The translations under genes and the position numbers were made by a program. This document shows positions 1 through 64,000 of a DNA stretch of 64,000 nt, piece after piece (position 1 is the first letter of the stretch; every line of letters begins with the position of its first letter). Where the stretch lies: assembly GCF_001042615.1 (NCBI RefSeq), contig NZ_AP012327.1, positions 558,001 through 622,000 on the forward strand, written 5' to 3'. The stretch comes from Bifidobacterium catenulatum subsp. kashiwanohense JCM 15439 = DSM 21854. Its GTDB lineage: Bacteria > Actinomycetota > Actinomycetes > Actinomycetales > Bifidobacteriaceae. Below the pieces are notes generated by a model. The model was given only the letters and a program-made list of their open reading frames with translations. It did not search any database and was not told where the DNA came from.

Positions 1-1
1 T

Positions 2-1108
2 GAGAAGAAGACTGGCGTCAAGGTTCAGATTCAGGCCATCCAGAACGAGGATTTCGAAGGCAAGCTGACTACCGCTATGCAGGATCCCGCCTCCGGCCCG
101 GATGTGTACATGACCCTTGGTGGTGCCAAGACCAAGGACATGGTTGATGCCGGCCAGGTAATGGATATTTCTGATAAGATTAGCGATACCGTCAAAAAGC
201 AAATGTCTTCCTCATTGGAATCCGTGTCTTATGACGGCAAGGTCTATGCCGTTCCGGTCACTGTCCAGCCTGGTGGCATCTGGTATTCCAAGGATTTGTT
301 CAAGCAGGCTGGCATCGATGCCGTGCCGACCACTTTCAGCGAGCTGAAGACCGATGTGCAGAAGCTTCGCAGCGCTGGCATCGAGCCAATCGCACTCGGC
401 GGCAAGGATGCTTGGCCGGTCGGTCACTGGTACTACTGGTTGTCCATGCGCGAATGCTCTCCGAAGGCCTACGCCAAGGGCATTAATGACAAGGACTTCT
501 CCGACTCCTGCTGGGTCAAAGCCGGAGATGATCTGAAGGATTTGTTGGATGCGAATGCTTTTAACGAAGGATTCCTCACTACGACGGCCCAGCAGGGCGC
601 CAGCTCGTCCGCAGGTCTGCTGGCCAATCATAAGGCTGCGATGGAGCTCATGGGCACATGGGAGCCTGGAGTTCTCAAGGACCTGACTCCGGATAAGAAG
701 CCAATGGCTGACCTTGGCTTCTTCGCCTTCCCGACCGTGGACGGAGGAAAAGGCGAGGAAGGTGCTTTGATGGGCGCTGTGACCGGTTTCGCTGTCAATC
801 CCGAGGCTCCGGACGCTGCTGTTGATTTCGTCAATTTCATGGCTGAGAAATCAAATCAGGAGAAATACGCCACTGCGTTCAGTACCATTCCGGCTTCCGC
901 CGAAGCTTACGATGCGGTTACCGATGAAAATCTTAAGGCTATCCTCGAAGCTATGAAAAAGTCTGATGGCATGCAGCTGTGGATGGATACCGCTCTCGGC
1001 GGAAATATTGGCAACGCTCTTAATTCCGGAGTGGTGAATCTGCTTTCCGGACAGGGGACTTCGGCTGACATCGTCAAGGCGATGAAGGACGCAGCGTCCA
1101 AGGGCTGA
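2..1108 (+). CDS. Sugar ABC transporter substrate-binding protein, 5' end missing
   Basis: The reading frame is open from base 2, so the window begins inside the gene; the signal peptide and first residues are missing. The visible 368 residues resemble family 1 extracellular solute-binding proteins: an N-lobe with a [15 protein letters not shown] segment, a WPVGHWYYW stretch likely to contact sugar, and a C-terminal region typical of lipid-anchored oligosaccharide binders. Two permeases and a GH43 xylosidase follow on the same strand, so a xylo-oligosaccharide ligand is likely, but that is inferred from context. No ATPase gene is present; bifidobacterial importers of this type usually share a common MsiK-type ATPase encoded elsewhere. 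Confidence 0.9.
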
Positions 1109-1134
1109 TAGTGAACATGGCTGGTTGACGGCCA

Positions 1135-1172
1135 AAGGAGGGTGGATAGACAGATCTTCATCTGCCCTCCTT
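1135..1172 (+). terminator. Intercistronic hairpin after the binding-protein gene
   Basis: Arms AAGGAGGG (1135-1142) and CCCTCCTT (1165-1172) pair perfectly and enclose a second small inverted repeat (CAGAT/ATCTG). There is no long T-run. Such hairpins between a binding-protein gene and its permeases usually stabilise the upstream mRNA or partly terminate transcription, giving more binding protein than permease. Confidence 0.55.
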
Positions 1173-1208
1173 CCTATTCGAGAAACGTATCTGGTAGTGG
1201 AGAAAACC

Positions 1209-2252
1209 ATGTCAAGTACAAGCAAAGACGCGGTGACGCTGCGCGCTAAGCGGTCCAAGAAACCGTCTGATGGCAAAATGCGTCGTAATGTTGAGATTTT
1301 CGTACTGTCCGCACCTGCGATTCTTCTGTTCGTCTGCTTTGTGATTCTGCCTATCGTCTTGGGTGCTTATTACGGCTTCTATCAGTGGAAGGGCTACGGA
1401 CTTCCCTCCAAGACAGGTAAATTCGTTGGTCTCCAGAACTACATCACAGCGCTTAAGGATCCCGCGTTCCAGGCGGCGATTCTGCATACCTTCGAGGTCG
1501 TGATCGGCTCGTTGGTTATCCAGGCTCCGCTTGCCATCCTGTTCGCATTGCTGCTGAACCAGAAGTTCAAGGGGCGTGGTCTCATCCGCACCCTCATCTT
1601 CGTGCCGTATGTCGTTTCCGAGGTCATCGTCGGCACAGGATGGAGCCTGTTGCTACAGAAGAAGGGCGCCATCAATGAGATTCTGGCCAACTTCGGCATC
1701 AATGGTCCCGATTGGCTGGCCGACCCGAAAATCGCTATTTGGACGCTGCTGTTGCTGATCAGCTGGAAATACGTCGGTTTCGCCGTAATTCTGATGCTCG
1801 CCGGCATGCAATCCATTCCCGATGAACTGTATGAAGCAGCCAAAGTGGATGGGGCGAGTTTCTGGCAGATGCAGAAAAGCATCACGTTGCCGTTGCTTGC
1901 TCCGACGTTGCGGATCTGGGTGTTCCTTTCCATGATTGGCTCTCTGCAGCTTTTCGATCTGGTCTATATCGTGTGGGGCAAGTATGTGTCGACCACCGCT
2001 GGTGTGTCCACCATGGCCACCTACATGGTGCGTGAAGGTCGTGGAGCCGGCAACTATGGCTATGGTTCCGCCGTTGCTCTGATCATCTTCGTGATCTCTT
2101 TGATCATCGCACTCGTCTATCAGAAGTTCGTGCTGAACCGTGACTTGGACGGTGCTGTTACTGAACAGAAAGAAGCCGAGAAGCGTGCCAGGAAGCGCGC
2201 AAAGGAAGTGCAGCATCGTGAGGTTGCTGCCCTGGCAAGTGAGGTGAAGTGA
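1209..2252 (+). CDS. Sugar ABC transporter permease (MalF-like)
   Basis: 347-residue integral membrane protein, one half of the channel of the importer that begins upstream. A basic N-terminal tail of about 30 residues is followed by TM1 (AILLFVCFVILPIVLG) and further membrane segments. The cytoplasmic EAA loop that docks to the ATPase is clear (ELYEAAKVDGASFWQM). A charged, Lys/Arg/Glu-rich tail of about 30 residues ends the protein. I chose ATG at 1209 because TGGAGA lies just upstream and the in-frame upstream codons run through the intercistronic hairpin. Its stop overlaps the start of the next permease. Substrate is inferred from the neighbouring xylosidase. Confidence 0.92.
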   Translation: MSSTSKDAVTLRAKRSKKPSDGKMRRNVEIFVLSAPAILLFVCFVILPIVLGAYYGFYQWKGYGLPSKTGKFVGLQNYITALKDPAFQAAILHTFEVVIGSLVIQAPLAILFALLLNQKFKGRGLIRTLIFVPYVVSEVIVGTGWSLLLQKKGAINEILANFGINGPDWLADPKIAIWTLLLLISWKYVGFAVILMLAGMQSIPDELYEAAKVDGASFWQMQKSITLPLLAPTLRIWVFLSMIGSLQLFDLVYIVWGKYVSTTAGVSTMATYMVREGRGAGNYGYGSAVALIIFVISLIIALVYQKFVLNRDLDGAVTEQKEAEKRARKRAKEVQHREVAALASEVK

Positions 2253-3145
2253 TGACTGCCGCAACAATCGCAGGACATTCCAACAAAAGCGAGTACAGCA
2301 AGAAGAATGGTTACCGTAAGTCATCCAAGACGCCATGGGGCAACCCAATCGTCTACTTCTTCTCCCTGGTGCTTGTGGCCATCTGTATCACTCCGGTGTT
2401 GTACATTATCTTCGGCGGTTTCCGTACCAATTCGCAGATCACCAACCATCCGTCCGGGATGCCGAACCCATGGGTCCCCGACAACTACAAGACGGTCGTC
2501 GAAAGTGATATTTTCTGGACGGAACTGAAGAATTCTACCATCGTGGGTATCGCCACCATGGTAGGCGTCGTGGTGCTTAGCATCATGGTGAGCTTTGTCA
2601 TCGCCCGATACAAATTCCGCTATGCGCCGCTTATGTACGCGTTGTTCTCTGCTGGTCTCATGTTCCCGATGACCGTTGGCATTACACCTTTGTATCTGCT
2701 GATTCGTAATCTGGGTCTGGCCAACTCCCTGTGGGGTCTGATCCTTCCGCAAATTGCCTTCGGACTTCCTCAGACCATCATCATCTTGGTGCCGTTCCTA
2801 CAGTCGATTCCTAATGAGCTTGAGGAGGCCTGTCTTCTCGATGGATGCTCCCGCCTTGGCTTCTTCTGGCGCATGGTCATTCCGCTGTCCATGCCTGGCG
2901 TGGCCACCACTGGAATCCTTACCTTCGTGGGAAGCTGGAATGCCTACATGCTGCCGCTGTTCGTGCTCAGTGATGCCAACAAGTACACATTGCCACTTGG
3001 CGTACAGATGTTCAGCTCCGAACACTCCGTTGACACTGCACAGGTGTTGGCCTTCACCTCTCTGGCTATGATTCCGGCCCTGATCTGTTTCACCATCTTC
3101 CAGAAGAAGATCGTCGGCGGCCTGACAGGTGCGGTCAAGGGCTGA
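2252..3145 (+). CDS. Sugar ABC transporter permease (MalG-like)
   Basis: 297-residue second permease of the pair. About 30 hydrophilic residues precede TM1 (PIVYFFSLVLVAICITPVLY); the EAA loop reads NELEEACLLDGCSRLGFFW. ATG at 2252 overlaps the TGA of the first permease (ATGA junction), with GAGGTGAAG as ribosome site, so translational coupling is likely; an in-frame GTG at 2249 is an alternative start. The gene ends in the usual VGGLTGAVKG tail of MalG-type permeases. Together with the first permease it would form the heterodimeric channel for xylo-oligosaccharide uptake. Confidence 0.92.
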   Translation: MTAATIAGHSNKSEYSKKNGYRKSSKTPWGNPIVYFFSLVLVAICITPVLYIIFGGFRTNSQITNHPSGMPNPWVPDNYKTVVESDIFWTELKNSTIVGIATMVGVVVLSIMVSFVIARYKFRYAPLMYALFSAGLMFPMTVGITPLYLLIRNLGLANSLWGLILPQIAFGLPQTIIILVPFLQSIPNELEEACLLDGCSRLGFFWRMVIPLSMPGVATTGILTFVGSWNAYMLPLFVLSDANKYTLPLGVQMFSSEHSVDTAQVLAFTSLAMIPALICFTIFQKKIVGGLTGAVKG

Positions 3146-3163
3146 CGGAATGTGACAACCCAC

Positions 3164-3195
3164 GCCCGGAAGATGTTCCTTTCCGTCTCCCGGGC
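3164..3195 (+). terminator. Hairpin between permease and GH43 genes
   Basis: GCCCGG (3164-3169) pairs with CCGGGC (3190-3195), with weaker internal pairing. There is no T-run, so it is more likely a processing or partial-termination hairpin than a strong terminator. Confidence 0.4.
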
Positions 3196-3221
3196 TTCAT
3201 CTCTTATGCAAGAGGTACATT

Positions 3222-4853
3222 ATGAAGATTTCCAACCCGGTGCTCACCGGTTTTCATGCCGATCCTTCAATGATTCGCGTCGGTGACACTTATTACATTG
3301 CCAATTCCACTTTCGAATGGTTTCCAGGCGTTCGCCTGCATGAGTCCAAGGACCTGGTGCATTGGAACATTCTTCCAAGCCCGTTGAGCCGGTGCAGCCA
3401 GCTTGATATGAGAGGAAACCCCTCTTCGGGAGGCATCTGGGCTCCTGACCTAAGCTATGCGGATGGCAGATTCTGGTTGATCTACACTGATGTCAAGGTG
3501 GTCAATGGTGCATTCAAGGATTGCACTAATTATTTGGTCACCGCCGAGGACATCCACGGGCCATGGAGCGAGCCGATTCGCATCAACGGGGTCGGTTTTG
3601 ACGCCAGCCTGTTCCATGACGATGACGGCCGCAAATACTTGGTGCAGCAGACATGGGATTTCCGTGAATACCACCACCAGTTCGACGGTATCACATTGAC
3701 GGAATTCGACGTCGACACCATGAAGCTCAAGCCAGAAACGGCCCGCACCATCTGGGATGGCACCTCGGTGAAGATTACCGAAGGTCCCCACCTATACAAG
3801 AAGGATGGTTGGTACTACCTGTTTGCCGCAGAAGGCGGCACAGTGTATGAACATCAGGAATCTGTGGCGCGTTCTCGTACCCTTGACGAATACTCTTTCG
3901 AAGTTATGCCGAATGGCCCGTTCATCGGTAACTTCGACACTCCTGACACCTATTTGCAGAAGCAGGGCCATGGAGCGTTGGTGGACACCCCGTCCGGCGA
4001 GTGGTATTACGCCTCCCTATGCGGTCGTCCGTGGCGTCATGATACCGAACCGGCCCATGGCACCCGCGGATGGTGCACACTCGGACGCGAGACCTCCATC
4101 CAGAAAGTCGAATGGGATGAGGACGGTTGGCCGCGCGTGGTCGGAGGTCACGGCGGACAGCGTTACGTTGATGCTCCGAAAGATGCCATCGAGACTTTGG
4201 CCCCAACGACGCGTGACGAACATGATGAGTTCGATTCTGGCGAGCTCGGTCCGAATTGGAACACTCTACGCGTCCCGTTCACCGCCGCCATGGGCACGGT
4301 GGGTGGTGGCAAACTGGCATTGCGTGGTCAGGGCTCGCTGTGCAACCTGTTTGACTTGTCTCTTGTGGCTCGTCGCTGGCAGGCATTTGATTTCGACGCT
4401 GAAACCAAGGTGCGTTTCGATCCGAAGAATTACATGCAGATGGCAGGCCTGACCAACTATTACGACGACCTATGCTGGTCGTGGGCGTTTGTCACTTGGG
4501 ATGAGAAACGACATGCAAGGGTCATCGAAGTGGCTCAGAACGATTTCAACCAATATACGTCGTTCCTCAAGGATGACGCCATCGTAGTGCCCGAAGAGGC
4601 TGAGGCGGTATGGCTGCGCACCAAGGTCCGCACGGAATACTATTCCTACGAATATTCCTTTGACGGAGAACATTTCACCGAGATTCCGGTCAGGCTCGAT
4701 GCGAAGATCCTGTCCGACGATTACGTGAACCAACGTTACGGCGGCTTCTTCACCGGCGCGTTCGTGGGACTTGCCTGCGTCGATCTGTCCGGCTACGACG
4801 CGCAGGCCGAATTCGACTACTTCGACTATCGGGAGCTTTCCGATAACCAGTAG
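3222..4853 (+). CDS. GH43 beta-xylosidase (subfamily 11-like)
   Basis: 543-residue glycosidase without a signal peptide, so it should act in the cytoplasm on imported xylo-oligosaccharides and release xylose. The five-bladed propeller catalytic part covers roughly residues 1-320, and a C-terminal beta-sandwich (about 330-540) follows, the layout of XynB/SXA-type beta-xylosidases. The three GH43 acids are visible at the expected spacing: Asp14 (HADPS), Asp127 (GFDASLF) and Glu187 (TEGPHLY). The ribosome site is AAGAGG before ATG 3222. The gene follows the sugar permeases and precedes esterase genes. An arabinofuranosidase side activity is possible. Confidence 0.93.
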   Translation: MKISNPVLTGFHADPSMIRVGDTYYIANSTFEWFPGVRLHESKDLVHWNILPSPLSRCSQLDMRGNPSSGGIWAPDLSYADGRFWLIYTDVKVVNGAFKDCTNYLVTAEDIHGPWSEPIRINGVGFDASLFHDDDGRKYLVQQTWDFREYHHQFDGITLTEFDVDTMKLKPETARTIWDGTSVKITEGPHLYKKDGWYYLFAAEGGTVYEHQESVARSRTLDEYSFEVMPNGPFIGNFDTPDTYLQKQGHGALVDTPSGEWYYASLCGRPWRHDTEPAHGTRGWCTLGRETSIQKVEWDEDGWPRVVGGHGGQRYVDAPKDAIETLAPTTRDEHDEFDSGELGPNWNTLRVPFTAAMGTVGGGKLALRGQGSLCNLFDLSLVARRWQAFDFDAETKVRFDPKNYMQMAGLTNYYDDLCWSWAFVTWDEKRHARVIEVAQNDFNQYTSFLKDDAIVVPEEAEAVWLRTKVRTEYYSYEYSFDGEHFTEIPVRLDAKILSDDYVNQRYGGFFTGAFVGLACVDLSGYDAQAEFDYFDYRELSDNQ

Positions 4854-4857
4854 ACAG

Positions 4858-4894
4858 TGCCGGCTGGCGACAGAGCGTCCGCCGTCAGCCGGCA
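4858..4894 (+). terminator. Hairpin downstream of GH43 gene
   Basis: TGCCGGCTG (4858-4866) pairs with CAGCCGGCA (4886-4894), a perfect 9-bp stem immediately after the xylosidase stop. There is no T-run, so termination may be partial. Confidence 0.5.
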
Positions 4895-4939
4895 TACTCG
4901 ACGGGATTGAATTCTATGGGCAATGAGGAGCGGACGAGC

Positions 4940-6381
4940 ATGGTTTTGCAATTGCCGAAACTGCTTGACGACGGTTGCGTGCTGCAGGCCGGTGCAACCA
5001 TACATATCTGGGGCGCCGGCGACCCTGGACGCGGCGTGCTGGTACGCCTCGATGGCAAGGACCGGACTACGCGGGTAGGGGACGACGGCTCATGGAGCGT
5101 GCCGTACGGTCCGATCAAAGCAGGCGGACCGTACGATTTGACGGTGCGTTATGAGGACGGAACCGAATGCATCTCGCGCCAATGCTATGCGGGAGAAGTG
5201 TTCCTGTGCTCGGGACAGTCGAACATGGAACTGCCCATGGCTTGGGTGCGTGCGGACTATCCGCTGGAGTGGGATCGTGAGCCTGACCCATTGCTGCGGC
5301 AATACAAAGCGATTCCCGATTGTGACTTCAACGGTCCCCGCAACGATCATGACCATGCGTTCTGGCAGGGGTGCGATGCGGAAACCCTTGGAGATTTCTC
5401 CGCGCTCGCCTATTTCTTCGGACGCAGAATCCGTCAGTGGCTGAATGCGCCCGTCGGCCTGTTGAACGTTTCATTGGGCGGATCGCCGATTGAATCCTGG
5501 ATGGATGCCGACGCATTGCGGGCGTTCCCCGAAGCGCTCGCTGACCTTGAGCCGTATCTTGGCGATGGCGTGGCGTCGAAGCTGACCGCGATTGCCCATT
5601 CGAGGATTTCGTCAGATGGAAGCCGACCGGCCTGTACAATGCCATGCTCGCCCCGTGCTTTCCATATGCGGTGCGGGCCGTGCTGTGGTATCAGGGCGAA
5701 TCGAATACCGGCGATCGCGCCATGCGATATGGTGACGAGCTGAAGGCCATGATTCAATTGTGGCGCGTCAAATGGCATCAGCCGGATATGCCGTTTCTGA
5801 TCGTCCAGCTTCCAAAATTCGACATCGACGCCATTGAGGATGGAGGCTGGCCGCTCGTCCGCGAACAGGAGTGGAACGTCGCGAACGAACTTGAAAACGT
5901 TGCGACGGTGGTGACGCTTGACGCCGGCGAGGGCAACGATCTACATCCGTATGACAAGAAGCTCGTCGCGGATCGCGTGTTCAATGCCGCGATGGATTTG
6001 GTATACGGTCGCCAGGCTCAGCCTCAACCGGCCGTGGAAACCATCGAGGTCTGCGGAGATCTGTTGCGGATGCACTGTGTGTGGCGGAGTCGCTCGGACG
6101 AGCAGATCCGATCGGAGAGCCGCCGGCTGATGACGTTGGATGGTGACGCTCCCCAGGAAATCGAATTTCTATGGCGTGACTGCGCCACATTCGCGCGGGC
6201 CGAGGCATGGCTGGACGGCTGTGATATCGTGGCGCGCATGACGGCGCGCAGGCCAGATGAGGTGCGGTACGCGTGGAGCAACAATCCGGAATCCGGGCTC
6301 ATCTGCGACGGCGACGGCATGCTGATTCCGCCGTTCCGCCTGACATTGCCCACGGACGATGATAAGGGGATTCATGCGTAG
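4940..6381 (+). pseudogene. Sialate/xylan O-acetylesterase-like SGNH hydrolase, frameshifted
   Basis: Two overlapping frames together encode one acetylesterase of about 480 residues. The first frame (start ATG 4940 with GAGGAG upstream) has the N-terminal beta-domain and the catalytic serine block FLCSGQSNMELPM, then continues to about 5580. From about 5580 the homology moves to another frame (FVRWKPTGLYNAM, VLWYQGESNT) and ends with the Asp-His block GEGNDLHPYDKK at about 5930-5960. All catalytic elements are present, but a -1 change near 5560-5600 splits them; a single-base deletion would explain it. The original role was probably removal of acetyl groups from xylo-oligosaccharides. A sequencing or assembly error is the main alternative. 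Confidence 0.8.
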
Positions 6382-6663
6382 GCAGGTCGCGCTTCGACAA
6401 GGACTCGTCGATGGATTCTCCGATACGGACTCTGTAATTACCGTGTTTCGTGGCATCCCCTATGCCAAGCCTTCCCGTTGGCGCATTACGATTTGTCTCG
6501 TGTCATGATTCGGTATTGGACGAATTTCGCGGCGACGGGCGATCCGAACGGTTCCGGATTGCCCGAATGTCCGGCATGCGGATCCAATGGCCAACGATAC
6601 ATGCTGCTCGGCGGATGCCACGATACATCGGATAGTATGTCGTATGCCAGGTCAAGTAGATGA
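6374..6663 (+). pseudogene. Type-B carboxylesterase remnant with internal deletion
   Basis: Only the two ends of a carboxylesterase remain. The 5' end starts at ATG 6374, overlapping the esterase stop, and encodes QGLVDGFSDTDS and VFRGIPYAKP, the usual N-terminus of alpha/beta-hydrolase type-B esterases. From about 6478 another frame gives SRVMIRYWTNFAATGDPNG and a SNGQRYMLLGG segment, the usual C-terminus. Family members are about 450-550 residues, so roughly 400 residues, including the whole catalytic core, are missing, with the joint at about 6470-6480. It cannot be functional. The 5' overlap with the esterase suggests the two were once translationally coupled. Confidence 0.8.
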
Positions 6664-6675
6664 ATATAGTATAGT

Positions 6676-6687
6676 GTGAGCGCTCAC
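6676..6687. promoter_or_regulatory. LacI-family operator-like palindrome
   Basis: GTGAGCGCTCAC is a perfect 12-base palindrome with the central GCGC-type core of LacI/GalR-family operators. TATAGT-like elements flank it (6666-6675), so a bound repressor would cover the promoter of the acetyltransferase gene starting at 6724. No LacI-family gene is in the window, so the regulator must lie elsewhere. Confidence 0.6.
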
Positions 6688-6723
6688 TATAGCGTGGTGA
6701 AAATCGTGACGAAGGAGACGGGC

Positions 6724-7353
6724 ATGACGAAGGAGACGGAGACGCTGATCGCGTCCGACGAGGATCTGACTAGGCTGTTCGCCGGCAAGCCGACGCAATA
6801 CCGCAAATCGAAGTCGCTGCCGAAGTTTACTGGCGAGGCCATGCGTACCTGCGCCACGATCAACCGCATCTTCTTCGATAATCCTGACGAGGCCTACCGC
6901 CTGTTCCACGAGCTCGTTCCCGACGTGGGGGAGGGCGTACAATTCACGCCGCCATTCAATGTGGATTATGGCATCGGCCTGACCATTGGCCGCGGCACGT
7001 TCTTGAACAAGGATTTCATGGTGTGCGGCGGCGGATATGTAACGCTTGGCGAGAATTGCCTGATCGGCCCGCGTTGTACCATTGCCACGCCGAATCATGC
7101 CTTGGATGCGGCAACGCGACTGGCTGGCTGGGAACATGCTTTGCCGGTGACGATTGGTGACAACGTGTGGTTTGGTGCGAACGTTACGGTCACGCCTGGC
7201 GTCACGATTGGCTCGAATTCCATTATCGGCGCGGGTTCTGTGGTTACGCGAGACATTCCCGCCAATTCAATCGCAGTCGGCAATCCGGCGCATGTAATCC
7301 GCGAGATTCCCGAACGCGATCCTGCCTTCGCCGATGTCGAGGGCATCATCTGA
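6724..7353 (+). CDS. Sugar O-acetyltransferase (maltose/galactoside acetyltransferase family)
   Basis: 209-residue protein of the left-handed beta-helix (hexapeptide repeat) family, which transfers acetyl from acetyl-CoA to a sugar hydroxyl. An N-terminal helical Mac-type region (about 1-60) is followed by hexapeptide coils (VTLGENCLIGPRCTI, VTIGDNVWFGANVTV, VTIGSNSIIGAGSVV). The catalytic histidine is in ATPNHALD. I placed the start at ATG 6724 because AAGGAG stands at 6712-6717; an upstream in-frame GTG at 6676 lies inside the operator palindrome and is rejected. It is intact, unlike the two esterase genes before it. Likely a detoxifying acetylation of non-metabolised sugars; the substrate is unknown. 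Confidence 0.88.
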   Translation: MTKETETLIASDEDLTRLFAGKPTQYRKSKSLPKFTGEAMRTCATINRIFFDNPDEAYRLFHELVPDVGEGVQFTPPFNVDYGIGLTIGRGTFLNKDFMVCGGGYVTLGENCLIGPRCTIATPNHALDAATRLAGWEHALPVTIGDNVWFGANVTVTPGVTIGSNSIIGAGSVVTRDIPANSIAVGNPAHVIREIPERDPAFADVEGII

Positions 7354-7516
7354 CGTTACGCTTCAACGCATTCGTTACGGAATTAAATCTTGATCTCCAT
7401 TGGCGTGTCGTGAAGAATCAGAAGCTTACGTATAGTATTTCTTTCGATTCTTTCTATATCTAAGATTGATGTAGAAAGATTTGAAAGAAATGCTCTTTTT
7501 AGATATGCGCTTAGTA

Positions 7517-7534
7517 AGTTAAATGAATGCACTA
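7517..7534. promoter_or_regulatory. Second copy of the xylB/xylR intergenic motif
   Basis: AGTTAAATGAATGCACTA matches AGTTAGATGAATGAACTA (9757-9774) at 16 of 18 positions. The latter sits in the xylB-xylR divergent promoter. This copy overlaps the first codon of a gene remnant rather than a working promoter, suggesting a leftover operator of a lost xylose-regulated gene. Inference only. Confidence 0.4.
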
Positions 7535-8058
7535 ATTTTCGTTACAACGCCGCCGTCAAGAAAGGCGATGACGACGAATACTCAGATTCCAGTAGCTCAA
7601 GAGAAAGCTGATGCAGCTAATGATACTGCGGCTGCGGATGCTGATGATCTGAATGTGTCCATGAATCGTGGCGAGCGTCTGAAGGCCATCGAACAACGCA
7701 TCGCCAAACTCAAGTCTGATGCCGATACTAAAGCTGCAGCTGCGTTGTCTGCCGCGTCGGACGCGCAGGATGTTAGAGATTCCTTGGACGCATTGCGTGT
7801 GCAAGGCGAGAATCGTCGTGCGGAATTGGAAAGCAAACAGGATCAGCTGCAATCCGATGCAGTGAAACAGGCCGTGCAAACGGTGCTTCTTCAATCAAAA
7901 ATCGATGATGCCAACAGACAGTACGCACAGCAACAGGCGGATGCGGCTGGCAGCGCCAATCCCGGTCAGTCCGCATTCCGGGAATGAATTGGGGAGGCCC
8001 GTTTCTGATGCACTCGAGAGTGTTGGTGAATAGGGGCCAGTACTGGTTTGTGCACTGA
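7523..8058 (+). pseudogene. Truncated paralogue of the secreted CHAP-domain hydrolase
   Basis: An open frame (7523-7987, 154 codons) encodes a coiled-coil segment clearly homologous to the middle of the intact CHAP protein at 38985-40385: SMNRGERLKAIEQRIAKLK here against SMNRSERLAAIEKQIANLK there, then RRAELES and TVLLQS blocks in the same order. The signal peptide and first coiled coil are absent. In another frame, 7984-8058 encodes MNWGGPFL...GQYWFVH-stop, which aligns with the last 25 residues of the intact protein (MNASGGPY...SQFWYVH-stop). The linker and almost all of the CHAP catalytic domain have been deleted, joining the two parts out of frame. The product, if made, would have no export signal or catalytic site. 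Confidence 0.8.
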
Positions 8059-8089
8059 ATAGTGTTTCTGAGGATTGTGATTTTGATGC

Positions 8090-8130
8090 AAATGGGTGCC
8101 GTCACGGTTTGGCTGTGACGGCACCCATTT
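8090..8130. terminator. Bidirectional terminator between CHAP remnant and xylB
   Basis: AAATGGGTGCCGTCAC (8090-8105) pairs perfectly with GTGACGGCACCCATTT (8115-8130) around a 9-base loop, followed by TTTTT on the plus strand. It lies just past the 3' end of xylB (minus strand) and after the remnant, so it can serve both directions. Confidence 0.8.
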
Positions 8131-8169
8131 TTCGTGTTGGATCATGCCGGATTCACGATGGCTGATTGA

Positions 8170-9690
8170 TTAGCCGCGTGCTTTTACGTAGGCCTCGTAC
8201 ACGGTTTCGGTCGGCTCGCCGGTTTCCACGCCGTCGATGGTGAGCGGCCATGCGGGCGGTTCCGTTTCGCCGGACAGCACCCAGGCGGCCTGACGGGCGG
8301 CGCCGATGGCAACATACTCGTCGGTGGTCGGGCGGGTCACGTCCATGCCGAACACGCTCGGCGCGAGCGTGCGGATTGCCTCGGACTTCGCGCCGCCGCC
8401 GATAAGCAGAATGCGGGAAATCTCAGCGCCAAGCGAACGGATAAGCTCTAGGCAGTCGCGCTGGGAGCACAGCAAGCCTTCGACGAACGCGCGGGCCATG
8501 TTCTCGCGTGTGGTGTTGGCCAGCGTCATGCCGGAAAGGGTTGCGGTCGCGTCCGGACGGTTCGGCGTGCGTTCGCCGTCGAAATACGGCACCAGCGTAA
8601 TACCGCCGGCGCCCGGTTCGGAAGCGAATGCCAGGGATGCGAGTTCGTCGTAGTCGACGCCGAGGGCTGCACGGCCGGCGTCAAGAATGCGCGATCCGTT
8701 GATGGTGCAGGCCAGTGGCAGGTAGTGGCCGGTGCAGTCGGCGAAGCCGGAAACGGCACCGGTCAGATCGTAGGTCGGATTTTCGGAAATGGCCGCTGCC
8801 ACGCCGGAAGTGCCCAATGAAACGGAAACGTCGCCCACGCTCATGCCAAGTCCGAGGGACGCCATGGCGTTGTCGCCGCCGCCCGGTGCGATGATGCAAC
8901 CACCCTCAACGTTCTTGCCGGCGATTTCCGGGCTTGCCTTGACTGCGGCGGCACCGTGCGGTCCAAGCACGGTCGGCAGCATGATTGCGTTGGCGTGCTT
9001 GCGTGCCGCTTCGGTACCTTCCGCTGGCTCAAGCACCATGGCGATCAGATCGCGGCGGTATTCGTTGGAAGCGGCATCGTAATAGATGGTGCCGGAAGCG
9101 TCGGAACGGTCGGTGAACAGCGCTTCCAAGTGTGCGTCCTCTCCTTCCGCGACCGGTCCGTAGCCGGCGATACGCCAGCTCAGCCAATCGTGCGGCAGGC
9201 AGATCGCAGCGATCTTCTTAGCGTTTTCCGGTTCGTTTTCAGCCACCCACGCCACCTTGGTCAGCGTGAAGGAAGCAACGGGAGAGGAGCCAACGGCCTT
9301 GACCCAACGCTGCTTACCACGTGCAATCACATCTTCCGGTTCGCCTTCTTCGGCGGGGGCCTCGCCCATCTTTTCGATGAGGGCCGCGGCCTGTGGCGCC
9401 GAGCTTATATCGTTCCACAGCATGGCGTCGCGAATCACGTTGCCTTGCTGGTCGAGAATCACCATGCCGTGCTGCTGACCGCCAACGGCCAGTGCTTCAA
9501 CATCGTCAAGTCCGCCGGCCTGCTGGGCTGCCTCGAGGAACGCGTCCCACCAGAATTTCGGGTCGATAGACGTGCCATTGGGGTGTTTGGCCTGGCCAAA
9601 GCGCACCATTTCACCGGTTTCGGCGTCGGTCACGCGCACTTTGCAGGACTGGGTCGAGGTGTCGACGCCAGCCACGAGAGTTCGAGTCAT
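8170..9690 (-). CDS. xylB: Xylulokinase
   Basis: 506-residue FGGY-family kinase that phosphorylates D-xylulose to xylulose 5-phosphate, which in bifidobacteria enters the phosphoketolase (bifid) shunt. The N-terminal ATPase-fold motif VAGVDTSTQSCKVRV, the substrate loop GQQHGMV (71-77), the catalytic aspartate region GGGDNAM and the C-terminal nucleotide motif ILLIGGGAKSEA are all present; length is normal for XylB. The start is the ATG at 9688-9690 behind AAGGAGA. It is divergent from the ROK regulator and shares an intergenic region with an operator-like motif, so xylose-dependent control by that regulator is likely. No xylose isomerase gene is in the window. Confidence 0.95.
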   Translation of the reverse strand: MTRTLVAGVDTSTQSCKVRVTDAETGEMVRFGQAKHPNGTSIDPKFWWDAFLEAAQQAGGLDDVEALAVGGQQHGMVILDQQGNVIRDAMLWNDISSAPQAAALIEKMGEAPAEEGEPEDVIARGKQRWVKAVGSSPVASFTLTKVAWVAENEPENAKKIAAICLPHDWLSWRIAGYGPVAEGEDAHLEALFTDRSDASGTIYYDAASNEYRRDLIAMVLEPAEGTEAARKHANAIMLPTVLGPHGAAAVKASPEIAGKNVEGGCIIAPGGGDNAMASLGLGMSVGDVSVSLGTSGVAAAISENPTYDLTGAVSGFADCTGHYLPLACTINGSRILDAGRAALGVDYDELASLAFASEPGAGGITLVPYFDGERTPNRPDATATLSGMTLANTTRENMARAFVEGLLCSQRDCLELIRSLGAEISRILLIGGGAKSEAIRTLAPSVFGMDVTRPTTDEYVAIGAARQAAWVLSGETEPPAWPLTIDGVETGEPTETVYEAYVKARG

Positions 9691-9755
9691 TGTGTCTCCT
9701 TGCAGTGAGCTGGCGCAACGAAGTGCAAGGAATTCGCACCGTCCGCCACCTCATT

Positions 9756-9778
9756 TAGTTAGATGAATGAACTATAAT
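9756..9778. promoter_or_regulatory. Divergent xylB/xylR control region with candidate ROK operator
   Basis: TAGTT (9756-9760) and AACTA (9770-9774) form an inverted repeat around 9 bases. A perfect -10 hexamer TATAAT (9773-9778) for the rightward regulator gene overlaps its right arm. A repressor bound here would block its own gene and affect xylB transcription leftward. Confidence 0.55.
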
Positions 9779-9859
9779 GTCTAGTGTACCATCATAAAGT
9801 GATTTGACTATAGAGACGGTGCGCTTCTCCCGCGAAGACGCGTCGAGAAAGAGGGAGCC

Positions 9860-11086
9860 ATGGCTTCACTGCGGAGTATCAATCAAGACGATTTGCGAAA
9901 CCATAATCTTTCCGTGGTGCTCGATTCGCTATTGCGTGCCACCGAGCCGATGAGTCGCGCCGATCTCGCCAAGAAAACCGGCTTGACCAAAGCCGCCATG
10001 TCGGTGCTGGTGTCGTTGATGCTCGACAATGAGATTCTGATGGAGGGCGCGCCATCCGGCCAGTCGCTGTATGGGCGACCCAGCATTCCGCTTGAAATCA
10101 AGTCTGGTCGCCTGTGCGGCATGGGATTACAGGCCAACACCGACGGCTACGGCGTGGTGGTGCTCGATCTCGACGGTTCCGTTGTGGGGGAGCAATGGGT
10201 TGACGCCGATATGGCCAATGCCGACGAACAGGAGATTTTCGCCCGTCTTGATGAACTGGCTTTGCGGCAGGAAGATGCTCTTGCGAGGAAGGGTTATGTG
10301 CTTGCCGGTACCGGTTTGGCATTGCCGGGTCTCGTCACCGATGATTTGCGATTGCTGGGCGCACGCAATCTCGGTTGGGAACGTTTGGATCTCAAACAGT
10401 TCAATGTGGTCAAACGACTTGATCCTGTTGCCTGCAATGAGGCCAATGCTGCTGCATTGGCGCAGGTTCCTGGATATGCCACGCAGCGTGAAGGTTCGGG
10501 GCAGATCAAGCCGACCGATTCGTTCATCTACATGTCGACCGATGTGGGCATCGGCGGTGCGGTGATCCGTGAGGGACGTGTGGTGAGCGGCGATCACGGT
10601 TTTGGCGGCGAATTGGGCCATGTTTCCGTCGACATGCGTGGTCCCATCTGCCGTTGCGGCCGTCGCGGCTGCCTTGAAGTGTATGCGGGCAGGCGTTCCA
10701 TGGTGAGTGCGGCCGGAATCGCCAGCAGCGATGCCGCCGCGACCCGCAGTGCCATCGACGAACTGATCGACCGTTGGCACCAGCGCGACGTGCAAACCGT
10801 GGCCGTTGTTGAAAAAGCGTTGGAAGCCATATCTTCCGTAATCGCATCAACCATCAATGTCTGCGACGTCGACGTGGTGATGCTCGGCGGTTTATGGGCG
10901 CGTTTCGAGCCTGAACTAATCTGCAGAATCGAACGCACGGTACGCCCGCAAGTGCTGGCATATCCGGAAGTCGAGGCGAGCGTGCTCGTGGCCGATGTCA
11001 TCGACCGTCCAGCCTTGATGGGCGCGGCTGAGATTGGCTTGCGACGCTTCATCGACAACCCGTTGCGTTTCATGGGGCAAAACTAG
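9860..11086 (+). CDS. xylR: ROK-family transcriptional regulator, probable xylose repressor
   Basis: 408 residues with an N-terminal winged helix-turn-helix (about 15-65: PMSRADLAKKTGLTKAAMSVL) and a C-terminal ROK sugar-kinase-like domain (about 90-390). The glycine-rich phosphate-binding block STDVGIGGAVI and the zinc site CRCGRRGCLE are present. ROK repressors bind DNA until a sugar occupies the kinase-like pocket. Divergence from xylB and the inverted repeat in the shared promoter point to xylose or xylulose sensing, as in other XylR/ROK proteins, though the ligand is inferred. The start is ATG 9860 after GAGGGAG. The length fits the family. Confidence 0.88.
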   Translation: MASLRSINQDDLRNHNLSVVLDSLLRATEPMSRADLAKKTGLTKAAMSVLVSLMLDNEILMEGAPSGQSLYGRPSIPLEIKSGRLCGMGLQANTDGYGVVVLDLDGSVVGEQWVDADMANADEQEIFARLDELALRQEDALARKGYVLAGTGLALPGLVTDDLRLLGARNLGWERLDLKQFNVVKRLDPVACNEANAAALAQVPGYATQREGSGQIKPTDSFIYMSTDVGIGGAVIREGRVVSGDHGFGGELGHVSVDMRGPICRCGRRGCLEVYAGRRSMVSAAGIASSDAAATRSAIDELIDRWHQRDVQTVAVVEKALEAISSVIASTINVCDVDVVMLGGLWARFEPELICRIERTVRPQVLAYPEVEASVLVADVIDRPALMGAAEIGLRRFIDNPLRFMGQN

Positions 11087-11137
11087 TCCACCCATTTGCT
11101 AAACTTACCGAGTTGGCATGTTCGCATGTTGCAACGT

Positions 11138-11211
11138 GGGGCGTTAGCTCAGTCGGTTAGAGCATCGGACTCATAATCCGCCGGTCCACGGTTCAAGCCC
11201 GTGACGCCCCA
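11138..11211 (+). tRNA. tRNA-Met (CAT anticodon)
   Basis: A 74-base cloverleaf: acceptor GGGGCGT pairs with ACGCCCC, D-arm TAGCTCAGTCGGTTAGAGC, anticodon loop CTCATAA with CAT at 11172-11174, and T-arm with GTTCAAGCC. CCA is not encoded. CAT anticodons also occur in initiator and lysidine-modified Ile tRNAs. This lacks the initiator-type acceptor mismatch, so elongator Met is most likely, with Ile2 not excluded. Confidence 0.9.
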
Positions 11212-11236
11212 CTCTTTCGTAAAGTCAAGGCTTCTG

Positions 11237-11319
11237 ATACAATCCGAAAGGTTATCCGGTTCACGCGATGCCATAGGGGCGTTGCGACCCGGGTCCCCCG
11301 AATCTCTAGGAGACAAACT
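11237..11319 (+). promoter_or_regulatory. rpmE promoter and 5' leader
   Basis: A GATACAAT -10 (TACAAT 11238-11243) is followed by a GC-rich leader containing the palindrome GACCCGGGTC (11286-11295) inside a GGGG/CCCC stem (11276-11298), just ahead of the ribosome site CTAGGAG. Structured leaders that bind L31 are known upstream of actinobacterial rpmE; whether this is one needs a covariance-model comparison. Confidence 0.4.
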
Positions 11320-11532
11320 ATGAAGCAGGGTATCCATCCTGATTATCACGCAGTGCAGGTCACCTGCTCTTGCGGCAACACCTTCGTCACCCGTTCCACC
11401 TACAACGGCGATCACATGACCGTCGACGTGTGCTCCAACTGCCACCCGTTCTACACCGGCAAGCAGAAGATCCTCGACACCGGTGGCCGCGTGGCACGCT
11501 TCGAGAAGCGTTACGGCAAGAAGGCCAAGTGA
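11320..11532 (+). CDS. rpmE: 50S ribosomal protein L31, zinc-binding form
   Basis: 70 residues, normal L31 length, beginning [10 protein letters not shown]. Four cysteines at 16, 18, 38 and 41 (CSCG and CSNC) make this the zinc-binding (C+) type rather than the zinc-free YkgM/type B paralogue. L31 bridges the ribosomal subunits. It lies between a tRNA gene and prfA, the order found widely in Actinobacteria, and has its own promoter and a strong terminator. Confidence 0.97.
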
Positions 11533-11550
11533 GTCTTATTGCTTAGGCAA

Positions 11551-11588
11551 TGAAAAACGCCAGTCCGATTGTGGGCTGGCGTTTTTCA
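11551..11588 (+). terminator. rpmE terminator
   Basis: AAAAACGCCAGTCC pairs with GGCTGGCGTTTTT (about 11553-11587), a stable stem ending in a T5 run 20 bases after the rpmE stop. Confidence 0.9.
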
Positions 11589-11718
11589 TTATGCAACGGA
11601 TGCGCATGCGCTGCGTGCATGTGATTGGGATATTCGTAAGATGTGTGGAATGCCCGCGAAATACCGCGCTTCGGCAGCGTTTCCAAGGCACCTTATATGA
11701 TGGATAGGTTGAGTGGAG

Positions 11719-11741
11719 TTCAGCGAAGCGTTCACGCTGAA
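11719..11741 (+). promoter_or_regulatory. Hairpin in the probable prfA 5' UTR
   Basis: TTCAGCG (11719-11725) pairs with CGCTGAA (11735-11741). It lies between a TATGAT -10-like element (about 11696) and the TTG start of prfA, where it would be transcribed but not translated. Function unknown. Confidence 0.35.
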
Positions 11742-11775
11742 GCGCAGATTTATAAGCAGACAGAAAAGGCGTACA

Positions 11776-12864
11776 TTGGCAGACGAGCAGTTCCCCGCGG
11801 CAGTTACCGCACTTGAGGAATATCACAATATCGAACAGCAGATGGCCGAGCCGGAAGTCGCGTCGGATCCGGATAAGATGCGTAAGCTGGGACGTCGTCA
11901 CGCTGAGTTGGGCGTCATCGTTTCCGCATACACCGCATACAAGCAGGTGAAAGACGATCTGGAGGCAGCCAAGGAAATGGCTTCCGAAGATCCGGATTTC
12001 GCGGAAGAGGCGAAACGTTTGGAGAGCGAGCTTCCAGCGGCGGAAGAGAAGCTGCGCACCGCGTTGATTCCGCGCGATCCCGATGATGCGCGTGACACGA
12101 TCATGGAAATCAAGGCGGGCACCGGCGGTGAGGAAGCAGCGCTGTTCGCGGGCGACTTGCTGCGCATGTACATGCGATATGCGGAAAAGCGTGGCTGGTC
12201 GGTTGCCGTGCAAAGCGAAAACACCACCGAGCTGGGTGGCGTCAAAGACGTGCAGCTTGCCATTCGTGCCAAGGGTACTCCTGCGCCGGAAGATGGCGTA
12301 TGGGCGTCCCTCAAGTATGAGGGTGGCGTGCATCGCGTGCAGCGTATTCCCGTCACCGAATCGCAGGGTCGCATCCAAACTTCCGCGGCTGGTGTCATTG
12401 TGTTCCCGGAAGCCGACGAAGACGATGATGAGATTGAAATCGATCAGAAGGATCTGAAAATCGACATCTTCATGAGCTCCGGCCCGGGTGGCCAGTCCGT
12501 GAACACCACATATTCCGCCGTTCGTATGACCCACATTCCGACCGGCATCGTGGTGAGCATGCAGGATGAGAAGAGCCAGATTCAGAATCGTGCGGCCGCA
12601 TTGCGCGTGTTGAAGAGCCGCCTGCTCGCCATGAAGCACGAGGAGGAAGCCGCACAGGCCGCAGACATGCGTCACTCCCAGGTGCGCTCACTGGATCGTT
12701 CCGAACGAATCCGCACGTACAACTTCCCGGAGAACCGTATCGTCGATCATCGTACGAACTACAAGGCGTACAATCTTGACGCCGTGCTTGACGGCGATTT
12801 GCAGGCCGTCATCGATTCCGACATCCAGGCGGATGAGGCCGATCGTCTCGCCAACCAGAAGTAA
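11776..12864 (+). CDS. prfA: Peptide chain release factor 1
   Basis: 362 residues with the TTG start at 11776, the usual RF1 length; the frame is open to a GTG at 11713, but that extension has no family counterpart and AAAAGG precedes the TTG at a good distance. Motifs: PVT, the tripeptide that reads UAA/UAG stop codons, in [10 protein letters not shown], and the universally conserved GGQ in [14 protein letters not shown] that triggers peptide release. It is followed after 3 bases by prmC, which methylates the glutamine of GGQ, so the two form a functional operon. The non-ATG start may limit RF1 synthesis. Confidence 0.96.
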
Positions 12865-12867
12865 GGC

Positions 12868-13848
12868 GTGGTTGTGGCTACGGTATTCGAAACGGTGCGT
12901 TCCTCCGCGGCCATATTGAGCGCGGCGGGTGTCGACACTCCGGAACATGACGTCAAACTGCTGCTTGCCGAAGCCTTCCACGTCGATTTGCGGGACGTGG
13001 ACAAGGCCATGCTTATGGGAGACGACGTCGAGCATCTGAACATTGCCTTGGCGTCCGTTTCTACAGAATCGGGCGCTTGGGCGAATGCGAAAACCACCGG
13101 GAATACCGTCGCGGCGGCCATGGAACGGTTCCATTCCATGGTGGATCGTCGAGCCAAACGTGAGCCATTGCAGCACATCACCGGCCATGCGCCGTTCCGC
13201 TATCTCGATCTGAAAGTCGGACCGGGCGTGTTCATTCCGCGTCCTGAAACCGAGTTGGTGGTGCAGGAAGGCATCGAATGGACCACCCGGCATGGCATGT
13301 ACCGTGCCAAAGTGGTCGATTTATGCGCCGGTAGCGGTGCGATCGGCCTTGCTTTCGCCACGGAAGTGCCGGGCAGCGAAGTCTGGGCCGTCGAAAAAAG
13401 CGAACGGACCGCGCAATGGACGCGTCGCAATCTTGACGAAACCACGAAACGGTATCCGGCGATCGCAGGTAATTATCATCTGGAAATCGCCGACGCCACG
13501 CAGATGCCGACACTGAACCAGCTTGACGGCACCGTCGATATCGTGCTCACTAACCCCCCGTATGTGCCTCTTGCGAGCATTCCGCAGCAGCCAGAAGTAC
13601 GCGATTACGATCCCGATCTGGCGCTGTATGGCGGTTCCGCGGATGGTACGCTCATTCCGGAGCGCATCATCTCACGCGCTTCGAAACTGCTCAAGCCAGG
13701 CGGGCTCATGGTAATGGAACACGATGTCACGCAGGGGGAGCGGCTTGCCGCTTTTGCACGTACTTGCGATTTCGTCGATGTCGTTGTGCACAACGATTAC
13801 ACCGGTCGTCCGCGTTATCTGACGGCAGAAAAGCAAGAAATCGGATAA
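12868..13848 (+). CDS. prmC: Release factor glutamine methyltransferase
   Basis: 326 residues, GTG start 3 bases after prfA. It N5-methylates the GGQ glutamine of RF1 and RF2. The SAM-binding motif VVDLCAGSGAIGLAF is at about 148-162 and the substrate-binding motif NPPY at 229-232. An N-terminal helical domain (about 1-110) recognises the release factor; it is slightly longer than in E. coli HemK. The ribosome site is GTAAGG. Its other substrate, prfB, is at 35475. Confidence 0.95.
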   Translation: MVVATVFETVRSSAAILSAAGVDTPEHDVKLLLAEAFHVDLRDVDKAMLMGDDVEHLNIALASVSTESGAWANAKTTGNTVAAAMERFHSMVDRRAKREPLQHITGHAPFRYLDLKVGPGVFIPRPETELVVQEGIEWTTRHGMYRAKVVDLCAGSGAIGLAFATEVPGSEVWAVEKSERTAQWTRRNLDETTKRYPAIAGNYHLEIADATQMPTLNQLDGTVDIVLTNPPYVPLASIPQQPEVRDYDPDLALYGGSADGTLIPERIISRASKLLKPGGLMVMEHDVTQGERLAAFARTCDFVDVVVHNDYTGRPRYLTAEKQEIG

Positions 13849-14091
13849 TACAAGACGTTTCACGGCATGCCGGTGAAGATATAGCCGGAAGTTGAGTCTC
13901 ACTATAAGAACATTTTATGCATGGCGCTGCCCGTCGGGCTATAAAGAACAATCGGAATGCACATGAAGAACGGATGGCAGCCATAAGCGGCCATTGCGGT
14001 TCCGCGCACGGGATTGAGATGAACATGAATGGCTTTCATGGTGCGCGTTGAGAGGAATGTGCGGCATTTTCAAGAAAAGAGGAAGAACGGA
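13849..14091 (+). promoter_or_regulatory. Promoter region of the liv operon
   Basis: No supported gene lies here. A TATAAG -10-like element is at 13903-13908, about 185 bases before livJ, leaving a long leader. I looked for a leader peptide rich in Leu, Ile or Val codons and found none; a 43-codon frame from 13917 has no codon run. No clear terminator for prmC was seen. Confidence 0.35.
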
Positions 14092-15288
14092 ATGAACGTC
14101 AAGTTCTCCGCCAAGTGCGTTGCCGTGATCGCGGCGGGCGCAATGTCAATGTCCCTCGCTGCCTGCTCTGGCGGCAGCATGGACGATTCCAGCAGCTCCA
14201 ATGGTAGTGCGGCCAACAGCGATACCATTACGCTGGGATCCATCACCACCAACTCCGGTACTGCCGCCGCATACGGCGAGGCCGAAGTCGCCGGCTTCAA
14301 GCTGGCTGTGGACGAGATCAACGCCAAGGGCGGCATCAACGGCAAGAAGGTCAAGCTCGAGTCCATGGACGATAAGGGCGACGCCACCGAAGCCTCCAAC
14401 GCCTTCAACAAGCTCGCCGGTGACGCCAGCGTGCTCGGCGTGCTCGGTCCGACCATCTCCTCCACCACCGCAGCAGTGGCTCCGCTGGCCGATCAGGCCA
14501 AGCTGCCGGCCATCGCTCCGGCCGCCACCTCCGACTCCATCGAGACCGGTGGTTACATGTTCCGCACCTGCTTCAAGGATTCCTATCAGGGTGAGATTGC
14601 GGCCAAGTTTGCAGCCGAGACCCTGAAGGTCAAGAAGGTCGCCGTGCTATACGGCACCGGCGACCCGTACTCCTCCGGCGTGGGCAAGGCTTTCGCCGAT
14701 GCCGCCAAGAAGGCCGGCCTTGAGGTCGTGGCAGAGGAGAATTCCTCCAGCGCCGACGACACTGAGTACTCCTCCCAGCTGCAGAAGATTCAGGCCGCTG
14801 GCGCCGAGTTCCTGTACGCTCCGTACTATTACTCCGTTGCTGGCCCGTACATCATCCCGCAGGCCCGTTCCGTCGGCTACGATGGTTATGTGATGGGTCC
14901 TGACGGCTACGATGGCCTGAAGATGACCGACGATAAGTCGCTGTACAACAATGTGCTCTACACCACCCATTATTCTCCAGACGACGCCTCCAACGCCAAG
15001 GTGCAGGACTTCATCAAGTCTTACAAGAAGGCCAACAAGAACGCCGATCCAAACACCTTCACCGCACTGGCCTATGACTCCGTGTACATGATGGCTCAGG
15101 CGATCGAGAAGGCCGGTAAGAACGCTACCCGCGAGTCTGTGCGCAACGCTATCTCCGGTATGAGCTTCGAAGGCGTGACCGGTAACTTCACGCTCGACAA
15201 GAAGGGCTCCCCGAAGAAGTCCGTCATCGTCCTTGAGCTTAAGGACGGCAAGCCTCAGTACAAGACCACCATCCAGCCATCCAAGTGA
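14092..15288 (+). CDS. livJ: Branched-chain amino acid ABC transporter, binding lipoprotein
   Basis: 398 residues with ATG 14092 behind AAGAGGAAG. The lipoprotein signal peptide has a basic start, a hydrophobic core and the lipobox LAAC with Cys25 as the modified residue, followed by a Ser/Asn/Gly linker. The mature protein is a Leu/Ile/Val-type two-lobe binding domain (peripla_BP_6): GLITTNSG-like start, ILGVLGPTISSTT loop, KKVAVLYGTGDPYSSGVGKAF. It is first in a five-gene cluster that encodes the complete importer. Ligand is probably Leu, Ile or Val, though related proteins bind other amino acids or amides. Confidence 0.92.
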   Translation: MNVKFSAKCVAVIAAGAMSMSLAACSGGSMDDSSSSNGSAANSDTITLGSITTNSGTAAAYGEAEVAGFKLAVDEINAKGGINGKKVKLESMDDKGDATEASNAFNKLAGDASVLGVLGPTISSTTAAVAPLADQAKLPAIAPAATSDSIETGGYMFRTCFKDSYQGEIAAKFAAETLKVKKVAVLYGTGDPYSSGVGKAFADAAKKAGLEVVAEENSSSADDTEYSSQLQKIQAAGAEFLYAPYYYSVAGPYIIPQARSVGYDGYVMGPDGYDGLKMTDDKSLYNNVLYTTHYSPDDASNAKVQDFIKSYKKANKNADPNTFTALAYDSVYMMAQAIEKAGKNATRESVRNAISGMSFEGVTGNFTLDKKGSPKKSVIVLELKDGKPQYKTTIQPSK

Positions 15289-15335
15289 TTTCCATCTGCT
15301 TGAAGGCAAGGATTTTGAAAGCCTGAGCATATAAG

Positions 15336-15366
15336 AGGAGGGGACCGGGAAACCGGTTCTCTCCCT
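15336..15366 (+). terminator. Intercistronic hairpin livJ-livH
   Basis: ACCGG-GAAA-CCGGT forms a stem capped by a GNRA-type GAAA tetraloop, extended by an imperfect AGGAGGGG/CTCTCCCT stem, then CCCTTTCG. It probably stabilises or partly terminates the livJ message so that more binding protein is made. Confidence 0.55.
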
Positions 15367-15445
15367 TTCGCGTATCAAGGCGTTTTTATCCACATTCGTC
15401 GGGTTCGAGAGCCTGACGGCAGACAAATTTTTGAAAGGAGGAATG

Positions 15446-16372
15446 ATGGGCGATCAGATCATCATGTTCGTCAGTCAGATCTTCAATGGTTTGAAGATCG
15501 GTAGCGTGTACTCGCTTGTGGCACTTGGCTACACCATGGTGTACGGCATCATTCGTTTGATCAACTTCGCGCACGGCGATTTCATCATGGTCGGCGCATA
15601 TGTGCTGATGCTTACCATTCCGGCAATCGTCGCGTTCGGCCTGCCCGCATGGGTGGCCGTCATTCCTGCGATCCTCATGTGCGTGGCGGTGGGCGTCATC
15701 GTGGAGAGGGCCGCATACAAGCCGGTGCGTGAGAAGGGCAACAGCATGACGGCCCTCATCACCGCAATCGCCATGAGCCTGTTGCTGGAGAATGGCTCCC
15801 AGGCCATCTTCGGCGCCGATTACCAGACTGTGCCAACGATCATCCAGATTCCGACGCTGTCGCTCGGCAAGCTGAAAATCGACGGTGCGACCATCATCAC
15901 CATCGCGCTCGGCGTCATCATCATGGTCGCGCTGCAGCTGTTCGTCTCCCACACCAAGCAGGGCAAGGCCATGCGTGCGGTTTCCGAAGATAAGGAAGCG
16001 TCGATTCTGATGGGCATCAACGTGAACTCCACCATCACGCTGACCTTCGCCATCGGTTCCGGCCTGGCTGCGGTGGCGGCGCTTATGTACTGCATTTCCT
16101 ATCCGCAGGTGTCTCCGATGATGGGCGCGATGCTGGGCCTGAAGGCATTCGTCGCGGCCGTGCTCGGTGGTATCGGCTCCATTCCGGGCGCTATGGTCGG
16201 CGGTCTGGTGATCGGCGTGGTCGAAAGCCTGACCAAGGCGTATATCGGCACCATCACCGGAGGTGTGATCACGTCCGCGTTCTCCGACGCCATCGTGTTC
16301 GGTATCCTCATCATCGTGCTCCTGGTCAAGCCATCCGGCCTGATGGGCGAACCGGAAACAGAGAAGGTGTGA
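15446..16372 (+). CDS. livH: Branched-chain amino acid ABC transporter permease
   Basis: 308-residue inner membrane protein with eight or so hydrophobic segments, LivH type: an N-terminal GLKIGSVYSLVALGYTMVYG helix, INFAHGDFIM loop and the conserved ILMGINVN cytoplasmic turn. AAAGGAGG at 15434-15441 sits at proper spacing for ATG 15446; ATG 15443 is only one to two bases from it. It pairs with LivM to form the channel. Five bases separate it from livM. Confidence 0.94.
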   Translation: MGDQIIMFVSQIFNGLKIGSVYSLVALGYTMVYGIIRLINFAHGDFIMVGAYVLMLTIPAIVAFGLPAWVAVIPAILMCVAVGVIVERAAYKPVREKGNSMTALITAIAMSLLLENGSQAIFGADYQTVPTIIQIPTLSLGKLKIDGATIITIALGVIIMVALQLFVSHTKQGKAMRAVSEDKEASILMGINVNSTITLTFAIGSGLAAVAALMYCISYPQVSPMMGAMLGLKAFVAAVLGGIGSIPGAMVGGLVIGVVESLTKAYIGTITGGVITSAFSDAIVFGILIIVLLVKPSGLMGEPETEKV

Positions 16373-16376
16373 TCCC

Positions 16377-17537
16377 ATGAAGAAATCAATGCTTTCCACC
16401 AAACAGTCCTATCTGATGTGCGCGATCGGCGTGGTCGTGCTGTTCGGCATCCTGATGGGCGTATGTGAATCCGGCATGGCCAGCGCCTATATCAAAGGCA
16501 TCATGATGACCATCTGCATCGCCATCATCATGACCACTTCGCTGAACCTCACTATCGGCGTGCTCGGCCAGCTTACGTTGGGCTGCTGCGGTTTCGAGGC
16601 AATCGGCGCGTATTCCGCCGCTTTGCTGAGCAAGCTGCTCGTCGCCAATGGCGTTGCGATGGATCCGACTTTGCGATTCCTGCTTACCACCCTCGTCGGT
16701 GGTGTAATCGCTTGCATTTTCGGTATTCTGGTCGGCATCCCTGCATTGCGTCTGCATGGCGATTACCTCGCCATCATCACGCTTGGCTTCGGTGAGATCA
16801 TCCGCGTGATCATCCAGAACCTGAAGGTTGCCGGCGGCATGGGTCTCGACAAGGGCGCCGCAGGACAGGCGTTGATCGGCATCGACCGTCTCGCCAACCT
16901 GTATGTCGTGTTCTGGATTACCGTCGTCACCGTGGTGCTGCTGTTCATGTTCGCCCGCTCCCGTTACGGACGTGCCGTCAAGGCCATCCGCGATGACGAG
17001 ATCGCGGCCAGCGCATCCGGCATCAACATCACTTACATGAAGGTGCTCGTATTTGCGATTTCCGCGTTCTTCGCAGGCATCGCCGGCGGCATCTTCGCAC
17101 AGTACATCGGTTCGTTGAATCCGTCCATGGCCGGATGGCTGCAGTCGATCAATTACGTGATCATGGTGGTGTTCGGCGGTATGGGATCGCTGACCGGTTC
17201 CATCGTCTCCGCCATCGGCCTGACGATTCTTCCGGAATTGCTGCGCGCCTTCTCCACCTACCGCATGCTCGTGTACTCGGTGGCACTGGTGCTCATCATG
17301 ATCTTCCGACCGCAAGGCATCTTCGGCAACTGGGAATTCTCCCTGACCAAGACCATCAACAAGCTGTTCTACCCGATGAAGTTCAAGGCACACGGTAAGC
17401 CGAAGCAGGCCGAAACCGTTGAAAAGGTCAAGGTGTCCAAGGAATCCGGCAAGAGCGCTAAGAAGACGACTGAAAAAGTCGAAACCGCTGAAAAGGTCGC
17501 TGAGACGGTCACCACTACCAAGGAGGCGAAGGCATGA
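16377..17537 (+). CDS. livM: Branched-chain amino acid ABC transporter permease, charged C-terminal tail
   Basis: 386 residues. About ten membrane segments of the LivM type with the conserved LRLHGDYLAIITLGFGEI block and RAVKAIRDDEIAASASGIN cytoplasmic loop that contacts the ATPases. After the last membrane segment there is a tail of about 55 residues made mainly of Lys, Glu, Thr, Ala and Val (EKVETAEKVAETV), absent from most LivM proteins. The livG start overlaps its stop (ATGA), so they are translationally coupled. Confidence 0.94.
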   Translation: MKKSMLSTKQSYLMCAIGVVVLFGILMGVCESGMASAYIKGIMMTICIAIIMTTSLNLTIGVLGQLTLGCCGFEAIGAYSAALLSKLLVANGVAMDPTLRFLLTTLVGGVIACIFGILVGIPALRLHGDYLAIITLGFGEIIRVIIQNLKVAGGMGLDKGAAGQALIGIDRLANLYVVFWITVVTVVLLFMFARSRYGRAVKAIRDDEIAASASGINITYMKVLVFAISAFFAGIAGGIFAQYIGSLNPSMAGWLQSINYVIMVVFGGMGSLTGSIVSAIGLTILPELLRAFSTYRMLVYSVALVLIMIFRPQGIFGNWEFSLTKTINKLFYPMKFKAHGKPKQAETVEKVKVSKESGKSAKKTTEKVETAEKVAETVTTTKEAKA

Positions 17538-18331
17538 GCGAGCCCATCCTCAAGGCCGAGCATCTCGGCATCACCTTCGGAGGCTTGAAGGCCGTATCCG
17601 ACTTCAACATGACCATCAACTCCGGTGAGCTCATCGGTCTGATTGGACCGAACGGCGCAGGCAAGACCACTGTGTTCAACCTACTGACCGGCGTGTACCA
17701 GCCTACGGAAGGCGAGTTCTTCCTGGACGGCGAACGCATGAACGGCAAGAAGACGTACCAGGTAGTGCGTGCCGGAATCGCCAGAACCTTCCAGAATATT
17801 CGTCTGTTCGGTCAGATGACGGTGGAAGAGAACGTGCTGGTTGCGTTCAACGAATCGTTCAGCTACCGCATGGGTGGCGCGATTTTCCGCACGCCGAAAT
17901 TCTGGAAGCAGGAACGCGAAATGCACGCCAAAGCCATCGACCTGCTCAAGATCTTCGGATTAGAAGGTCTGGCGGAAACTGAAGCCGCGAATCTGCCGTA
18001 CGGCGCCCAGCGCAAGCTGGAAATCGCACGCGCTCTCGCCACCGGCATGAAGCTGCTTCTGCTCGACGAACCGGCCGCAGGCATGAATCCGACAGAAACT
18101 GAGGATCTGCTTAACTGCATCAACACCATCCGCGACCGTTTCGGTATCGCCATCCTGCTAATCGAACATGACATGAGCTTGGTGATGAACGTCTGCCAGC
18201 GCATCCAGGTGCTCGACTACGGACGCACCATCGCAGCCGGCACGCCGGATGAGATTGCCAACAATCCGCAGGTCATTTCCGCATACCTTGGTTCCGATGA
18301 CGAAGATGACGAAAGCGAGGAGGAAGCCTGA
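17534..18331 (+). CDS. livG: Branched-chain amino acid ABC transporter ATPase LivG
   Basis: 265 residues. Walker A GPNGAGKTT, signature region LPYGAQRKLEIARALA (the usual degenerate LivG form of LSGGQ), Walker B LLLLDEPAAGMN and the switch histidine in LLIEHDMSLVM. It binds ATP on the cytoplasmic face of LivHM together with LivF. The C-terminus is unusually acidic (DDEDDESEEEA). It overlaps livM and livF by a few bases, so livMGF are read as a coupled unit. Confidence 0.96.
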   Translation: MSEPILKAEHLGITFGGLKAVSDFNMTINSGELIGLIGPNGAGKTTVFNLLTGVYQPTEGEFFLDGERMNGKKTYQVVRAGIARTFQNIRLFGQMTVEENVLVAFNESFSYRMGGAIFRTPKFWKQEREMHAKAIDLLKIFGLEGLAETEAANLPYGAQRKLEIARALATGMKLLLLDEPAAGMNPTETEDLLNCINTIRDRFGIAILLIEHDMSLVMNVCQRIQVLDYGRTIAAGTPDEIANNPQVISAYLGSDDEDDESEEEA

Positions 18332-19035
18332 TGCTGGAAGTCAAGAACCTTTCCGTTTCGTACGGTGCCATCGAAGCCGTCAAGGACATCAGTTTTACCG
18401 TGAAGGATGGCGAGATTGTGTCCTTGATCGGCGCGAACGGCGCAGGCAAAACCACCACGCTGCACACCATCACCGGTTTGGTGCCGGCTAAATCCGGTTC
18501 CGTGATGTACAACGGCGTGGACTTGCTGAAAACTCACAGCAACAAGATCGTGACCCTCGGCATGGCTCACATTCCCGAAGGCCGTCACGTCTTTACACGC
18601 ATGAGCGTTGAGGAGAATCTCGAAATGGGCGCGTTCAGCCTAAAGGACCAGTCGAGCCTTAAGAAGGACCTTGACATGGTCTACGGTCTGTTTCCGCGTC
18701 TGAAGGAACGTCGCAACCAGAAAGCCGGTACACTGTCCGGTGGCGAGCAGCAAATGCTCGCGATGGGCCGCGCGCTGATGAGCCATCCGAAGACGATTCT
18801 CATGGACGAACCGTCCATGGGTCTGTCCCCGAAGCTCGTCAAGGAGATCTTCTCCATCATCCGCAAACTGCACGAGCAGGGCATCACGATTCTGTTGGTT
18901 GAGCAGAATGCCAAGATGGCGCTGTCGATCGCAGACCGTGCATATGTGCTGGAAACCGGCCGTATCACGATGGAAGGCGACGCCAAAGAGCTGCTGAACA
19001 ACGAGCAGGTGCGCAAGGCGTATCTGGGCGCATAA
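18331..19035 (+). CDS. livF: Branched-chain amino acid ABC transporter ATPase LivF
   Basis: 234 residues, typical LivF length. Walker A GANGAGKTT, signature LSGGEQQMLAMGRAL, Walker B ILMDEPSMGLSP and the switch region LLVEQNAKMAL. ATG 18331 overlaps the LivG stop by one base. Last gene of the liv cluster; no strong terminator follows, but a TACAAT -10-like element (19069-19074) starts the next gene's promoter. Confidence 0.96.
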   Translation: MLEVKNLSVSYGAIEAVKDISFTVKDGEIVSLIGANGAGKTTTLHTITGLVPAKSGSVMYNGVDLLKTHSNKIVTLGMAHIPEGRHVFTRMSVEENLEMGAFSLKDQSSLKKDLDMVYGLFPRLKERRNQKAGTLSGGEQQMLAMGRALMSHPKTILMDEPSMGLSPKLVKEIFSIIRKLHEQGITILLVEQNAKMALSIADRAYVLETGRITMEGDAKELLNNEQVRKAYLGA

Positions 19036-19106
19036 GGTCAGTTTCAACGTAGCTGAAGAATCCTGCCTTACAATGGTGGGGTCAGCAAGCCGAAAAGGGA
19101 GGTGTC

Positions 19107-19769
19107 ATGAGCGAGATTCGCGCTATTTCAGACGAATCCCTTGCCCAGGCTGTCGAAATCGTACGTGACGGCGGATTGATTGTGATTCCTACGGACACGG
19201 TCTACGGCGTTGCGTGCGATCCGCGCAACATTGAGGCGATCCGTAAGGTGTTCGCGGCGAAGCAACGCCCGAAATACAAGTCGTTGCAGGTGCTGTTGCC
19301 GTCTATTGAAAGCCTGGAGAAGTTGCATTTGGATTTGCCGGTGCCGTTGAACCGCCTGTCCGCCATGTTCATGCCGGGCGCATTTTCTCCGATCGCTGTG
19401 GCGGGCGACAACTGCACGCTCGCCACGGTGCGTACGGATTCCGCCACAGGAAAGGCCACGCAAGGCGTGCGCATTCCGAATTCCGCGGCCGCATTACGTG
19501 TTTTGCGTGCTACCGGTCCGTTGGCCGCCACCAGCGCCAACCGTTCCGGCGATGAAAGCGCGCAAACCGTTGACGAGGCCGTTCAGGCGCTCGGCGATGC
19601 GGTAGATTTGTATTTGGATGGGGGAGCGACCCCCGGACATGTGGCTTCCACAGTGGTGGCAGCCGACCCGCATGGGCGTGACGGCATTGCGATTCTTCGA
19701 GAGGGAGTGATTCGCGAACCGGTTATCCGGAAGGCCTTGACGTTGAATGGCGGTGCTTTGGGCGTATGA
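19107..19769 (+). CDS. L-threonylcarbamoyladenylate synthase (Sua5/YrdC/TsaC family)
   Basis: 220 residues, single YrdC domain (the Sua5 C-terminal domain is absent). It makes threonylcarbamoyl-AMP from Thr, bicarbonate and ATP, the precursor of t6A37 in tRNAs that read ANN codons. Seen: IPTDTVYGVACDPRN, KQRPKYKSLQVLL, and the ATSANRSGD block. GGGAGGTG precedes ATG 19107. In many Actinobacteria this gene directly follows prmC; here the liv genes lie between. The next gene overlaps its stop by 4 bases. Confidence 0.93.
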   Translation: MSEIRAISDESLAQAVEIVRDGGLIVIPTDTVYGVACDPRNIEAIRKVFAAKQRPKYKSLQVLLPSIESLEKLHLDLPVPLNRLSAMFMPGAFSPIAVAGDNCTLATVRTDSATGKATQGVRIPNSAAALRVLRATGPLAATSANRSGDESAQTVDEAVQALGDAVDLYLDGGATPGHVASTVVAADPHGRDGIAILREGVIREPVIRKALTLNGGALGV

Positions 19770-20929
19770 GAATCTATCTGTTCATTGCTGCGATTGCTGG
19801 TGGCGTCACCTATCTGATCACGCCGCTGATTCGCCATATCGCCATTGAGATCGGTGCAGTCGGCGAAGTGCGTGCGCGAGACGTGCACACCATTCCAACT
19901 CCGCGACTGGGCGGTTTGGGCATGTTGATCGGCTTCACTGTGTCGATGCTGTTCGCATCCCGCATTCCGTTCATTCAGGGATTGTTCGCGCAATCGCAAC
20001 AGGCGTGGGTGATTCTCGCCGGTGCCGTTATGATCAGTCTGCTGGGCATGGCCGATGATTTGTGGGATCTTGATTGGATGCTCAAGCTTGCCGGCCAGCT
20101 GCTGATTTCCGTGTTTGTGGCATGGGGCGGCTTGCAGATCATTTCGCTTCCGCTTGGTTCGTTGGTGACGGCATCGCCGAGCCTGTCGATGGCCATCACC
20201 GCGTTTTTGGTCGTCGCGTCCATTAACGCGGTCAATTTCGTGGACGGTCTGGATGGCTTGTCGTCGGGCATTGTGGCGATCGGCGGTATCGCGTTCGCCA
20301 TTTATTCGTACATCATCGCCCGCAACTCGCCTTCATACGCTTCGATGGCAACGCTGATTGACATTGCCATGGTTGGCATGTGCGTGGGCTTTCTGCTGCA
20401 TAACTGGCATCCGGCGAAGCTGTTCATGGGGGACTCCGGTTCCATGCTGCTTGGTTATCTGATCACCTGCGCTTCGATTGTGATGACCGGTCGCCTTGAT
20501 CCCGCCAGCATTCATGCCAGCATCTATCTGCCGGTGTTCATGCCGATTCTGCTGCCGATTCTGGTATTGTTCCTGCCGATCCTCGACATGTGTCTTGCGA
20601 TTGTGCGCCGCTTGCGTAAGGGGCAGTCGCCAATGCATCCGGACCGTATGCACCTGCATCATCGCATGCTACGTATCGGGCATTCCGTGCAGGGTGCTGT
20701 GCTGATTCTGTGGGGGTGGGCCGCGCTGATCGCCTTCAGCTCGATTATGACGCTGTTTTTCAAGGCGCAGTATGTGCTTATCGGATTTCTGATTGCGGCT
20801 GTGGTATTGACCGTCGCCACTATGCATCCGTATTTAAAGCATAGAATTCCTGAGATACTGGAAGAGGATGCTGCGGACGCCAGCAGGCACGCCGCGTTGC
20901 GGTCATCGAAGTACGGCAAAAATGATTAA
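19766..20929 (+). CDS. Polyprenyl-phosphate GlcNAc-1-phosphate transferase (WecA/TagO-like)
   Basis: 387-residue membrane enzyme of the PNPT family, which loads an N-acetylhexosamine-1-phosphate onto undecaprenyl phosphate to start cell-wall glycopolymer synthesis. About ten membrane helices; family motifs are MADDLWDLDW (Asp pair), NFVDGLDGLSSG, FMGDSGSMLLG and the HPDRMHLHHRML loop. It is distinguished from MraY by these last loops and by its location beside sua5, the usual actinobacterial rfe/wecA position. The ATG overlaps the upstream stop. In other Actinobacteria the ATP synthase operon tends to follow; here guaB does. Confidence 0.92.
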   Translation: MRIYLFIAAIAGGVTYLITPLIRHIAIEIGAVGEVRARDVHTIPTPRLGGLGMLIGFTVSMLFASRIPFIQGLFAQSQQAWVILAGAVMISLLGMADDLWDLDWMLKLAGQLLISVFVAWGGLQIISLPLGSLVTASPSLSMAITAFLVVASINAVNFVDGLDGLSSGIVAIGGIAFAIYSYIIARNSPSYASMATLIDIAMVGMCVGFLLHNWHPAKLFMGDSGSMLLGYLITCASIVMTGRLDPASIHASIYLPVFMPILLPILVLFLPILDMCLAIVRRLRKGQSPMHPDRMHLHHRMLRIGHSVQGAVLILWGWAALIAFSSIMTLFFKAQYVLIGFLIAAVVLTVATMHPYLKHRIPEILEEDAADASRHAALRSSKYGKND

Positions 20930-21002
20930 ACGCTTTGCCTAGCGGCATTGGTTGACTTTCATGGCGCCTTTGTTTACTGCTGATTTTGCCGTGTCGCGCT
21001 AA

Positions 21003-22574
<1,572 letters not shown>

Positions 22575-22603
22575 TTACTGAATCCCAGTAATCGATAATC
22601 GGT

Positions 22604-22650
22604 AAAAGCCTCTTACTTCTCGGAAAAGACCGAAAGTAAGAGGCTTTATT
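22604..22650 (+). terminator. guaB terminator
   Basis: AAAGCCTCTTACTTCTCGG pairs with CCGAAAGTAAGAGGCTTT around an AAAAGA loop (one internal mismatch region), 30 bases after the guaB stop. Confidence 0.85.
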
Positions 22651-22847
22651 CATATCCGCAACGTGAATATTTATAACCGAACGTCGCCCTATCGCCAAGT
22701 AGCGGCATTGATATACGAAGCAAATCGCGAAAAACAAGCATGACTTCCCAGTGCGTGGTTTTCCAATCTCCCTACCTCGCGGTATCTTCGAATGTTCAGC
22801 TGAAGCGTGCCAAGCGGCACGCGCACACGCAAAGGAAACGAGGCAAG

Positions 22848-23498
22848 ATGGTTGACGCACATGACGGTGAAACATACACGGCGAAGGATTCACGCCTGAT
22901 CTGGATCGACTGCGAGATGACTGGTCTTGACATCTTCCACGACGAACTGTGCGAGGTTTCCGTGGTGCCGACGGACTTCGACCTCAACGTGCTCGACGAA
23001 GGCATCGATTTCGTGATCAAGCCTTCCGATGCGGCCGTGGCTAATATGAACGATTTCGTGCGCGCCATGCACACCCGTTCCGGACTCATCAACGAATGGG
23101 AGAACGGCCTGAGCGTCGAAGAGGCCGAACGGAAAGTCACCGAATACGTGTCCCGCTTCACCCCGGACGGCGTCAAGCCGCTGCTCGCAGGCAACTCCAT
23201 CGGATCAGACAAAAAATTCCTCGACCGTTACATGCCGAATCTCATGGAACACCTGCACTACCGCGTAATCGACGTGAGCACGCTCAAAGAGCTTGCCCGT
23301 CGCTGGTATCCGGCCGTATACAACAACCGTCCGCCGAAGAACGGCGGACATCGCGCGCTCGCCGACATCATCGAATCCCTGGATGAACTGCGTTACTACC
23401 GTAAGGCGTTCATGGCAGCGGCGCCCGGTCCTGACGCAGCCGAAGCCAAAGCGATCGCCGGTCAGATCGTGGCAACCAGCATTTTGAACAACAACTGA
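22848..23498 (+). CDS. orn: Oligoribonuclease
   Basis: 216 residues with ATG 22848 preceded by GAGG. The 3'-5' exoribonuclease clears 2-5 nt RNA fragments and the pGpG left from c-di-GMP turnover. DEDDh signature: Asp/Glu in [11 protein letters not shown], the second Asp in [14 protein letters not shown], and His/Asp in [13 protein letters not shown]. The frame is open further upstream to 22740, but the extension has no family counterpart. Stands alone between two terminated or separately started units. Confidence 0.95.
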
Positions 23499-23561
23499 TT
23501 CTGCATATCGCATAATCGTTAGAAAATCTGATATTCCAACGAAAACATGGAAAGGACTCCA

Positions 23562-24446
23562 GTGAGCGCAGCCGATTGGACCAGCATCGAAGTCCCGCAA
23601 GACATTCGCTTGGTGGTTGCCGATATGGACGGCACCCTGCTTGATGAGCATAGCGAGATTCCGCAAGGTTTCTGGCCGATGCTTGCGCGGTTGCGCTCAC
23701 GAGGCGTTGAATTCGTGCCGGCGTCCGGACGCCAGTACGCTACCTTGCGTGCCATGTTCGCCGATAAGGCGGCGCAGGTGCTTGACGGCGGCGAACTTTC
23801 GTATATCGCGGAAAACGGCAATGTCGTGGCCATTGACGGTAATATTGCCGAAGTGCACGGCGTCGATACCGATGTGACCCGCTGGACCATCGACACGGTG
23901 AACGCTTCTGCCGCGGCTGGCGAATACGATATGGGATTGGTGCTTTGTGGCTTGCGCACGGCATACGTGCAGCGTACGGACAAGCCGTTCCTTGACGAAG
24001 TCGGCAAATATTATGCGGCACTGGAGATTGTGGACGATCTGCATAGCGTGCTTGAAGATGTGATCGCATCAAACGGCGAAAGCGACACCATGCTCAAACT
24101 GGCGATTCTCGATTTCGACGATGCCGAAGCGATGGCCGCGGAAAAGTTGACGCCACTGAAAAACGATTATCAGGTGGTGGTTTCCGGCAAACTGTGGGTT
24201 GACATCATGAATGCTACAACCAATAAGAAGCAGGGCGTCGAAGCGTTGCAGCGCGTGCTTGGCGTCACTGCGGCCCAAACGGCGGTATTTGGCGATTATC
24301 TTAATGATTTGCAGATGCTTTCGGCGGGGCAGTGGTCGTTCGCTATGGGCAACGCGCACCCCGCGTTGAAACAAGCCGCGCATTTTGTGGCTCCATCCAA
24401 TGCCGACCACGGGGTGCTTCAGGTTGTCGACAAGCTGATTGCGTAA
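23562..24446 (+). CDS. Cof-type HAD hydrolase (sugar phosphatase family)
   Basis: 294 residues from GTG 23562, with GGAAAGGA 5 bases upstream; an ATG at 23547 would start inside the ribosome site. HAD motif I is VVADMDGTLLDE with the nucleophile/acid Asp pair, motif II ASGRQY, and motif III/IV FGDYLNDLQML. The C2b cap between about 85 and 200 places it with YidA/Cof phosphatases that act on sugar phosphates or flavin/pyridoxal phosphates. Substrate cannot be read from sequence. The next gene is 52 bases downstream. Confidence 0.9.
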   Translation: MSAADWTSIEVPQDIRLVVADMDGTLLDEHSEIPQGFWPMLARLRSRGVEFVPASGRQYATLRAMFADKAAQVLDGGELSYIAENGNVVAIDGNIAEVHGVDTDVTRWTIDTVNASAAAGEYDMGLVLCGLRTAYVQRTDKPFLDEVGKYYAALEIVDDLHSVLEDVIASNGESDTMLKLAILDFDDAEAMAAEKLTPLKNDYQVVVSGKLWVDIMNATTNKKQGVEALQRVLGVTAAQTAVFGDYLNDLQMLSAGQWSFAMGNAHPALKQAAHFVAPSNADHGVLQVVDKLIA

Positions 24447-24498
24447 GGAAGCCGTTTTTCGAAATTGATGGTCGAACGAACAGGAAAGGCGGTGCAGC

Positions 24499-25905
24499 AT
24501 GCGGCAGGCTGAGGCATTGGCGATTCTGCAAAGTGGTACGAGCGTCTTTCTGACAGGCGCGCCGGGCGCCGGCAAGACTTACGTGCTTAACGAGTTCGTA
24601 CGTCAGGCCCGTGCCGAAGGTGCGGCGGTGTCGGTGACGGCGTCCACCGGTATTGCGGCCACGCACATCAACGGGCAGACCATTCATTCATGGAGCGGTG
24701 TCGGACTTGCCAACGCGCTCACCGACAATCTGATCAAAACCATACGTACCCGACGCAAACGTAAGCTGCAAGGCGCTGACATTCTCATCATCGACGAGGT
24801 TTCCATGCTGCATGCGTGGCTGTTCGACATGGTCGATCAGGTGTGCCGCATCATTCGCCGTGACCAGCGCCCGTTCGGCGGGCTTCAAGTGGTGCTGTCC
24901 GGCGATTTCTTCCAGCTTCCGCCGGTGAGCATGGGTGGACGCAACCACGATCTGGTCACACCAAGCCCGGAATTCGTGGCTTCCCGCGAACGATATGCGA
25001 AAGCGGGACTTAATCCAGATGGTTTCGTTACCGAATCATTGGTATGGCGGGAATTGAATCCTGCGATCTGTTACCTGACCGAACAGCATCGTCAGGATGA
25101 CGGCAGTCTGCTCACCGTGTTGACCGATATTCGCAACGGTTGCGTGAACGACGATGACCGCAATGTACTCCTCACCAGGCTGGGCGCAATTCCCGAACCT
25201 GGTCAGCAGGCCGTCAATCTGTTTCCCGTCAACAAGCAGGCGGACACGCTCAACGACATGCGCCTGTTCGAAATCAGTGAGGAACCGCACGAATATTTCG
25301 CCGAAGCCGCAGGGCCGGTCAATCTGGTGGAACGTTTGAAGAAAAACATGCTTGCCCCCGAACGTTTGCAGCTCAAAACCGGAGCTGCGGTGATGGCCGT
25401 ACGCAACGACACCGACCACCAATTCGTGAACGGATCATTGGGCACCGTGCGCGGATTTGCCGCCGAAAACAAGGGCGGATGGCCGATCGTTGAATTTGAA
25501 AACGGCAATGTCGTTACCATGAAGCCGAATTGCTGGGAAATGATGGACGGCGACACAGTGCTCGCCAGCGTCAACCAGGTGCCGTTGCGCTGTGCGTGGG
25601 CGATCACCATCCACAAATCGCAAGGTATGACGCTCGACCGTGCGGTGATGGATTTGCGGCGCACCTTCGCGCCCGGCATGGGGTATGTGGCGCTGTCTCG
25701 TGTGGAAGGTCTGCAAGGCCTGTATCTGAACGGTGTGAACGAACGCATGTTTTTGGTTTCGCCCGATGCGGTGCGATTGGATGGTGAGTTGCGTCTCGCC
25801 TCGGCGCAGGCATCCGATATGTTGGCTCATGATGGCATCGCCGCGTTCCGGCAGATGACTGCAGCCTCAGACGATGACGAGTTCGCGCAGGATGCGCTGT
25901 TCTAG
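24499..25905 (+). CDS. PIF1-like superfamily 1B DNA helicase
   Basis: 468 residues. Walker A GAPGAGKT at 20-27, a second conserved helicase motif STGIAATHINGQTIHSW, Walker B ILIIDEVSML, motif III LSGDFFQLPPV, and C-terminal motifs AWAITIHKSQGMTLDRAVMDL and YVALSRVEGLQGLYL. This motif order is that of PIF1/RecD2-class 5'-3' helicases, which unwind G-quadruplexes and stalled forks in other organisms; here the role is inferred. No signal of a mobile element was seen around it. AGGAAAGG precedes the ATG. Confidence 0.88.
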   Translation: MRQAEALAILQSGTSVFLTGAPGAGKTYVLNEFVRQARAEGAAVSVTASTGIAATHINGQTIHSWSGVGLANALTDNLIKTIRTRRKRKLQGADILIIDEVSMLHAWLFDMVDQVCRIIRRDQRPFGGLQVVLSGDFFQLPPVSMGGRNHDLVTPSPEFVASRERYAKAGLNPDGFVTESLVWRELNPAICYLTEQHRQDDGSLLTVLTDIRNGCVNDDDRNVLLTRLGAIPEPGQQAVNLFPVNKQADTLNDMRLFEISEEPHEYFAEAAGPVNLVERLKKNMLAPERLQLKTGAAVMAVRNDTDHQFVNGSLGTVRGFAAENKGGWPIVEFENGNVVTMKPNCWEMMDGDTVLASVNQVPLRCAWAITIHKSQGMTLDRAVMDLRRTFAPGMGYVALSRVEGLQGLYLNGVNERMFLVSPDAVRLDGELRLASAQASDMLAHDGIAAFRQMTAASDDDEFAQDALF

Positions 25906-26050
25906 TACGGCGATTGCCTTGTCTGACATTTACGACGTTTTTTAGGATTCGACGGATATGACTGTTGTACTCCGTCCGTGCGTTGCCATGCACCGGTGAA
26001 CGGGTGGTCAGATTGGGCTTACGTCCCCTTGCCTGAGTAGTTTTGAGCGT

Positions 26051-27886
26051 ATGACTAAAGCACTTCGTATGTCCACCATGTTCCTGCGCACTCTGCGTGA
26101 GGATCCCGCCGATGCCGATGTCGTATCGGATAAGCTTCTGCAGCGCGCCTGCTACCTGCGCAAGGCCGCTCCGGGTATTTGGACCTGGCTGCCGCTGGGC
26201 CTGAATGTTCTGAACAAGATCGAAAACATCATCCGTGAGGAAATGGCTTCGATCGACGCCCAGGAAGTCCACTTCTCCGGTCTGCTGCCGCGTGAACCGT
26301 ATGAGGCCACCCATCGTTGGGAAGAGTATGGCGACAACATCTTCCGTTTGAAGGATCGCCATGAGGCCGACTACCTGCTGGCGCCGACCCATGAGGAAAT
26401 GTTCACCCTGTTGGTCAAGGACCTGTACTCCTCCTACAAGGATCTGCCGGTTACCCTCTACCAGATTCAGACCAAGTATCGTGACGAATTCCGCCCGCGT
26501 GCAGGCCTGATCCGTGGCCGTGAATTCATCATGAAGGACGCCTATTCCTTCACGCTCGACAAGGAAGGCCTTGTCAAGGCGTATATGGACGAGCGTGGTG
26601 CCTACGAGCGTATTTTCAACCGTCTCGATTTGAAGTATGTGCCGGTGCACGCCATGGCCGGCCCGATGGGCGGCTTCGAATCCGAAGAGTTCCTTGCCCC
26701 GATGGAAATCGGTGAAGACACCTTCGCGCAGTCGCCGAGCGGTAAGGCTTGGAATGTTGAGGCGCTGACCACTCCGGAACCGGAAGCCATTGACTTCAGC
26801 AACACTCCAGCCGCTGAAAAGCGTCCGACGCCGAATGCTGAAACCATCGATCAGATGGTTGAATTCGCCAATGCCAACCATCCGCGTTCCGATGGCCGCG
26901 CGTGGGAGGCTTCCGACATTCTGAAGAACGTGGTGATCGCCGTGATGCATCCGCAGGATGACGATCATGATGAGCCGTGGCGAGAACTGGTGGTTGTCGG
27001 CGTGCCTGGCGATCGTACCGTTGACATGAAGCGTCTTGAAGCGCAGTTCACTCCGGCTGAAATCGAAGAGGCCACCGACGAGGATCTGAAGAAGCATCCG
27101 GAACTCGTCAAGGGCTATATCGGCCCGATGGCGTTTGGCCCGCAGGCTCGCGGCGGTGAAAAGGCTGAAAACGCCAATGAAACCGGCGAAGCGTTGCGTT
27201 ACCTCATCGACGCGCATATCGCCCGCGGTTCCGCATGGTTCACCGGTGCCGATGAAGCCGGCGTCGACTACTACGATCTCGTGTACGGCCGCGACTTTGA
27301 GGCCGACGGCGTAGTGGAGGCCGTGCAGGTTCGCCATGGCGACATGAGCCCGGACGGTTCCGGACCGCTGAGCTTCGAACGCGGTGTGGAAATCGGTCAG
27401 GTGTTCCAGCTTGGCCTGAAGTATTCCAACGCGCTCGGTCTGAAGGTGCTCGACCAGAACGGCAAGACCGTGCCGGTGTGGATGGGCTCCTACGGCATTG
27501 GCGTATCTCGTGTGATGGCTTGCATCGCTGAAACCCACCATGACGAGAAGGGCTTGGCGTGGCCGGCCATCATCGCTCCCGCCCAGGTGCATGTGGTGGC
27601 CACCGGCAAGGATGCGGCCGCATTCGAAGCCGCCGAGCAACTGATCGCCGAGCTGGAAGCCAAGGGCATCGAAGTAATCTTCGATGACCGCAAGAAGGTT
27701 TCCCCGGGCGTCAAGTTCAAGGATGCCGAGCTTATCGGTGTGCCGCTGATCGTCGTCGCAGGCCGCGACACTGTCAACAATGGCACCATTGAAGTGCGTG
27801 ACCGCAATGGCGAGAACGCCGAAGCCGTGCCTGTTGCCGACGCCGCCCAGATGATCGCCGATCGTGTTGCCGCACTGCTGAAGTAA
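26051..27886 (+). CDS. proS: Prolyl-tRNA synthetase (bacterial type with editing domain)
   Basis: 611 residues, class II synthetase charging tRNA-Pro. The N-terminal catalytic block has motif 1/2 features ([30 protein letters not shown]), an inserted YbaK-like editing domain occupies about 225-440, motif 3 is in [16 protein letters not shown], and the anticodon-binding domain fills the last 110 residues. I see no T-box in the 145-base upstream gap. A strong terminator follows. Confidence 0.96.
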
Positions 27887-27917
27887 TAATCGTATTTTTC
27901 TGATTATTTCATCATAT

Positions 27918-27957
27918 AGACGGAAGATTATGGAAATTCCATAGTCTTCCGTTTTTT
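27918..27957 (+). terminator. proS terminator
   Basis: GACGGAAGATTATGG pairs with CCATAGTCTTCCGTT around AAATT (one A/C change), then a T6 run. Confidence 0.9.
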
Positions 27958-28307
27958 ATCTAGAAAACAGATGGAAGGAAGCATGATTTTGCGGAAAACA
28001 TTTATGGGGCAAACAAACTAAAAAACCATGCATATATCGACAGTGCATTGCTGTGGATAAGTGAGATTTATCCACCGACTATCCACGACTCGCCCGAAAT
28101 GGCGTCCTCTATCCACATTTGTCGGTTGCGCTTGTGCCAGTATGGTCGAATCGAGGATAGTGGGTTCTACCGCGGAAACGCAAGGAAGCGGAAAGGCGTG
28201 CAGAACCCCTCTCTCACAACCCATTTCTCCGACTGCATGTTACTCTCGCACCTTCATCGGTGCTTTCCGCGGCCCCTTTATCACCAAAGCGACAGAAAGG
28301 GCCGATC
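27958..28307 (+). promoter_or_regulatory. Upstream region of ssb with DnaA-box-like cluster
   Basis: No supported gene here. Between 28052 and 28117 are four DnaA-box-like nonamers: TGTGGATAA (28052-28060, an exact inverse TTATCCACA), TTATCCACC (28068-28076), CTATCCACG (28079-28087) and CTATCCACA (28109-28117). A promoter-like pair follows: TTGTCG (28119-28124), 16-base spacer, TATGGT (28141-28146). The remaining 160 bases to the ssb start are a leader with GGGTTCT/AGAACCC complementarity (28162-28168 region with 28202-28208). Confidence 0.6.
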
Positions 28308-28844
28308 ATGGCACAACAGCAAGCTCTCATCACTATCACCGGATATGTGGGTGCCAATCCCACGCAATTCAACAAGGATGGCATGCCCCATGCCAGCTCG
28401 TTCAGAATGGCGAGCACCAGACGGTATTTCGACAATCGCACACAGCAATGGGAAGATCTTCCTACCACGTGGATCACGGTGAAAGCGTACCGGAATCTAT
28501 CCGAAAACATCTGCCAATCGTTGAAGAAAGGCGAACCGGTTATTGTAGTAGGTTCGCTTGCCACGGAAACATGGACCGATATGAATGGTAAGCCACAGTC
28601 GCGTATTGTGCTGGAAGCCAGCGCCGCAGGGCATGACCTCAACCGTGGCGTCACTACGTTGCGCAAGTTCATCAAGCCAAACGACCAAAGCCAACCGGAA
28701 ACGAAGAGCACGGAACCTCAAGTGGAAGTCGACCCGTTCGCAAGACACGACAGTGTGGCTCCGGTTGAGATAGTGGTTCCCGAAGATGACGAAGCCGCTG
28801 AATTCTCGGGAAATCCCGAAGAATTCAGCGGCGACATATATTAG
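28308..28844 (+). CDS. ssb: Single-stranded DNA-binding protein
   Basis: 178 residues from ATG 28308, with GAAAGGG upstream. An OB-fold covers about residues 1-115 (ITITGYVGANPTQF, WITVKAYRNLSENI, LKKGEPVIVVGSL). The tail is acidic, but the C-terminus ends in EEFSGDIY rather than the DDDIPF-type tip used for partner docking. The gene is not next to rpsF/rpsR, the usual place of the replicative ssb, so it is probably a second paralogue or a specialised SSB. DnaA-box-like sites lie in its promoter region. Confidence 0.85.
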   Translation: MAQQQALITITGYVGANPTQFNKDGMPHASSFRMASTRRYFDNRTQQWEDLPTTWITVKAYRNLSENICQSLKKGEPVIVVGSLATETWTDMNGKPQSRIVLEASAAGHDLNRGVTTLRKFIKPNDQSQPETKSTEPQVEVDPFARHDSVAPVEIVVPEDDEAAEFSGNPEEFSGDIY

Positions 28845-28899
28845 GAGGCGCCGATGCTTTGCACGATGGGCGACGATTGCCTACTGATGATGCGGTTCG

Positions 28900-30981
28900 T
28901 TACCAGATGCGCACGCGCTGATCGGGCTCAAGCCACATACCATCCTCAGGTTTCACATCGAATGCCTTGTAGAACAGGTCAACGTTGCGTGCGATGCCGT
29001 TCGTGCGGCATTCAGCGGGGGAATGCGGGTCGATCTGCAGATACTGCTCCGCCAGCTCGTCACGATTCTTGGTACGCCAGATGGATGCATAGCTGAGGAA
29101 GAAACGCTGCAATCCGGTGAAACCGTCGATTTGCGGCGCTTCAGCCAGCGAAGCCTCAACTGCGTCCATGGATCCGTTCTTCTCACGGCCGGCTGCCTCG
29201 TCAAGAGCGAACGCGTACGCCTTGAGCGCGATGTTCACACCACTTAAGTCGCCGATGTTCTCGCCGATGGTTAGCGCGCCGTTCACATGCGGAGCTTGGG
29301 CGGGATCGTCGGTGTACTTTTCAGAGAGCTGGGTCGGTACGAATGCGTTGTACTGGTCGATGAGCTTCTGCGTGAGCCGTTCGAAATTGGCTTTGTCTTC
29401 TTCGGTCCACCAATCGTTGAGCTTGCCGTCGCCATCATACTGGGCACCCTGATCGTCGAAACCGTGGCCGATCTCATGACCAATCACCGCGCCGATACCA
29501 CCGTAATTCGCGGCGTCTTCGGCATTCGGATCGAAGAACGGCGGTTGCAGAATGGCGGCTGGGAATACGATCACGTTCATGGTTGGCTCATAGTAGGCGT
29601 TCACCGTCTGCGGGTTCATCAGCCATTCGTCCTTGTCGACGCTCTTGCCGACCTTGGACAACTGGTAGCCGGTCTCATACAGGTTGGCGGCACGCATGTT
29701 CTCGGCGAAACCGGCATCCTCACGCACGTCAAGCGCGGAATAGTCACGCCAATGGTTCGTGTAACCGATCTTCGGTACGAACTTGGAAAGCTTCTCCAAC
29801 GCCTTCTGCTTGGTTTCCTCGCCAAGCCAGGCAGAACTGGAGATGGACATGCGGTAGGCGTCGATCAGGTTGCCGACCAGCTGTTCCATGCGCTGCTTCG
29901 ACGACTCGGGGAAGTGCCTCTTCACATATTCGCGGCCCACATCCTCGCCGCAAATGCCGTTGACCAGCGAAACGCCGCGCTTCCAGCGCACACGCTGCTG
30001 CTTCTGGCCAGACAACGTCTTGCCATAGAACTCGAAATTCGTCTCATCGAATTCGTGCGGCAGTTCCAATGTGGATCCGATGATCACATGCACGCGAGCC
30101 CACAGCTTGAGATCATCAAGATCCGAGGTCTTCCAGAACGCGTTAAGACCGGTGAGAAAGCTCGGCTCATGCACTACCACACGGTTGAAAATACCGCGGA
30201 AATCAAGCGGTTGCACCTGTGCTGCGGAAGTCTGATCATATGCGGACTGCCAGGATTCGATCCATGTGTCGAGATCATAATCGGCAAGCATGCCGCTCAA
30301 TTCCGCATAATCAGTGGGATTATAGGTCTTCACCGAATCACGGGTGGCTACATTGTCCCAATGGTTCGCGGCGATACGCGTCTCAACATCGAGGAAACGT
30401 TTGGCGTTGGCTTCGGCCTGCTCGCTATCGGCGGAAAGCTTCGCGTTCTTAAGCTGCTTGGCCACCATATCGACGTACGCTTCGCGAATCGGCGCATAAT
30501 GGTCTTCACGGTAATACGCCTCATCGGGCAGTCCCAAACCGGCCTGCTCGACATGGATGATGTTGGTTTCGGGAGCACCGGGATCGCCATATACGGCAAT
30601 GCCAATCAAGTCAGGGCCGCCAGCTGGATTCATCGCGCCCAAAGCGCGAGTGAGCTCGGTTTTGCTGGCAGCGGCATCAATGGCCTCAAGCTGGTGTTCA
30701 ATGGCGGCAAGCCCGGAAGCGTTGATGGCATCAACGTCAAGGAAGCTTGCATACAGGGCGTGGGACTTCTCGGCAGGGCAGTCGTCGTCTTCAAGAATCT
30801 CACGAATCTGGTTTTCGGCGTCTTCGGCGAGCTTGTCGAACGAACCATAACGAGAACGGTCGTCAGGAAGGCGATACATGTCGATCCACGGGCCATTGAC
30901 ATAGCGGAACAGATCTTGCGCAGGGCCGGTCACGGCGGAGAACGATGCCGGATCGATGCCCGAATTCAAAGTGGTACTCAT
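28900..30981 (-). CDS. pepO: M13-family zinc endopeptidase (PepO/neprilysin type)
   Basis: 693 residues. The zinc site is HEIGH within AVIGHEIGHGFDDQ, and the third ligand glutamate is in ENIGDLSG about 60 residues downstream. The large N-terminal helical domain (PGAPETNIIHVEQAGLGLP, WDNVATRDSVKTYNP) and VNAYYEPTMNVIVFPAAILQPPFFD substrate-binding strand are typical. No signal peptide or membrane anchor is visible, so it should act in the cytoplasm on imported oligopeptides. The 3' end faces the ssb gene, 55 bases away. Divergent from map. Confidence 0.95.
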   Translation of the reverse strand: MSTTLNSGIDPASFSAVTGPAQDLFRYVNGPWIDMYRLPDDRSRYGSFDKLAEDAENQIREILEDDDCPAEKSHALYASFLDVDAINASGLAAIEHQLEAIDAAASKTELTRALGAMNPAGGPDLIGIAVYGDPGAPETNIIHVEQAGLGLPDEAYYREDHYAPIREAYVDMVAKQLKNAKLSADSEQAEANAKRFLDVETRIAANHWDNVATRDSVKTYNPTDYAELSGMLADYDLDTWIESWQSAYDQTSAAQVQPLDFRGIFNRVVVHEPSFLTGLNAFWKTSDLDDLKLWARVHVIIGSTLELPHEFDETNFEFYGKTLSGQKQQRVRWKRGVSLVNGICGEDVGREYVKRHFPESSKQRMEQLVGNLIDAYRMSISSSAWLGEETKQKALEKLSKFVPKIGYTNHWRDYSALDVREDAGFAENMRAANLYETGYQLSKVGKSVDKDEWLMNPQTVNAYYEPTMNVIVFPAAILQPPFFDPNAEDAANYGGIGAVIGHEIGHGFDDQGAQYDGDGKLNDWWTEEDKANFERLTQKLIDQYNAFVPTQLSEKYTDDPAQAPHVNGALTIGENIGDLSGVNIALKAYAFALDEAAGREKNGSMDAVEASLAEAPQIDGFTGLQRFFLSYASIWRTKNRDELAEQYLQIDPHSPAECRTNGIARNVDLFYKAFDVKPEDGMWLEPDQRVRIW

Positions 30982-31122
30982 GACTTCACACTATCCATCT
31001 TTGGTGACAAAACAGTGTATCCGAAACGAATAATCGTCATTATGTAATTTCATATGTAAGACGCGATTGCCTGATCGCAAGAAACGCATGCACTGTAGGG
31101 CGTACGAAGTAGGGTTATAAGC

Positions 31123-31902
31123 ATGATTGAACTGAAAACACCGAAAGAGATCGAAGAGATGAAGCCGGCCGGCCGTTTCGTCGGCGGTATTCTGCGTGAT
31201 CTCAAGGAATTCACCAAAGTTGGTACCAATCTGTTGGAAATCGACGAATTCGTGCACAAGCGCATCGTCGATCGCAAGGGAGCCGAATCCTGCTATGTCG
31301 ACTACGCTCCGGATTTTGGCACCGGCCCGTTCGCACACTACATTTGCGTTTCCGTGAACGATGCGGTGCTGCATGGCGTTCCGTTCGACTACAACCTGAA
31401 AGACGGCGATCTGGTCAGCCTCGATCTGGCGATCAACGTCGACGGTTGGGTTGCCGATTCCGCCATCAGCTTTGTGGTCGGCGAACATAAGGATCCTGAG
31501 GATTTGCGACTGATCAAGTGCACCGAAGAGGCTTTGGAAGCCGGTATCGCCGCTGCACAGCCGGGCAACCGTTTGGGTGATGTTTCCGCGGCCATCGGCG
31601 ATGTGGCTCGCGAATACGGTTATCCGATCAACCTTGAATTCGGCGGCCACGGCGTCGGCCGTATCATGCACGGCGATCCGCATGTGCCGAACGACGGTCG
31701 CGCCCACCACGGCTACAAGCTGCGTCCGGGCCTGGTTATCGCCATCGAACCTTGGTTCCTCAAGACCACCGATGAGATCTACCAGGATCCGAAGGACGGT
31801 TGGACACTGAAGAGCTCCGACGGTTCCCGTGGTGCGCACAGCGAGCACACCATCGCCATCACCGATAATGGCCCGGTGATTCTCACCGTTCGCGACAAGT
31901 GA
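31123..31902 (+). CDS. map: Methionine aminopeptidase, type I
   Basis: 259 residues. Removes N-terminal Met from new proteins. The five metal ligands are in SLDLAINVDGWVADS (two Asp), GGHGVGRIMHGDPHVPN (His region), AIEPWF (Glu) and SEHTIAIT (Glu). It starts at ATG 31123 with a weak ribosome site. It lies alone between a divergent promoter and a strong terminator. Confidence 0.96.
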   Translation: MIELKTPKEIEEMKPAGRFVGGILRDLKEFTKVGTNLLEIDEFVHKRIVDRKGAESCYVDYAPDFGTGPFAHYICVSVNDAVLHGVPFDYNLKDGDLVSLDLAINVDGWVADSAISFVVGEHKDPEDLRLIKCTEEALEAGIAAAQPGNRLGDVSAAIGDVAREYGYPINLEFGGHGVGRIMHGDPHVPNDGRAHHGYKLRPGLVIAIEPWFLKTTDEIYQDPKDGWTLKSSDGSRGAHSEHTIAITDNGPVILTVRDK

Positions 31903-31958
31903 TCAATGGTTGGCGAAAACGTTGTGATTTCGTAGTGAACTAACGAAATTCATCAGGC

Positions 31959-32006
31959 GAAGCCGATGTCTGGAATTCTTTTGCAATTCTAGACATCGGC
32001 TTTTTA
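31959..32006 (+). terminator. map terminator
   Basis: AAGCCGATGTCTGGAATT pairs with AATTCTAGACATCGGCTT around CTTTTGC (one mismatch), then TTT. Confidence 0.88.
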
Positions 32007-32167
32007 TATGCGCAATTTTGTACTGGAAAACTGAATATTCGTTATACGGGAATGAAGAATCGAATGTCAATCGATTGATTTTGAGACGAAACCATGCTTG
32101 GAAACGCGCATGCCATATAGTATTCGATACTTCCGAACGGTTATGGACGGTTAAGGAGCGTGCAAGT

Positions 32168-33460
32168 ATGGCCACAGCCAATCTGAGTGTGGAATCCAAA
32201 GACTTCACCCTGCCGGTGGTCGAGGCCACGGCAGGCGCGGACGGCATCGTGGTATCCACGCTGCGCAATGATGGCTGGGTCACGCTTGACCCCGGATTTC
32301 TGACGACCGCGCAGTGCGAATCGAAAATCACCTACATCGACGGCAAGAACTCGATTCTGCGCTACCGCGGATACCCGATCGAGCAACTGTGCGAGCAATC
32401 TGATTTCCTTGAGGTCGCATGGCTGTTGCGCCACGGCGAACTGCCGAATCAGGAGCAGTACGACCGTTTCATCTCCGATATCAACCATCGTACGATGGTG
32501 GGGGAGGATTTCCGCACCTTCATGGGCTCCTTCCCGCGTACCGCGCATCCGATGAGCGTGATGGCATCCGCGGTCAACGCGCTCGCCACCTTCTACCCGG
32601 ATACCACGGATATCAGCGATTCCGACCAGCTTGACGAAGCCGCGACCATTATCATGGCGAAGGCGCGAACCATCGTCAGCTACATTTTCCGCCGTCGCCG
32701 CGATGAGCCGATGCTGTACCCGGATTATTCGCGCGGTTACGTGGACGATTTTCTGCGCATGTGCTTCGCGGTGCCGTACGAGCCGTTCGACTCCGATCCG
32801 CTGTACGTGCACGCGCTCGGCCGACTGCTGATCATCCATGCCGATCATGAGCAGAACTGCTCCACGTCCGTGGTGCGTGTCGCCGGTTCCGCCCACGCCA
32901 ACCTGTATTCCGCGGTCGCAGCAGGCATCAACGCGCTTTCGGGCCCGCTGCACGGCGGTGCGAATGAGGCGGTGCTGCGCCAGCTCAAAGCCATTCGCGA
33001 TTCGGGCAAAACCGTCAAGGAATTCGTGGAAGACGCCAAAGCCAGTGGTCAGCGCATTTCCGGACTTGGCCACCGCGTGTACAAATCGTATGATCCTCGT
33101 GCGGCGATTGCCAAGACGTATCTGCAGAAGATCATGGAACGCGCGGATACGTTGAAACTGCCTGCCGATGAGCGTGCATTGTTCGACGTCGCCACGGAAT
33201 TGGAGAAGATCGCGTTGAATGACGAGTATTTCGTGTCTCGTCACTTGTATCCGAATGTCGACTTCTACACGGGATTGATCTACCGCGCGATCGGTTTTGA
33301 TCCGTCGATGTTCACCACATTGTTCGCGTTGGGGCGCATTCCCGGTTGGATTGCGCAATATCGTGAGATGCTTGCCGATCCGAACACCAAGATCGGTCGT
33401 CCACGTCAGGTGTACACCGGTTATACCGAACGTGATTACGTTCCGATCGACCGTCGGTAG
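32168..33460 (+). CDS. gltA: Citrate synthase
   Basis: 430 residues from ATG 32168 with AAGGAG at 32153-32158; the frame is open further upstream but without homology. It condenses acetyl-CoA and oxaloacetate. Catalytic residues are in SGPLHGGANEAVL (His), GLGHRVYKSYDPR (His) and YPNVDFYTGLIY (Asp). Bifidobacteria lack a full TCA cycle, so the product most likely feeds 2-oxoglutarate and glutamate synthesis; aconitase and isocitrate dehydrogenase are not in this window. No clear terminator separates it from dapD, 110 bases on. Confidence 0.95.
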   Translation: MATANLSVESKDFTLPVVEATAGADGIVVSTLRNDGWVTLDPGFLTTAQCESKITYIDGKNSILRYRGYPIEQLCEQSDFLEVAWLLRHGELPNQEQYDRFISDINHRTMVGEDFRTFMGSFPRTAHPMSVMASAVNALATFYPDTTDISDSDQLDEAATIIMAKARTIVSYIFRRRRDEPMLYPDYSRGYVDDFLRMCFAVPYEPFDSDPLYVHALGRLLIIHADHEQNCSTSVVRVAGSAHANLYSAVAAGINALSGPLHGGANEAVLRQLKAIRDSGKTVKEFVEDAKASGQRISGLGHRVYKSYDPRAAIAKTYLQKIMERADTLKLPADERALFDVATELEKIALNDEYFVSRHLYPNVDFYTGLIYRAIGFDPSMFTTLFALGRIPGWIAQYREMLADPNTKIGRPRQVYTGYTERDYVPIDRR

Positions 33461-33570
33461 TTGTTTTTTCGCTGTTTCATGGAATCGTGATGTCTTTCGC
33501 CAAGCCCTGCGGCTAAAGTGTTGCACGGAACCGTGCAAGTAATGCAATCACTATTGTGAAGGAGCGAAGA

Positions 33571-34560
33571 ATGACCGATCAGCGCACTGCGTGGGGTTGG
33601 GGTCTGGCCAGCGTGGACGCGGCTGGCAATACTCTGGATGTTTGGTATCCGGAATTGAAGCTTGGCGAGGCGCCGAAGGAAGTGGCCCGCCCAAACCACA
33701 ATTTCGGCAACCTTGCCCATGAGGGAGTGGACGTGCGTGGCGTACGCCGCATTCCGGTGTTCACCGTGTCGAAGCTTGACGAGCCGATCGAAGATGCCGC
33801 CGACGCTTACCTGCGTCTGCATTTGCTGAGCATGCGTCTGGCCAAGCCGAACACACTGAACCTGGACGGCATTTTCGCGGCCCTCAACAATGTGGTGTGG
33901 ACTAACTATGGTCCTTTCGCGGTCGAGGATTTCGCGCTGCGCAAGCTCGACGTGATGGCCGCCGCCAACCAGAGCGCTCCGGGCCTGCCGAAAGTCGACG
34001 TGAACGTGTTGTCGATCGACAAGTTCCCGCGCATGGTCGACTATGTGGTGCCGACCGGCGTGCGAATCGGCGACGCCGACCGCGTGCGTTTGGGCGCCCA
34101 CCTTTCCGAAGGCACCACCGTCATGCATGCCGGCTTCGTGAACTTCAACGCCGGCACGCTCGGCGTTTCCATGGTGGAAGGCCGAGTCTCCCAAGGTGTT
34201 GTGGTCGGCAATGGTTCCGACATCGGCGGCGGTGCATCCATCATGGGCACCCTGTCCGGCGGCGGCAAGCTCAAGAACTCCATCGGCGAGCATTCGCTGC
34301 TCGGCGCGAACGCGGGCATCGGCATCTCCCTCGGCGACAACTGCGTGGTTGAAGCCGGCCTGTATGTGACCGCCGGCACCAAGGTGACCATCTACGATAA
34401 GGCCAAGGTCGCAGCGGGAGAACCGCTCGAAACTGTCAAGGGTGCCGACCTTTCCGGCAAAGACAACATTCTGTTCATTCGCAACTCGGTGTCCGGACGT
34501 ATCGAAGCGCGCTATCGCAAGACCGGTATCGAACTGAACGAAAAACTGCACAAGAACTAA
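33571..34560 (+). CDS. dapD: 2,3,4,5-tetrahydropyridine-2,6-dicarboxylate N-succinyltransferase
   Basis: 329 residues, the long actinobacterial DapD form, from ATG 33571 behind GGAGCG. It succinylates tetrahydrodipicolinate in the lysine/diaminopimelate pathway, so it feeds peptidoglycan. N-terminal alpha/beta region (about 1-150) then left-handed beta-helix coils ([60 protein letters not shown]). rlmH follows after 9 bases, so they are probably cotranscribed. Confidence 0.94.
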
Positions 34561-34569
34561 AAACAAGCC

Positions 34570-35049
34570 ATGAAAATCTCCCTTATTACCGTCGGCAAAG
34601 TCAAGGAAAAATATTTGCGCGACGCCATCGCCGAATATTCGAAACGACTCAGCCGATACTGCAAGCTTGACATCGTCGAAGTGGCCGACGAGAAAACACC
34701 TGAGCATGCCAGTGAGGGAGTTGAACGTCAAATCAAAGCCAAGGAAGGCGAACGCATCGCCAAACATATACGTGACGATGCGTTCGTCATCGCGCTCGCC
34801 ATCGAAGGCCAGCAGCTGACCAGCGAGGAACTTGCGCGAAAAATCGACGGTCTCGGGCTGCATGGCACAAGCCATATCCAGTTCATCATCGGCGGTTCTC
34901 TCGGGCTCGATCCAACGATTGTGAAACGGGCAGACTACTTGCTGAGCTTCTCCAAAATGACGTTCCCGCATCAGTTAATGCGCGTTATTTTGTTGGAACA
35001 GATCTATCGTGCGTACAAAATCAATGCCGGAGAGCCCTACCATAAATGA
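34570..35049 (+). CDS. rlmH: 23S rRNA pseudouridine-1915 N3-methyltransferase
   Basis: 159 residues, normal length. SPOUT-fold methyltransferase. The trefoil-knot SAM region is [16 protein letters not shown], and the C-terminal block [20 protein letters not shown] with the terminal PYHK is the RlmH hallmark. Only nine bases follow dapD. Confidence 0.97.
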
Positions 35050-35160
35050 TTTGTTCACGTTCTCGAATGATTCGCGCATGATTTCCGCGTATGAAATACG
35101 AGACTGCGTCAAGAATGCCGGAAGTCGATAAGTAGAAGGTGTTGCCTATACTGGTGCCCC

Positions 35161-35292
35161 ATGAGTGACTACAGAAGCGAACGCGAGCAGCGAGAGCGCC
35201 GTCGCCGCACTTTGGTGCGAGCGGTGTGCATCGTCATTGCCGCGGCGATGCTGCTGAGTCTGGTGATTCCTGCTATCTACGCAGGTCTTTGA
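35161..35292 (+). CDS. Small single-pass membrane protein of unknown function
   Basis: 43 codons: a strongly basic, Arg/Glu-rich N-terminus (residues 1-20, EREQRERRRR) and one hydrophobic helix (about 21-40, AVCIVIAAAMLLSLVIPAIY), ending GL. The positive-inside rule puts the N-terminus in the cytoplasm. No Shine-Dalgarno is obvious (the upstream bases read TATACTGGTGCCCC), and TATACT 10 bases before the ATG could make it near-leaderless. I do not recognise a named family. The composition is that of a true membrane microprotein. Confidence 0.6.
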   Translation: MSDYRSEREQRERRRRTLVRAVCIVIAAAMLLSLVIPAIYAGL

Positions 35293-35474
35293 CGCCCTTG
35301 GCCAGGTATGATCCTCCCCGGGTCTGCATCCCCATACATAACGAGACTGGTTCGCGGCTCGGCAGGATGGGAGCGAGCATGCGGGCACGTGGAAAAGTTG
35401 AGGATTGTGCGGAAGCCGTATGAGGCTCCATGACAGAATATAAAGAACGCATAAAGAAATGTATGGTGTAAACG

Positions 35475-36605
35475 ATGGCAGAATTTGATTTTTCCCAAGC
35501 AATCGGCGAAGCGCGCGCCAAATACGAATCGATTTCCAAGGCGCTTGATGTCGATCGACTGACCGCACAGGCCAAGGATCTTGAAGTGCAGGCGGCCGAA
35601 CCGGGACTGTGGGATGACCCTGAAAACGCGCAGAAAGTGACCAGCAAGCTTTCCGCGGTACAGTCCCAGTTGAAGCGTCTCGCCTCCGCAAGCCAGCGTA
35701 TCGACGACGTCGAAACGCTCGTGGAATTGGGGCAGGAAGAAGACGACGCCGACACGTTGGCGGAAGCGCGGTCCGAAGTCGAAAGCATTCAGAACGATCT
35801 GGCAGACATGGAAATCCAGACCCTGCTTGACGGCGAATACGACGAACGCTCCGCAGTGGTGACCATTCGCTCCGGTGCCGGCGGCGTGGATGCGGCCGAC
35901 TTCGCGCAGATGCTGTTGCGCATGTACCTGCGTTGGGCGGAGCGCAACGGCTACAAAGCTAAAGTCATGGACACCTCCTATGCGGAAGAGGCGGGCATCA
36001 AGTCCGCCACCTTCCAGGTGGATGCCCCCTATGCATATGGTCGCATGAGCGTGGAAGGCGGCACCCACCGTCTGGTACGTATCTCCCCGTTCGACAACCA
36101 GGGCCGCCGTCAGACCAGCTTCGCGGCTGTGGAAGTGGTGCCGCTTGTCGAAGCGACCGATCATATCGACGTGCCAGATTCCGAAATTCGTGTTGATACC
36201 TACTGCTCTTCCGGTCCTGGCGGTCAGGGTGTGAACACCACGTATTCCGCGGTGCGCATCACCCACATTCCGACCGGCATCGTGGTGACCATGCAGGATG
36301 AACGCTCGCAGATTCAGAATCGTGCCGCGGCCATGGCCGTGTTGCAGTCCCGACTGCTGGTGCTGCGCCACGAAGAGGAAGCCAAGAAAAAGAAGGAACT
36401 CGCCGGCGACATCAAGGCCAGCTGGGGTGATCAGATGCGCTCCTACGTACTGCATCCGTATCAGATGGTCAAGGATCTGCGCACTGGCTATGAGACCTCG
36501 CAGACTCAAGCCGTGTTCGACGGTGATATCGACGCGTTCATCGAAGCTGGTATTCGCTGGCGTCATGAACAGCGTCGTGAGGCGGAGGAAGAAGCGGAAG
36601 CCTAA
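35475..36605 (+). CDS. prfB: Peptide chain release factor 2
   Basis: 376 residues. The stop-codon-reading tripeptide SPF is in [15 protein letters not shown] and the GGQ is in [14 protein letters not shown]. The frame is continuous: there is no in-frame UGA near codon 25, so the programmed +1 frameshift found in many bacteria is absent, as usual in Actinobacteria. First gene of the block prfB-ftsE-ftsX-CHAP-smpB. Confidence 0.97.
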
Positions 36606-36654
36606 AAGCCGCGATTCCCGTAATCAGAACAGCACATAGTGGAGGGGTACGACG

Positions 36655-37968
36655 ATGGCGCTGATTTCGCTTGAACATGTGAGCAAGGTGTATCCGAAAG
36701 GCACCAGGCCTGCGTTGGATGACATCAATCTCGACATCAATCGAGGGGATTTCGTGTTCCTCGTGGGCGCATCAGGTTCCGGCAAAACCACATTGCTGAG
36801 CCTGTTGCTGCGTGAAGAGGAGGCCACGGACGGCGAGATTCGAGTCGCAGGCAACGATTTGCGACGCCTGTCCGCACGGCAGGTGCCGCATTATCGTCGT
36901 TCCATCGGCTTCATCTTCCAGGATTACAAGCTGTTGAACAACAAAACGGTGTGGGAGAATGTGGCGTTCGCGCTTGAAGTGATCGGCACAAGCCGTTCCA
37001 CCATCAAATCGTTGGTGCCGAAAGTGCTGCAGACGGTTGGGCTTACCGGCAAGGAGGACAGCTATCCGCATGAGCTTTCCGGCGGTGAGGCGCAGCGTGT
37101 GGCCATCGCGCGAGCGTATGTGAACCATCCGCAGATTCTGCTGGCCGACGAGCCTACCGGAAACCTTGATCCGACCACATCGTTGGGCATTATGGAAGTG
37201 TTGGACGCCATCAACCGCACCGGCACCACCGTTGTCATGGCCACGCATAATGAGGAAATCGTCAACTCCATGCGCAAGCGTGTAGTCGAACTGCACACCG
37301 GCAAAATCGTGCGTGACGAGCAGCAGGGATCCTACGATTCCGCACTGTACTTCCCGGATGCCGAAGTGGAATCCAAATCGCATCAGGCACTGAATGGTGG
37401 CGATCTCGACGCGAAATATCGCGCGCCAAGCGGTTTGGCCGTGTCCGATGCTCCCGAAGAGACGGTGGATGTGGAAGGTGCGACGCGAGCCGAAACCGCA
37501 GCGAATGCGGTTGATGCCGTGGCTGCGGCTGTTCACGATGGCAATGGAGATGCGGGCATTGCGCGACTTGCCAATTCCGTGCATTCCGGTCGCACCGGCC
37601 GTTACGGAGAGGCATTCGCCTCGGTGGAAACCACGTTAACCTGGGGCAAGGGTCTGAAGCTCGAGGAGCTTGCCGGACAGGAACAATCTGATTCGTCTGC
37701 ACATTCCCAGATCGAATCCAATGCTGATGCCACTATCGTTTCGTCTGAAACAAGCGTCGAATCAGGCAACGCGGATGAAAACGAACAGCCGGCTGAGTCA
37801 ACGGTTCCTACGCCTCCGGCACCGCCGATGCCTCCCGCGCCGCCAGCGCCTCCGACACCTCCTGCCGTTCCAGCGGCGACCGACGATGGCGCGGCGAACT
37901 GCGCAGAACAATCCGTCGAACAATCTGCCGAACAGCATGAAACGTCCGAAAACAAGGAGAACGACTGA
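36655..37968 (+). CDS. ftsE: Cell division ATP-binding protein FtsE with long C-terminal extension
   Basis: 437 residues, about twice the usual 220-230. The ATPase part (1-225) is standard: Walker [10 protein letters not shown], signature [14 protein letters not shown], Walker [12 protein letters not shown]. It is followed by about 210 residues of low-complexity, acidic and Ala/Ser-rich sequence with a proline-rich stretch ([16 protein letters not shown]) before the end. FtsE drives FtsX to switch on peptidoglycan hydrolases at the septum; the CHAP hydrolase two genes downstream is the likely client. GGAGGGG precedes the ATG. It overlaps ftsX by one base. Confidence 0.95.
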
Positions 37969-38891
37969 TGCGTTTGCGTTTCATTCTTTCCGAAACCTGG
38001 AGCAGCCTCAAGCGCAACGTACCTATGCTGCTTTCGGTGATGCTCGTTACCTTCATCTCATTCCTTTTCATCGGAGCGTCAGTGCTTACCCAGGCGCAGA
38101 TCACCAAAGCCAAAGGCGATTGGTATTCCAAGGTCGAAGTGGTGGTGTGGATGTGCCCCGACGGCACCAGCCAATCTGTGAACTGCACCGCGGGAACCGC
38201 CGCGACGCAGGCACAGATCAACGACTTGCAGCAAACCATCCGCAACGAGCTTGCCGATGATGTTGCGAAGATCACCTTCGTCAGCAAGGAAGATTTCTAT
38301 AACGACACCTTCCTTAAGCAATATCCGAACGGCGAATATCAGGGGCGTACGCTTACTGCCGATGACATGCAGGATTCATTGTGGCTCAAACTCAAGAATC
38401 CTGAAAAATACCAGGTGGTTTCCGAAGTGCTTTCCGGCAAGGAAGGCGTCGATACCGTCAGTGACCAACGGCAGATTTTCGAGCCGGTTTTCGCAGTACT
38501 GAACCGTGCTACCATTGCGACCGCCGCATTGGCCGCGGTAATGGTAGTTGTTGCCATTATGCTGACCGGCACCACGATTCGCATGTCTGCGGCGTCTCGC
38601 AAAACCGAAACGGAAATCATGCGTTTGGTGGGTGCTTCGAACTGGACGATTCGATTGCCGTTCATTTTGGAAGGTGCGATCGCGTCGTTGGTGGGTTCGC
38701 TGCTGTCTTGCGCCACGCTTTCGGTATTGGTGAAGGTGTTCGTCACTGATTGGCTTGCGACTTCCGTAAAATGGATTCCGTATGTGAATCAGATGACAGT
38801 GCTTTGGATTTCGCCGATTCTGGTTCTTGGAGCGGTATTGCTGTCCGTGATTGCATCCACGGTATCGCTGCATAGATATCTGAAGGCCTGA
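37968..38891 (+). CDS. ftsX: Cell division permease-like protein FtsX
   Basis: 307 residues. TM1 is at about 20-42 (MLLSVMLVTFISFLFIGASVL), then an extracellular loop of about 120 residues, which is where FtsX contacts its hydrolase, then three more membrane segments (about 175-205, 225-250, 270-300) with the conserved cytoplasmic MRLVGASNWTIRLPFILEG. Start overlaps the ftsE stop. The CHAP protein that follows is the probable partner. Confidence 0.95.
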   Translation: MRLRFILSETWSSLKRNVPMLLSVMLVTFISFLFIGASVLTQAQITKAKGDWYSKVEVVVWMCPDGTSQSVNCTAGTAATQAQINDLQQTIRNELADDVAKITFVSKEDFYNDTFLKQYPNGEYQGRTLTADDMQDSLWLKLKNPEKYQVVSEVLSGKEGVDTVSDQRQIFEPVFAVLNRATIATAALAAVMVVVAIMLTGTTIRMSAASRKTETEIMRLVGASNWTIRLPFILEGAIASLVGSLLSCATLSVLVKVFVTDWLATSVKWIPYVNQMTVLWISPILVLGAVLLSVIASTVSLHRYLKA

Positions 38892-38984
38892 TAAGTATTA
38901 CTTCATGGCAAGTGGCATTACGCGTCGCGGATTTTAAGCATGAGATGCTATGGTGTGGAACAATGATGGGAGGCAAGTGACCGA

Positions 38985-40385
38985 ATGATAAGCAAAAAAG
39001 CTCTTAAGCCGGCCGCTGCGGTGTTTGCAACGGGAGCTATGTGCGCCACGATGGCGATCGCCCCGTTCTCGCCTGCTGTTCCGCAGGCGCATGCTAATAC
39101 GTATAGCAATTTGGTGAACGCGCAGAATCGGAAATCCGACAGCGCACAGCGTGAAGCGCAGTTGCGTTCGCAGCTTTCTGGTGTGAAGTCCGATCTGGCA
39201 AACAAGATCGTCGAACTGGACGCATTGACGAATACGAAGATTCCGGCGGCCCAGGCTGAGGTCGATGAGGCCAATGCCGCTGCCGCTTCGGCGCAAAGCG
39301 AGGCAGAGGCTGCCGCTTCCCGTTTGGAGGCCGCGAAGAAAGACAAGGAAAACCTCGAAGAGCAGATTGAGCAGACGGGCAAGGATTACGACGACGCGCA
39401 TGCGGCCGTGGCACAGATGGCTCGTGAAGACCTGCATGGTTCCGATGCATCCACTGTGATGAGCGTGGTGACAGGTTCCACGAGTACGCAGGAGTTTATT
39501 AATTCCATGCAGTCTCGTGATGCGTTGAGCCGTACCGAAGCCAATGCGGCCAGCGATGCGGCGAATACGTTGAACACGTCGATGAACCGCAGTGAGCGTC
39601 TTGCCGCCATCGAAAAGCAGATCGCCAATCTGAAAACCACGGCGGACGCGAAAGCCGCTTCCGCACAGCAGGCTGCCGCTTCCGCACAGACCCAGCGCGA
39701 CTCGCTTGACCAGTTGCGTGCAGAAGGTGAAACCCGCCGTGCCGAATTGGAAAGTCAGCAGTCGCAGCTGAACGGCAGCGTGGCCAAGCAAGCGGCGCAA
39801 ACGGTTATGTTGCAGTCGCAGGTCGATTCCTTCAATCGCCAGTATGCAGCCGAGCAGGCCGCCGCAGCCAATCAAAACAATGGTGGCAATCAAGGGCAGA
39901 CCCAGCCAGGCAACAACAATACCAATAGTGGCGGCAACAATGTGACTCCTGCTCCGACTCCTGCTCCGACTCCTGCCCCTACTCCTACGCCTGCTCCCGC
40001 GCCGAGCACCAATAACAATTCCGGTCAGGGAACCTCCAACGGCGATTACGGCAATGCCTACGTGGCCGGTCAGTGCACGTGGTGGGCGTACGAACGTCGT
40101 AGACAGATGGGCATCGGAACACCCTCGTACTTGGGCAACGGTGGTCAGTGGTATCTTACCGCTTCCTCGTATGGTCTGCGAGTGGACCATAATCCGCAGG
40201 TAGGCGCGGCTCTCTCTTTCCTTCCCGGGCAGGCTGGAGCAGATGGTTTCTACGGTCATGTGGCCGTTGTGGAAGCGGTGAACGGAAGCACTATCACCAT
40301 TTCCGAGATGAACGCGTCCGGCGGTCCCTACAACGTGTCGTATCGCACGTTATACAACGCGTCCCAGTTCTGGTATGTGCACTGA
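38985..40385 (+). CDS. Secreted coiled-coil CHAP-domain peptidoglycan hydrolase
   Basis: 466 residues. Signal peptide at 1-37 ends AHA-N. Two long coiled-coil stretches (about 40-130 and 170-300) hold a PcsB/RipC-like regulatory arm, followed by an Asn/Gln/Gly linker and a repeat of Pro-Ala-Pro-Thr units (about 325-345). The C-terminal CHAP amidase/endopeptidase domain (about 355-466) has its catalytic Cys in AGQCTWWAYE and His in FYGHVAVVEAV. Location after ftsEX and the coiled coil match hydrolases activated by FtsEX at division. A decayed partial copy is at 7523-8058. Confidence 0.93.
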   Translation: MISKKALKPAAAVFATGAMCATMAIAPFSPAVPQAHANTYSNLVNAQNRKSDSAQREAQLRSQLSGVKSDLANKIVELDALTNTKIPAAQAEVDEANAAAASAQSEAEAAASRLEAAKKDKENLEEQIEQTGKDYDDAHAAVAQMAREDLHGSDASTVMSVVTGSTSTQEFINSMQSRDALSRTEANAASDAANTLNTSMNRSERLAAIEKQIANLKTTADAKAASAQQAAASAQTQRDSLDQLRAEGETRRAELESQQSQLNGSVAKQAAQTVMLQSQVDSFNRQYAAEQAAAANQNNGGNQGQTQPGNNNTNSGGNNVTPAPTPAPTPAPTPTPAPAPSTNNNSGQGTSNGDYGNAYVAGQCTWWAYERRRQMGIGTPSYLGNGGQWYLTASSYGLRVDHNPQVGAALSFLPGQAGADGFYGHVAVVEAVNGSTITISEMNASGGPYNVSYRTLYNASQFWYVH

Positions 40386-40427
40386 TTCATCAAGGAGTGT
40401 TTGAGTTTTCCTTGAGCGTTGTGTCAT

Positions 40428-40465
40428 GGGAGCGCGCCGCCTGAATCGTTGGGCGGCGCGCTCCC
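40428..40465 (+). terminator. GC-rich hairpin between CHAP gene and smpB
   Basis: GGGAGCGCGCCGCC (40428-40441) pairs perfectly with GGCGGCGCGCTCCC (40452-40465). No T-run follows. A smaller CAAGGA/TCCTTG hairpin precedes it at 40391-40412. Together they probably end or attenuate the CHAP transcript. Confidence 0.65.
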
Positions 40466-40527
40466 GTGATATTGTCGATTGTTGCGTTGCAGAACACTTC
40501 TTCGAAGAACCGGAAAGGAGGTCCGAC

Positions 40528-41007
40528 ATGGCCAAGGAACAAGGTGTGAAGCCGATTGCGCAGAACAAGAAGGCACGCCATGATTACGCCATCGAAGACA
40601 AGTATGAAGCCGGTCTGGTGTTGACCGGCACTGAGGTGAAGTCGCTTCGTGAGGGACGCGCATCGCTGGCCGAATCGTTCATCACCATCGACCGTCGCGG
40701 TGAAATGTGGCTTGAGGGAGCCAACATTCCTGAATATCTCAATGGTACGTGGAACAATCATGCCCCTAAGCGCAAGCGTAAGCTACTGCTTCATGCGGCG
40801 CAGATCGACAAGCTGGCACGTCAAAGCCAAGCCAAGGGCTTCACCATCATTCCGCTGAGCCTGTATTTCAAGGATGGCCGTGTCAAGGCGGAAATCGCGT
40901 TGGCCCGAGGCAAGAAGGAATTCGACAAGCGTCAGGCGTTGCGCGAGGAACAAGACAAGCGCGAGGCGTTGCGTGCCATGCGCTATGCCAACAAGCAAGT
41001 GAGATAA
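40528..41007 (+). CDS. smpB: SsrA-binding protein
   Basis: 159 residues from ATG 40528 with GGAAAGGAGG upstream; the frame is open back to 40426 but would run through the hairpin. Partner of tmRNA in rescue of stalled ribosomes. Seen: [42 protein letters not shown], and the basic C-terminal tail [16 protein letters not shown]. No tmRNA gene was found next to it. Confidence 0.97.
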
Positions 41008-41010
41008 GTC

Positions 41011-41033
41011 GAAACCGGAAAATTTCCGGTTTC
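41011..41033 (+). terminator. smpB downstream hairpin
   Basis: GAAACCGGAA pairs with TTCCGGTTTC around AAA, 4 bases after the smpB stop. No long T-run; a weak terminator. Confidence 0.5.
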
Positions 41034-41066
41034 ACATACTGATATAAAGCGGTGGTCGTAATCTTT

Positions 41067-41094
41067 TTGTAGCTTGCCCTCTCTAGTGTATGGT
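41067..41094 (+). promoter_or_regulatory. Candidate promoter of the first amino acid binding protein
   Basis: TTGTAG (41067-41072), 16-base spacer, TATGGT (41089-41094), about 46 bases before the ATG. A TTCGGTC/GACCGAG hairpin (41100-41118) lies in the leader. Confidence 0.4.
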
Positions 41095-41139
41095 TCAGAT
41101 TCGGTCGAATAGACCGAGCGAGACATAGGAGAAAAGGAT

Positions 41140-42087
41140 ATGGAAGCGAAGAAAAGTCTGAAGGCGGCTGCCGCGTGTGCGCTGAGCGTTGCGATGCTGT
41201 TTGCTGGAGCGGCATGCGGCACCAGTGATGGAAGCGACGATGCGGCTTCGTCCGATAGCGGTTCGAAATCGAGCGAGCTGACGGGATATGACGTTTCGTC
41301 GGTGCAGAAAGACGATGACATCGCCAAACTGTTGCCCGACTATGTGACGAAGGACGGCAAGCTCACCATCGGCATGGACACGTCGTACGCTCCCGCCGAA
41401 TTCCTCGCGGAGGACGGCAAGACCCCGGTCGGTTTCGATGTCGACATCGCCAAGGCTTTGGCGCAGGTGTTCGGCCTTGAAGCGGATCCGGAAACCGCGA
41501 ATTTCGATTCGATCATTCCATCGGTTGGGTCCAAGTACGATATCGGCATCTCGTCGTTCACCGTGACCAAGGAACGTTTGGAAGCGGTTGATTTCGTAAG
41601 CCATTTCGATGCCGGATCGGCATGGGCCGTGAAGAAGGGCAATCCGAACAAGATCGACACGTCCGATCTGTGCGGCAAGAAGGTGGCCGTGCAGACTGCC
41701 ACCATGCAGGAGACTGAAGCGAACAAGATGGCCAAGCAATGCGAGGCCGACGGCAAGGATAAGCTTGAAGTGATCTCCAGCAAGCTGCAGACCGATGTGA
41801 CCACGAACGTTGTCACCGGCAAGGCTGACGTGTTCTATGCCGATTCGCCGGTTGCGGGCTATGCCATCGCGCAGACCGATGGACAGCTGGAAACGTTGGG
41901 CAAGGTCGAAGGCGTCGCTCCGGAAGGCATCGTCATCAAAAAAGGCGACAGCCAGATGGATGAGGCCGTACAGAAGGCCGTGCAGAAGCTCATCGACGAC
42001 GGTACGTATCTGAAGATCCTCAAGTATTGGGGTGTTGAGGACGGTGCCATCGAAACGTCGGAAATCAATACGCCGGGCGCCGAATGA
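41140..42087 (+). CDS. Polar amino acid ABC transporter binding lipoprotein, paralogue 1
   Basis: 315 residues. Lipoprotein signal with lipobox GAAC in FAGAACGTSD, a Ser/Asp-rich linker, then a family 3 solute-binding domain (PF00497 type: LTIGMDTSYAPAEFLAEDGK, GFDVDIAKALAQVFG, TKERLEAVDFVS, YADSPVAGYAIAQ). It is followed by its own terminator, so it is not simply cotranscribed with the two paralogues downstream. Ligand probably glutamine, glutamate, cystine or an arginine-like amino acid; the exact one cannot be read. Confidence 0.9.
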   Translation: MEAKKSLKAAAACALSVAMLFAGAACGTSDGSDDAASSDSGSKSSELTGYDVSSVQKDDDIAKLLPDYVTKDGKLTIGMDTSYAPAEFLAEDGKTPVGFDVDIAKALAQVFGLEADPETANFDSIIPSVGSKYDIGISSFTVTKERLEAVDFVSHFDAGSAWAVKKGNPNKIDTSDLCGKKVAVQTATMQETEANKMAKQCEADGKDKLEVISSKLQTDVTTNVVTGKADVFYADSPVAGYAIAQTDGQLETLGKVEGVAPEGIVIKKGDSQMDEAVQKAVQKLIDDGTYLKILKYWGVEDGAIETSEINTPGAE

Positions 42088-42154
42088 TTCCATGATTGAA
42101 CCGTCCGCGGATCAGACGGTTTCAAGGATCGCCTAGCTGGCAACGTGCCGGGAA

Positions 42155-42202
42155 CAAAGCGGGTTTTGATCATATTGTGATATGGCGAAACCCGCTTTTT
42201 CG
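42155..42202 (+). terminator. Terminator of binding protein 1
   Basis: AAAGCGGGTTT pairs with GAAACCCGCTTT, with an inner ATCATAT/ATATGGC region, then a T-run. Confidence 0.88.
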
Positions 42203-42331
42203 TAAGAAAAAACAGCATATCGAATAGAGTTTGCGTGCTATTAACGTGGCCGTAGCAATCGTTTTCTATGGTGCCCGCAGAACTTCGGTTCGGTCGTATT
42301 CATGCGGTTGGGAATGAAGAGAGGATTTGCG

Positions 42332-43273
42332 ATGGCTTTCAATAATCTGAGGAAACTCGCCGTTTTTGCGCTAAGCGCCGCCATGATCGTTTCGTTGGGT
42401 GCGTGCGGCACATCGGAAAAGTCCGATTCCACGGCTTCCGGTGATTCTGAGTCGTCGTCGAACACCACCGGTTATGACGTTTCCGGCGTGACGAAGGATG
42501 ACGATATAGCCGCGATGCTGCCGGAATCAGTCACCAAGGACGGCAAGCTCACCGTCGGCATGGACACGTCGTACGCTCCCGCCGAATTCCTTGCGGAGGA
42601 TGGCAAGACCCCGATCGGTTTCGATGTCGATATCGCGAAGGCGCTCGCCAATATGTTCGGTCTTGAGGCCCTGCCGCAAACGTCGAACTTCGATTCGATC
42701 ATTCCGTCGATCGGCACCAAGTACGATATCGGCATTTCGTCGTTCACCATCACGCCCGAGCGTATGGAAGCCGTCGATTTCGTGAGCATGTTCAAGGCCG
42801 GTTCCACGTGGGTGGTGAAGAAGGGCAATCCGAACAAGGTAGATACTTCCGACCTGTGCGGCTTGAAGATCGCGGTGCAGACGGGCACCACGCAGGAAGA
42901 GGAAGTCAACGCTGCCGCCAAACAATGCAAGGCCGACGGCAAGTCCGAAGTGCAGATTCTGTCGAATAAGCTGCAGACCGATGTGACCACGAACGTGGCA
43001 ACGGGCAAGGCCGACGTATTCTATGCCGATTCGCCGGTCGCCGGCTATGCCATCGCACAAACCGAAGATACGCTAGAAGCCCTCGGCGAGGATGTCGGCG
43101 TGACCAAGGAGGCCGTGGCAATTAGGAAAGGCGATTCCGATACCGCCAAGGCGGTGCAGGCCGCACTGCAGAAGCTTATGGATGACGGCACGTATATGAA
43201 GATCCTCAAGCATTGGGGCGTGGAGAACGGAGCGATCGACAAAGCCGAAATCAATCCGACCGACCTTGGCTGA
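42332..43273 (+). CDS. Polar amino acid ABC transporter binding lipoprotein, paralogue 2
   Basis: 313 residues from ATG 42332 behind AGAGAGGA; an in-frame ATG at 42302 would add 10 residues before the signal peptide. Lipobox LGAC in VSLGACGTSEK. The mature part is closely related to paralogue 1, including a 35-base stretch of identical DNA (41371-41405 and 42557-42591), and the variable pocket residues differ (TKERLEAVDFVSHF against TPERMEAVDFVSMF). It has its own terminator. Confidence 0.9.
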   Translation: MAFNNLRKLAVFALSAAMIVSLGACGTSEKSDSTASGDSESSSNTTGYDVSGVTKDDDIAAMLPESVTKDGKLTVGMDTSYAPAEFLAEDGKTPIGFDVDIAKALANMFGLEALPQTSNFDSIIPSIGTKYDIGISSFTITPERMEAVDFVSMFKAGSTWVVKKGNPNKVDTSDLCGLKIAVQTGTTQEEEVNAAAKQCKADGKSEVQILSNKLQTDVTTNVATGKADVFYADSPVAGYAIAQTEDTLEALGEDVGVTKEAVAIRKGDSDTAKAVQAALQKLMDDGTYMKILKHWGVENGAIDKAEINPTDLG

Positions 43274-43325
43274 ACGATCAAACGTAAGGCAGGCATCGCA
43301 CGCGGCGATACTGTGATGCCGATAT

Positions 43326-43369
43326 GACGGAAGGCATGCGGACCCAATCCGCGTGTCTTCCGTTTTTTC
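43326..43369 (+). terminator. Terminator of binding protein 2
   Basis: ACGGAAGGCATGCGG pairs with CCGCGTGTCTTCCGT (two mismatches) around ACCCAAT, then T6. Confidence 0.88.
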
Positions 43370-43563
43370 GTATATGGATCTTCCGTGATTTGATGGAGCC
43401 ATATTGCGCGATTCTTGGCTGGTACGTAAGTTTTGCGCAACGTAACGTACATGTAGCATTGCGCTCTTATCGTGCCTATTTGAGATACTGAGGTTCTCTG
43501 CAACCGAATGGCGTTGAGATTTCGGTATGGTAATGAAGAGATAAGAAGAAGGATATGCGTATC

Positions 43564-44493
43564 ATGTCTTTGAAGATCAAGTCCGTTGTGGCGCTTGCGC
43601 TGAGCGCGGCGATGTTGTTTTCCACTGCCGCTTGCGGCACTTCCGATGCGTCCAATTCCGGTGATTCGTCGGATTCGTCGAACACTACCACCGGTTACGA
43701 TGTCAGCACCATTGAAAAGGATGACGAGCTGGCCAAGCTGGTTCCGTCCGGCGATCTGGTGAAGGACGGCGAGCTTTCCGCTGGTATGGAGCTTTCGTAC
43801 GCTCCGGCTGAATTCTATGCCGAAGACGGCAAGACTCCGGTCGGCTATGATATCGACATGACCAAGGCCATCGCAAAGACGCTTGGTTTGAAGCCGAACA
43901 TCGTGTCTTCCATGTTCGACACCATCATTCCTTCCATTGGCTCCAAGTATGATCTGGGCATTACCGCCATGACCATCACCGAAGAGCGTATGCAGTCCGT
44001 GGATTTCGTGAGCTACTACCGTGCAGGTTCCACGTGGGCCGTGCAGAAGGGCAATCCGAAGAAACTCGACACTTCCGACATGTGTGGCGTGAAGATTGCG
44101 GTGCAGACCGGCACCGTGCAGGAAGAGGAAGCCAACACCATCGCCAAAGGATGCGAGGCCGATAACAAGGCCGAAGTGATGTCGTACAAGCGTCAGGCCG
44201 AAGCTGCCACCGCAGTGGCTACGGGCAAGGCCGATGCGTTCTATGCCGATTCGCCGGTCGCCGGCTATGCCATCTCCCAGACCGATGGACAGCTTGAAGC
44301 CTTGGGCGACGTCGAAGGCGTGGCCAAGCAGGGCATCGCTATTGAGAAGGGCAACATCCAGCTTGCTGAAGCCGTGCAGAAGGCCGTACAGAAGCTGATG
44401 GACGATGGCACGTATATGAAGATCCTCAAGCATTGGGGCGTGGAATCCGGCGCTCTCGACAAGGCTGAGATCAACCCGACCGATCTCGACTGA
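43564..44493 (+). CDS. Polar amino acid ABC transporter binding lipoprotein, paralogue 3
   Basis: 309 residues from ATG 43564 (AGAAGGA ends 10 bases before); ATG 43555 is only one to two bases from that site. Lipobox TAAC in FSTAACGTSDA. It is the most divergent of the three at the pocket (GMELSYAPAEFYAEDGK), but its 3' end shares a 38-base block exactly with paralogue 2 (44407-44444 and 43187-43224). It sits 45 bases before the permease gene without a terminator, so it is the binding protein translated together with the transporter. Confidence 0.9.
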   Translation: MSLKIKSVVALALSAAMLFSTAACGTSDASNSGDSSDSSNTTTGYDVSTIEKDDELAKLVPSGDLVKDGELSAGMELSYAPAEFYAEDGKTPVGYDIDMTKAIAKTLGLKPNIVSSMFDTIIPSIGSKYDLGITAMTITEERMQSVDFVSYYRAGSTWAVQKGNPKKLDTSDMCGVKIAVQTGTVQEEEANTIAKGCEADNKAEVMSYKRQAEAATAVATGKADAFYADSPVAGYAISQTDGQLEALGDVEGVAKQGIAIEKGNIQLAEAVQKAVQKLMDDGTYMKILKHWGVESGALDKAEINPTDLD

Positions 44494-44538
44494 TCTCATC
44501 CCTACTATTTACATCAACAACGAAGGAACTGAAGCATC

Positions 44539-45522
44539 ATGGCGAAGAAACAGATCGACGGCGACGGCCTCGATATTCCGAATCGCATCAAGGCGCTGCC
44601 GGTTAAGCGTACGGGCCCGATTGTGGCGGCGGTCGTCGTCGCTCTGCTCGCCGCCATGCTGCTGCAGGGCCTGATTACCAATCCGCGTTTCGAATGGAAT
44701 GTGGTCTGGAAGTACCTGTTCAACAAGAATGTGCTCGAAGGCATCAAATACACGTTGCTGCTGACGGTCATCTCCATGGTCATCGCCATTATTCTGGCAG
44801 TGATTCTGGCCGTGATGCGCAAGTCCATCAATCCGGTGCTACGTGGCGTGAGCTGGTTCTACATTTGGTTCTTCCGTGGCACCCCTGTGTATACGCAGCT
44901 GGTGTTCTGGGGTCTGTTCGCCGTGTTGGTGCCTCGCATCGGCGTGGGCATTCCGTTCACTTCCATTGAATTCTGGAGCATTGACTCGCAGTCCGTCATT
45001 ACCGCGTTCAACGCGGCATGGCTGGGTCTCGCACTGAACGAAGCGGCATATCTGGCTGAAATCGTGCGTGCGGGTCTTGAAGCCGTCGATCCGGGTCAGA
45101 CCGAAGCGGCCAAGGCGCTGGGTATGAAGCGCTCCATGATTATGCGTCGCGTGGTGCTTCCTCAGGCCATGCGCATCATCATTCCGCCGACCGGCAACGA
45201 GTTCATCGGCATGTTGAAGACCACTTCGCTGGTCAACGCCGTGCCGTTCACGCTGGAACTGCAGTTCGCCACCACCGCAATCGCAACCCGACTGTACAAG
45301 CCGATTCCGCTGCTGATCGTGGCCTGCATCTGGTATTTGGTGATCACCTCCATTCTGATGGTGCTGCAGTCTCGCCTGGAGAAGCATTTCGGCAAGGGCT
45401 TCGATGCGCGACCGGCCGGCGCGCGCGGCAAGCAGCCGCCGCTGCCGGGCAAAACCGGAGGCGAACCGAAAGACGATATCGCCAAGCAGAACGAAGCAAC
45501 GTTCGCGGGCATGACCGCGTGA
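44539..45522 (+). CDS. Polar amino acid ABC transporter permease
   Basis: 327 residues of the HisM/GlnP family: TM1 at about 30-52, then the GIKYTLLLTVISMVIAIIL helix, WFFRGTPVYTQLVFW loop, and the cytoplasmic docking loop EAAKALGMKRSMIMRRVVLPQAM. A single permease gene suggests a homodimer. Long hydrophilic termini (N about 30, C about 55 residues) are unusual for the family. GAAGGA precedes the start. Confidence 0.93.
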   Translation: MAKKQIDGDGLDIPNRIKALPVKRTGPIVAAVVVALLAAMLLQGLITNPRFEWNVVWKYLFNKNVLEGIKYTLLLTVISMVIAIILAVILAVMRKSINPVLRGVSWFYIWFFRGTPVYTQLVFWGLFAVLVPRIGVGIPFTSIEFWSIDSQSVITAFNAAWLGLALNEAAYLAEIVRAGLEAVDPGQTEAAKALGMKRSMIMRRVVLPQAMRIIIPPTGNEFIGMLKTTSLVNAVPFTLELQFATTAIATRLYKPIPLLIVACIWYLVITSILMVLQSRLEKHFGKGFDARPAGARGKQPPLPGKTGGEPKDDIAKQNEATFAGMTA

Positions 45523-45534
45523 GGGGAGTGAGCA

Positions 45535-46329
45535 ATGACTGAACCAACCACCAACGGTGTTGTTCCCGCAGTGAAGGCCACGCAGGTGCATAAGGCTTTC
45601 GGTAGCCTGCACGTGCTCAAGGGCGTCGATATGACGGTTATGCCCGGCTCGGTGACGGTGATTCTGGGACCTTCCGGTTCCGGAAAATCCACGTTCCTGC
45701 GCCTGATCAACCAGTTGGAAACGCTGACTGGCGGCGAAATCGACGTCGACGGCGAAATGATCGGCTACAAGTATGTCGACAAGGACGGCAAGCAGGTGCT
45801 GCAGACTCTGAACGACAGGGAAGTGGCCGAGCAGCGTTCCAAACTGGGCATGGTGTTCCAGAGGTTCAACCTGTTCCCGCACATGACGGCTCTCGAAAAT
45901 GTGATGGAAGCGCCGGTCCATGTCAAGCACATGGATAAAAAGGAAGCCCGCAAGCTTGCCATCGAAGAGCTGAACCGCGTGGGCATGGGCGATCGCCTCA
46001 ACCACTATCCGGCACAGCTTTCCGGAGGCCAGCAGCAGCGCGTGGCCATCGCCCGTGCACTCGCCATGAAGCCGGAAATCATGCTGTTCGACGAGCCGAC
46101 CTCCGCACTCGATCCGGAATTGGTGGGCGAAGTGCTGAACGTCATGCTGTCTTTGGCAAAAGAAGGCATGACCATGGTGGTTGTCACCCACGAAATAGGC
46201 TTCGCACGCGAAGTCGCCGACCAGATTGTATTCATGGACGGCGGTGTTGTTGTGGAACAGGGCGGTCCTGAAATCATCGACAATCCGCAGGAACCACGAT
46301 TCAAGGACTTCCTGCAGCACGTGCTGTAA
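45535..46329 (+). CDS. Polar amino acid ABC transporter ATPase
   Basis: 264 residues. Walker [11 protein letters not shown]-loop [19 protein letters not shown] (the HisP/GlnQ signature), signature [16 protein letters not shown] and Walker [26 protein letters not shown] gives the ribosome site 12 bases after the permease stop. Couples ATP hydrolysis to the permease before it. A terminator follows. Confidence 0.95.
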
Positions 46330-46402
46330 ATCGCCGTAGGCATAATCGTTAAGGATCAGACATCTCTTCGTCGCAAGAATTGCGATCAAGGGAATAACCG
46401 AA

Positions 46403-46443
46403 GAAAATCCCCATGTTGAAAACTGTCGGCATGGGGATTTTTG
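46403..46443 (+). terminator. Terminator of the amino acid importer
   Basis: GAAAATCCCCATG pairs with CATGGGGATTTTT (about 46403-46443) around TTGAAAACTGTCGG. Confidence 0.9.
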
Positions 46444-46521
46444 TGTCCATATATCAAAGGTTCGGCGCAATGGGCGGTTTCGTTTCGAAAATGACACCAT
46501 TACCCGATAAGCTGAGGTGTT

Positions 46522-48414
46522 ATGTGTGGAATCGTAGGATATGCAGGAAATGTGGAAACCGCGTGCGGCAAGCCGTTGGAAGTGTGCCTCCAAGGCCTAC
46601 AGCGTTTGGAATACCGCGGGTATGATTCGGCCGGTGTGGCGCTGACCGCGCCCGGCATGGACCATGTGGAAGTGCGCAAGAAGGCGGGGCGCCTCGCCAA
46701 CCTGATCGAAGACGTGGAACGCAAACCGATGCCGATGGCCACCGTGGGCATCGGCCACACCCGTTGGGCCACCAACGGCGTGCCGAACGACATCAACGCG
46801 CATCCTCATACCTCGCAAGACGGCAAGGTCGCCATCATTCATAATGGCATCATCGAAAACGCCTCTCAGCTTCGTCTTGATCTGCAGACGGAAGGTTACC
46901 GTTTCTCATCGGAAACCGATACGGAGGTTGCGGCGAAACTACTGGGCAAAATCAGTGAGAAAATCGTTGAGGAAACCGGCAAGCCCGACTTGTTCAAGGC
47001 CGTGCGACGCTTGGCACGCATGCTAGAAGGCGCGTTCACGATTCTCGCCACCGACTGCCGTCAGCCGGGTATCGTGGTCGGCGCCCGCCATGATTCGCCG
47101 CTGGTGGTTGGTCTTGGCGAAGGTGAGAATTTTCTCGGTTCCGATGTGGCCGCGTTCGTGGCCTACACGAAGCGTGCCATGGAAATCGACCAGGATCAGG
47201 CCGTGATGGTGTCTGCCGATAAGGTCGTGGTGTCTGATTTCATGGGCAACATCGTGGCCGATCCGAAGACCTACACCGTGGATTGGGATGCTTCCGCGGC
47301 CGAAAAGGGCGGTTGGGACTCCTTCATGAACAAGGAGATCCACGAAGGGCCGGCGGCGGTGCAGCGCACGCTGTTGGGACGTCTCGGCAAGGACGGCAAT
47401 CTTAATCTTGACGAGGTTCGCATCGACGAGCATGATTTCAAGGCGATCGACAAGATTATCGTTATCGCCTGCGGTACCGCCGCCTATGCGGGCATGGTGG
47501 CCAAGTACGCCATCGAGCATTGGGTGCGTATTCCGGTGGAAGTGGAGCTCGCCCACGAATTCCGCTATCGTGATCCGATTCTCACCCCGCGCACGTTGGT
47601 GGTGGCCATTTCGCAGTCCGGTGAAACCATGGATACGCTGATGGCATTGCGTCATGCGCGCGAGCAGGGTTCGAAGGTGCTGGCCATCTGCAACACGCAG
47701 GGCGCGTCCATTCCGCGTGAATCCGACGCGGTGCTGTACACGCACGCTGGTCCGGAAGTGGCGGTCGCCTCCACCAAGGCGTTCGTGGCGCAGATTACTG
47801 CCGCCTACGTGCTTGGCTTGTATTTGGCGCAGGTCAAGGGTGCAATGTTCCGCGACGAAATCGCGCAGACGTTGGATTCCCTCAAAGACATGCCTCGCAA
47901 GATCCAGTGGATTCTCGACACGCAGACCAAGACCGTGCATGATGCTGCCGCGCAGATGGTCGATGCGAAGTCCTTCCTGTTCCTGGGTCGTCATGTCGGC
48001 TACCCGGTCGCGATGGAAGGCGCGTTGAAATTGAAGGAAATCGCCTACACCTTTACCGAAGGTTTCGCGGCCGGCGAACTCAAGCACGGTCCGATCGCAT
48101 TGGTGGACGAAGGCGAACCGGTAGTGTTCATCGTGCCACCGGCACGTGGCCGCAATGTACTGCACGCCAAGGTTATTTCCGGTATCGAAGAGGTCAAGGC
48201 CCGTGGCGCGTACATTATCGCCGTGGCCGAAGAGAACGATCCCGATGTTGAACGCTACGCGGACGTAGTGTTCTGGCGTCCGGCCTGCCCAACGCTGATG
48301 AGTCCGCTGGTGGACGTGGTGCCGCTGCAGCTATTCGCCATGGACATGGCCAAGCTGAAGAATTACGACGTTGACAAGCCTCGTAATCTCGCCAAGTCCG
48401 TCACCGTGGAGTAA
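46522..48414 (+). CDS. glmS: Glutamine-fructose-6-phosphate aminotransferase (isomerizing)
   Basis: 630 residues. Makes glucosamine-6-phosphate, the first step toward UDP-GlcNAc. Begins MCGIVGYAG, so Cys2 is the glutaminase nucleophile after Met removal. The N-terminal glutaminase domain (1-240) is followed by two SIS sugar-isomerase domains (CGTAAYAGMVAKYAIE and FLGRHVGYPVAMEGALKLKE) and the C-terminal LAKSVTVE. No glmS ribozyme was recognised upstream. The next gene follows after 11 bases, and a terminator-like hairpin lies in that gene's first codons. Confidence 0.97.
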   Translation: MCGIVGYAGNVETACGKPLEVCLQGLQRLEYRGYDSAGVALTAPGMDHVEVRKKAGRLANLIEDVERKPMPMATVGIGHTRWATNGVPNDINAHPHTSQDGKVAIIHNGIIENASQLRLDLQTEGYRFSSETDTEVAAKLLGKISEKIVEETGKPDLFKAVRRLARMLEGAFTILATDCRQPGIVVGARHDSPLVVGLGEGENFLGSDVAAFVAYTKRAMEIDQDQAVMVSADKVVVSDFMGNIVADPKTYTVDWDASAAEKGGWDSFMNKEIHEGPAAVQRTLLGRLGKDGNLNLDEVRIDEHDFKAIDKIIVIACGTAAYAGMVAKYAIEHWVRIPVEVELAHEFRYRDPILTPRTLVVAISQSGETMDTLMALRHAREQGSKVLAICNTQGASIPRESDAVLYTHAGPEVAVASTKAFVAQITAAYVLGLYLAQVKGAMFRDEIAQTLDSLKDMPRKIQWILDTQTKTVHDAAAQMVDAKSFLFLGRHVGYPVAMEGALKLKEIAYTFTEGFAAGELKHGPIALVDEGEPVVFIVPPARGRNVLHAKVISGIEEVKARGAYIIAVAEENDPDVERYADVVFWRPACPTLMSPLVDVVPLQLFAMDMAKLKNYDVDKPRNLAKSVTVE

Positions 48415-48425
48415 TCGTTCATACG

Positions 48426-49178
48426 ATGCGTCAACAGCGTCAGCAGAAGAGGCATCGTTACGTTCTTGAAGAACCTCACATTCCGTTCGAATGTGAGGTT
48501 CTTTACGAGAACGATGCGATTATCGTGGTTGACAAACCGCATTTTCTCGCCACCACACCGCGCGGCATGTGGTATCGCGAAACCGCGTTGATCCGACTTC
48601 GGGAACAGTATGGCGAACCTGATATTGTTCCCGCGCACCGTTTGGACCGACTTACCGCAGGTATCGTCGTATTTGTGCGCAAACCGGAATTGCGCGGCGC
48701 TTACCAAATGCTGTTCCAGAATCGCAAAACCATCAAAACCTATGAATGTTTGGCGCCACTTGCCCCCGAACAGCATCCGCAATACGGAACAATCGTAAGA
48801 ATCGACAGGCATCAACCATTTCCGGCAATCCGAGCATCGCATATTTGCAAGGATCGCGGGCGACTTCAGGCGTACGAAATTCCGGAAACCGTCAATGCGC
48901 AAACGTTGATTGAGCGGGGGAGCACGGTACGTTGCATCGACGGCAAAGCATATGTGAATTATGTGCTGCACCCGAAAACCGGCAAAACGCATCAATTGCG
49001 TGTGCATATGAATTCGTTGGGATTGCCGATTCTGGGCGATGATTTCTATCCGAATATTGTGCAGCATTCTTACGATGATTTCTCGCAACCGTTGGAATTA
49101 GTGGCTCGCGAATTACATTTCGACGATCCGGTGACGGGAGAGCCTCGTACATTCGTTTCGAAAGTGCCGCTTGGCTGA
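48426..49178 (+). CDS. RluA-family rRNA/tRNA pseudouridine synthase
   Basis: 250 residues. The catalytic Asp is in the RluA motif HRLDRLTAGIVVF, preceded by IIVVDKPHFLATTPRG, a block typical of actinobacterial RluA-like enzymes, and followed by KTGKTHQLRVHMNSLGLPILGDDFYP. The N-terminal S4-like region found in the longer actinobacterial relatives is missing; only about 20 residues precede the catalytic domain. A perfect 15-bp hairpin with a short T-run is inside codons 15-27, probably the glmS terminator. RNA target unknown. Confidence 0.85.
   Translation: MRQQRQQKRHRYVLEEPHIPFECEVLYENDAIIVVDKPHFLATTPRGMWYRETALIRLREQYGEPDIVPAHRLDRLTAGIVVFVRKPELRGAYQMLFQNRKTIKTYECLAPLAPEQHPQYGTIVRIDRHQPFPAIRASHICKDRGRLQAYEIPETVNAQTLIERGSTVRCIDGKAYVNYVLHPKTGKTHQLRVHMNSLGLPILGDDFYPNIVQHSYDDFSQPLELVARELHFDDPVTGEPRTFVSKVPLG
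48469..48503 (+). terminator. Terminator-like hairpin inside the start of a coding region
   Basis: AAGAACCTCACATTC (48469-48483) and GAATGTGAGGTTCTT (48489-48503) are perfect complements around CGTTC, followed by TAC. It lies 55-89 bases after the glmS stop and in frame in the pseudouridine synthase. It is most simply the glmS terminator overlapping the next gene's 5' end. Confidence 0.6.
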
Positions 49179-49392
49179 TGAACAGTCTGATCAGCAGGTA
49201 TGGCTCGATGAATAAAGATATATAAAAACTGTTCATTGCCGTACTGATATTTGATCGCATCGCTATGGCGTGTTGAAGTTGCGCGTCCCTATAATTGGAC
49301 ACTTTACATTTCGTGTTATCAAGCGTGATTAGGATGTGCTCTTGTTGTGCTGGCTGGCAAAGGCAAGCCGGCTGGAAAGAACGAGAGAGAAT

Positions 49393-50685
49393 ATGAACCA
49401 TATTTCGAAAGCGCTTCGTGGCGTTGCCGACAAATATAACGGCGTGTCGCTGATTATCCGCATTATCGTCGGTCTTATCGCGGGTACCGCACTTGCATTG
49501 GTCGTTCCGCATATGGCGTGGATCGGCGAATTCGGCACCCTGTTCGTAAGCGCATTGAAGGCCGTAGCTCCGATTCTGGTATTTGTGCTGGTGGCAAGCG
49601 CTTTGGCTCAAGGCAATTCCAAGCTTGACGGCCGTTTTGGCACGGTGCTTTTCCTGTATCTGTTCACCACGTTCCTGTCCGCCGTCGTGGCGGTGCTGAC
49701 GTCTCGCATGTTCCCGCAGACCATAACGTTGGGCGATGCCGCTGACGCCGATGTAGTGCCGCAGGGTTTGAGCGAGGTTGTGCAGACGTTGCTGACCAAT
49801 ATTGTGGCCAATCCGATTCAGGCCATGATCAACGGCAACTACATCTGCATTCTGATGTGGGCTTGCCTGTTCGGTCTTGCCATGAAGGGTATTGCCAATG
49901 AAAGCTCCAAGGCGTTCCTTGCCAATGTGGCCGATGGCGTGTCTCAGGTGATTCGTTGGGTCATCAATCTCGCCCCGTTTGGCATTATGGGCTTGGTGTT
50001 CACCAGCGTTTCCAAAAACGGCTTGGCGGCCTTCACCGAGTACGGTAGCCTCCTGCTCCTGCTCGTCGGCACTATGCTGCTGATGGTGCTCGTGTTCGGC
50101 CCGCTGGTCATTTTCCTGTACCTGCATCGCAACCCGTATCCGCTGGTGTACCGCTGCTTCAAGGAATCTGGCCTGACCGCATTCTTCACCCGTTCCTCCG
50201 CGGCGAACATTCCGGTCAACATGCAGTTGTGCGAGAAGCTCGGTCTTGATAAAGACATGTATTCCGTGTCCATTCCGCTGGGTGCAACCATCAACATGAA
50301 CGGTGCCGCCGTTACCATCACTGTCATGGCCATGGCTGCCGCCAATACGATGGGTATTCAGATTTCGCTGCCGGCCGCCATTCTGCTGTCTGTGGTGTCG
50401 GCGCTCGGTGCATGTGGCGCTTCCGGCGTGGCCGGCGGTTCGCTGCTGCTTATTCCGATGGCTTGCTCGCTGTTCGGCATCAGCAACGACATCGCCATGC
50501 AGGTGGTGGGCGTTGGCTTCATCATTGGCGTTATTCAGGATTCTGTGGAAACCTGCCTGAATTCCGCTTCCGATGTGGAGTTTGCGGCGACCGCCGAATA
50601 TCATGCTTGGCTCAAGCAGGGCCGTCAGCTTCCTGCGTTCATGTATTCCAAGAAGGAACGCCAGCAGCTCGGAATCGAAGCCTGA
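49393..50685 (+). CDS. sstT: Sodium:serine/threonine symporter (SstT-like, DAACS family)
   Basis: 430 residues from ATG 49393 with GAGAGA upstream; the open frame to 49336 adds a Cys/Leu-rich stretch without homology. Eight or more membrane segments, the serine-rich re-entrant loop in TRSSAANIPVNM and the substrate/Na+ motif NMNGAAVTITVMAMAAANTMG, both diagnostic of the dicarboxylate/amino acid:cation symporter family; SstT-type sequence GVSLIIRIIVGLIAG at the N-terminus. A strong terminator follows. Confidence 0.92.
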   Translation: MNHISKALRGVADKYNGVSLIIRIIVGLIAGTALALVVPHMAWIGEFGTLFVSALKAVAPILVFVLVASALAQGNSKLDGRFGTVLFLYLFTTFLSAVVAVLTSRMFPQTITLGDAADADVVPQGLSEVVQTLLTNIVANPIQAMINGNYICILMWACLFGLAMKGIANESSKAFLANVADGVSQVIRWVINLAPFGIMGLVFTSVSKNGLAAFTEYGSLLLLLVGTMLLMVLVFGPLVIFLYLHRNPYPLVYRCFKESGLTAFFTRSSAANIPVNMQLCEKLGLDKDMYSVSIPLGATINMNGAAVTITVMAMAAANTMGIQISLPAAILLSVVSALGACGASGVAGGSLLLIPMACSLFGISNDIAMQVVGVGFIIGVIQDSVETCLNSASDVEFAATAEYHAWLKQGRQLPAFMYSKKERQQLGIEA

Positions 50686-50713
50686 TTTCGCCTGATTTTC
50701 GGTTTTTGAATAC

Positions 50714-50767
50714 AAAAAGGCGTCTTCTCGATTGTGTTGTGCAACACGTCGGGAAGACGCTTTTTGT
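50714..50767 (+). terminator. sstT terminator
   Basis: AAAAAGGCGTCTTCTCG pairs with CGGGAAGACGCTTTTT with an inner GTTGTGCAAC palindrome. Confidence 0.9.
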
Positions 50768-50836
50768 GTTTATTCGTTTTATTTTTGGTTCTGAGCTTGC
50801 GGGAATTGCTATTGCGGGATAAATTCGTAAGGGTAG

Positions 50837-52927
<2,091 letters not shown>

Positions 52928-52955
52928 ACGGTCGGCAAACAAATAACCGCAACGC

Positions 52956-53010
52956 AACATGGGTGTCGGTGGATTGAATAATCGTCAATCCGCCGACACC
53001 CATGTTTGTT
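52956..53010 (+). terminator. GH42 gene terminator
   Basis: AACATGGGTGTCGG and TGGATTGA pair with TCAATCC and GCCGACACCCATGTT around ATAATCG, ending in TTGTT. Confidence 0.85.
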
Positions 53011-53147
53011 AAAAGGTAAGTGGATTGCGTGGCTGAATCGAAGAGATTGGAGGATTGTACGCTGGCTTTCGGGTGACTGACGTACACTCAAATGCGTATG
53101 CCTGTACGCACGTTCTCGTGTGGAAACACCAAATGGGAGGAATCGGC

Positions 53148-54560
53148 TTGAAACTGGTGAAACGAATCATCGCCATCTGCTGTGCGGCCATTATGGCAGT
53201 CAGCGCGGCCGCTTGCGGAGCCAACGTCGATTCCCGCACCGAAATCACCGTGTGGTCGTGGGAGCCGAGCATGAAGCAAGTCATCGCCGGTTTCGAAAAG
53301 GAGAATCCCGACATCCACGTTATTTGGAAGAACACAAGCGGTTATGACAATCTCAACAACGCCATTCAAGACGGCTACGGCATTCCCGACGTGGTGCAAT
53401 TGGAATACTATGCGTTGCGCCAGTACGCGGTAAGCAGCCAGCTGATGGCGATCACCGGGCGCACGAAAGGCTACGGCGATTTCTACACGCCCGGCACATG
53501 GGCTTCGGTACAGCTGAACGGCCGCGTGTACGGCCTGCCTATGGATTCCGGTCCAATGACGTTCTTCTACAACAAAAGCGTGTTCGAACAGGTCGGCGTT
53601 GACACGTCCAAAATTCGTACATGGGACGACTATTACGAGGCCGCCAAAAAGCTCAAGGAGATCGGCGTGTACATCACCGCCGATTCCGGCGACGCCAGCT
53701 TTTACGATACGATGATCTGGCTTGCCGGTGGACGTCCGTTCTCCACGTCGAACGACGGCAAAAACGTGACGATCAACCTCACCGACGATGAGGGTACGAG
53801 AACCTTCACCGAATTCTGGCAGAAAATGATCGACGAAGGTTTGGTCGCCACCAATCTGACCACATGGTCCGATGAATGGAAGGAATCCGTGGGGGAGGGG
53901 AAGGTAGCCTCCGTGTTCTCCGGCGCATGGCTGCCGTCGCTGCTCATGTCGAACCTTCCTGGAACCGCGGGTTTGTGGCGTGTGGCGCAGATGCCCACGC
54001 AGGATGGCGAATACACCACGTCGGAAAACGGCGGATCCGCACTGGCCGTGCTGCAACGCTCTCGCAAGCCTGAAGCGTCATATCGTTTCATTGAATACGC
54101 ATGCCATAATGCGGAAGGCATCAAAGCCCGTGTGAATGGCGGCGCGTTCCCCGCCGATAACAACACGTTGTCTGATCGGGAATTCCTTCGCAAAACCACC
54201 GTGATCGACGAGCGTGGCATTGAAATACCGTATTTCGGCGGTCAGGAATACAATCGCGTGCTTTCCGAAGCTGCGGAAAACGTTTCGACCGGCTACCAGT
54301 ATCTGCCATTCGAAGTGTATGCGCGAAGTGACTTCCGCTCCACTGTGGGCAAAGCCTACAAATGGTCGAGTCTCTTGTGTAAGGAGCAGGACCGGTTGAA
54401 CATCATCGCGGCCGGTGGCAAAGTGTCCGACAAATCCGCCATCGGCGACTCGCTGAAGGAAACCGATTCCGCAGATCGACTTAAATTGAAAAGCGGCATC
54501 GCGCTTTGGCAGAAGGATCTGAAGGAATATGGAGCCAATCAGGGCTTTACTATTCAATAA
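53148..54560 (+). CDS. Orphan sugar ABC transporter binding lipoprotein
   Basis: 470 residues from TTG 53148, with GGGAGG at 53135-53140 seven bases upstream; the open frame back to 53055 has no family counterpart. Lipoprotein signal with lipobox AAAC in VSAAACGANVD, then a family 1 solute-binding domain (EITVWSWEPSMKQVIAGFEKEN, DVVQLEYYALRQYA, GLPMDSGPMTFFYN). No permease or ATPase gene is near: a GH42 gene is upstream and convergent coaX is downstream. It probably feeds a shared permease pair encoded elsewhere, and its neighbour suggests a galacto-oligosaccharide ligand, which is inference. Confidence 0.85.
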   Translation: MKLVKRIIAICCAAIMAVSAAACGANVDSRTEITVWSWEPSMKQVIAGFEKENPDIHVIWKNTSGYDNLNNAIQDGYGIPDVVQLEYYALRQYAVSSQLMAITGRTKGYGDFYTPGTWASVQLNGRVYGLPMDSGPMTFFYNKSVFEQVGVDTSKIRTWDDYYEAAKKLKEIGVYITADSGDASFYDTMIWLAGGRPFSTSNDGKNVTINLTDDEGTRTFTEFWQKMIDEGLVATNLTTWSDEWKESVGEGKVASVFSGAWLPSLLMSNLPGTAGLWRVAQMPTQDGEYTTSENGGSALAVLQRSRKPEASYRFIEYACHNAEGIKARVNGGAFPADNNTLSDREFLRKTTVIDERGIEIPYFGGQEYNRVLSEAAENVSTGYQYLPFEVYARSDFRSTVGKAYKWSSLLCKEQDRLNIIAAGGKVSDKSAIGDSLKETDSADRLKLKSGIALWQKDLKEYGANQGFTIQ

Positions 54561-54568
54561 ATATTAAT

Positions 54569-54596
54569 TATTTACAGAATCTAATTATAAGATTTT
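54569..54596. terminator. Weak bidirectional hairpin between convergent genes
   Basis: AATCT and AGATT arms around TAATTATA (54577-54593) in AT-rich sequence separate the binding-protein gene from convergent coaX. Confidence 0.4.
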
Positions 54597-55367
54597 CTAT
54601 CGTACGTTACGTTCGTAAATATGCAGCATGCCTTTGAAAATCAGATCCGGATCGTAAATATCGATCATATCGGTATCATCAGCAAATACTCGGCTTAAAC
54701 CACCCGTCGCGACCACGCGGAATTCTTCGTCGATTTCGCGATGGAATTGTGTGATTGTACGTTCGATGCCTCCGAGGAAGTTGTAGTACAAGCCGGCTTG
54801 CATGGCTGGTTTGGTGCTTTTCGCCAGAATCGATGCGGGGCGGGTGATTTCCACTTCCGGCAACTGGGCCGTGGCCTCCCACAAGGCGGCCGCGCCCGTG
54901 CGAATGCCGGTGGTGATCAGTCCGCAAATCACTGAAGCGTCGGCTGTTACGTAATTGAATGTGGTGGCCGTGCCGAAATCCGCCACCAGAATCGGACCGC
55001 CATACTCGTAGTAGGCTCCAGCACAGTCGGCGATGCAGTCGGCACCCATGTTCTGCGGATTGTCCATACGAATGTTAATGCCGGTTTTGACGCCCGGTCC
55101 AACGATCATCGGATCGATATTGAGGAATTTCACAATGCTGGCGCGGAACGAATGCATGACCTTCGGCACCACCGATGAGATGATTACATCATCCACATCG
55201 CCCGGCGTGTAGCCGCTCAACCGCAGGAATTGCGTGATCATCAGGCCATATTCGTCTGACGTGTGGTTCGATTTCGTGGTGATGCGGTATGTGCCGGCGA
55301 TGTGCCCGTCATCAAGGAAGCCGATCACCACATTGGTATTGCCGATGTCGACTGCGACCAGAAGCAT
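54597..55367 (-). CDS. coaX: Type III pantothenate kinase
   Basis: 256 residues. Phosphorylates pantothenate, the first step of CoA synthesis. ASKHA-fold motif MLLVAVDIGNTNVVIGF at the start, SSVVPKV, GIDN-like ligand region NIRMDNPQNMGADCIAD, DFGTATTFNYV and the C-terminal VVATGGLSRVF. The type III enzyme is not inhibited by CoA. AGGAG precedes the ATG (read on the minus strand). It follows coaBC in the same direction, so the two CoA genes are probably cotranscribed. Confidence 0.95.
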   Translation of the reverse strand: MLLVAVDIGNTNVVIGFLDDGHIAGTYRITTKSNHTSDEYGLMITQFLRLSGYTPGDVDDVIISSVVPKVMHSFRASIVKFLNIDPMIVGPGVKTGINIRMDNPQNMGADCIADCAGAYYEYGGPILVADFGTATTFNYVTADASVICGLITTGIRTGAAALWEATAQLPEVEITRPASILAKSTKPAMQAGLYYNFLGGIERTITQFHREIDEEFRVVATGGLSRVFADDTDMIDIYDPDLIFKGMLHIYERNVR

Positions 55368-55434
55368 ATCGAATTCTCCTTACGATTACTGTATTGACGC
55401 TATTTCTTGCGATTGTGTTTGATATGTACGATAT

Positions 55435-56718
55435 TCACGATTTGGGCGGAATTGTGTTGTCGGTGTTGCGCAATGCCGACAATTCGGTGAGTATGCGTTC
55501 CGCCAATTCCTGCTTGCCCATCTTGTTCCAATGTTCGATGATTGGCTCATCGGAGGTTGCGCCGGGCTTCAATACCGTCACCACATTCGTGTCCACCGCG
55601 AAGCCGGCGCCGGGGGTGTTGAGATTGTTGGCCACCAGCATGGAACAATGCTTCGACGCGAGTTTTTTCGCCGCATTCGCTTCCAAATCCTGCGTTTCCA
55701 TGGCGAAACCGCACAAGGTCTGGTCAGCTGTTTTATGCTCGCCCGCCCACGCGAGAATATCGGGATTCGATGTGAGATGCAGATCGATATTGACGCGCCC
55801 GTTCTTCTTGATTTTCTCCTGAGCCTGCTCGACGGGTCGGAAATCGCCGACTGCGGCCGCCATAATCGTCAGATCGGCTTGCGCGAACCGTTCCTGTACT
55901 GCGTCGAACATGTCCCGCGCGGTGGTGACGTGAATCACATCAACGCCATGTGGTGCGCTCAATGACACAGGGCCCGACACGAGCGTCACATCCGCACCCA
56001 TATCGCGTGCCTGTTCGGCGATCGCATAGCCCATTTTTCCGGTGGAATGGTTGGTGAGGTAGCGTACGGGATCGAGCGGCTCCTGCGTGGGGCCGGCGGT
56101 AATGAGCACACGCAATCCGCGCAGTGGCAACGTTTCAGCAGGTTGGGTCGCACGCAGCAAATCAGCCACGGCCGCTTCGATCGCGGCAGGCTCCTCCATG
56201 CGCCCTTTGCCGACATCCCGGCAGGCGAGCATGCCGGAACCCGGTTCCACAATGGTCCACCCGAGTTCACGGCAGATATTGAGATTGCGCTGCGTCACAG
56301 CATTCTCATACATGCGCACATTCATGGCAGGGCATAGGATTTTCGGACCCTCGCTATAGGCAAGCACGGTGCTTGTCAGTTGGTCGTCGGCGATACCGCA
56401 TGCGATTTTTGCGATGATATCCGCGCTTGCGGGGGCGATGACAAGCATGTCCGCCCATTTCGCATCATCCACATGATTGATATGCAACGGATCGGAAGGA
56501 GTGTGGGCAACATCACAATCGTTGCGCTGTGCGGCGAACATGGATGTGCGTGTTTGCGTGTGCGTAAGCGAGCTGAACGTCAGTGGAGTGACGAACTCCT
56601 GTGCGGCTGCGGTCATCACCACGCGAACCTCATGCCCCTGCTTGCTCCAGTCGGAGGCGAGATGGCAGGCCTTGAAAGCGGCGATACTGCCGGTTACGCC
56701 AAGAAGAATATGAGCCAT
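55435..56718 (-). CDS. coaBC: Bifunctional phosphopantothenoylcysteine decarboxylase / phosphopantothenate-cysteine ligase
   Basis: 427 residues. The N-terminal CoaC flavoprotein half (1-190) has ILLGVTGSIAAFKA and the substrate motif PAMNVRMYENAVTQRN; the catalytic Cys region is GSGMLACRDVGKGR. The C-terminal CoaB half (200-400) has LITAGPTQEPLDPVRYLTN and the HSTGKMGYAIAEQARDMGA nucleotide-binding block. It joins cysteine to phosphopantothenate and decarboxylates it. Upstream of coaX on the minus strand, so steps 1-3 of CoA synthesis are encoded together. Its cysteine demand links to the cbs region at the right end of the window. Confidence 0.95.
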   Translation of the reverse strand: MAHILLGVTGSIAAFKACHLASDWSKQGHEVRVVMTAAAQEFVTPLTFSSLTHTQTRTSMFAAQRNDCDVAHTPSDPLHINHVDDAKWADMLVIAPASADIIAKIACGIADDQLTSTVLAYSEGPKILCPAMNVRMYENAVTQRNLNICRELGWTIVEPGSGMLACRDVGKGRMEEPAAIEAAVADLLRATQPAETLPLRGLRVLITAGPTQEPLDPVRYLTNHSTGKMGYAIAEQARDMGADVTLVSGPVSLSAPHGVDVIHVTTARDMFDAVQERFAQADLTIMAAAVGDFRPVEQAQEKIKKNGRVNIDLHLTSNPDILAWAGEHKTADQTLCGFAMETQDLEANAAKKLASKHCSMLVANNLNTPGAGFAVDTNVVTVLKPGATSDEPIIEHWNKMGKQELAERILTELSALRNTDNTIPPKS

Positions 56719-56848
56719 AGCCGTGTTGTCCTTCCGTTGACCCTGGCAAGACTGATGAAAACTGCGTCAAGTATATATCGAACCGGCTGAAGCATACGGT
56801 ATTGCTGTCAGGGGAGTCAGCCATTGAAGTATCAGTGGGCATAGCGGA

Positions 56849-56924
56849 TTGTAGAATCAGACTTCGGTGATCGACCTGTACAGGCGGTCAACCAGAACAA
56901 ACCCATAATCAAACAGGAGCAATC
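56849..56924 (+). promoter_or_regulatory. Promoter and leader of the oligopeptide importer
   Basis: TAGAAT (56852-56857) is a good -10; a leader of about 60 bases with GACCTGTACAGGCGGTC (hairpin CCTG/CAGG) leads to the ribosome site AGGAG. Confidence 0.4.
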
Positions 56925-58580
56925 ATGTCGCAATCTTCAGGTGCGTACGGCGAAGCCGACGCAACCGAACAGAAGAACGAATCGAAGGGACAGCCGCACA
57001 ACACGGCCAGCACCGACACCACGCTGAACGCACGGGCCAAATCACCAAAAACGCAAGGCCCGAAGAAGTGGGCCTATGTGCTTGTCGCCGTCATTGCGGT
57101 CATCGCCATCATCATTGGTGTTAACGTTTTCCGAAACCATAGTGAATCCAACAACGCGAACGGAACATCGGCCAAAGCCGACACCGTTACTGTGGGTCTG
57201 AAACTTTCCCCGGTCAGCCTTGACATTCGCCAACAGTCCGGAGCCGCGCTCGAACAGATCCTCGACGGCAACGTCTACGAGGGACTGGTGTCGCGCGATT
57301 CGAACAATAAGGTCCAGCCAAACATCGCCAAATCCTGGGACATTTCCAAAGACGGTAAGACCTATACGTTCCATCTCAATGACAAGATGAACTTCTCCAA
57401 CGGCCACAAGCTTGATTCGGCCGACGTGGTGTGGTCCATCAACCAGCTTATCGAGAAACAGTATCTGGATTCCGACGCCATCGAAAGCGTCAGCAAGGTC
57501 GAGGCGGTCGACGCCGACACCGTGAAGATGACCCTTTCCGAACCGGATTCGAACCTGCTGTGGAACCTCACCGGACGTCCGGGACTGGTGTTTGACAAGG
57601 ACGCCAAGTACGACGCGAAGACCCAGGCCGTTGGTTCCGGACCGTACACCGTCGAATCCTTCGACCCGGGCAACAAGATCGTGCTCAAGGCCAATGCGAA
57701 GTACTGGGGCACCGCGCACAAGGCGCAGACCAACAAGGTGGTCGTCCGCTTCTTCTCCGACGACAACGCCGCAGTTAACGCGCTCAAGAGCGGTGACGTG
57801 GATGTACTCTCGCCGGTGAACGCCACGCTCGCCAAGGGGCTTGACAAGTCGAAGTATCAGGTCTCCGCGGCATCCGGAAGCGACAAGTTCGTGCTCGCCT
57901 TCAACTGCACCAATCCGAAGCTGGAAGACAAGCGCGTGCGCCAGGCGATCCGCTACGCCATCAATCACAAGGAGATCATCGCGTCCCGCGGCAACGTCGA
58001 CCAGACGCTCGGCGGTCCGATCCCATCCGTCGATCCTGGCTACGAGGACCTGACCGGCTTGTACCCGTACAATCCATCCAAGGCCAAGAAATTGCTGGGC
58101 GAAGCCGGATACTCCGCCGACAAGCCGCTGAAGCTCACCCTCACCTATGCCAACACGTATGGTCCCGAACTCGGCAACCAGCTTAAGAGCCAGCTCGCCA
58201 AGGTCGGCATCAACCTGAACATCAATTATGTGGAATTCTCCACTTGGCTGCAGGACGTGCACGCCAATGGCGACTATGAGCTTTCCTTGGTGGACCACGC
58301 GGAAAGCCACGATTTCTATTCGTGGACGAACCCGGAATACTACTTCCACTACAACAGCAAGAAGGTTCAGGAACTGTACGCCAAGTCGCTGGCCTCCACT
58401 GATTCCGCGACCAGCGAGAAGTACCTCAAGCAGGCGGCGCGTACCGTCAGCGAGGACGCTCCCGCGGATTGGCTGTTCGGATACCGTGTGACGGTCGCCC
58501 GCGACAAGAATCTTCACGGATTCCCGGGCAAGCTTACGCAGATCCTGTTGCCGCTATGGCAGGTCTACAAGACCAAGTAA
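56925..58580 (+). CDS. Oligopeptide/dipeptide ABC transporter binding protein, N-terminally membrane-anchored
   Basis: 551 residues. Family 5 solute-binding domain (DTVTVGLKLSPVSLDIR, YEGLVSRDSNNKVQPNIAKSW, LVFDKDAKYDAKTQAVGSGPY, LTYANTYGPELGNQLKSQL). Unusual N-terminus: about 45 hydrophilic residues, then one hydrophobic segment (WAYVLVAVIAVIAIIIGVNVF, about 46-66), then the linker, with no lipobox cysteine. It is therefore probably held by an uncleaved signal anchor, not as a lipoprotein. First gene of five that form a complete importer. Ligand peptides not deducible; nickel/opine binders are related. Confidence 0.9.
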   Translation: MSQSSGAYGEADATEQKNESKGQPHNTASTDTTLNARAKSPKTQGPKKWAYVLVAVIAVIAIIIGVNVFRNHSESNNANGTSAKADTVTVGLKLSPVSLDIRQQSGAALEQILDGNVYEGLVSRDSNNKVQPNIAKSWDISKDGKTYTFHLNDKMNFSNGHKLDSADVVWSINQLIEKQYLDSDAIESVSKVEAVDADTVKMTLSEPDSNLLWNLTGRPGLVFDKDAKYDAKTQAVGSGPYTVESFDPGNKIVLKANAKYWGTAHKAQTNKVVVRFFSDDNAAVNALKSGDVDVLSPVNATLAKGLDKSKYQVSAASGSDKFVLAFNCTNPKLEDKRVRQAIRYAINHKEIIASRGNVDQTLGGPIPSVDPGYEDLTGLYPYNPSKAKKLLGEAGYSADKPLKLTLTYANTYGPELGNQLKSQLAKVGINLNINYVEFSTWLQDVHANGDYELSLVDHAESHDFYSWTNPEYYFHYNSKKVQELYAKSLASTDSATSEKYLKQAARTVSEDAPADWLFGYRVTVARDKNLHGFPGKLTQILLPLWQVYKTK

Positions 58581-58590
58581 GTTACCGGTA

Positions 58591-59571
58591 ATGAAATTCA
58601 TCATCCAACGGCTGGGGCTGTTCATCGCGGCCCTGGCCGGTCTTTCTCTTTTGGTGTTTCTCGCACTGCGTATCCTTCCCGGCGACGTTGCCGCGGTGAT
58701 TGCGGGAACGAAGGCGACACCCGAACGCGTCGCCGCGTTGCGCTCGCAGCTCGGACTTGACCGTTCTTATCCGGCACAATACGCGGATTGGATACTTGAT
58801 CTGCTGCACGGCGATTTCGGAACATCCGTGATCAGTGGGCGTTCCGTCGCGTCCCAAGTGACGGAACGTGTCGGTATCACCTTTCCTCTGATCGTTATGA
58901 GCCTGGCTATCGCACTGGTCATAGGGCTTCCGCTGGGATGCGCTGCCGTGCTGACCCGCAATCCGCATCTGCGTGGCTTGTTCCATGTGGTCGCCATCGT
59001 CGCGGGCGCCATCCCCGCGTTGTGGGGCGGACTGCTGCTGATTCTGCTGTTCGCTCGCGGCAGCGGATTGTTCGGATTGTTCCCATCTCAAGGTTTCCCT
59101 GATGAGGGATGGTCGGATCCGTCATCCGCATTGTCTTCTCTTGTATTGCCGTCAGTTGCTACCGGTATCACTGCGGGGGCGTCGGTAATGCGGTACACGC
59201 GTGCGGCGGTCGGCGACATGGCCTCGTCGCAGGCGGTCGATATGGCAATGGCATGCGGCATGACCCGCAAGCAGGCGATATTGAAGGTCGCCTTGCGTCT
59301 TGCCACGCCGCAGCTCGTATCGGTGATCGGCCTGACCTTCGCGCATATGGTCACCGGCGTGATGGTGGTGGAGAACCTGTTCGCGCTTCCCGGACTTGGT
59401 GCCATGCTCGTCACCGATGTGGGCAACCGCGACCTTACCTCCGTGCAAAGCGAGCTGTTCCTGCTTGCGGCGTTGTTCCTGTTGCTGGGGTTTGCGGTCG
59501 ATTTGGCACACCGCGCGTTGGATCCACGTCTCAAAAGTGCGGGCGTCGGCTCACAGGAGGTGTCCGCATGA
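58591..59571 (+). CDS. Peptide ABC transporter permease (DppB type)
   Basis: 326 residues: N-terminal MKFIIQRLGLFIAALAGLSL, extracellular LGLDRSYPAQYADWILDLLHGDFGTS, and the cytoplasmic loop DMAMACGMTRKQAILKVALRLATP that binds the ATPases. Six membrane segments. Follows the binding protein by 10 bases and overlaps the next permease (ATGA). Confidence 0.94.
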   Translation: MKFIIQRLGLFIAALAGLSLLVFLALRILPGDVAAVIAGTKATPERVAALRSQLGLDRSYPAQYADWILDLLHGDFGTSVISGRSVASQVTERVGITFPLIVMSLAIALVIGLPLGCAAVLTRNPHLRGLFHVVAIVAGAIPALWGGLLLILLFARGSGLFGLFPSQGFPDEGWSDPSSALSSLVLPSVATGITAGASVMRYTRAAVGDMASSQAVDMAMACGMTRKQAILKVALRLATPQLVSVIGLTFAHMVTGVMVVENLFALPGLGAMLVTDVGNRDLTSVQSELFLLAALFLLLGFAVDLAHRALDPRLKSAGVGSQEVSA

Positions 59572-60512
59572 CCGATTCGAACAATCGAAACACATCGCCC
59601 AAACCCGTGTCATGCGCGACGGTTCCGGACGGAGCCAAGCGCACGGCAGCAGGGTCGTCGGCAGTGAAGACGGTCATCGCATCCATCTGGCATACCGGCG
59701 GTGGCAAATACGCGATGATCGTCATCGGACTATGGGTCGCGGTATCGGCCATATCGCTGTTCTGGACGCCGTACCGTCTCTTGGATACCGATGGCTACCA
59801 TGTCTGGGCGTCACCATCCGGTTCCCATCCGCTGGGTACGGACGGTGTCGGTTCTGATGTGCTGAGTTGGCTGATGGCGGGATCTCGTACCAATCTGGCG
59901 ATAGCGTTGCTCACTGTATGCGTCGCCGCTGCGGTCGGTCTGCTGCTCGTCGCAGCCATGGTGTCACGCAACAGTGCATTTGCTTCCACATCGGTGGTCG
60001 TCGTGGACGCGCTGATCTCCCTGCCCACCGTACTGATCGCATTGATTCTCACAGTGCCGTTCGGAGCTTCGGCCGCGGTTATCGTCATCTCCTGCGGATT
60101 CGCATACGGCATGAATCTGGCAAGGATTCTGCGCCCGGCCGCCATGCTTGCGGCGCGCTCGCCATACGTTGAGGCATCATTATGGGCCGGGGCCAGTCCG
60201 ATTCGCGTGTTCTTCACGCATATCCTGCCGAACACCCTGCCTGTGCTCAGCGTGCAGCTTTCCATCAGCGCCGGCACCTCGCTGCTTGCCGAGGCGGGAT
60301 TGACCTACCTTGGCGTGGGCGTCGGTTCGGGCGTTCCCAGTTGGGGACACTCGCTGTCCACGTCGGTCAGATTCATCAGCATCTATCCTATGGCCTTGCT
60401 ATGGCCGGGTCTGGTGGTCACTGTGGTCGTCATCGCGTTGAACCTTTTCGGAGATGCGCTGCGTGACGCCATCGACCCATTGACGAACTCGGCATTGAGG
60501 AACATCTCATGA
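59568..60512 (+). CDS. Peptide ABC transporter permease (DppC type)
   Basis: 314 residues from ATG 59568, which overlaps the dppB stop and has AGGAGG upstream; the frame is open to 59109 but that is the upstream gene's shadow. A hydrophilic N-terminal 40 residues, TM1 (AMIVIGLWVAVSAISLFW), GTDGVGSDVLSWLMAGSRTNL block and cytoplasmic EASLWAGASPIRVFFTHILPNT loop. Partners with DppB. Confidence 0.94.
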   Translation: MTDSNNRNTSPKPVSCATVPDGAKRTAAGSSAVKTVIASIWHTGGGKYAMIVIGLWVAVSAISLFWTPYRLLDTDGYHVWASPSGSHPLGTDGVGSDVLSWLMAGSRTNLAIALLTVCVAAAVGLLLVAAMVSRNSAFASTSVVVVDALISLPTVLIALILTVPFGASAAVIVISCGFAYGMNLARILRPAAMLAARSPYVEASLWAGASPIRVFFTHILPNTLPVLSVQLSISAGTSLLAEAGLTYLGVGVGSGVPSWGHSLSTSVRFISIYPMALLWPGLVVTVVVIALNLFGDALRDAIDPLTNSALRNIS

Positions 60513-61291
60513 GCGTGAATATTCGGAATCTCGATATCTCCATTAACGGCAATCCAATCGTGCATGACGTGCAGTTGACTATTGCGGACGGCGAACGCGT
60601 GGGGCTGATCGGCTCATCCGGCTCCGGCAAGTCGATGATCGCCAAAGCCATGATGGGAATCCTCCCCAGTATGGCGCAGGTACGCGGCGACATCGACTTG
60701 GATGGCACACATGCCGTCGGCGCCACCGATGAGGTCATGGCCAACTTGCGCGGCCGCTCCGTGGGCATGGTGTTCCAGAACCCATCCGTCGCGTTGAATC
60801 CCGTGATGACAGTGGCCCAGCAGGTCGGATTGCCGCTGTACCTCCATTACGACCTGACGCTTGAAGAGCGGGTGGAGCGTGTCAAGGCGATGCTGTCGAA
60901 AGTCGGTCTTGCCGAGGATACGCTGCTCAAATATCCACATGAGCTGTCGGGCGGCCAGCAACAGCGCGTCGGCATCGCCACGGCGTTGATCACCTCGCCG
61001 AGACTGATCATCGCCGACGAGCCGACTACGGCATTGGATTCGATCACACAGCGGCAGATCGTCGATCTGCTGACTTCGCTGGTCGACGATTCCGGCGCGT
61101 CCATGCTGTTCATCACCCATGATTTTTCGGTGCTACGTCGCGCCACCACCCGATGCTACGTTCTATCCGAAGGGCATGTCGTGGAATCCGGCGCGACTTC
61201 CATGCTGCTGGAGCGTCCCACGACGCCCGAAGCCACCAATCTGGTCCGGGCTGCGCGCGAACTTTCGCTCGATGTCGAAGGAGGACGATGA
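60509..61291 (+). CDS. Peptide ABC transporter ATPase (DppD/OppD type)
   Basis: 260 residues. Walker [10 protein letters not shown]-loop [16 protein letters not shown], signature [15 protein letters not shown], Walker [13 protein letters not shown]. The typical C-terminal iron-sulfur/Cys motif of longer OppD proteins is absent; length is short for the family. Overlaps dppC by 4 bases and the next gene by one base. Confidence 0.94.
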
Positions 61292-62061
61292 TGGCCGAAC
61301 CGACCATTCTACTCGAAGGACGTGGCATCGACAAGTTCTTCGGCAAAGGCAGGCAGCGCAGACAGGTGCTGTTCGGCGTGGATATTACGGTCTACGCGGG
61401 GGAGTGCCTTGCTGTGATCGGCGGCTCCGGATCGGGAAAGACCACGCTTACGCGTGTGTTGCTCGGTTTAGAAGATGCCGATGCCGGTGACATACGCTAT
61501 CGAGGTGAGGTTCTGCGCAAGCAGACCGCGAAATCGTTGCGTAGCCAGTCCGGACTGGTATTCCAGAATCCATTCGATTCGTTGGATCCGCGATGGCGTG
61601 TCGCAAAATCCGTCATGGAACCGTTGCGATTGCGCCACCACGACTGGTCCCCTGAACAGATTTCGGCGCGTGTGGACGACGCTTTCCTCAGGGTGAGCCT
61701 CGATCCGGCAGCATACCGGAACCGCTTCCCCATGGACCTATCCGGAGGACAGGCACAACGTGCCGCGATCGCCCGCGCCATCGTCGACCATCCGACCGTG
61801 TTGCTTGCCGACGAGCCGATGAGCGCCATCGACGTTGCCGCCCGCGTGCAGATTCTCGAATCGTTCAAGGCGATCCGTGCCGCCGAACCGGAGATGGCGC
61901 TCATCATGGTGTCTCATGATCTGGGTGTTGTCCAACACATAGCCGACCGCATCATGGTGGTCCATGACGGGCATGCCGTCGAAATCGGAACGGCCGCCCA
62001 AGTGCTGGAACGTCCGAAAAACGACTATACGAAACGGTTGGTTGACGCCGCTTCGATGTGA
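61291..62061 (+). CDS. Peptide ABC transporter ATPase (DppF/OppF type)
   Basis: 256 residues from ATG 61291 (GAAGGAGG at 61278-61284; ATG 61288 is an alternative three bases earlier). Walker A GGSGSGKTT, Q-loop LVFQNPFDSLDPRWRV, signature LSGGQAQRAAIARAIV, Walker B VLLADEPMSAID. Last gene of the five-gene importer; a terminator follows. Confidence 0.94.
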   Translation: MAEPTILLEGRGIDKFFGKGRQRRQVLFGVDITVYAGECLAVIGGSGSGKTTLTRVLLGLEDADAGDIRYRGEVLRKQTAKSLRSQSGLVFQNPFDSLDPRWRVAKSVMEPLRLRHHDWSPEQISARVDDAFLRVSLDPAAYRNRFPMDLSGGQAQRAAIARAIVDHPTVLLADEPMSAIDVAARVQILESFKAIRAAEPEMALIMVSHDLGVVQHIADRIMVVHDGHAVEIGTAAQVLERPKNDYTKRLVDAASM

Positions 62062-62072
62062 TGGCCTCCCGC

Positions 62073-62116
62073 AAAAACTCACCCATGTCCGCTATTCGGA
62101 CATGGGTGAGTTTTTG
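62073..62116 (+). terminator. Terminator of the oligopeptide importer
   Basis: AAAAACTCACCCATGTCCG pairs with CGGACATGGGTGAGTTTTT around CTATT: a 19-bp near-perfect stem. Confidence 0.93.
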
Positions 62117-62463
62117 CCACCGGAGGATGTGCTATCGTATGGCTCATGTTCAATTTCTCATGTTGTTGCTGTCGCTGACCAACCGCCCGAGGGGCGCGTG
62201 GTTCATCGAAGCATAACTTGAGACAGGGCATTCTTTCGACATCCGCATTCTATGTGGGATGTCATTTCATCGCACAAGAATCATCCCATAACCAGTGCCT
62301 AACGCGGTTGGTATTACGCGGCATATGCGGATGAACTGCGGTGAAGACACCATCGCAGATCCCGTTTCAAATCATTGCAAGTGATAAACGCGAGCTTCTC
62401 GAAATCAAAAACAACGAAATCATCCATCGGAAGCCAATAAACAATCATTTGCAAGGAAACGCC
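62117..62463 (+). promoter_or_regulatory. cbs leader region with candidate cysteine attenuator
   Basis: A 347-base stretch with no full-size gene. It contains a -10-like TATCGT (62133-62138) placing transcription at about 62146; a 10-codon poly-Cys ORF (62146-62178); ACCAACCGC (62178-62186) exactly complementary to GCGGTTGGT (62304-62312); a hairpin GACATCC/GGATGTC (62238-62263); a CTGCGGTG/CACCATCGCAG hairpin (62336-62358); and CGTTTC (62363-62368), complementary to GAAACG (62456-62461), which overlaps the cbs ribosome site. Together these fit a ribosome-stalling switch; the folding itself is inferred. Confidence 0.65.
62146..62178 (+). CDS. Leaderless poly-cysteine leader peptide (upstream ORF of cbs)
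   Basis: ATG TTC AAT TTC TCA TGT TGT TGC TGT CGC TGA encodes MFNFSCCCCR: four consecutive cysteine codons just before the stop. There is no ribosome site; TATCGT (62133-62138) lies 7 bases before the A of ATG, so the A should be the transcript start. Poly-Cys leaderless upstream ORFs that sense cysteine are known from mycobacteria. Scarce Cys-tRNA would stall ribosomes on these codons, masking the ACCAACCGC segment at the stop codon. The ORF precedes cystathionine beta-synthase, which fits. Too short for homology. Confidence 0.75.
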   Translation: MFNFSCCCCR

Positions 62464-63474
62464 ATGACCATCCACAATTCCCTTTCCGAACTCATCGGCA
62501 ACACTCCGCTCGTCAAACTCAACCACGTGACCGACGGCATCAAAGCCACCATCGCCGTCAAAGTCGAATATTTCAATCCGGGAGGCTCTTCCAAAGACCG
62601 CATCGCGGAACGTATCATTGACGCGGCCGAACGCAGCGCCGAACTTAAGCCGGGTGGTGTGATTGTGGAACCGACCTCCGGCAATACCGGCGTCGGACTT
62701 GCCCTCGTGGCGCAGCAGCGCGGCTACCGCACCATTTTCACCCTGCCGGACAAGGTTTCCGAAGCCAAACGCGCGGTACTCCGCGCATACGGTGCAGAAG
62801 TGGTCGTAACCCCTACCGATGCGGGTCCGGATGATCCGCGCTCCTACTATCAGGTGGCGGAACGCCTCGCCAAAGCAATTCCGGGAGGGTACCGCCCGAA
62901 CCAGTATGGCAATCCGAACGGGCCGGAAAGCCACTACCACACCACCGGTCCGGAAATCTGGGAAGCCAGCGATCATCAGGTCACGCATTTCGTGGCGGGC
63001 ATTGGCACCGGCGGTACCATTTCCGGCACCGGCCGTTACCTGAAAGAAGCTTCCGACGGTAAGGTGCAGGTGGTCGGCGCCGATCCGGAAGGCTCCATCT
63101 ACTCCAATCCGGACGACGTGCACCAGTACAGCATCGAAGGCGTCGGCGAGGATTTCTATCCGAAAGCGTTCGACCGTGAGCTTCCCGACGAAATCGTGCA
63201 GGTCAACGATGCCGAAGCGTTCGAAATGACCCGTCGTTTGGCTGCGGAGGAAGGCCTGCTGGTCGGAGGATCGTCCGGCATGGCCGTTATGGCGGCCCTC
63301 AAATACGCTCGCGAGCATGATTTGGATGAAAACCAGCTGGTAGTGGCGTTGCTGCCCGATTCTGGCCGCAGCTATATGGAAAAGATCTTCAACGACGATT
63401 GGATGCGTGCCAACGGATTCGCCGACGTTGTGGAACGCACGTCCAAGCCAAGTCTTGCGGAGCGGTATCTGTAA
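62464..63474 (+). CDS. Cystathionine beta-synthase without regulatory domain (or cysteine synthase)
   Basis: 336 residues from ATG 62464 (CAAGGA at 62452-62457). PLP-dependent fold II enzyme; Lys44 in NPGGSSKDR is the PLP lysine and SGNTGVG is the substrate loop. YYQVAERLAKAIPGG, PNQYGNPNGPESHY, GADPEGSIYS and GVGEDFYP are features of cystathionine beta-synthases more than of O-acetylserine sulfhydrylases, and the C-terminal CBS-domain pair of human-type enzymes is absent. The next gene is a cystathionine gamma-lyase/synthase, so it probably makes cystathionine from serine and homocysteine. A cysteine synthase annotation is the alternative. Confidence 0.85.
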   Translation: MTIHNSLSELIGNTPLVKLNHVTDGIKATIAVKVEYFNPGGSSKDRIAERIIDAAERSAELKPGGVIVEPTSGNTGVGLALVAQQRGYRTIFTLPDKVSEAKRAVLRAYGAEVVVTPTDAGPDDPRSYYQVAERLAKAIPGGYRPNQYGNPNGPESHYHTTGPEIWEASDHQVTHFVAGIGTGGTISGTGRYLKEASDGKVQVVGADPEGSIYSNPDDVHQYSIEGVGEDFYPKAFDRELPDEIVQVNDAEAFEMTRRLAAEEGLLVGGSSGMAVMAALKYAREHDLDENQLVVALLPDSGRSYMEKIFNDDWMRANGFADVVERTSKPSLAERYL

Positions 63475-63553
63475 ACCGCCGATCAGTTACTTCACGATCA
63501 TGCCCATCATTCGTTCAACCCAAACCATTCGCTATTTTCAAGGAGTTCCCATC

Positions 63554-64000
63554 ATGACCATCTCGACCAACGCCGAAGCCCTGAACGCCACCGCACTCGC
63601 CACCCGCGCCATTCATGCAGGACAGGAGCCCGATCCGACCACCGGAGCCGTGGTCACCCCTATTTATATGACATCCACGTTCAAGCAGGATGGTGTCGGC
63701 GGTCTGCGCAACGGTTATGATTACAGCCGTTCCATCAATCCGACCCGCAATTCCTTCGACGAGCAGCTAGCTGCGGTCGAAGGCGCGAACTACGCGCTGA
63801 GCTTCGCTTCCGGACTGGCCGCCATCGACGTGCTGCTTCGTGCCACGTTGAAACCGGGCGACAATATTCTGCTTGGCAATGACGTGTATGGCGGAACCTA
63901 CCGATTGCTTTCCAAGGTGTTCGTGCCGTGGGGAGTCGGCCTTGACGTGGTGGACGTCACCGATACGGCTGCCGTTTCCGCGGCGCTCAGCCAGAAGCAG
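63554..64000 (+). CDS. Cystathionine gamma-lyase/synthase, 3' end cut by window
   Basis: 149 codons are visible from ATG 63554 (AAGGAG at about 63540) to the window edge with no stop. PLP-dependent Cys/Met metabolism family: ATRAIHAGQEPDPTTGAVVTPIY, YSRSINPTRNSFDEQLAAVEG and the FASGLAAID loop with YGGTYRLL. The PLP lysine lies beyond the window. With the gene before it, it would convert cystathionine to cysteine (lyase) or act in the forward direction (synthase, MetB); members of both types look alike here. Confidence 0.9.
   Translation, partial: MTISTNAEALNATALATRAIHAGQEPDPTTGAVVTPIYMTSTFKQDGVGGLRNGYDYSRSINPTRNSFDEQLAAVEGANYALSFASGLAAIDVLLRATLKPGDNILLGNDVYGGTYRLLSKVFVPWGVGLDVVDVTDTAAVSAALSQKQ

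Follow-up and report, generated by a model that had tools for sequence, protein, structure and literature searches.

Four-segment attenuators are classically known from trp, his and ilv. Mycobacteria, which belong to a different order of the Actinomycetes from Bifidobacterium, carry several poly-Cys loci per genome, together a ribulon. Leaderless polycysteine short ORFs of mycobacteria have reportedly been described as attenuators by Canestrari et al. in 2020 (Mol Microbiol 114:93). Cys-rich upstream ORFs (uORFs) on leaderless mycobacterial mRNAs were noted in 2015 (PMC4633059), and a further account cites, in its accessible part, mycobacterial poly-Cys ORFs as translation attenuation and ilvB1 of Mycobacterium as an attenuator of the four-segment amino-acid kind (PMC13236596). 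For Bifidobacterium itself, Seliverstov et al. 2005 recorded a leader ORF with a Cys run before B. longum cbs; as far as the accessible part of that paper goes, the other attenuator elements were missing and the mode of regulation was unknown, with Rho regarded as possible (PMC1262725). A literature search on leaderless transcription, attenuation and uORFs in Bifidobacterium found no treatment after 2005, most subscription papers lying outside its coverage. How bifidobacteria, gut commensals in wide use, obtain their cysteine is poorly understood.

Here we analysed the cbs leader within a 64,000-nt stretch of Bifidobacterium catenulatum subsp. kashiwanohense DNA (the window), in which all features given below lie on the + strand. 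The putatively regulated gene, cbs (62464-63474), belongs to the cystathionine beta-synthase / cysteine synthase family, its product scoring 509.3 bits against TIGR01137 (NCBIfam), one bit under the curated cut-off of 510.25; the closest named relatives among the matches listed are those of Bifidobacterium sp. N4G05 (97%) and B. ruminantium (93%). A longer ORF of 377 aa (62341-63474), extending into the leader, begins with an in-frame GTG 123 nt 5' of the cbs ATG, and automatic annotation starting from this GTG could absorb part of the attenuator into the protein. The next gene of the cluster (63554-64000, running past the window end) we take from sequence features to be cystathionine gamma-lyase/synthase-like, and presumably recQ-like and then luxS-like genes follow this pair (G000:C1:621400-625500, L213); luxS could provide homocysteine, which might in turn be used by cbs. 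The same neighbourhood, with cysK, metB, recQ, luxS and cysE, is present in B. bifidum according to the accessible part of PMC4656816. The cbs-like enzyme BLD_0914 of B. longum forms cysteine from acetylserine and sulfide in vitro, and its authors state, in the part of the paper that is accessible, that it is possibly not functional in bifidobacteria (PMC11540073).

A perfect inverted repeat of 21 bases, containing runs of A and T (62071-62117), separates the upstream ABC-transporter gene from the cbs promoter and looks like a bidirectional terminator. Comparison of 61900-62700 with Rfam 15 returned no bacterial regulatory family (riboswitch, T-box) at E values up to 5. Five matches were obtained, every one under its gathering score, and four of them fell on the inverted repeat, which matches microRNA-precursor families below threshold.

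From sequence comparison and predicted folding, we regard it as probable that the cbs leader acts as a translational attenuator responding to cysteine, built from a leaderless sensor ORF and four RNA segments whose pairings exclude one another. Segment 1, UCUCA-U-GUUGU of the Ser-Cys-Cys codons (62156-62166), is the 5' strand of the putative switch helix P1 and in the duplex prediction reaches to 62147-62151 as well. Segment 2 (62211-62232) consists of the near-invariant GCATAACTTGAGA (62211-62223) and CAGGGCATT, and has either segment 1 or segment 3 as its predicted partner. Segment 3, CCCGTTTCAA (62361-62370), is the putative anti-RBS, and segment 4 is the cbs ribosome-binding site AAGGAAACG (62453-62461). 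Transcription would start at the uORF ATG. With ample cysteine, the ribosome would clear the ten codons and segment 1 would pair with segment 2, so that segment 3 stays available and closes the cbs RBS. When Cys-tRNA is scarce, the ribosome would stall on the Cys codons and occupy segment 1; the freed segment 2 would capture segment 3, the RBS would open, and cbs, probably together with the next gene, would be translated. Ribosome stalling and the cysteine response are the steps of this model that we infer.

The ten-codon ORF MFNFSCCCCR with four Cys codons at 62161-62172, which a preliminary description of this DNA had pointed out, is borne out by sequence reading and comparison as a leaderless-type sensor uORF at 62146-62178 (ATG TTC AAT TTC TCA TGT TGT TGC TGT CGC TGA). 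That description had also placed TATCGT (62133-62138) for a transcription start at the ATG and had seen no ribosome site for the uORF, and both claims find support in the comparison of relatives. TGC directly precedes TATCGT, forming an extended -10 element (62130-62138) whose last base lies 7 nt before the uORF ATG, and a TANNNT ends exactly 7 nt 5' of the ATG in 50 of 58 distinct motif-bearing elements and 6-8 nt from it in 57. AGGA, GGAG or GAGG was found between -18 and -5 of the uORF in 0/58 elements, and the GGAGG at 62122-62126 of the window lies 5' of the -10 and would thus fall outside the transcript. Because the spacing of the -10 is fixed, we infer that the uORF ATG is the transcription start in vivo. 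Cappable-seq classified 15% of the start sites of B. pseudolongum as leaderless, as given in the accessible part of PMC4782308. A GACACG-like block at about -41 to -32 before the uORF is moderately conserved in many relatives; in the window it was not observed, the upstream inverted repeat filling its place. The block is possibly a -35 element or a regulator site.

The preliminary description had further proposed to look for a poly-Cys ORF before cbs in other Bifidobacterium genomes, its absence from close relatives counting as refutation; this refutation did not come about. A Cys-run-Arg-stop ORF was found 5' of cbs in 44/44 Bifidobacteriaceae loci among the best 80 cbs loci (43 Bifidobacterium and one Pseudoscardovia), 133-492 nt from cbs and with CCRCCR as a variant of the Cys run in one of them (L013). 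None of the other 36 actinobacterial loci among the best 80 showed a short ORF with Cys-Cys-Cys within 700 nt upstream, less than 700 nt being present for three. A second draw comprised 151 family genomes. A cbs with 68% identity or more was present in 73 of them, and the pattern of Cys run, Arg and stop preceded it in 73/73; this count refers to the pattern, the start codon having been inspected in part of the cases only. It was compiled for 34 genomes by joining two tables by eye, for one (G048, stop TAG) separately and for 38 by pattern listing. The list of cbs identities leaps from 68% to 46%, and 17 further genomes with homologues of 46% or less only were left out. The two genome sets probably share species. 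Counted by gene copies in the second draw, 74/75 carry the upstream pattern. The exception is a second cbs copy in one genome (G124), situated about 2.5 kb downstream (L181), without a poly-Cys ORF and with the strong-looking ribosome site GAGGAGGATCGC.

Within the 2.34-Mb genome of the window, TGYTGYTGYTGYCGNTRA occurs once and the four-Cys-Arg-stop pattern has a single match, while a looser Cys pattern gave 16 matches versus 6 in a reversed control, two of the 16 having been looked at. A second site of TGTTGTTGTCGTTGACCG (G000:645427-645444), common to several relatives, was dropped as it lies, by eye, antisense in the start of a conserved gene. When the class was searched for four Cys codons followed by Arg and stop, 71/296 genomes matched, and in large genomes the matches seemed to lack specificity. 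A covariance model based on a partial RNAalifold structure found the element in 9/297 order-level genomes, all of the window's genus, missed for instance one that has a compact form of the leader (G061), and was not used further. Altogether 65 distinct leaders were collected; in 62 the motif was recognised by pattern, and in three (L041, L042, L120) it was not, relatives of these three being folded separately. These 62 were grouped by similarity into 42 groups, the first member of each representing it in folding and complementarity tests, whereas promoter spacing and pair counts refer to the 58 elements with recognised motif in which identical ones were counted once.

The conserved motif at 62211-62223, partner of 62156-62166, was absent from the preliminary description. 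GCATAACTTGAGA or a close variant is located about 60-110 nt 3' of the uORF start, and the exact 13-mer occurs in 41/151 family genomes, at most once per genome, compared to 3 matches in total in the reversed control. The 1:2 helix joins UCUCA-U-GUUGU, from the uORF Ser and first Cys codons, with AUAAC-U-UGAGA and encloses a post-stop hairpin (62178-62202) that overlaps the stop codon and is nested within P1; among 42 alignment rows, one column pair of this hairpin (40-59) is G-C in 31 and A-U in 4, the other 7 being unpaired. In the core of the 1:2 helix, 282/290 pair cells of the 58 elements hold standard pairs. Pair 4 is C-G in 46, U-A in 10, U-G in 2 and broken in none, the permutation maximum being 54/58 paired (n=2000). 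For pairs 1 and 6, too, pairing goes beyond permutation (p 0.001 and 0.0015), pairs 2, 3 and 5 hardly vary, and the outer pairs 7-10 showed no excess over permutation in a fixed register in these 58 elements. Pair 4 was also traced on a 52-row tree of cbs, where its segment 1 base provides five independent contrasts; the segment 2 base co-changes in four (C-G/U-A), is unchanged in one (U-G) and goes the wrong way in none. The sign test gives p 0.125, the minimum for this number of contrasts, with 0.05 out of reach. These changes on both sides of the 1:2 helix are consistent with four independent events.

In a MAFFT alignment of 42 elements, 95.6% of the 1:2 cells pair versus 22.5-53.4% with the partner slid, and three of five pairing measures beat 499/500 shuffles; the other two, pairs with double change and further pair types, were not above shuffles in these elements. 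RNAalifold recovered only part of the 1:2 helix from this alignment, in our opinion due to the variable number of Cys codons shifting the register, and the 1:2 pairs were therefore counted on a named structure. Complementarity of the uORF to its downstream sequence exceeds that to shuffled sequence over 54 leaders (mean z -0.99, p 3.5e-7), with p<0.05 for the single duplex in 9/54 only. Pseudoscardovia-like leaders with no recognisable motif keep the helix in other letters, L187 for instance pairing GTTCAATTC with GAATTGAAC; in L185 the helix is doubtful (z 0.1).

The uORF bears signs of being kept as RNA. TCTCATGT is retained in a second reading frame in 9/58 elements (Leu-Met-Cys type), so that RNA rather than peptide seems to be conserved in the uORF. 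Cys codons of the uORF are TGT in 136 and TGC in 7 cases over 42 leaders, as opposed to 218 TGC and 33 TGT in window ORFs of at least 300 codons, among which antisense frames are possible. This preference for TGT would reflect either a pairing constraint or a rarer codon used for sensitivity.

As a group, the leaders display above-chance complementarity in the further steps of the proposed relay, segment 2 with 3 and segment 3 with 4. The cbs RBS is matched better by its own leader than by shuffles (mean z -0.90, p 8e-7, 42 representatives), and when ribosome sites were swapped among these representatives the own one was superior to those of other species (p 9e-4). In the window, the CGTTTC part of segment 3 (62363-62368) is complementary to GAAACG (62456-62461), which overlaps the AAGGA ribosome site of cbs (ATG at 62464); this pairing, already noted in the preliminary description, corresponds to the putative closing helix of segments 3 and 4 and is supported by the RBS comparison. 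Further anti-RBS examples are CTCGTTATC for GATAACGAG (L040) and TTGTTTCACG for CGTGAAACAA (L026). Segment 2 likewise has a partner in its own leader that is better than chance (p 2.6e-4 and 3.8e-4, 42 leaders); in the window, CCCGTTTCAA is predicted to pair with TTGAGAC(A)GGG of segment 2, both as a duplex and in the fold with the ribosome on Cys3. The best sites for the RBS and for segment 2 share at least 6 bases in 16/42 leaders, compared to a mean of 7.6 and a maximum of 14 in 100 shuffle sets. With a looser criterion of at least 3 shared bases, the count was 19/42 at a shuffle mean of 12.6, but the shuffle maximum was also 19.

The preliminary description had assigned the decisive role to a different strand, ACCAACCGC at 62178-62186, which the stalled ribosome would cover and which is complementary to GCGGTTGGT at 62304-62312 (segment 5). 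This complementarity is exact, and pairings of this type, such as ACCGACG with CGTCGGT or GCCGCCGCCCC with GGGGCGGCGGC in relatives, are above chance for the 42 leaders as a group, not for every leader (p 2.9e-4 versus shuffles, 0.002 versus swaps). It looks auxiliary, however, competing with the post-stop hairpin, rather than being the main switch. Since the usual ribosome footprint of a stall on the first Cys codon would leave 62178-62186 uncovered, this stretch is unlikely to be the covered strand; it would be partly covered if the ribosome stalled on the last Cys codons. The proposal that a stalled ribosome opens the cbs RBS agrees with comparison and folding, but the main covered strand would be formed by the Ser-Cys codons at 62156-62166.

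To quantify this opening, leaders were folded with a partition function, the first 31 nt being masked to represent the stalled state, and the cost of opening -18 to +3 of cbs was determined for the 42 leaders. An RBS opening that depends on segments 1 and 2 is predicted: the mean cost fell from 8.35 kcal/mol in the free to 6.13 kcal/mol in the masked state (change -2.2, p 3e-7), with a fall of more than 1 kcal/mol in 26/42 and a rise of more than 1 in 2/42 leaders. The closed-state cost of 8.35 kcal/mol compares to 6.23 kcal/mol in shuffled leaders (p 3.7e-6), in which the segment 1 mask caused a change of -0.21 only, with 23% of 252 folds below -1 and 12% above +1 (paired p 1.3e-6). Masks of 31 nt placed elsewhere in the 42 leaders yielded +0.10 and -0.22, and masking segment 2 alone -0.05. 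Because masking segments 1 and 2 together removes most of the opening (-0.51; p 0.05 versus free, 2e-6 versus segment 1 alone), most of the predicted RBS opening depends on the freed segment 2, as the four-segment model expects. Fifteen leaders outside the 42 gave a mean of -2.95, with 9 below -1 and 2 above +1 (p 0.005; 0.015 versus shuffles), the start of one (L172) being placed 4 bases early and compact leaders being given a wider shuffle in this test. For the twelve relay-type leaders among these fifteen, the mean was -2.1, with 6/12 below -1 and 2/12 above +1 (p 0.04 versus zero, 0.11 versus their own shuffles).

The window's own leader responds weakly in these predictions, by -0.3 with the standard mask; for its SD core the change is +0.2 when Cys1 or Cys2 occupies the A site, and the largest fall is -1.3, on Cys4. 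This is because the helix of 62375-62385 with 62444-62454 persists in the stalled folds: beside segment 3 lies a helix extension (62373-62385), of which TTGCAAGTGAT (62375-62385) pairs with 62444-62454 just 5' of the RBS. The SD-core change in near relatives ranges from +1.0 (L043) to -7.7 (L102), and L009, L013 and L060 are leaders for which strong switching is predicted. RBS sequestration relieved by stalling is thus predicted at the family level, by folding and comparison, and is weak in the window's leader, so that the case rests on the family and not on this single leader.

Some leaders may manage without the relay. In three compact leaders of 110-133 nt (L179, L182, L183), the Cys-codon region is predicted to fold directly onto the RBS region, and the RBS is predicted to open by 5.3-7.3 when the Cys-codon region is masked. 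The isolated duplex stands out clearly from shuffles only in one of them (L183, p 0.019), the p values of the other two being 0.18 and 0.14; a further leader (L042) is known here as a 133-nt leader only. By these folds, the compact leaders would be a two-segment version of the switch. We incline, with some reserve, to the broader view that the Bifidobacteriaceae possess a cysteine attenuator before cbs that comes in two designs, the sensor codons of its leaderless ORF themselves serving as a switch strand. The relay design would run from Cys codons through motif and anti-RBS to the RBS in leaders of about 200-490 nt, and in the direct design of the compact leaders the Cys codons would pair with the cbs ribosome-site region.

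Among other explanations, Rho-dependent transcription attenuation, in which a stalled ribosome or the structure that it frees would hide a Rho site in the long untranslated leader and control would act mainly on transcription, appears unlikely to us. Leader lengths of 110-492 nt and the lack of a conserved intrinsic terminator would suit it, and Rho was suggested for B. longum cbs by Seliverstov et al. 2005, in the accessible part of that paper (PMC1262725). In addition, mRNA left untranslated because its RBS is closed would be accessible to Rho, so that both modes could coexist. Rho alone, however, leaves unexplained the complementarity of segment 3 to the RBS with its co-variation, as well as the compact leaders with their Cys codons on the RBS region. 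Attenuation as in trp would instead call for an intrinsic terminator. The window has one terminator-like site (62242-62258, where shuffles expect 0.7), and 9/42 leaders contain at least one such site (mean 0.21 versus 0.11 in shuffles), but 33/42 have none, a conserved hairpin with U-run was not found and the leader alignment shows no hairpin with U-run at a fixed place. As terminator-like sites occur in only 9/42 leaders, intrinsic termination was set aside as most improbable.

Two further readings concern the uORF itself. Arrest by the nascent peptide, rather than by shortage of Cys-tRNA, could draw on the constancy of Arg-stop after the Cys run in the collected elements, though the search patterns required Arg-stop; the residues preceding the run vary (MFNFS, MQIFS, MTYLM, MTFIS, MINRS), whereas the TCTCATGT nucleotides are kept across reading frames, and we give this reading hardly any credence. 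It is also very unlikely that the conserved stretch is merely a promoter plus a stable 5' hairpin acting on mRNA stability, next to a short ORF without regulatory use. The 1:2 hairpin and its nested stem do dominate the 5' end when the leaders of the window and of three near relatives are folded in the free state, but such a hairpin leaves the Cys run, the use of TGT (136:7 in 42 leaders) and the complementarity to a distant anti-RBS unexplained. For the attenuator reading that we prefer, published mRNA data offer no clear agreement; they concern mRNA levels and other species. By qRT-PCR, mRNA of B. longum BLD_0913, numbered beside the cbs-like BLD_0914, rises with cysteine, and BLD_0914 mRNA is slightly lower without methionine (PMC11540073). 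In B. bifidum, added cysteine seemingly caused no modulation of these mRNAs by qRT-PCR, and glutathione, with poor growth, raised cysE, cysK and metB mRNA (PMC4656816).

Compared to the described systems, the B. longum element of 2005 is most likely the same as the one analysed here, having Cys codons near the stop, before cbs and in the same genus. As far as its accessible part shows, the 2005 paper dealt with a single bifidobacterial sequence and gave no RNA structure, and the leaderless start, the motif, the anti-RBS and the compact form described here are not mentioned in it (PMC1262725). The attenuator parts reported missing then can now be named base by base, and the paired changes point to a handful of decisive mutations. 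Within what the literature search covered, the kind of element is already known, and the relay structure, its family-wide conservation and the compact form appear to be new. If true, the two designs would show how a relay can be gained or lost in the evolution of an attenuator.

With the mycobacterial polycysteine ORFs the element shares, beside a putative leaderless start, a short ORF with consecutive Cys codons near its stop, the position before cysteine-metabolism genes (cbs being assigned by NCBIfam) and the proposed opening of a downstream RBS when ribosomes stall. The mycobacterial regulated genes differ, being cysA2, nirA and others in the accessible part of PMC4633059, and here the gene is cbs, with a leader that is long and carries a conserved anti-anti-RBS motif and a predicted four-segment relay found across a family. 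Our findings point to leaderless poly-Cys control outside the mycobacteria as well. With classical attenuators it would have in common that a ribosome stalled on sensor codons selects between two mutually exclusive helices; in contrast to these, the output would be closure of the RBS instead of an intrinsic terminator, the sensor ORF would lack a 5' leader, and the sensor codons themselves would act as a switch strand. The element would provide a clean example of codons selected as RNA, with TGT used over the window's preferred TGC and nucleotides kept in two frames.
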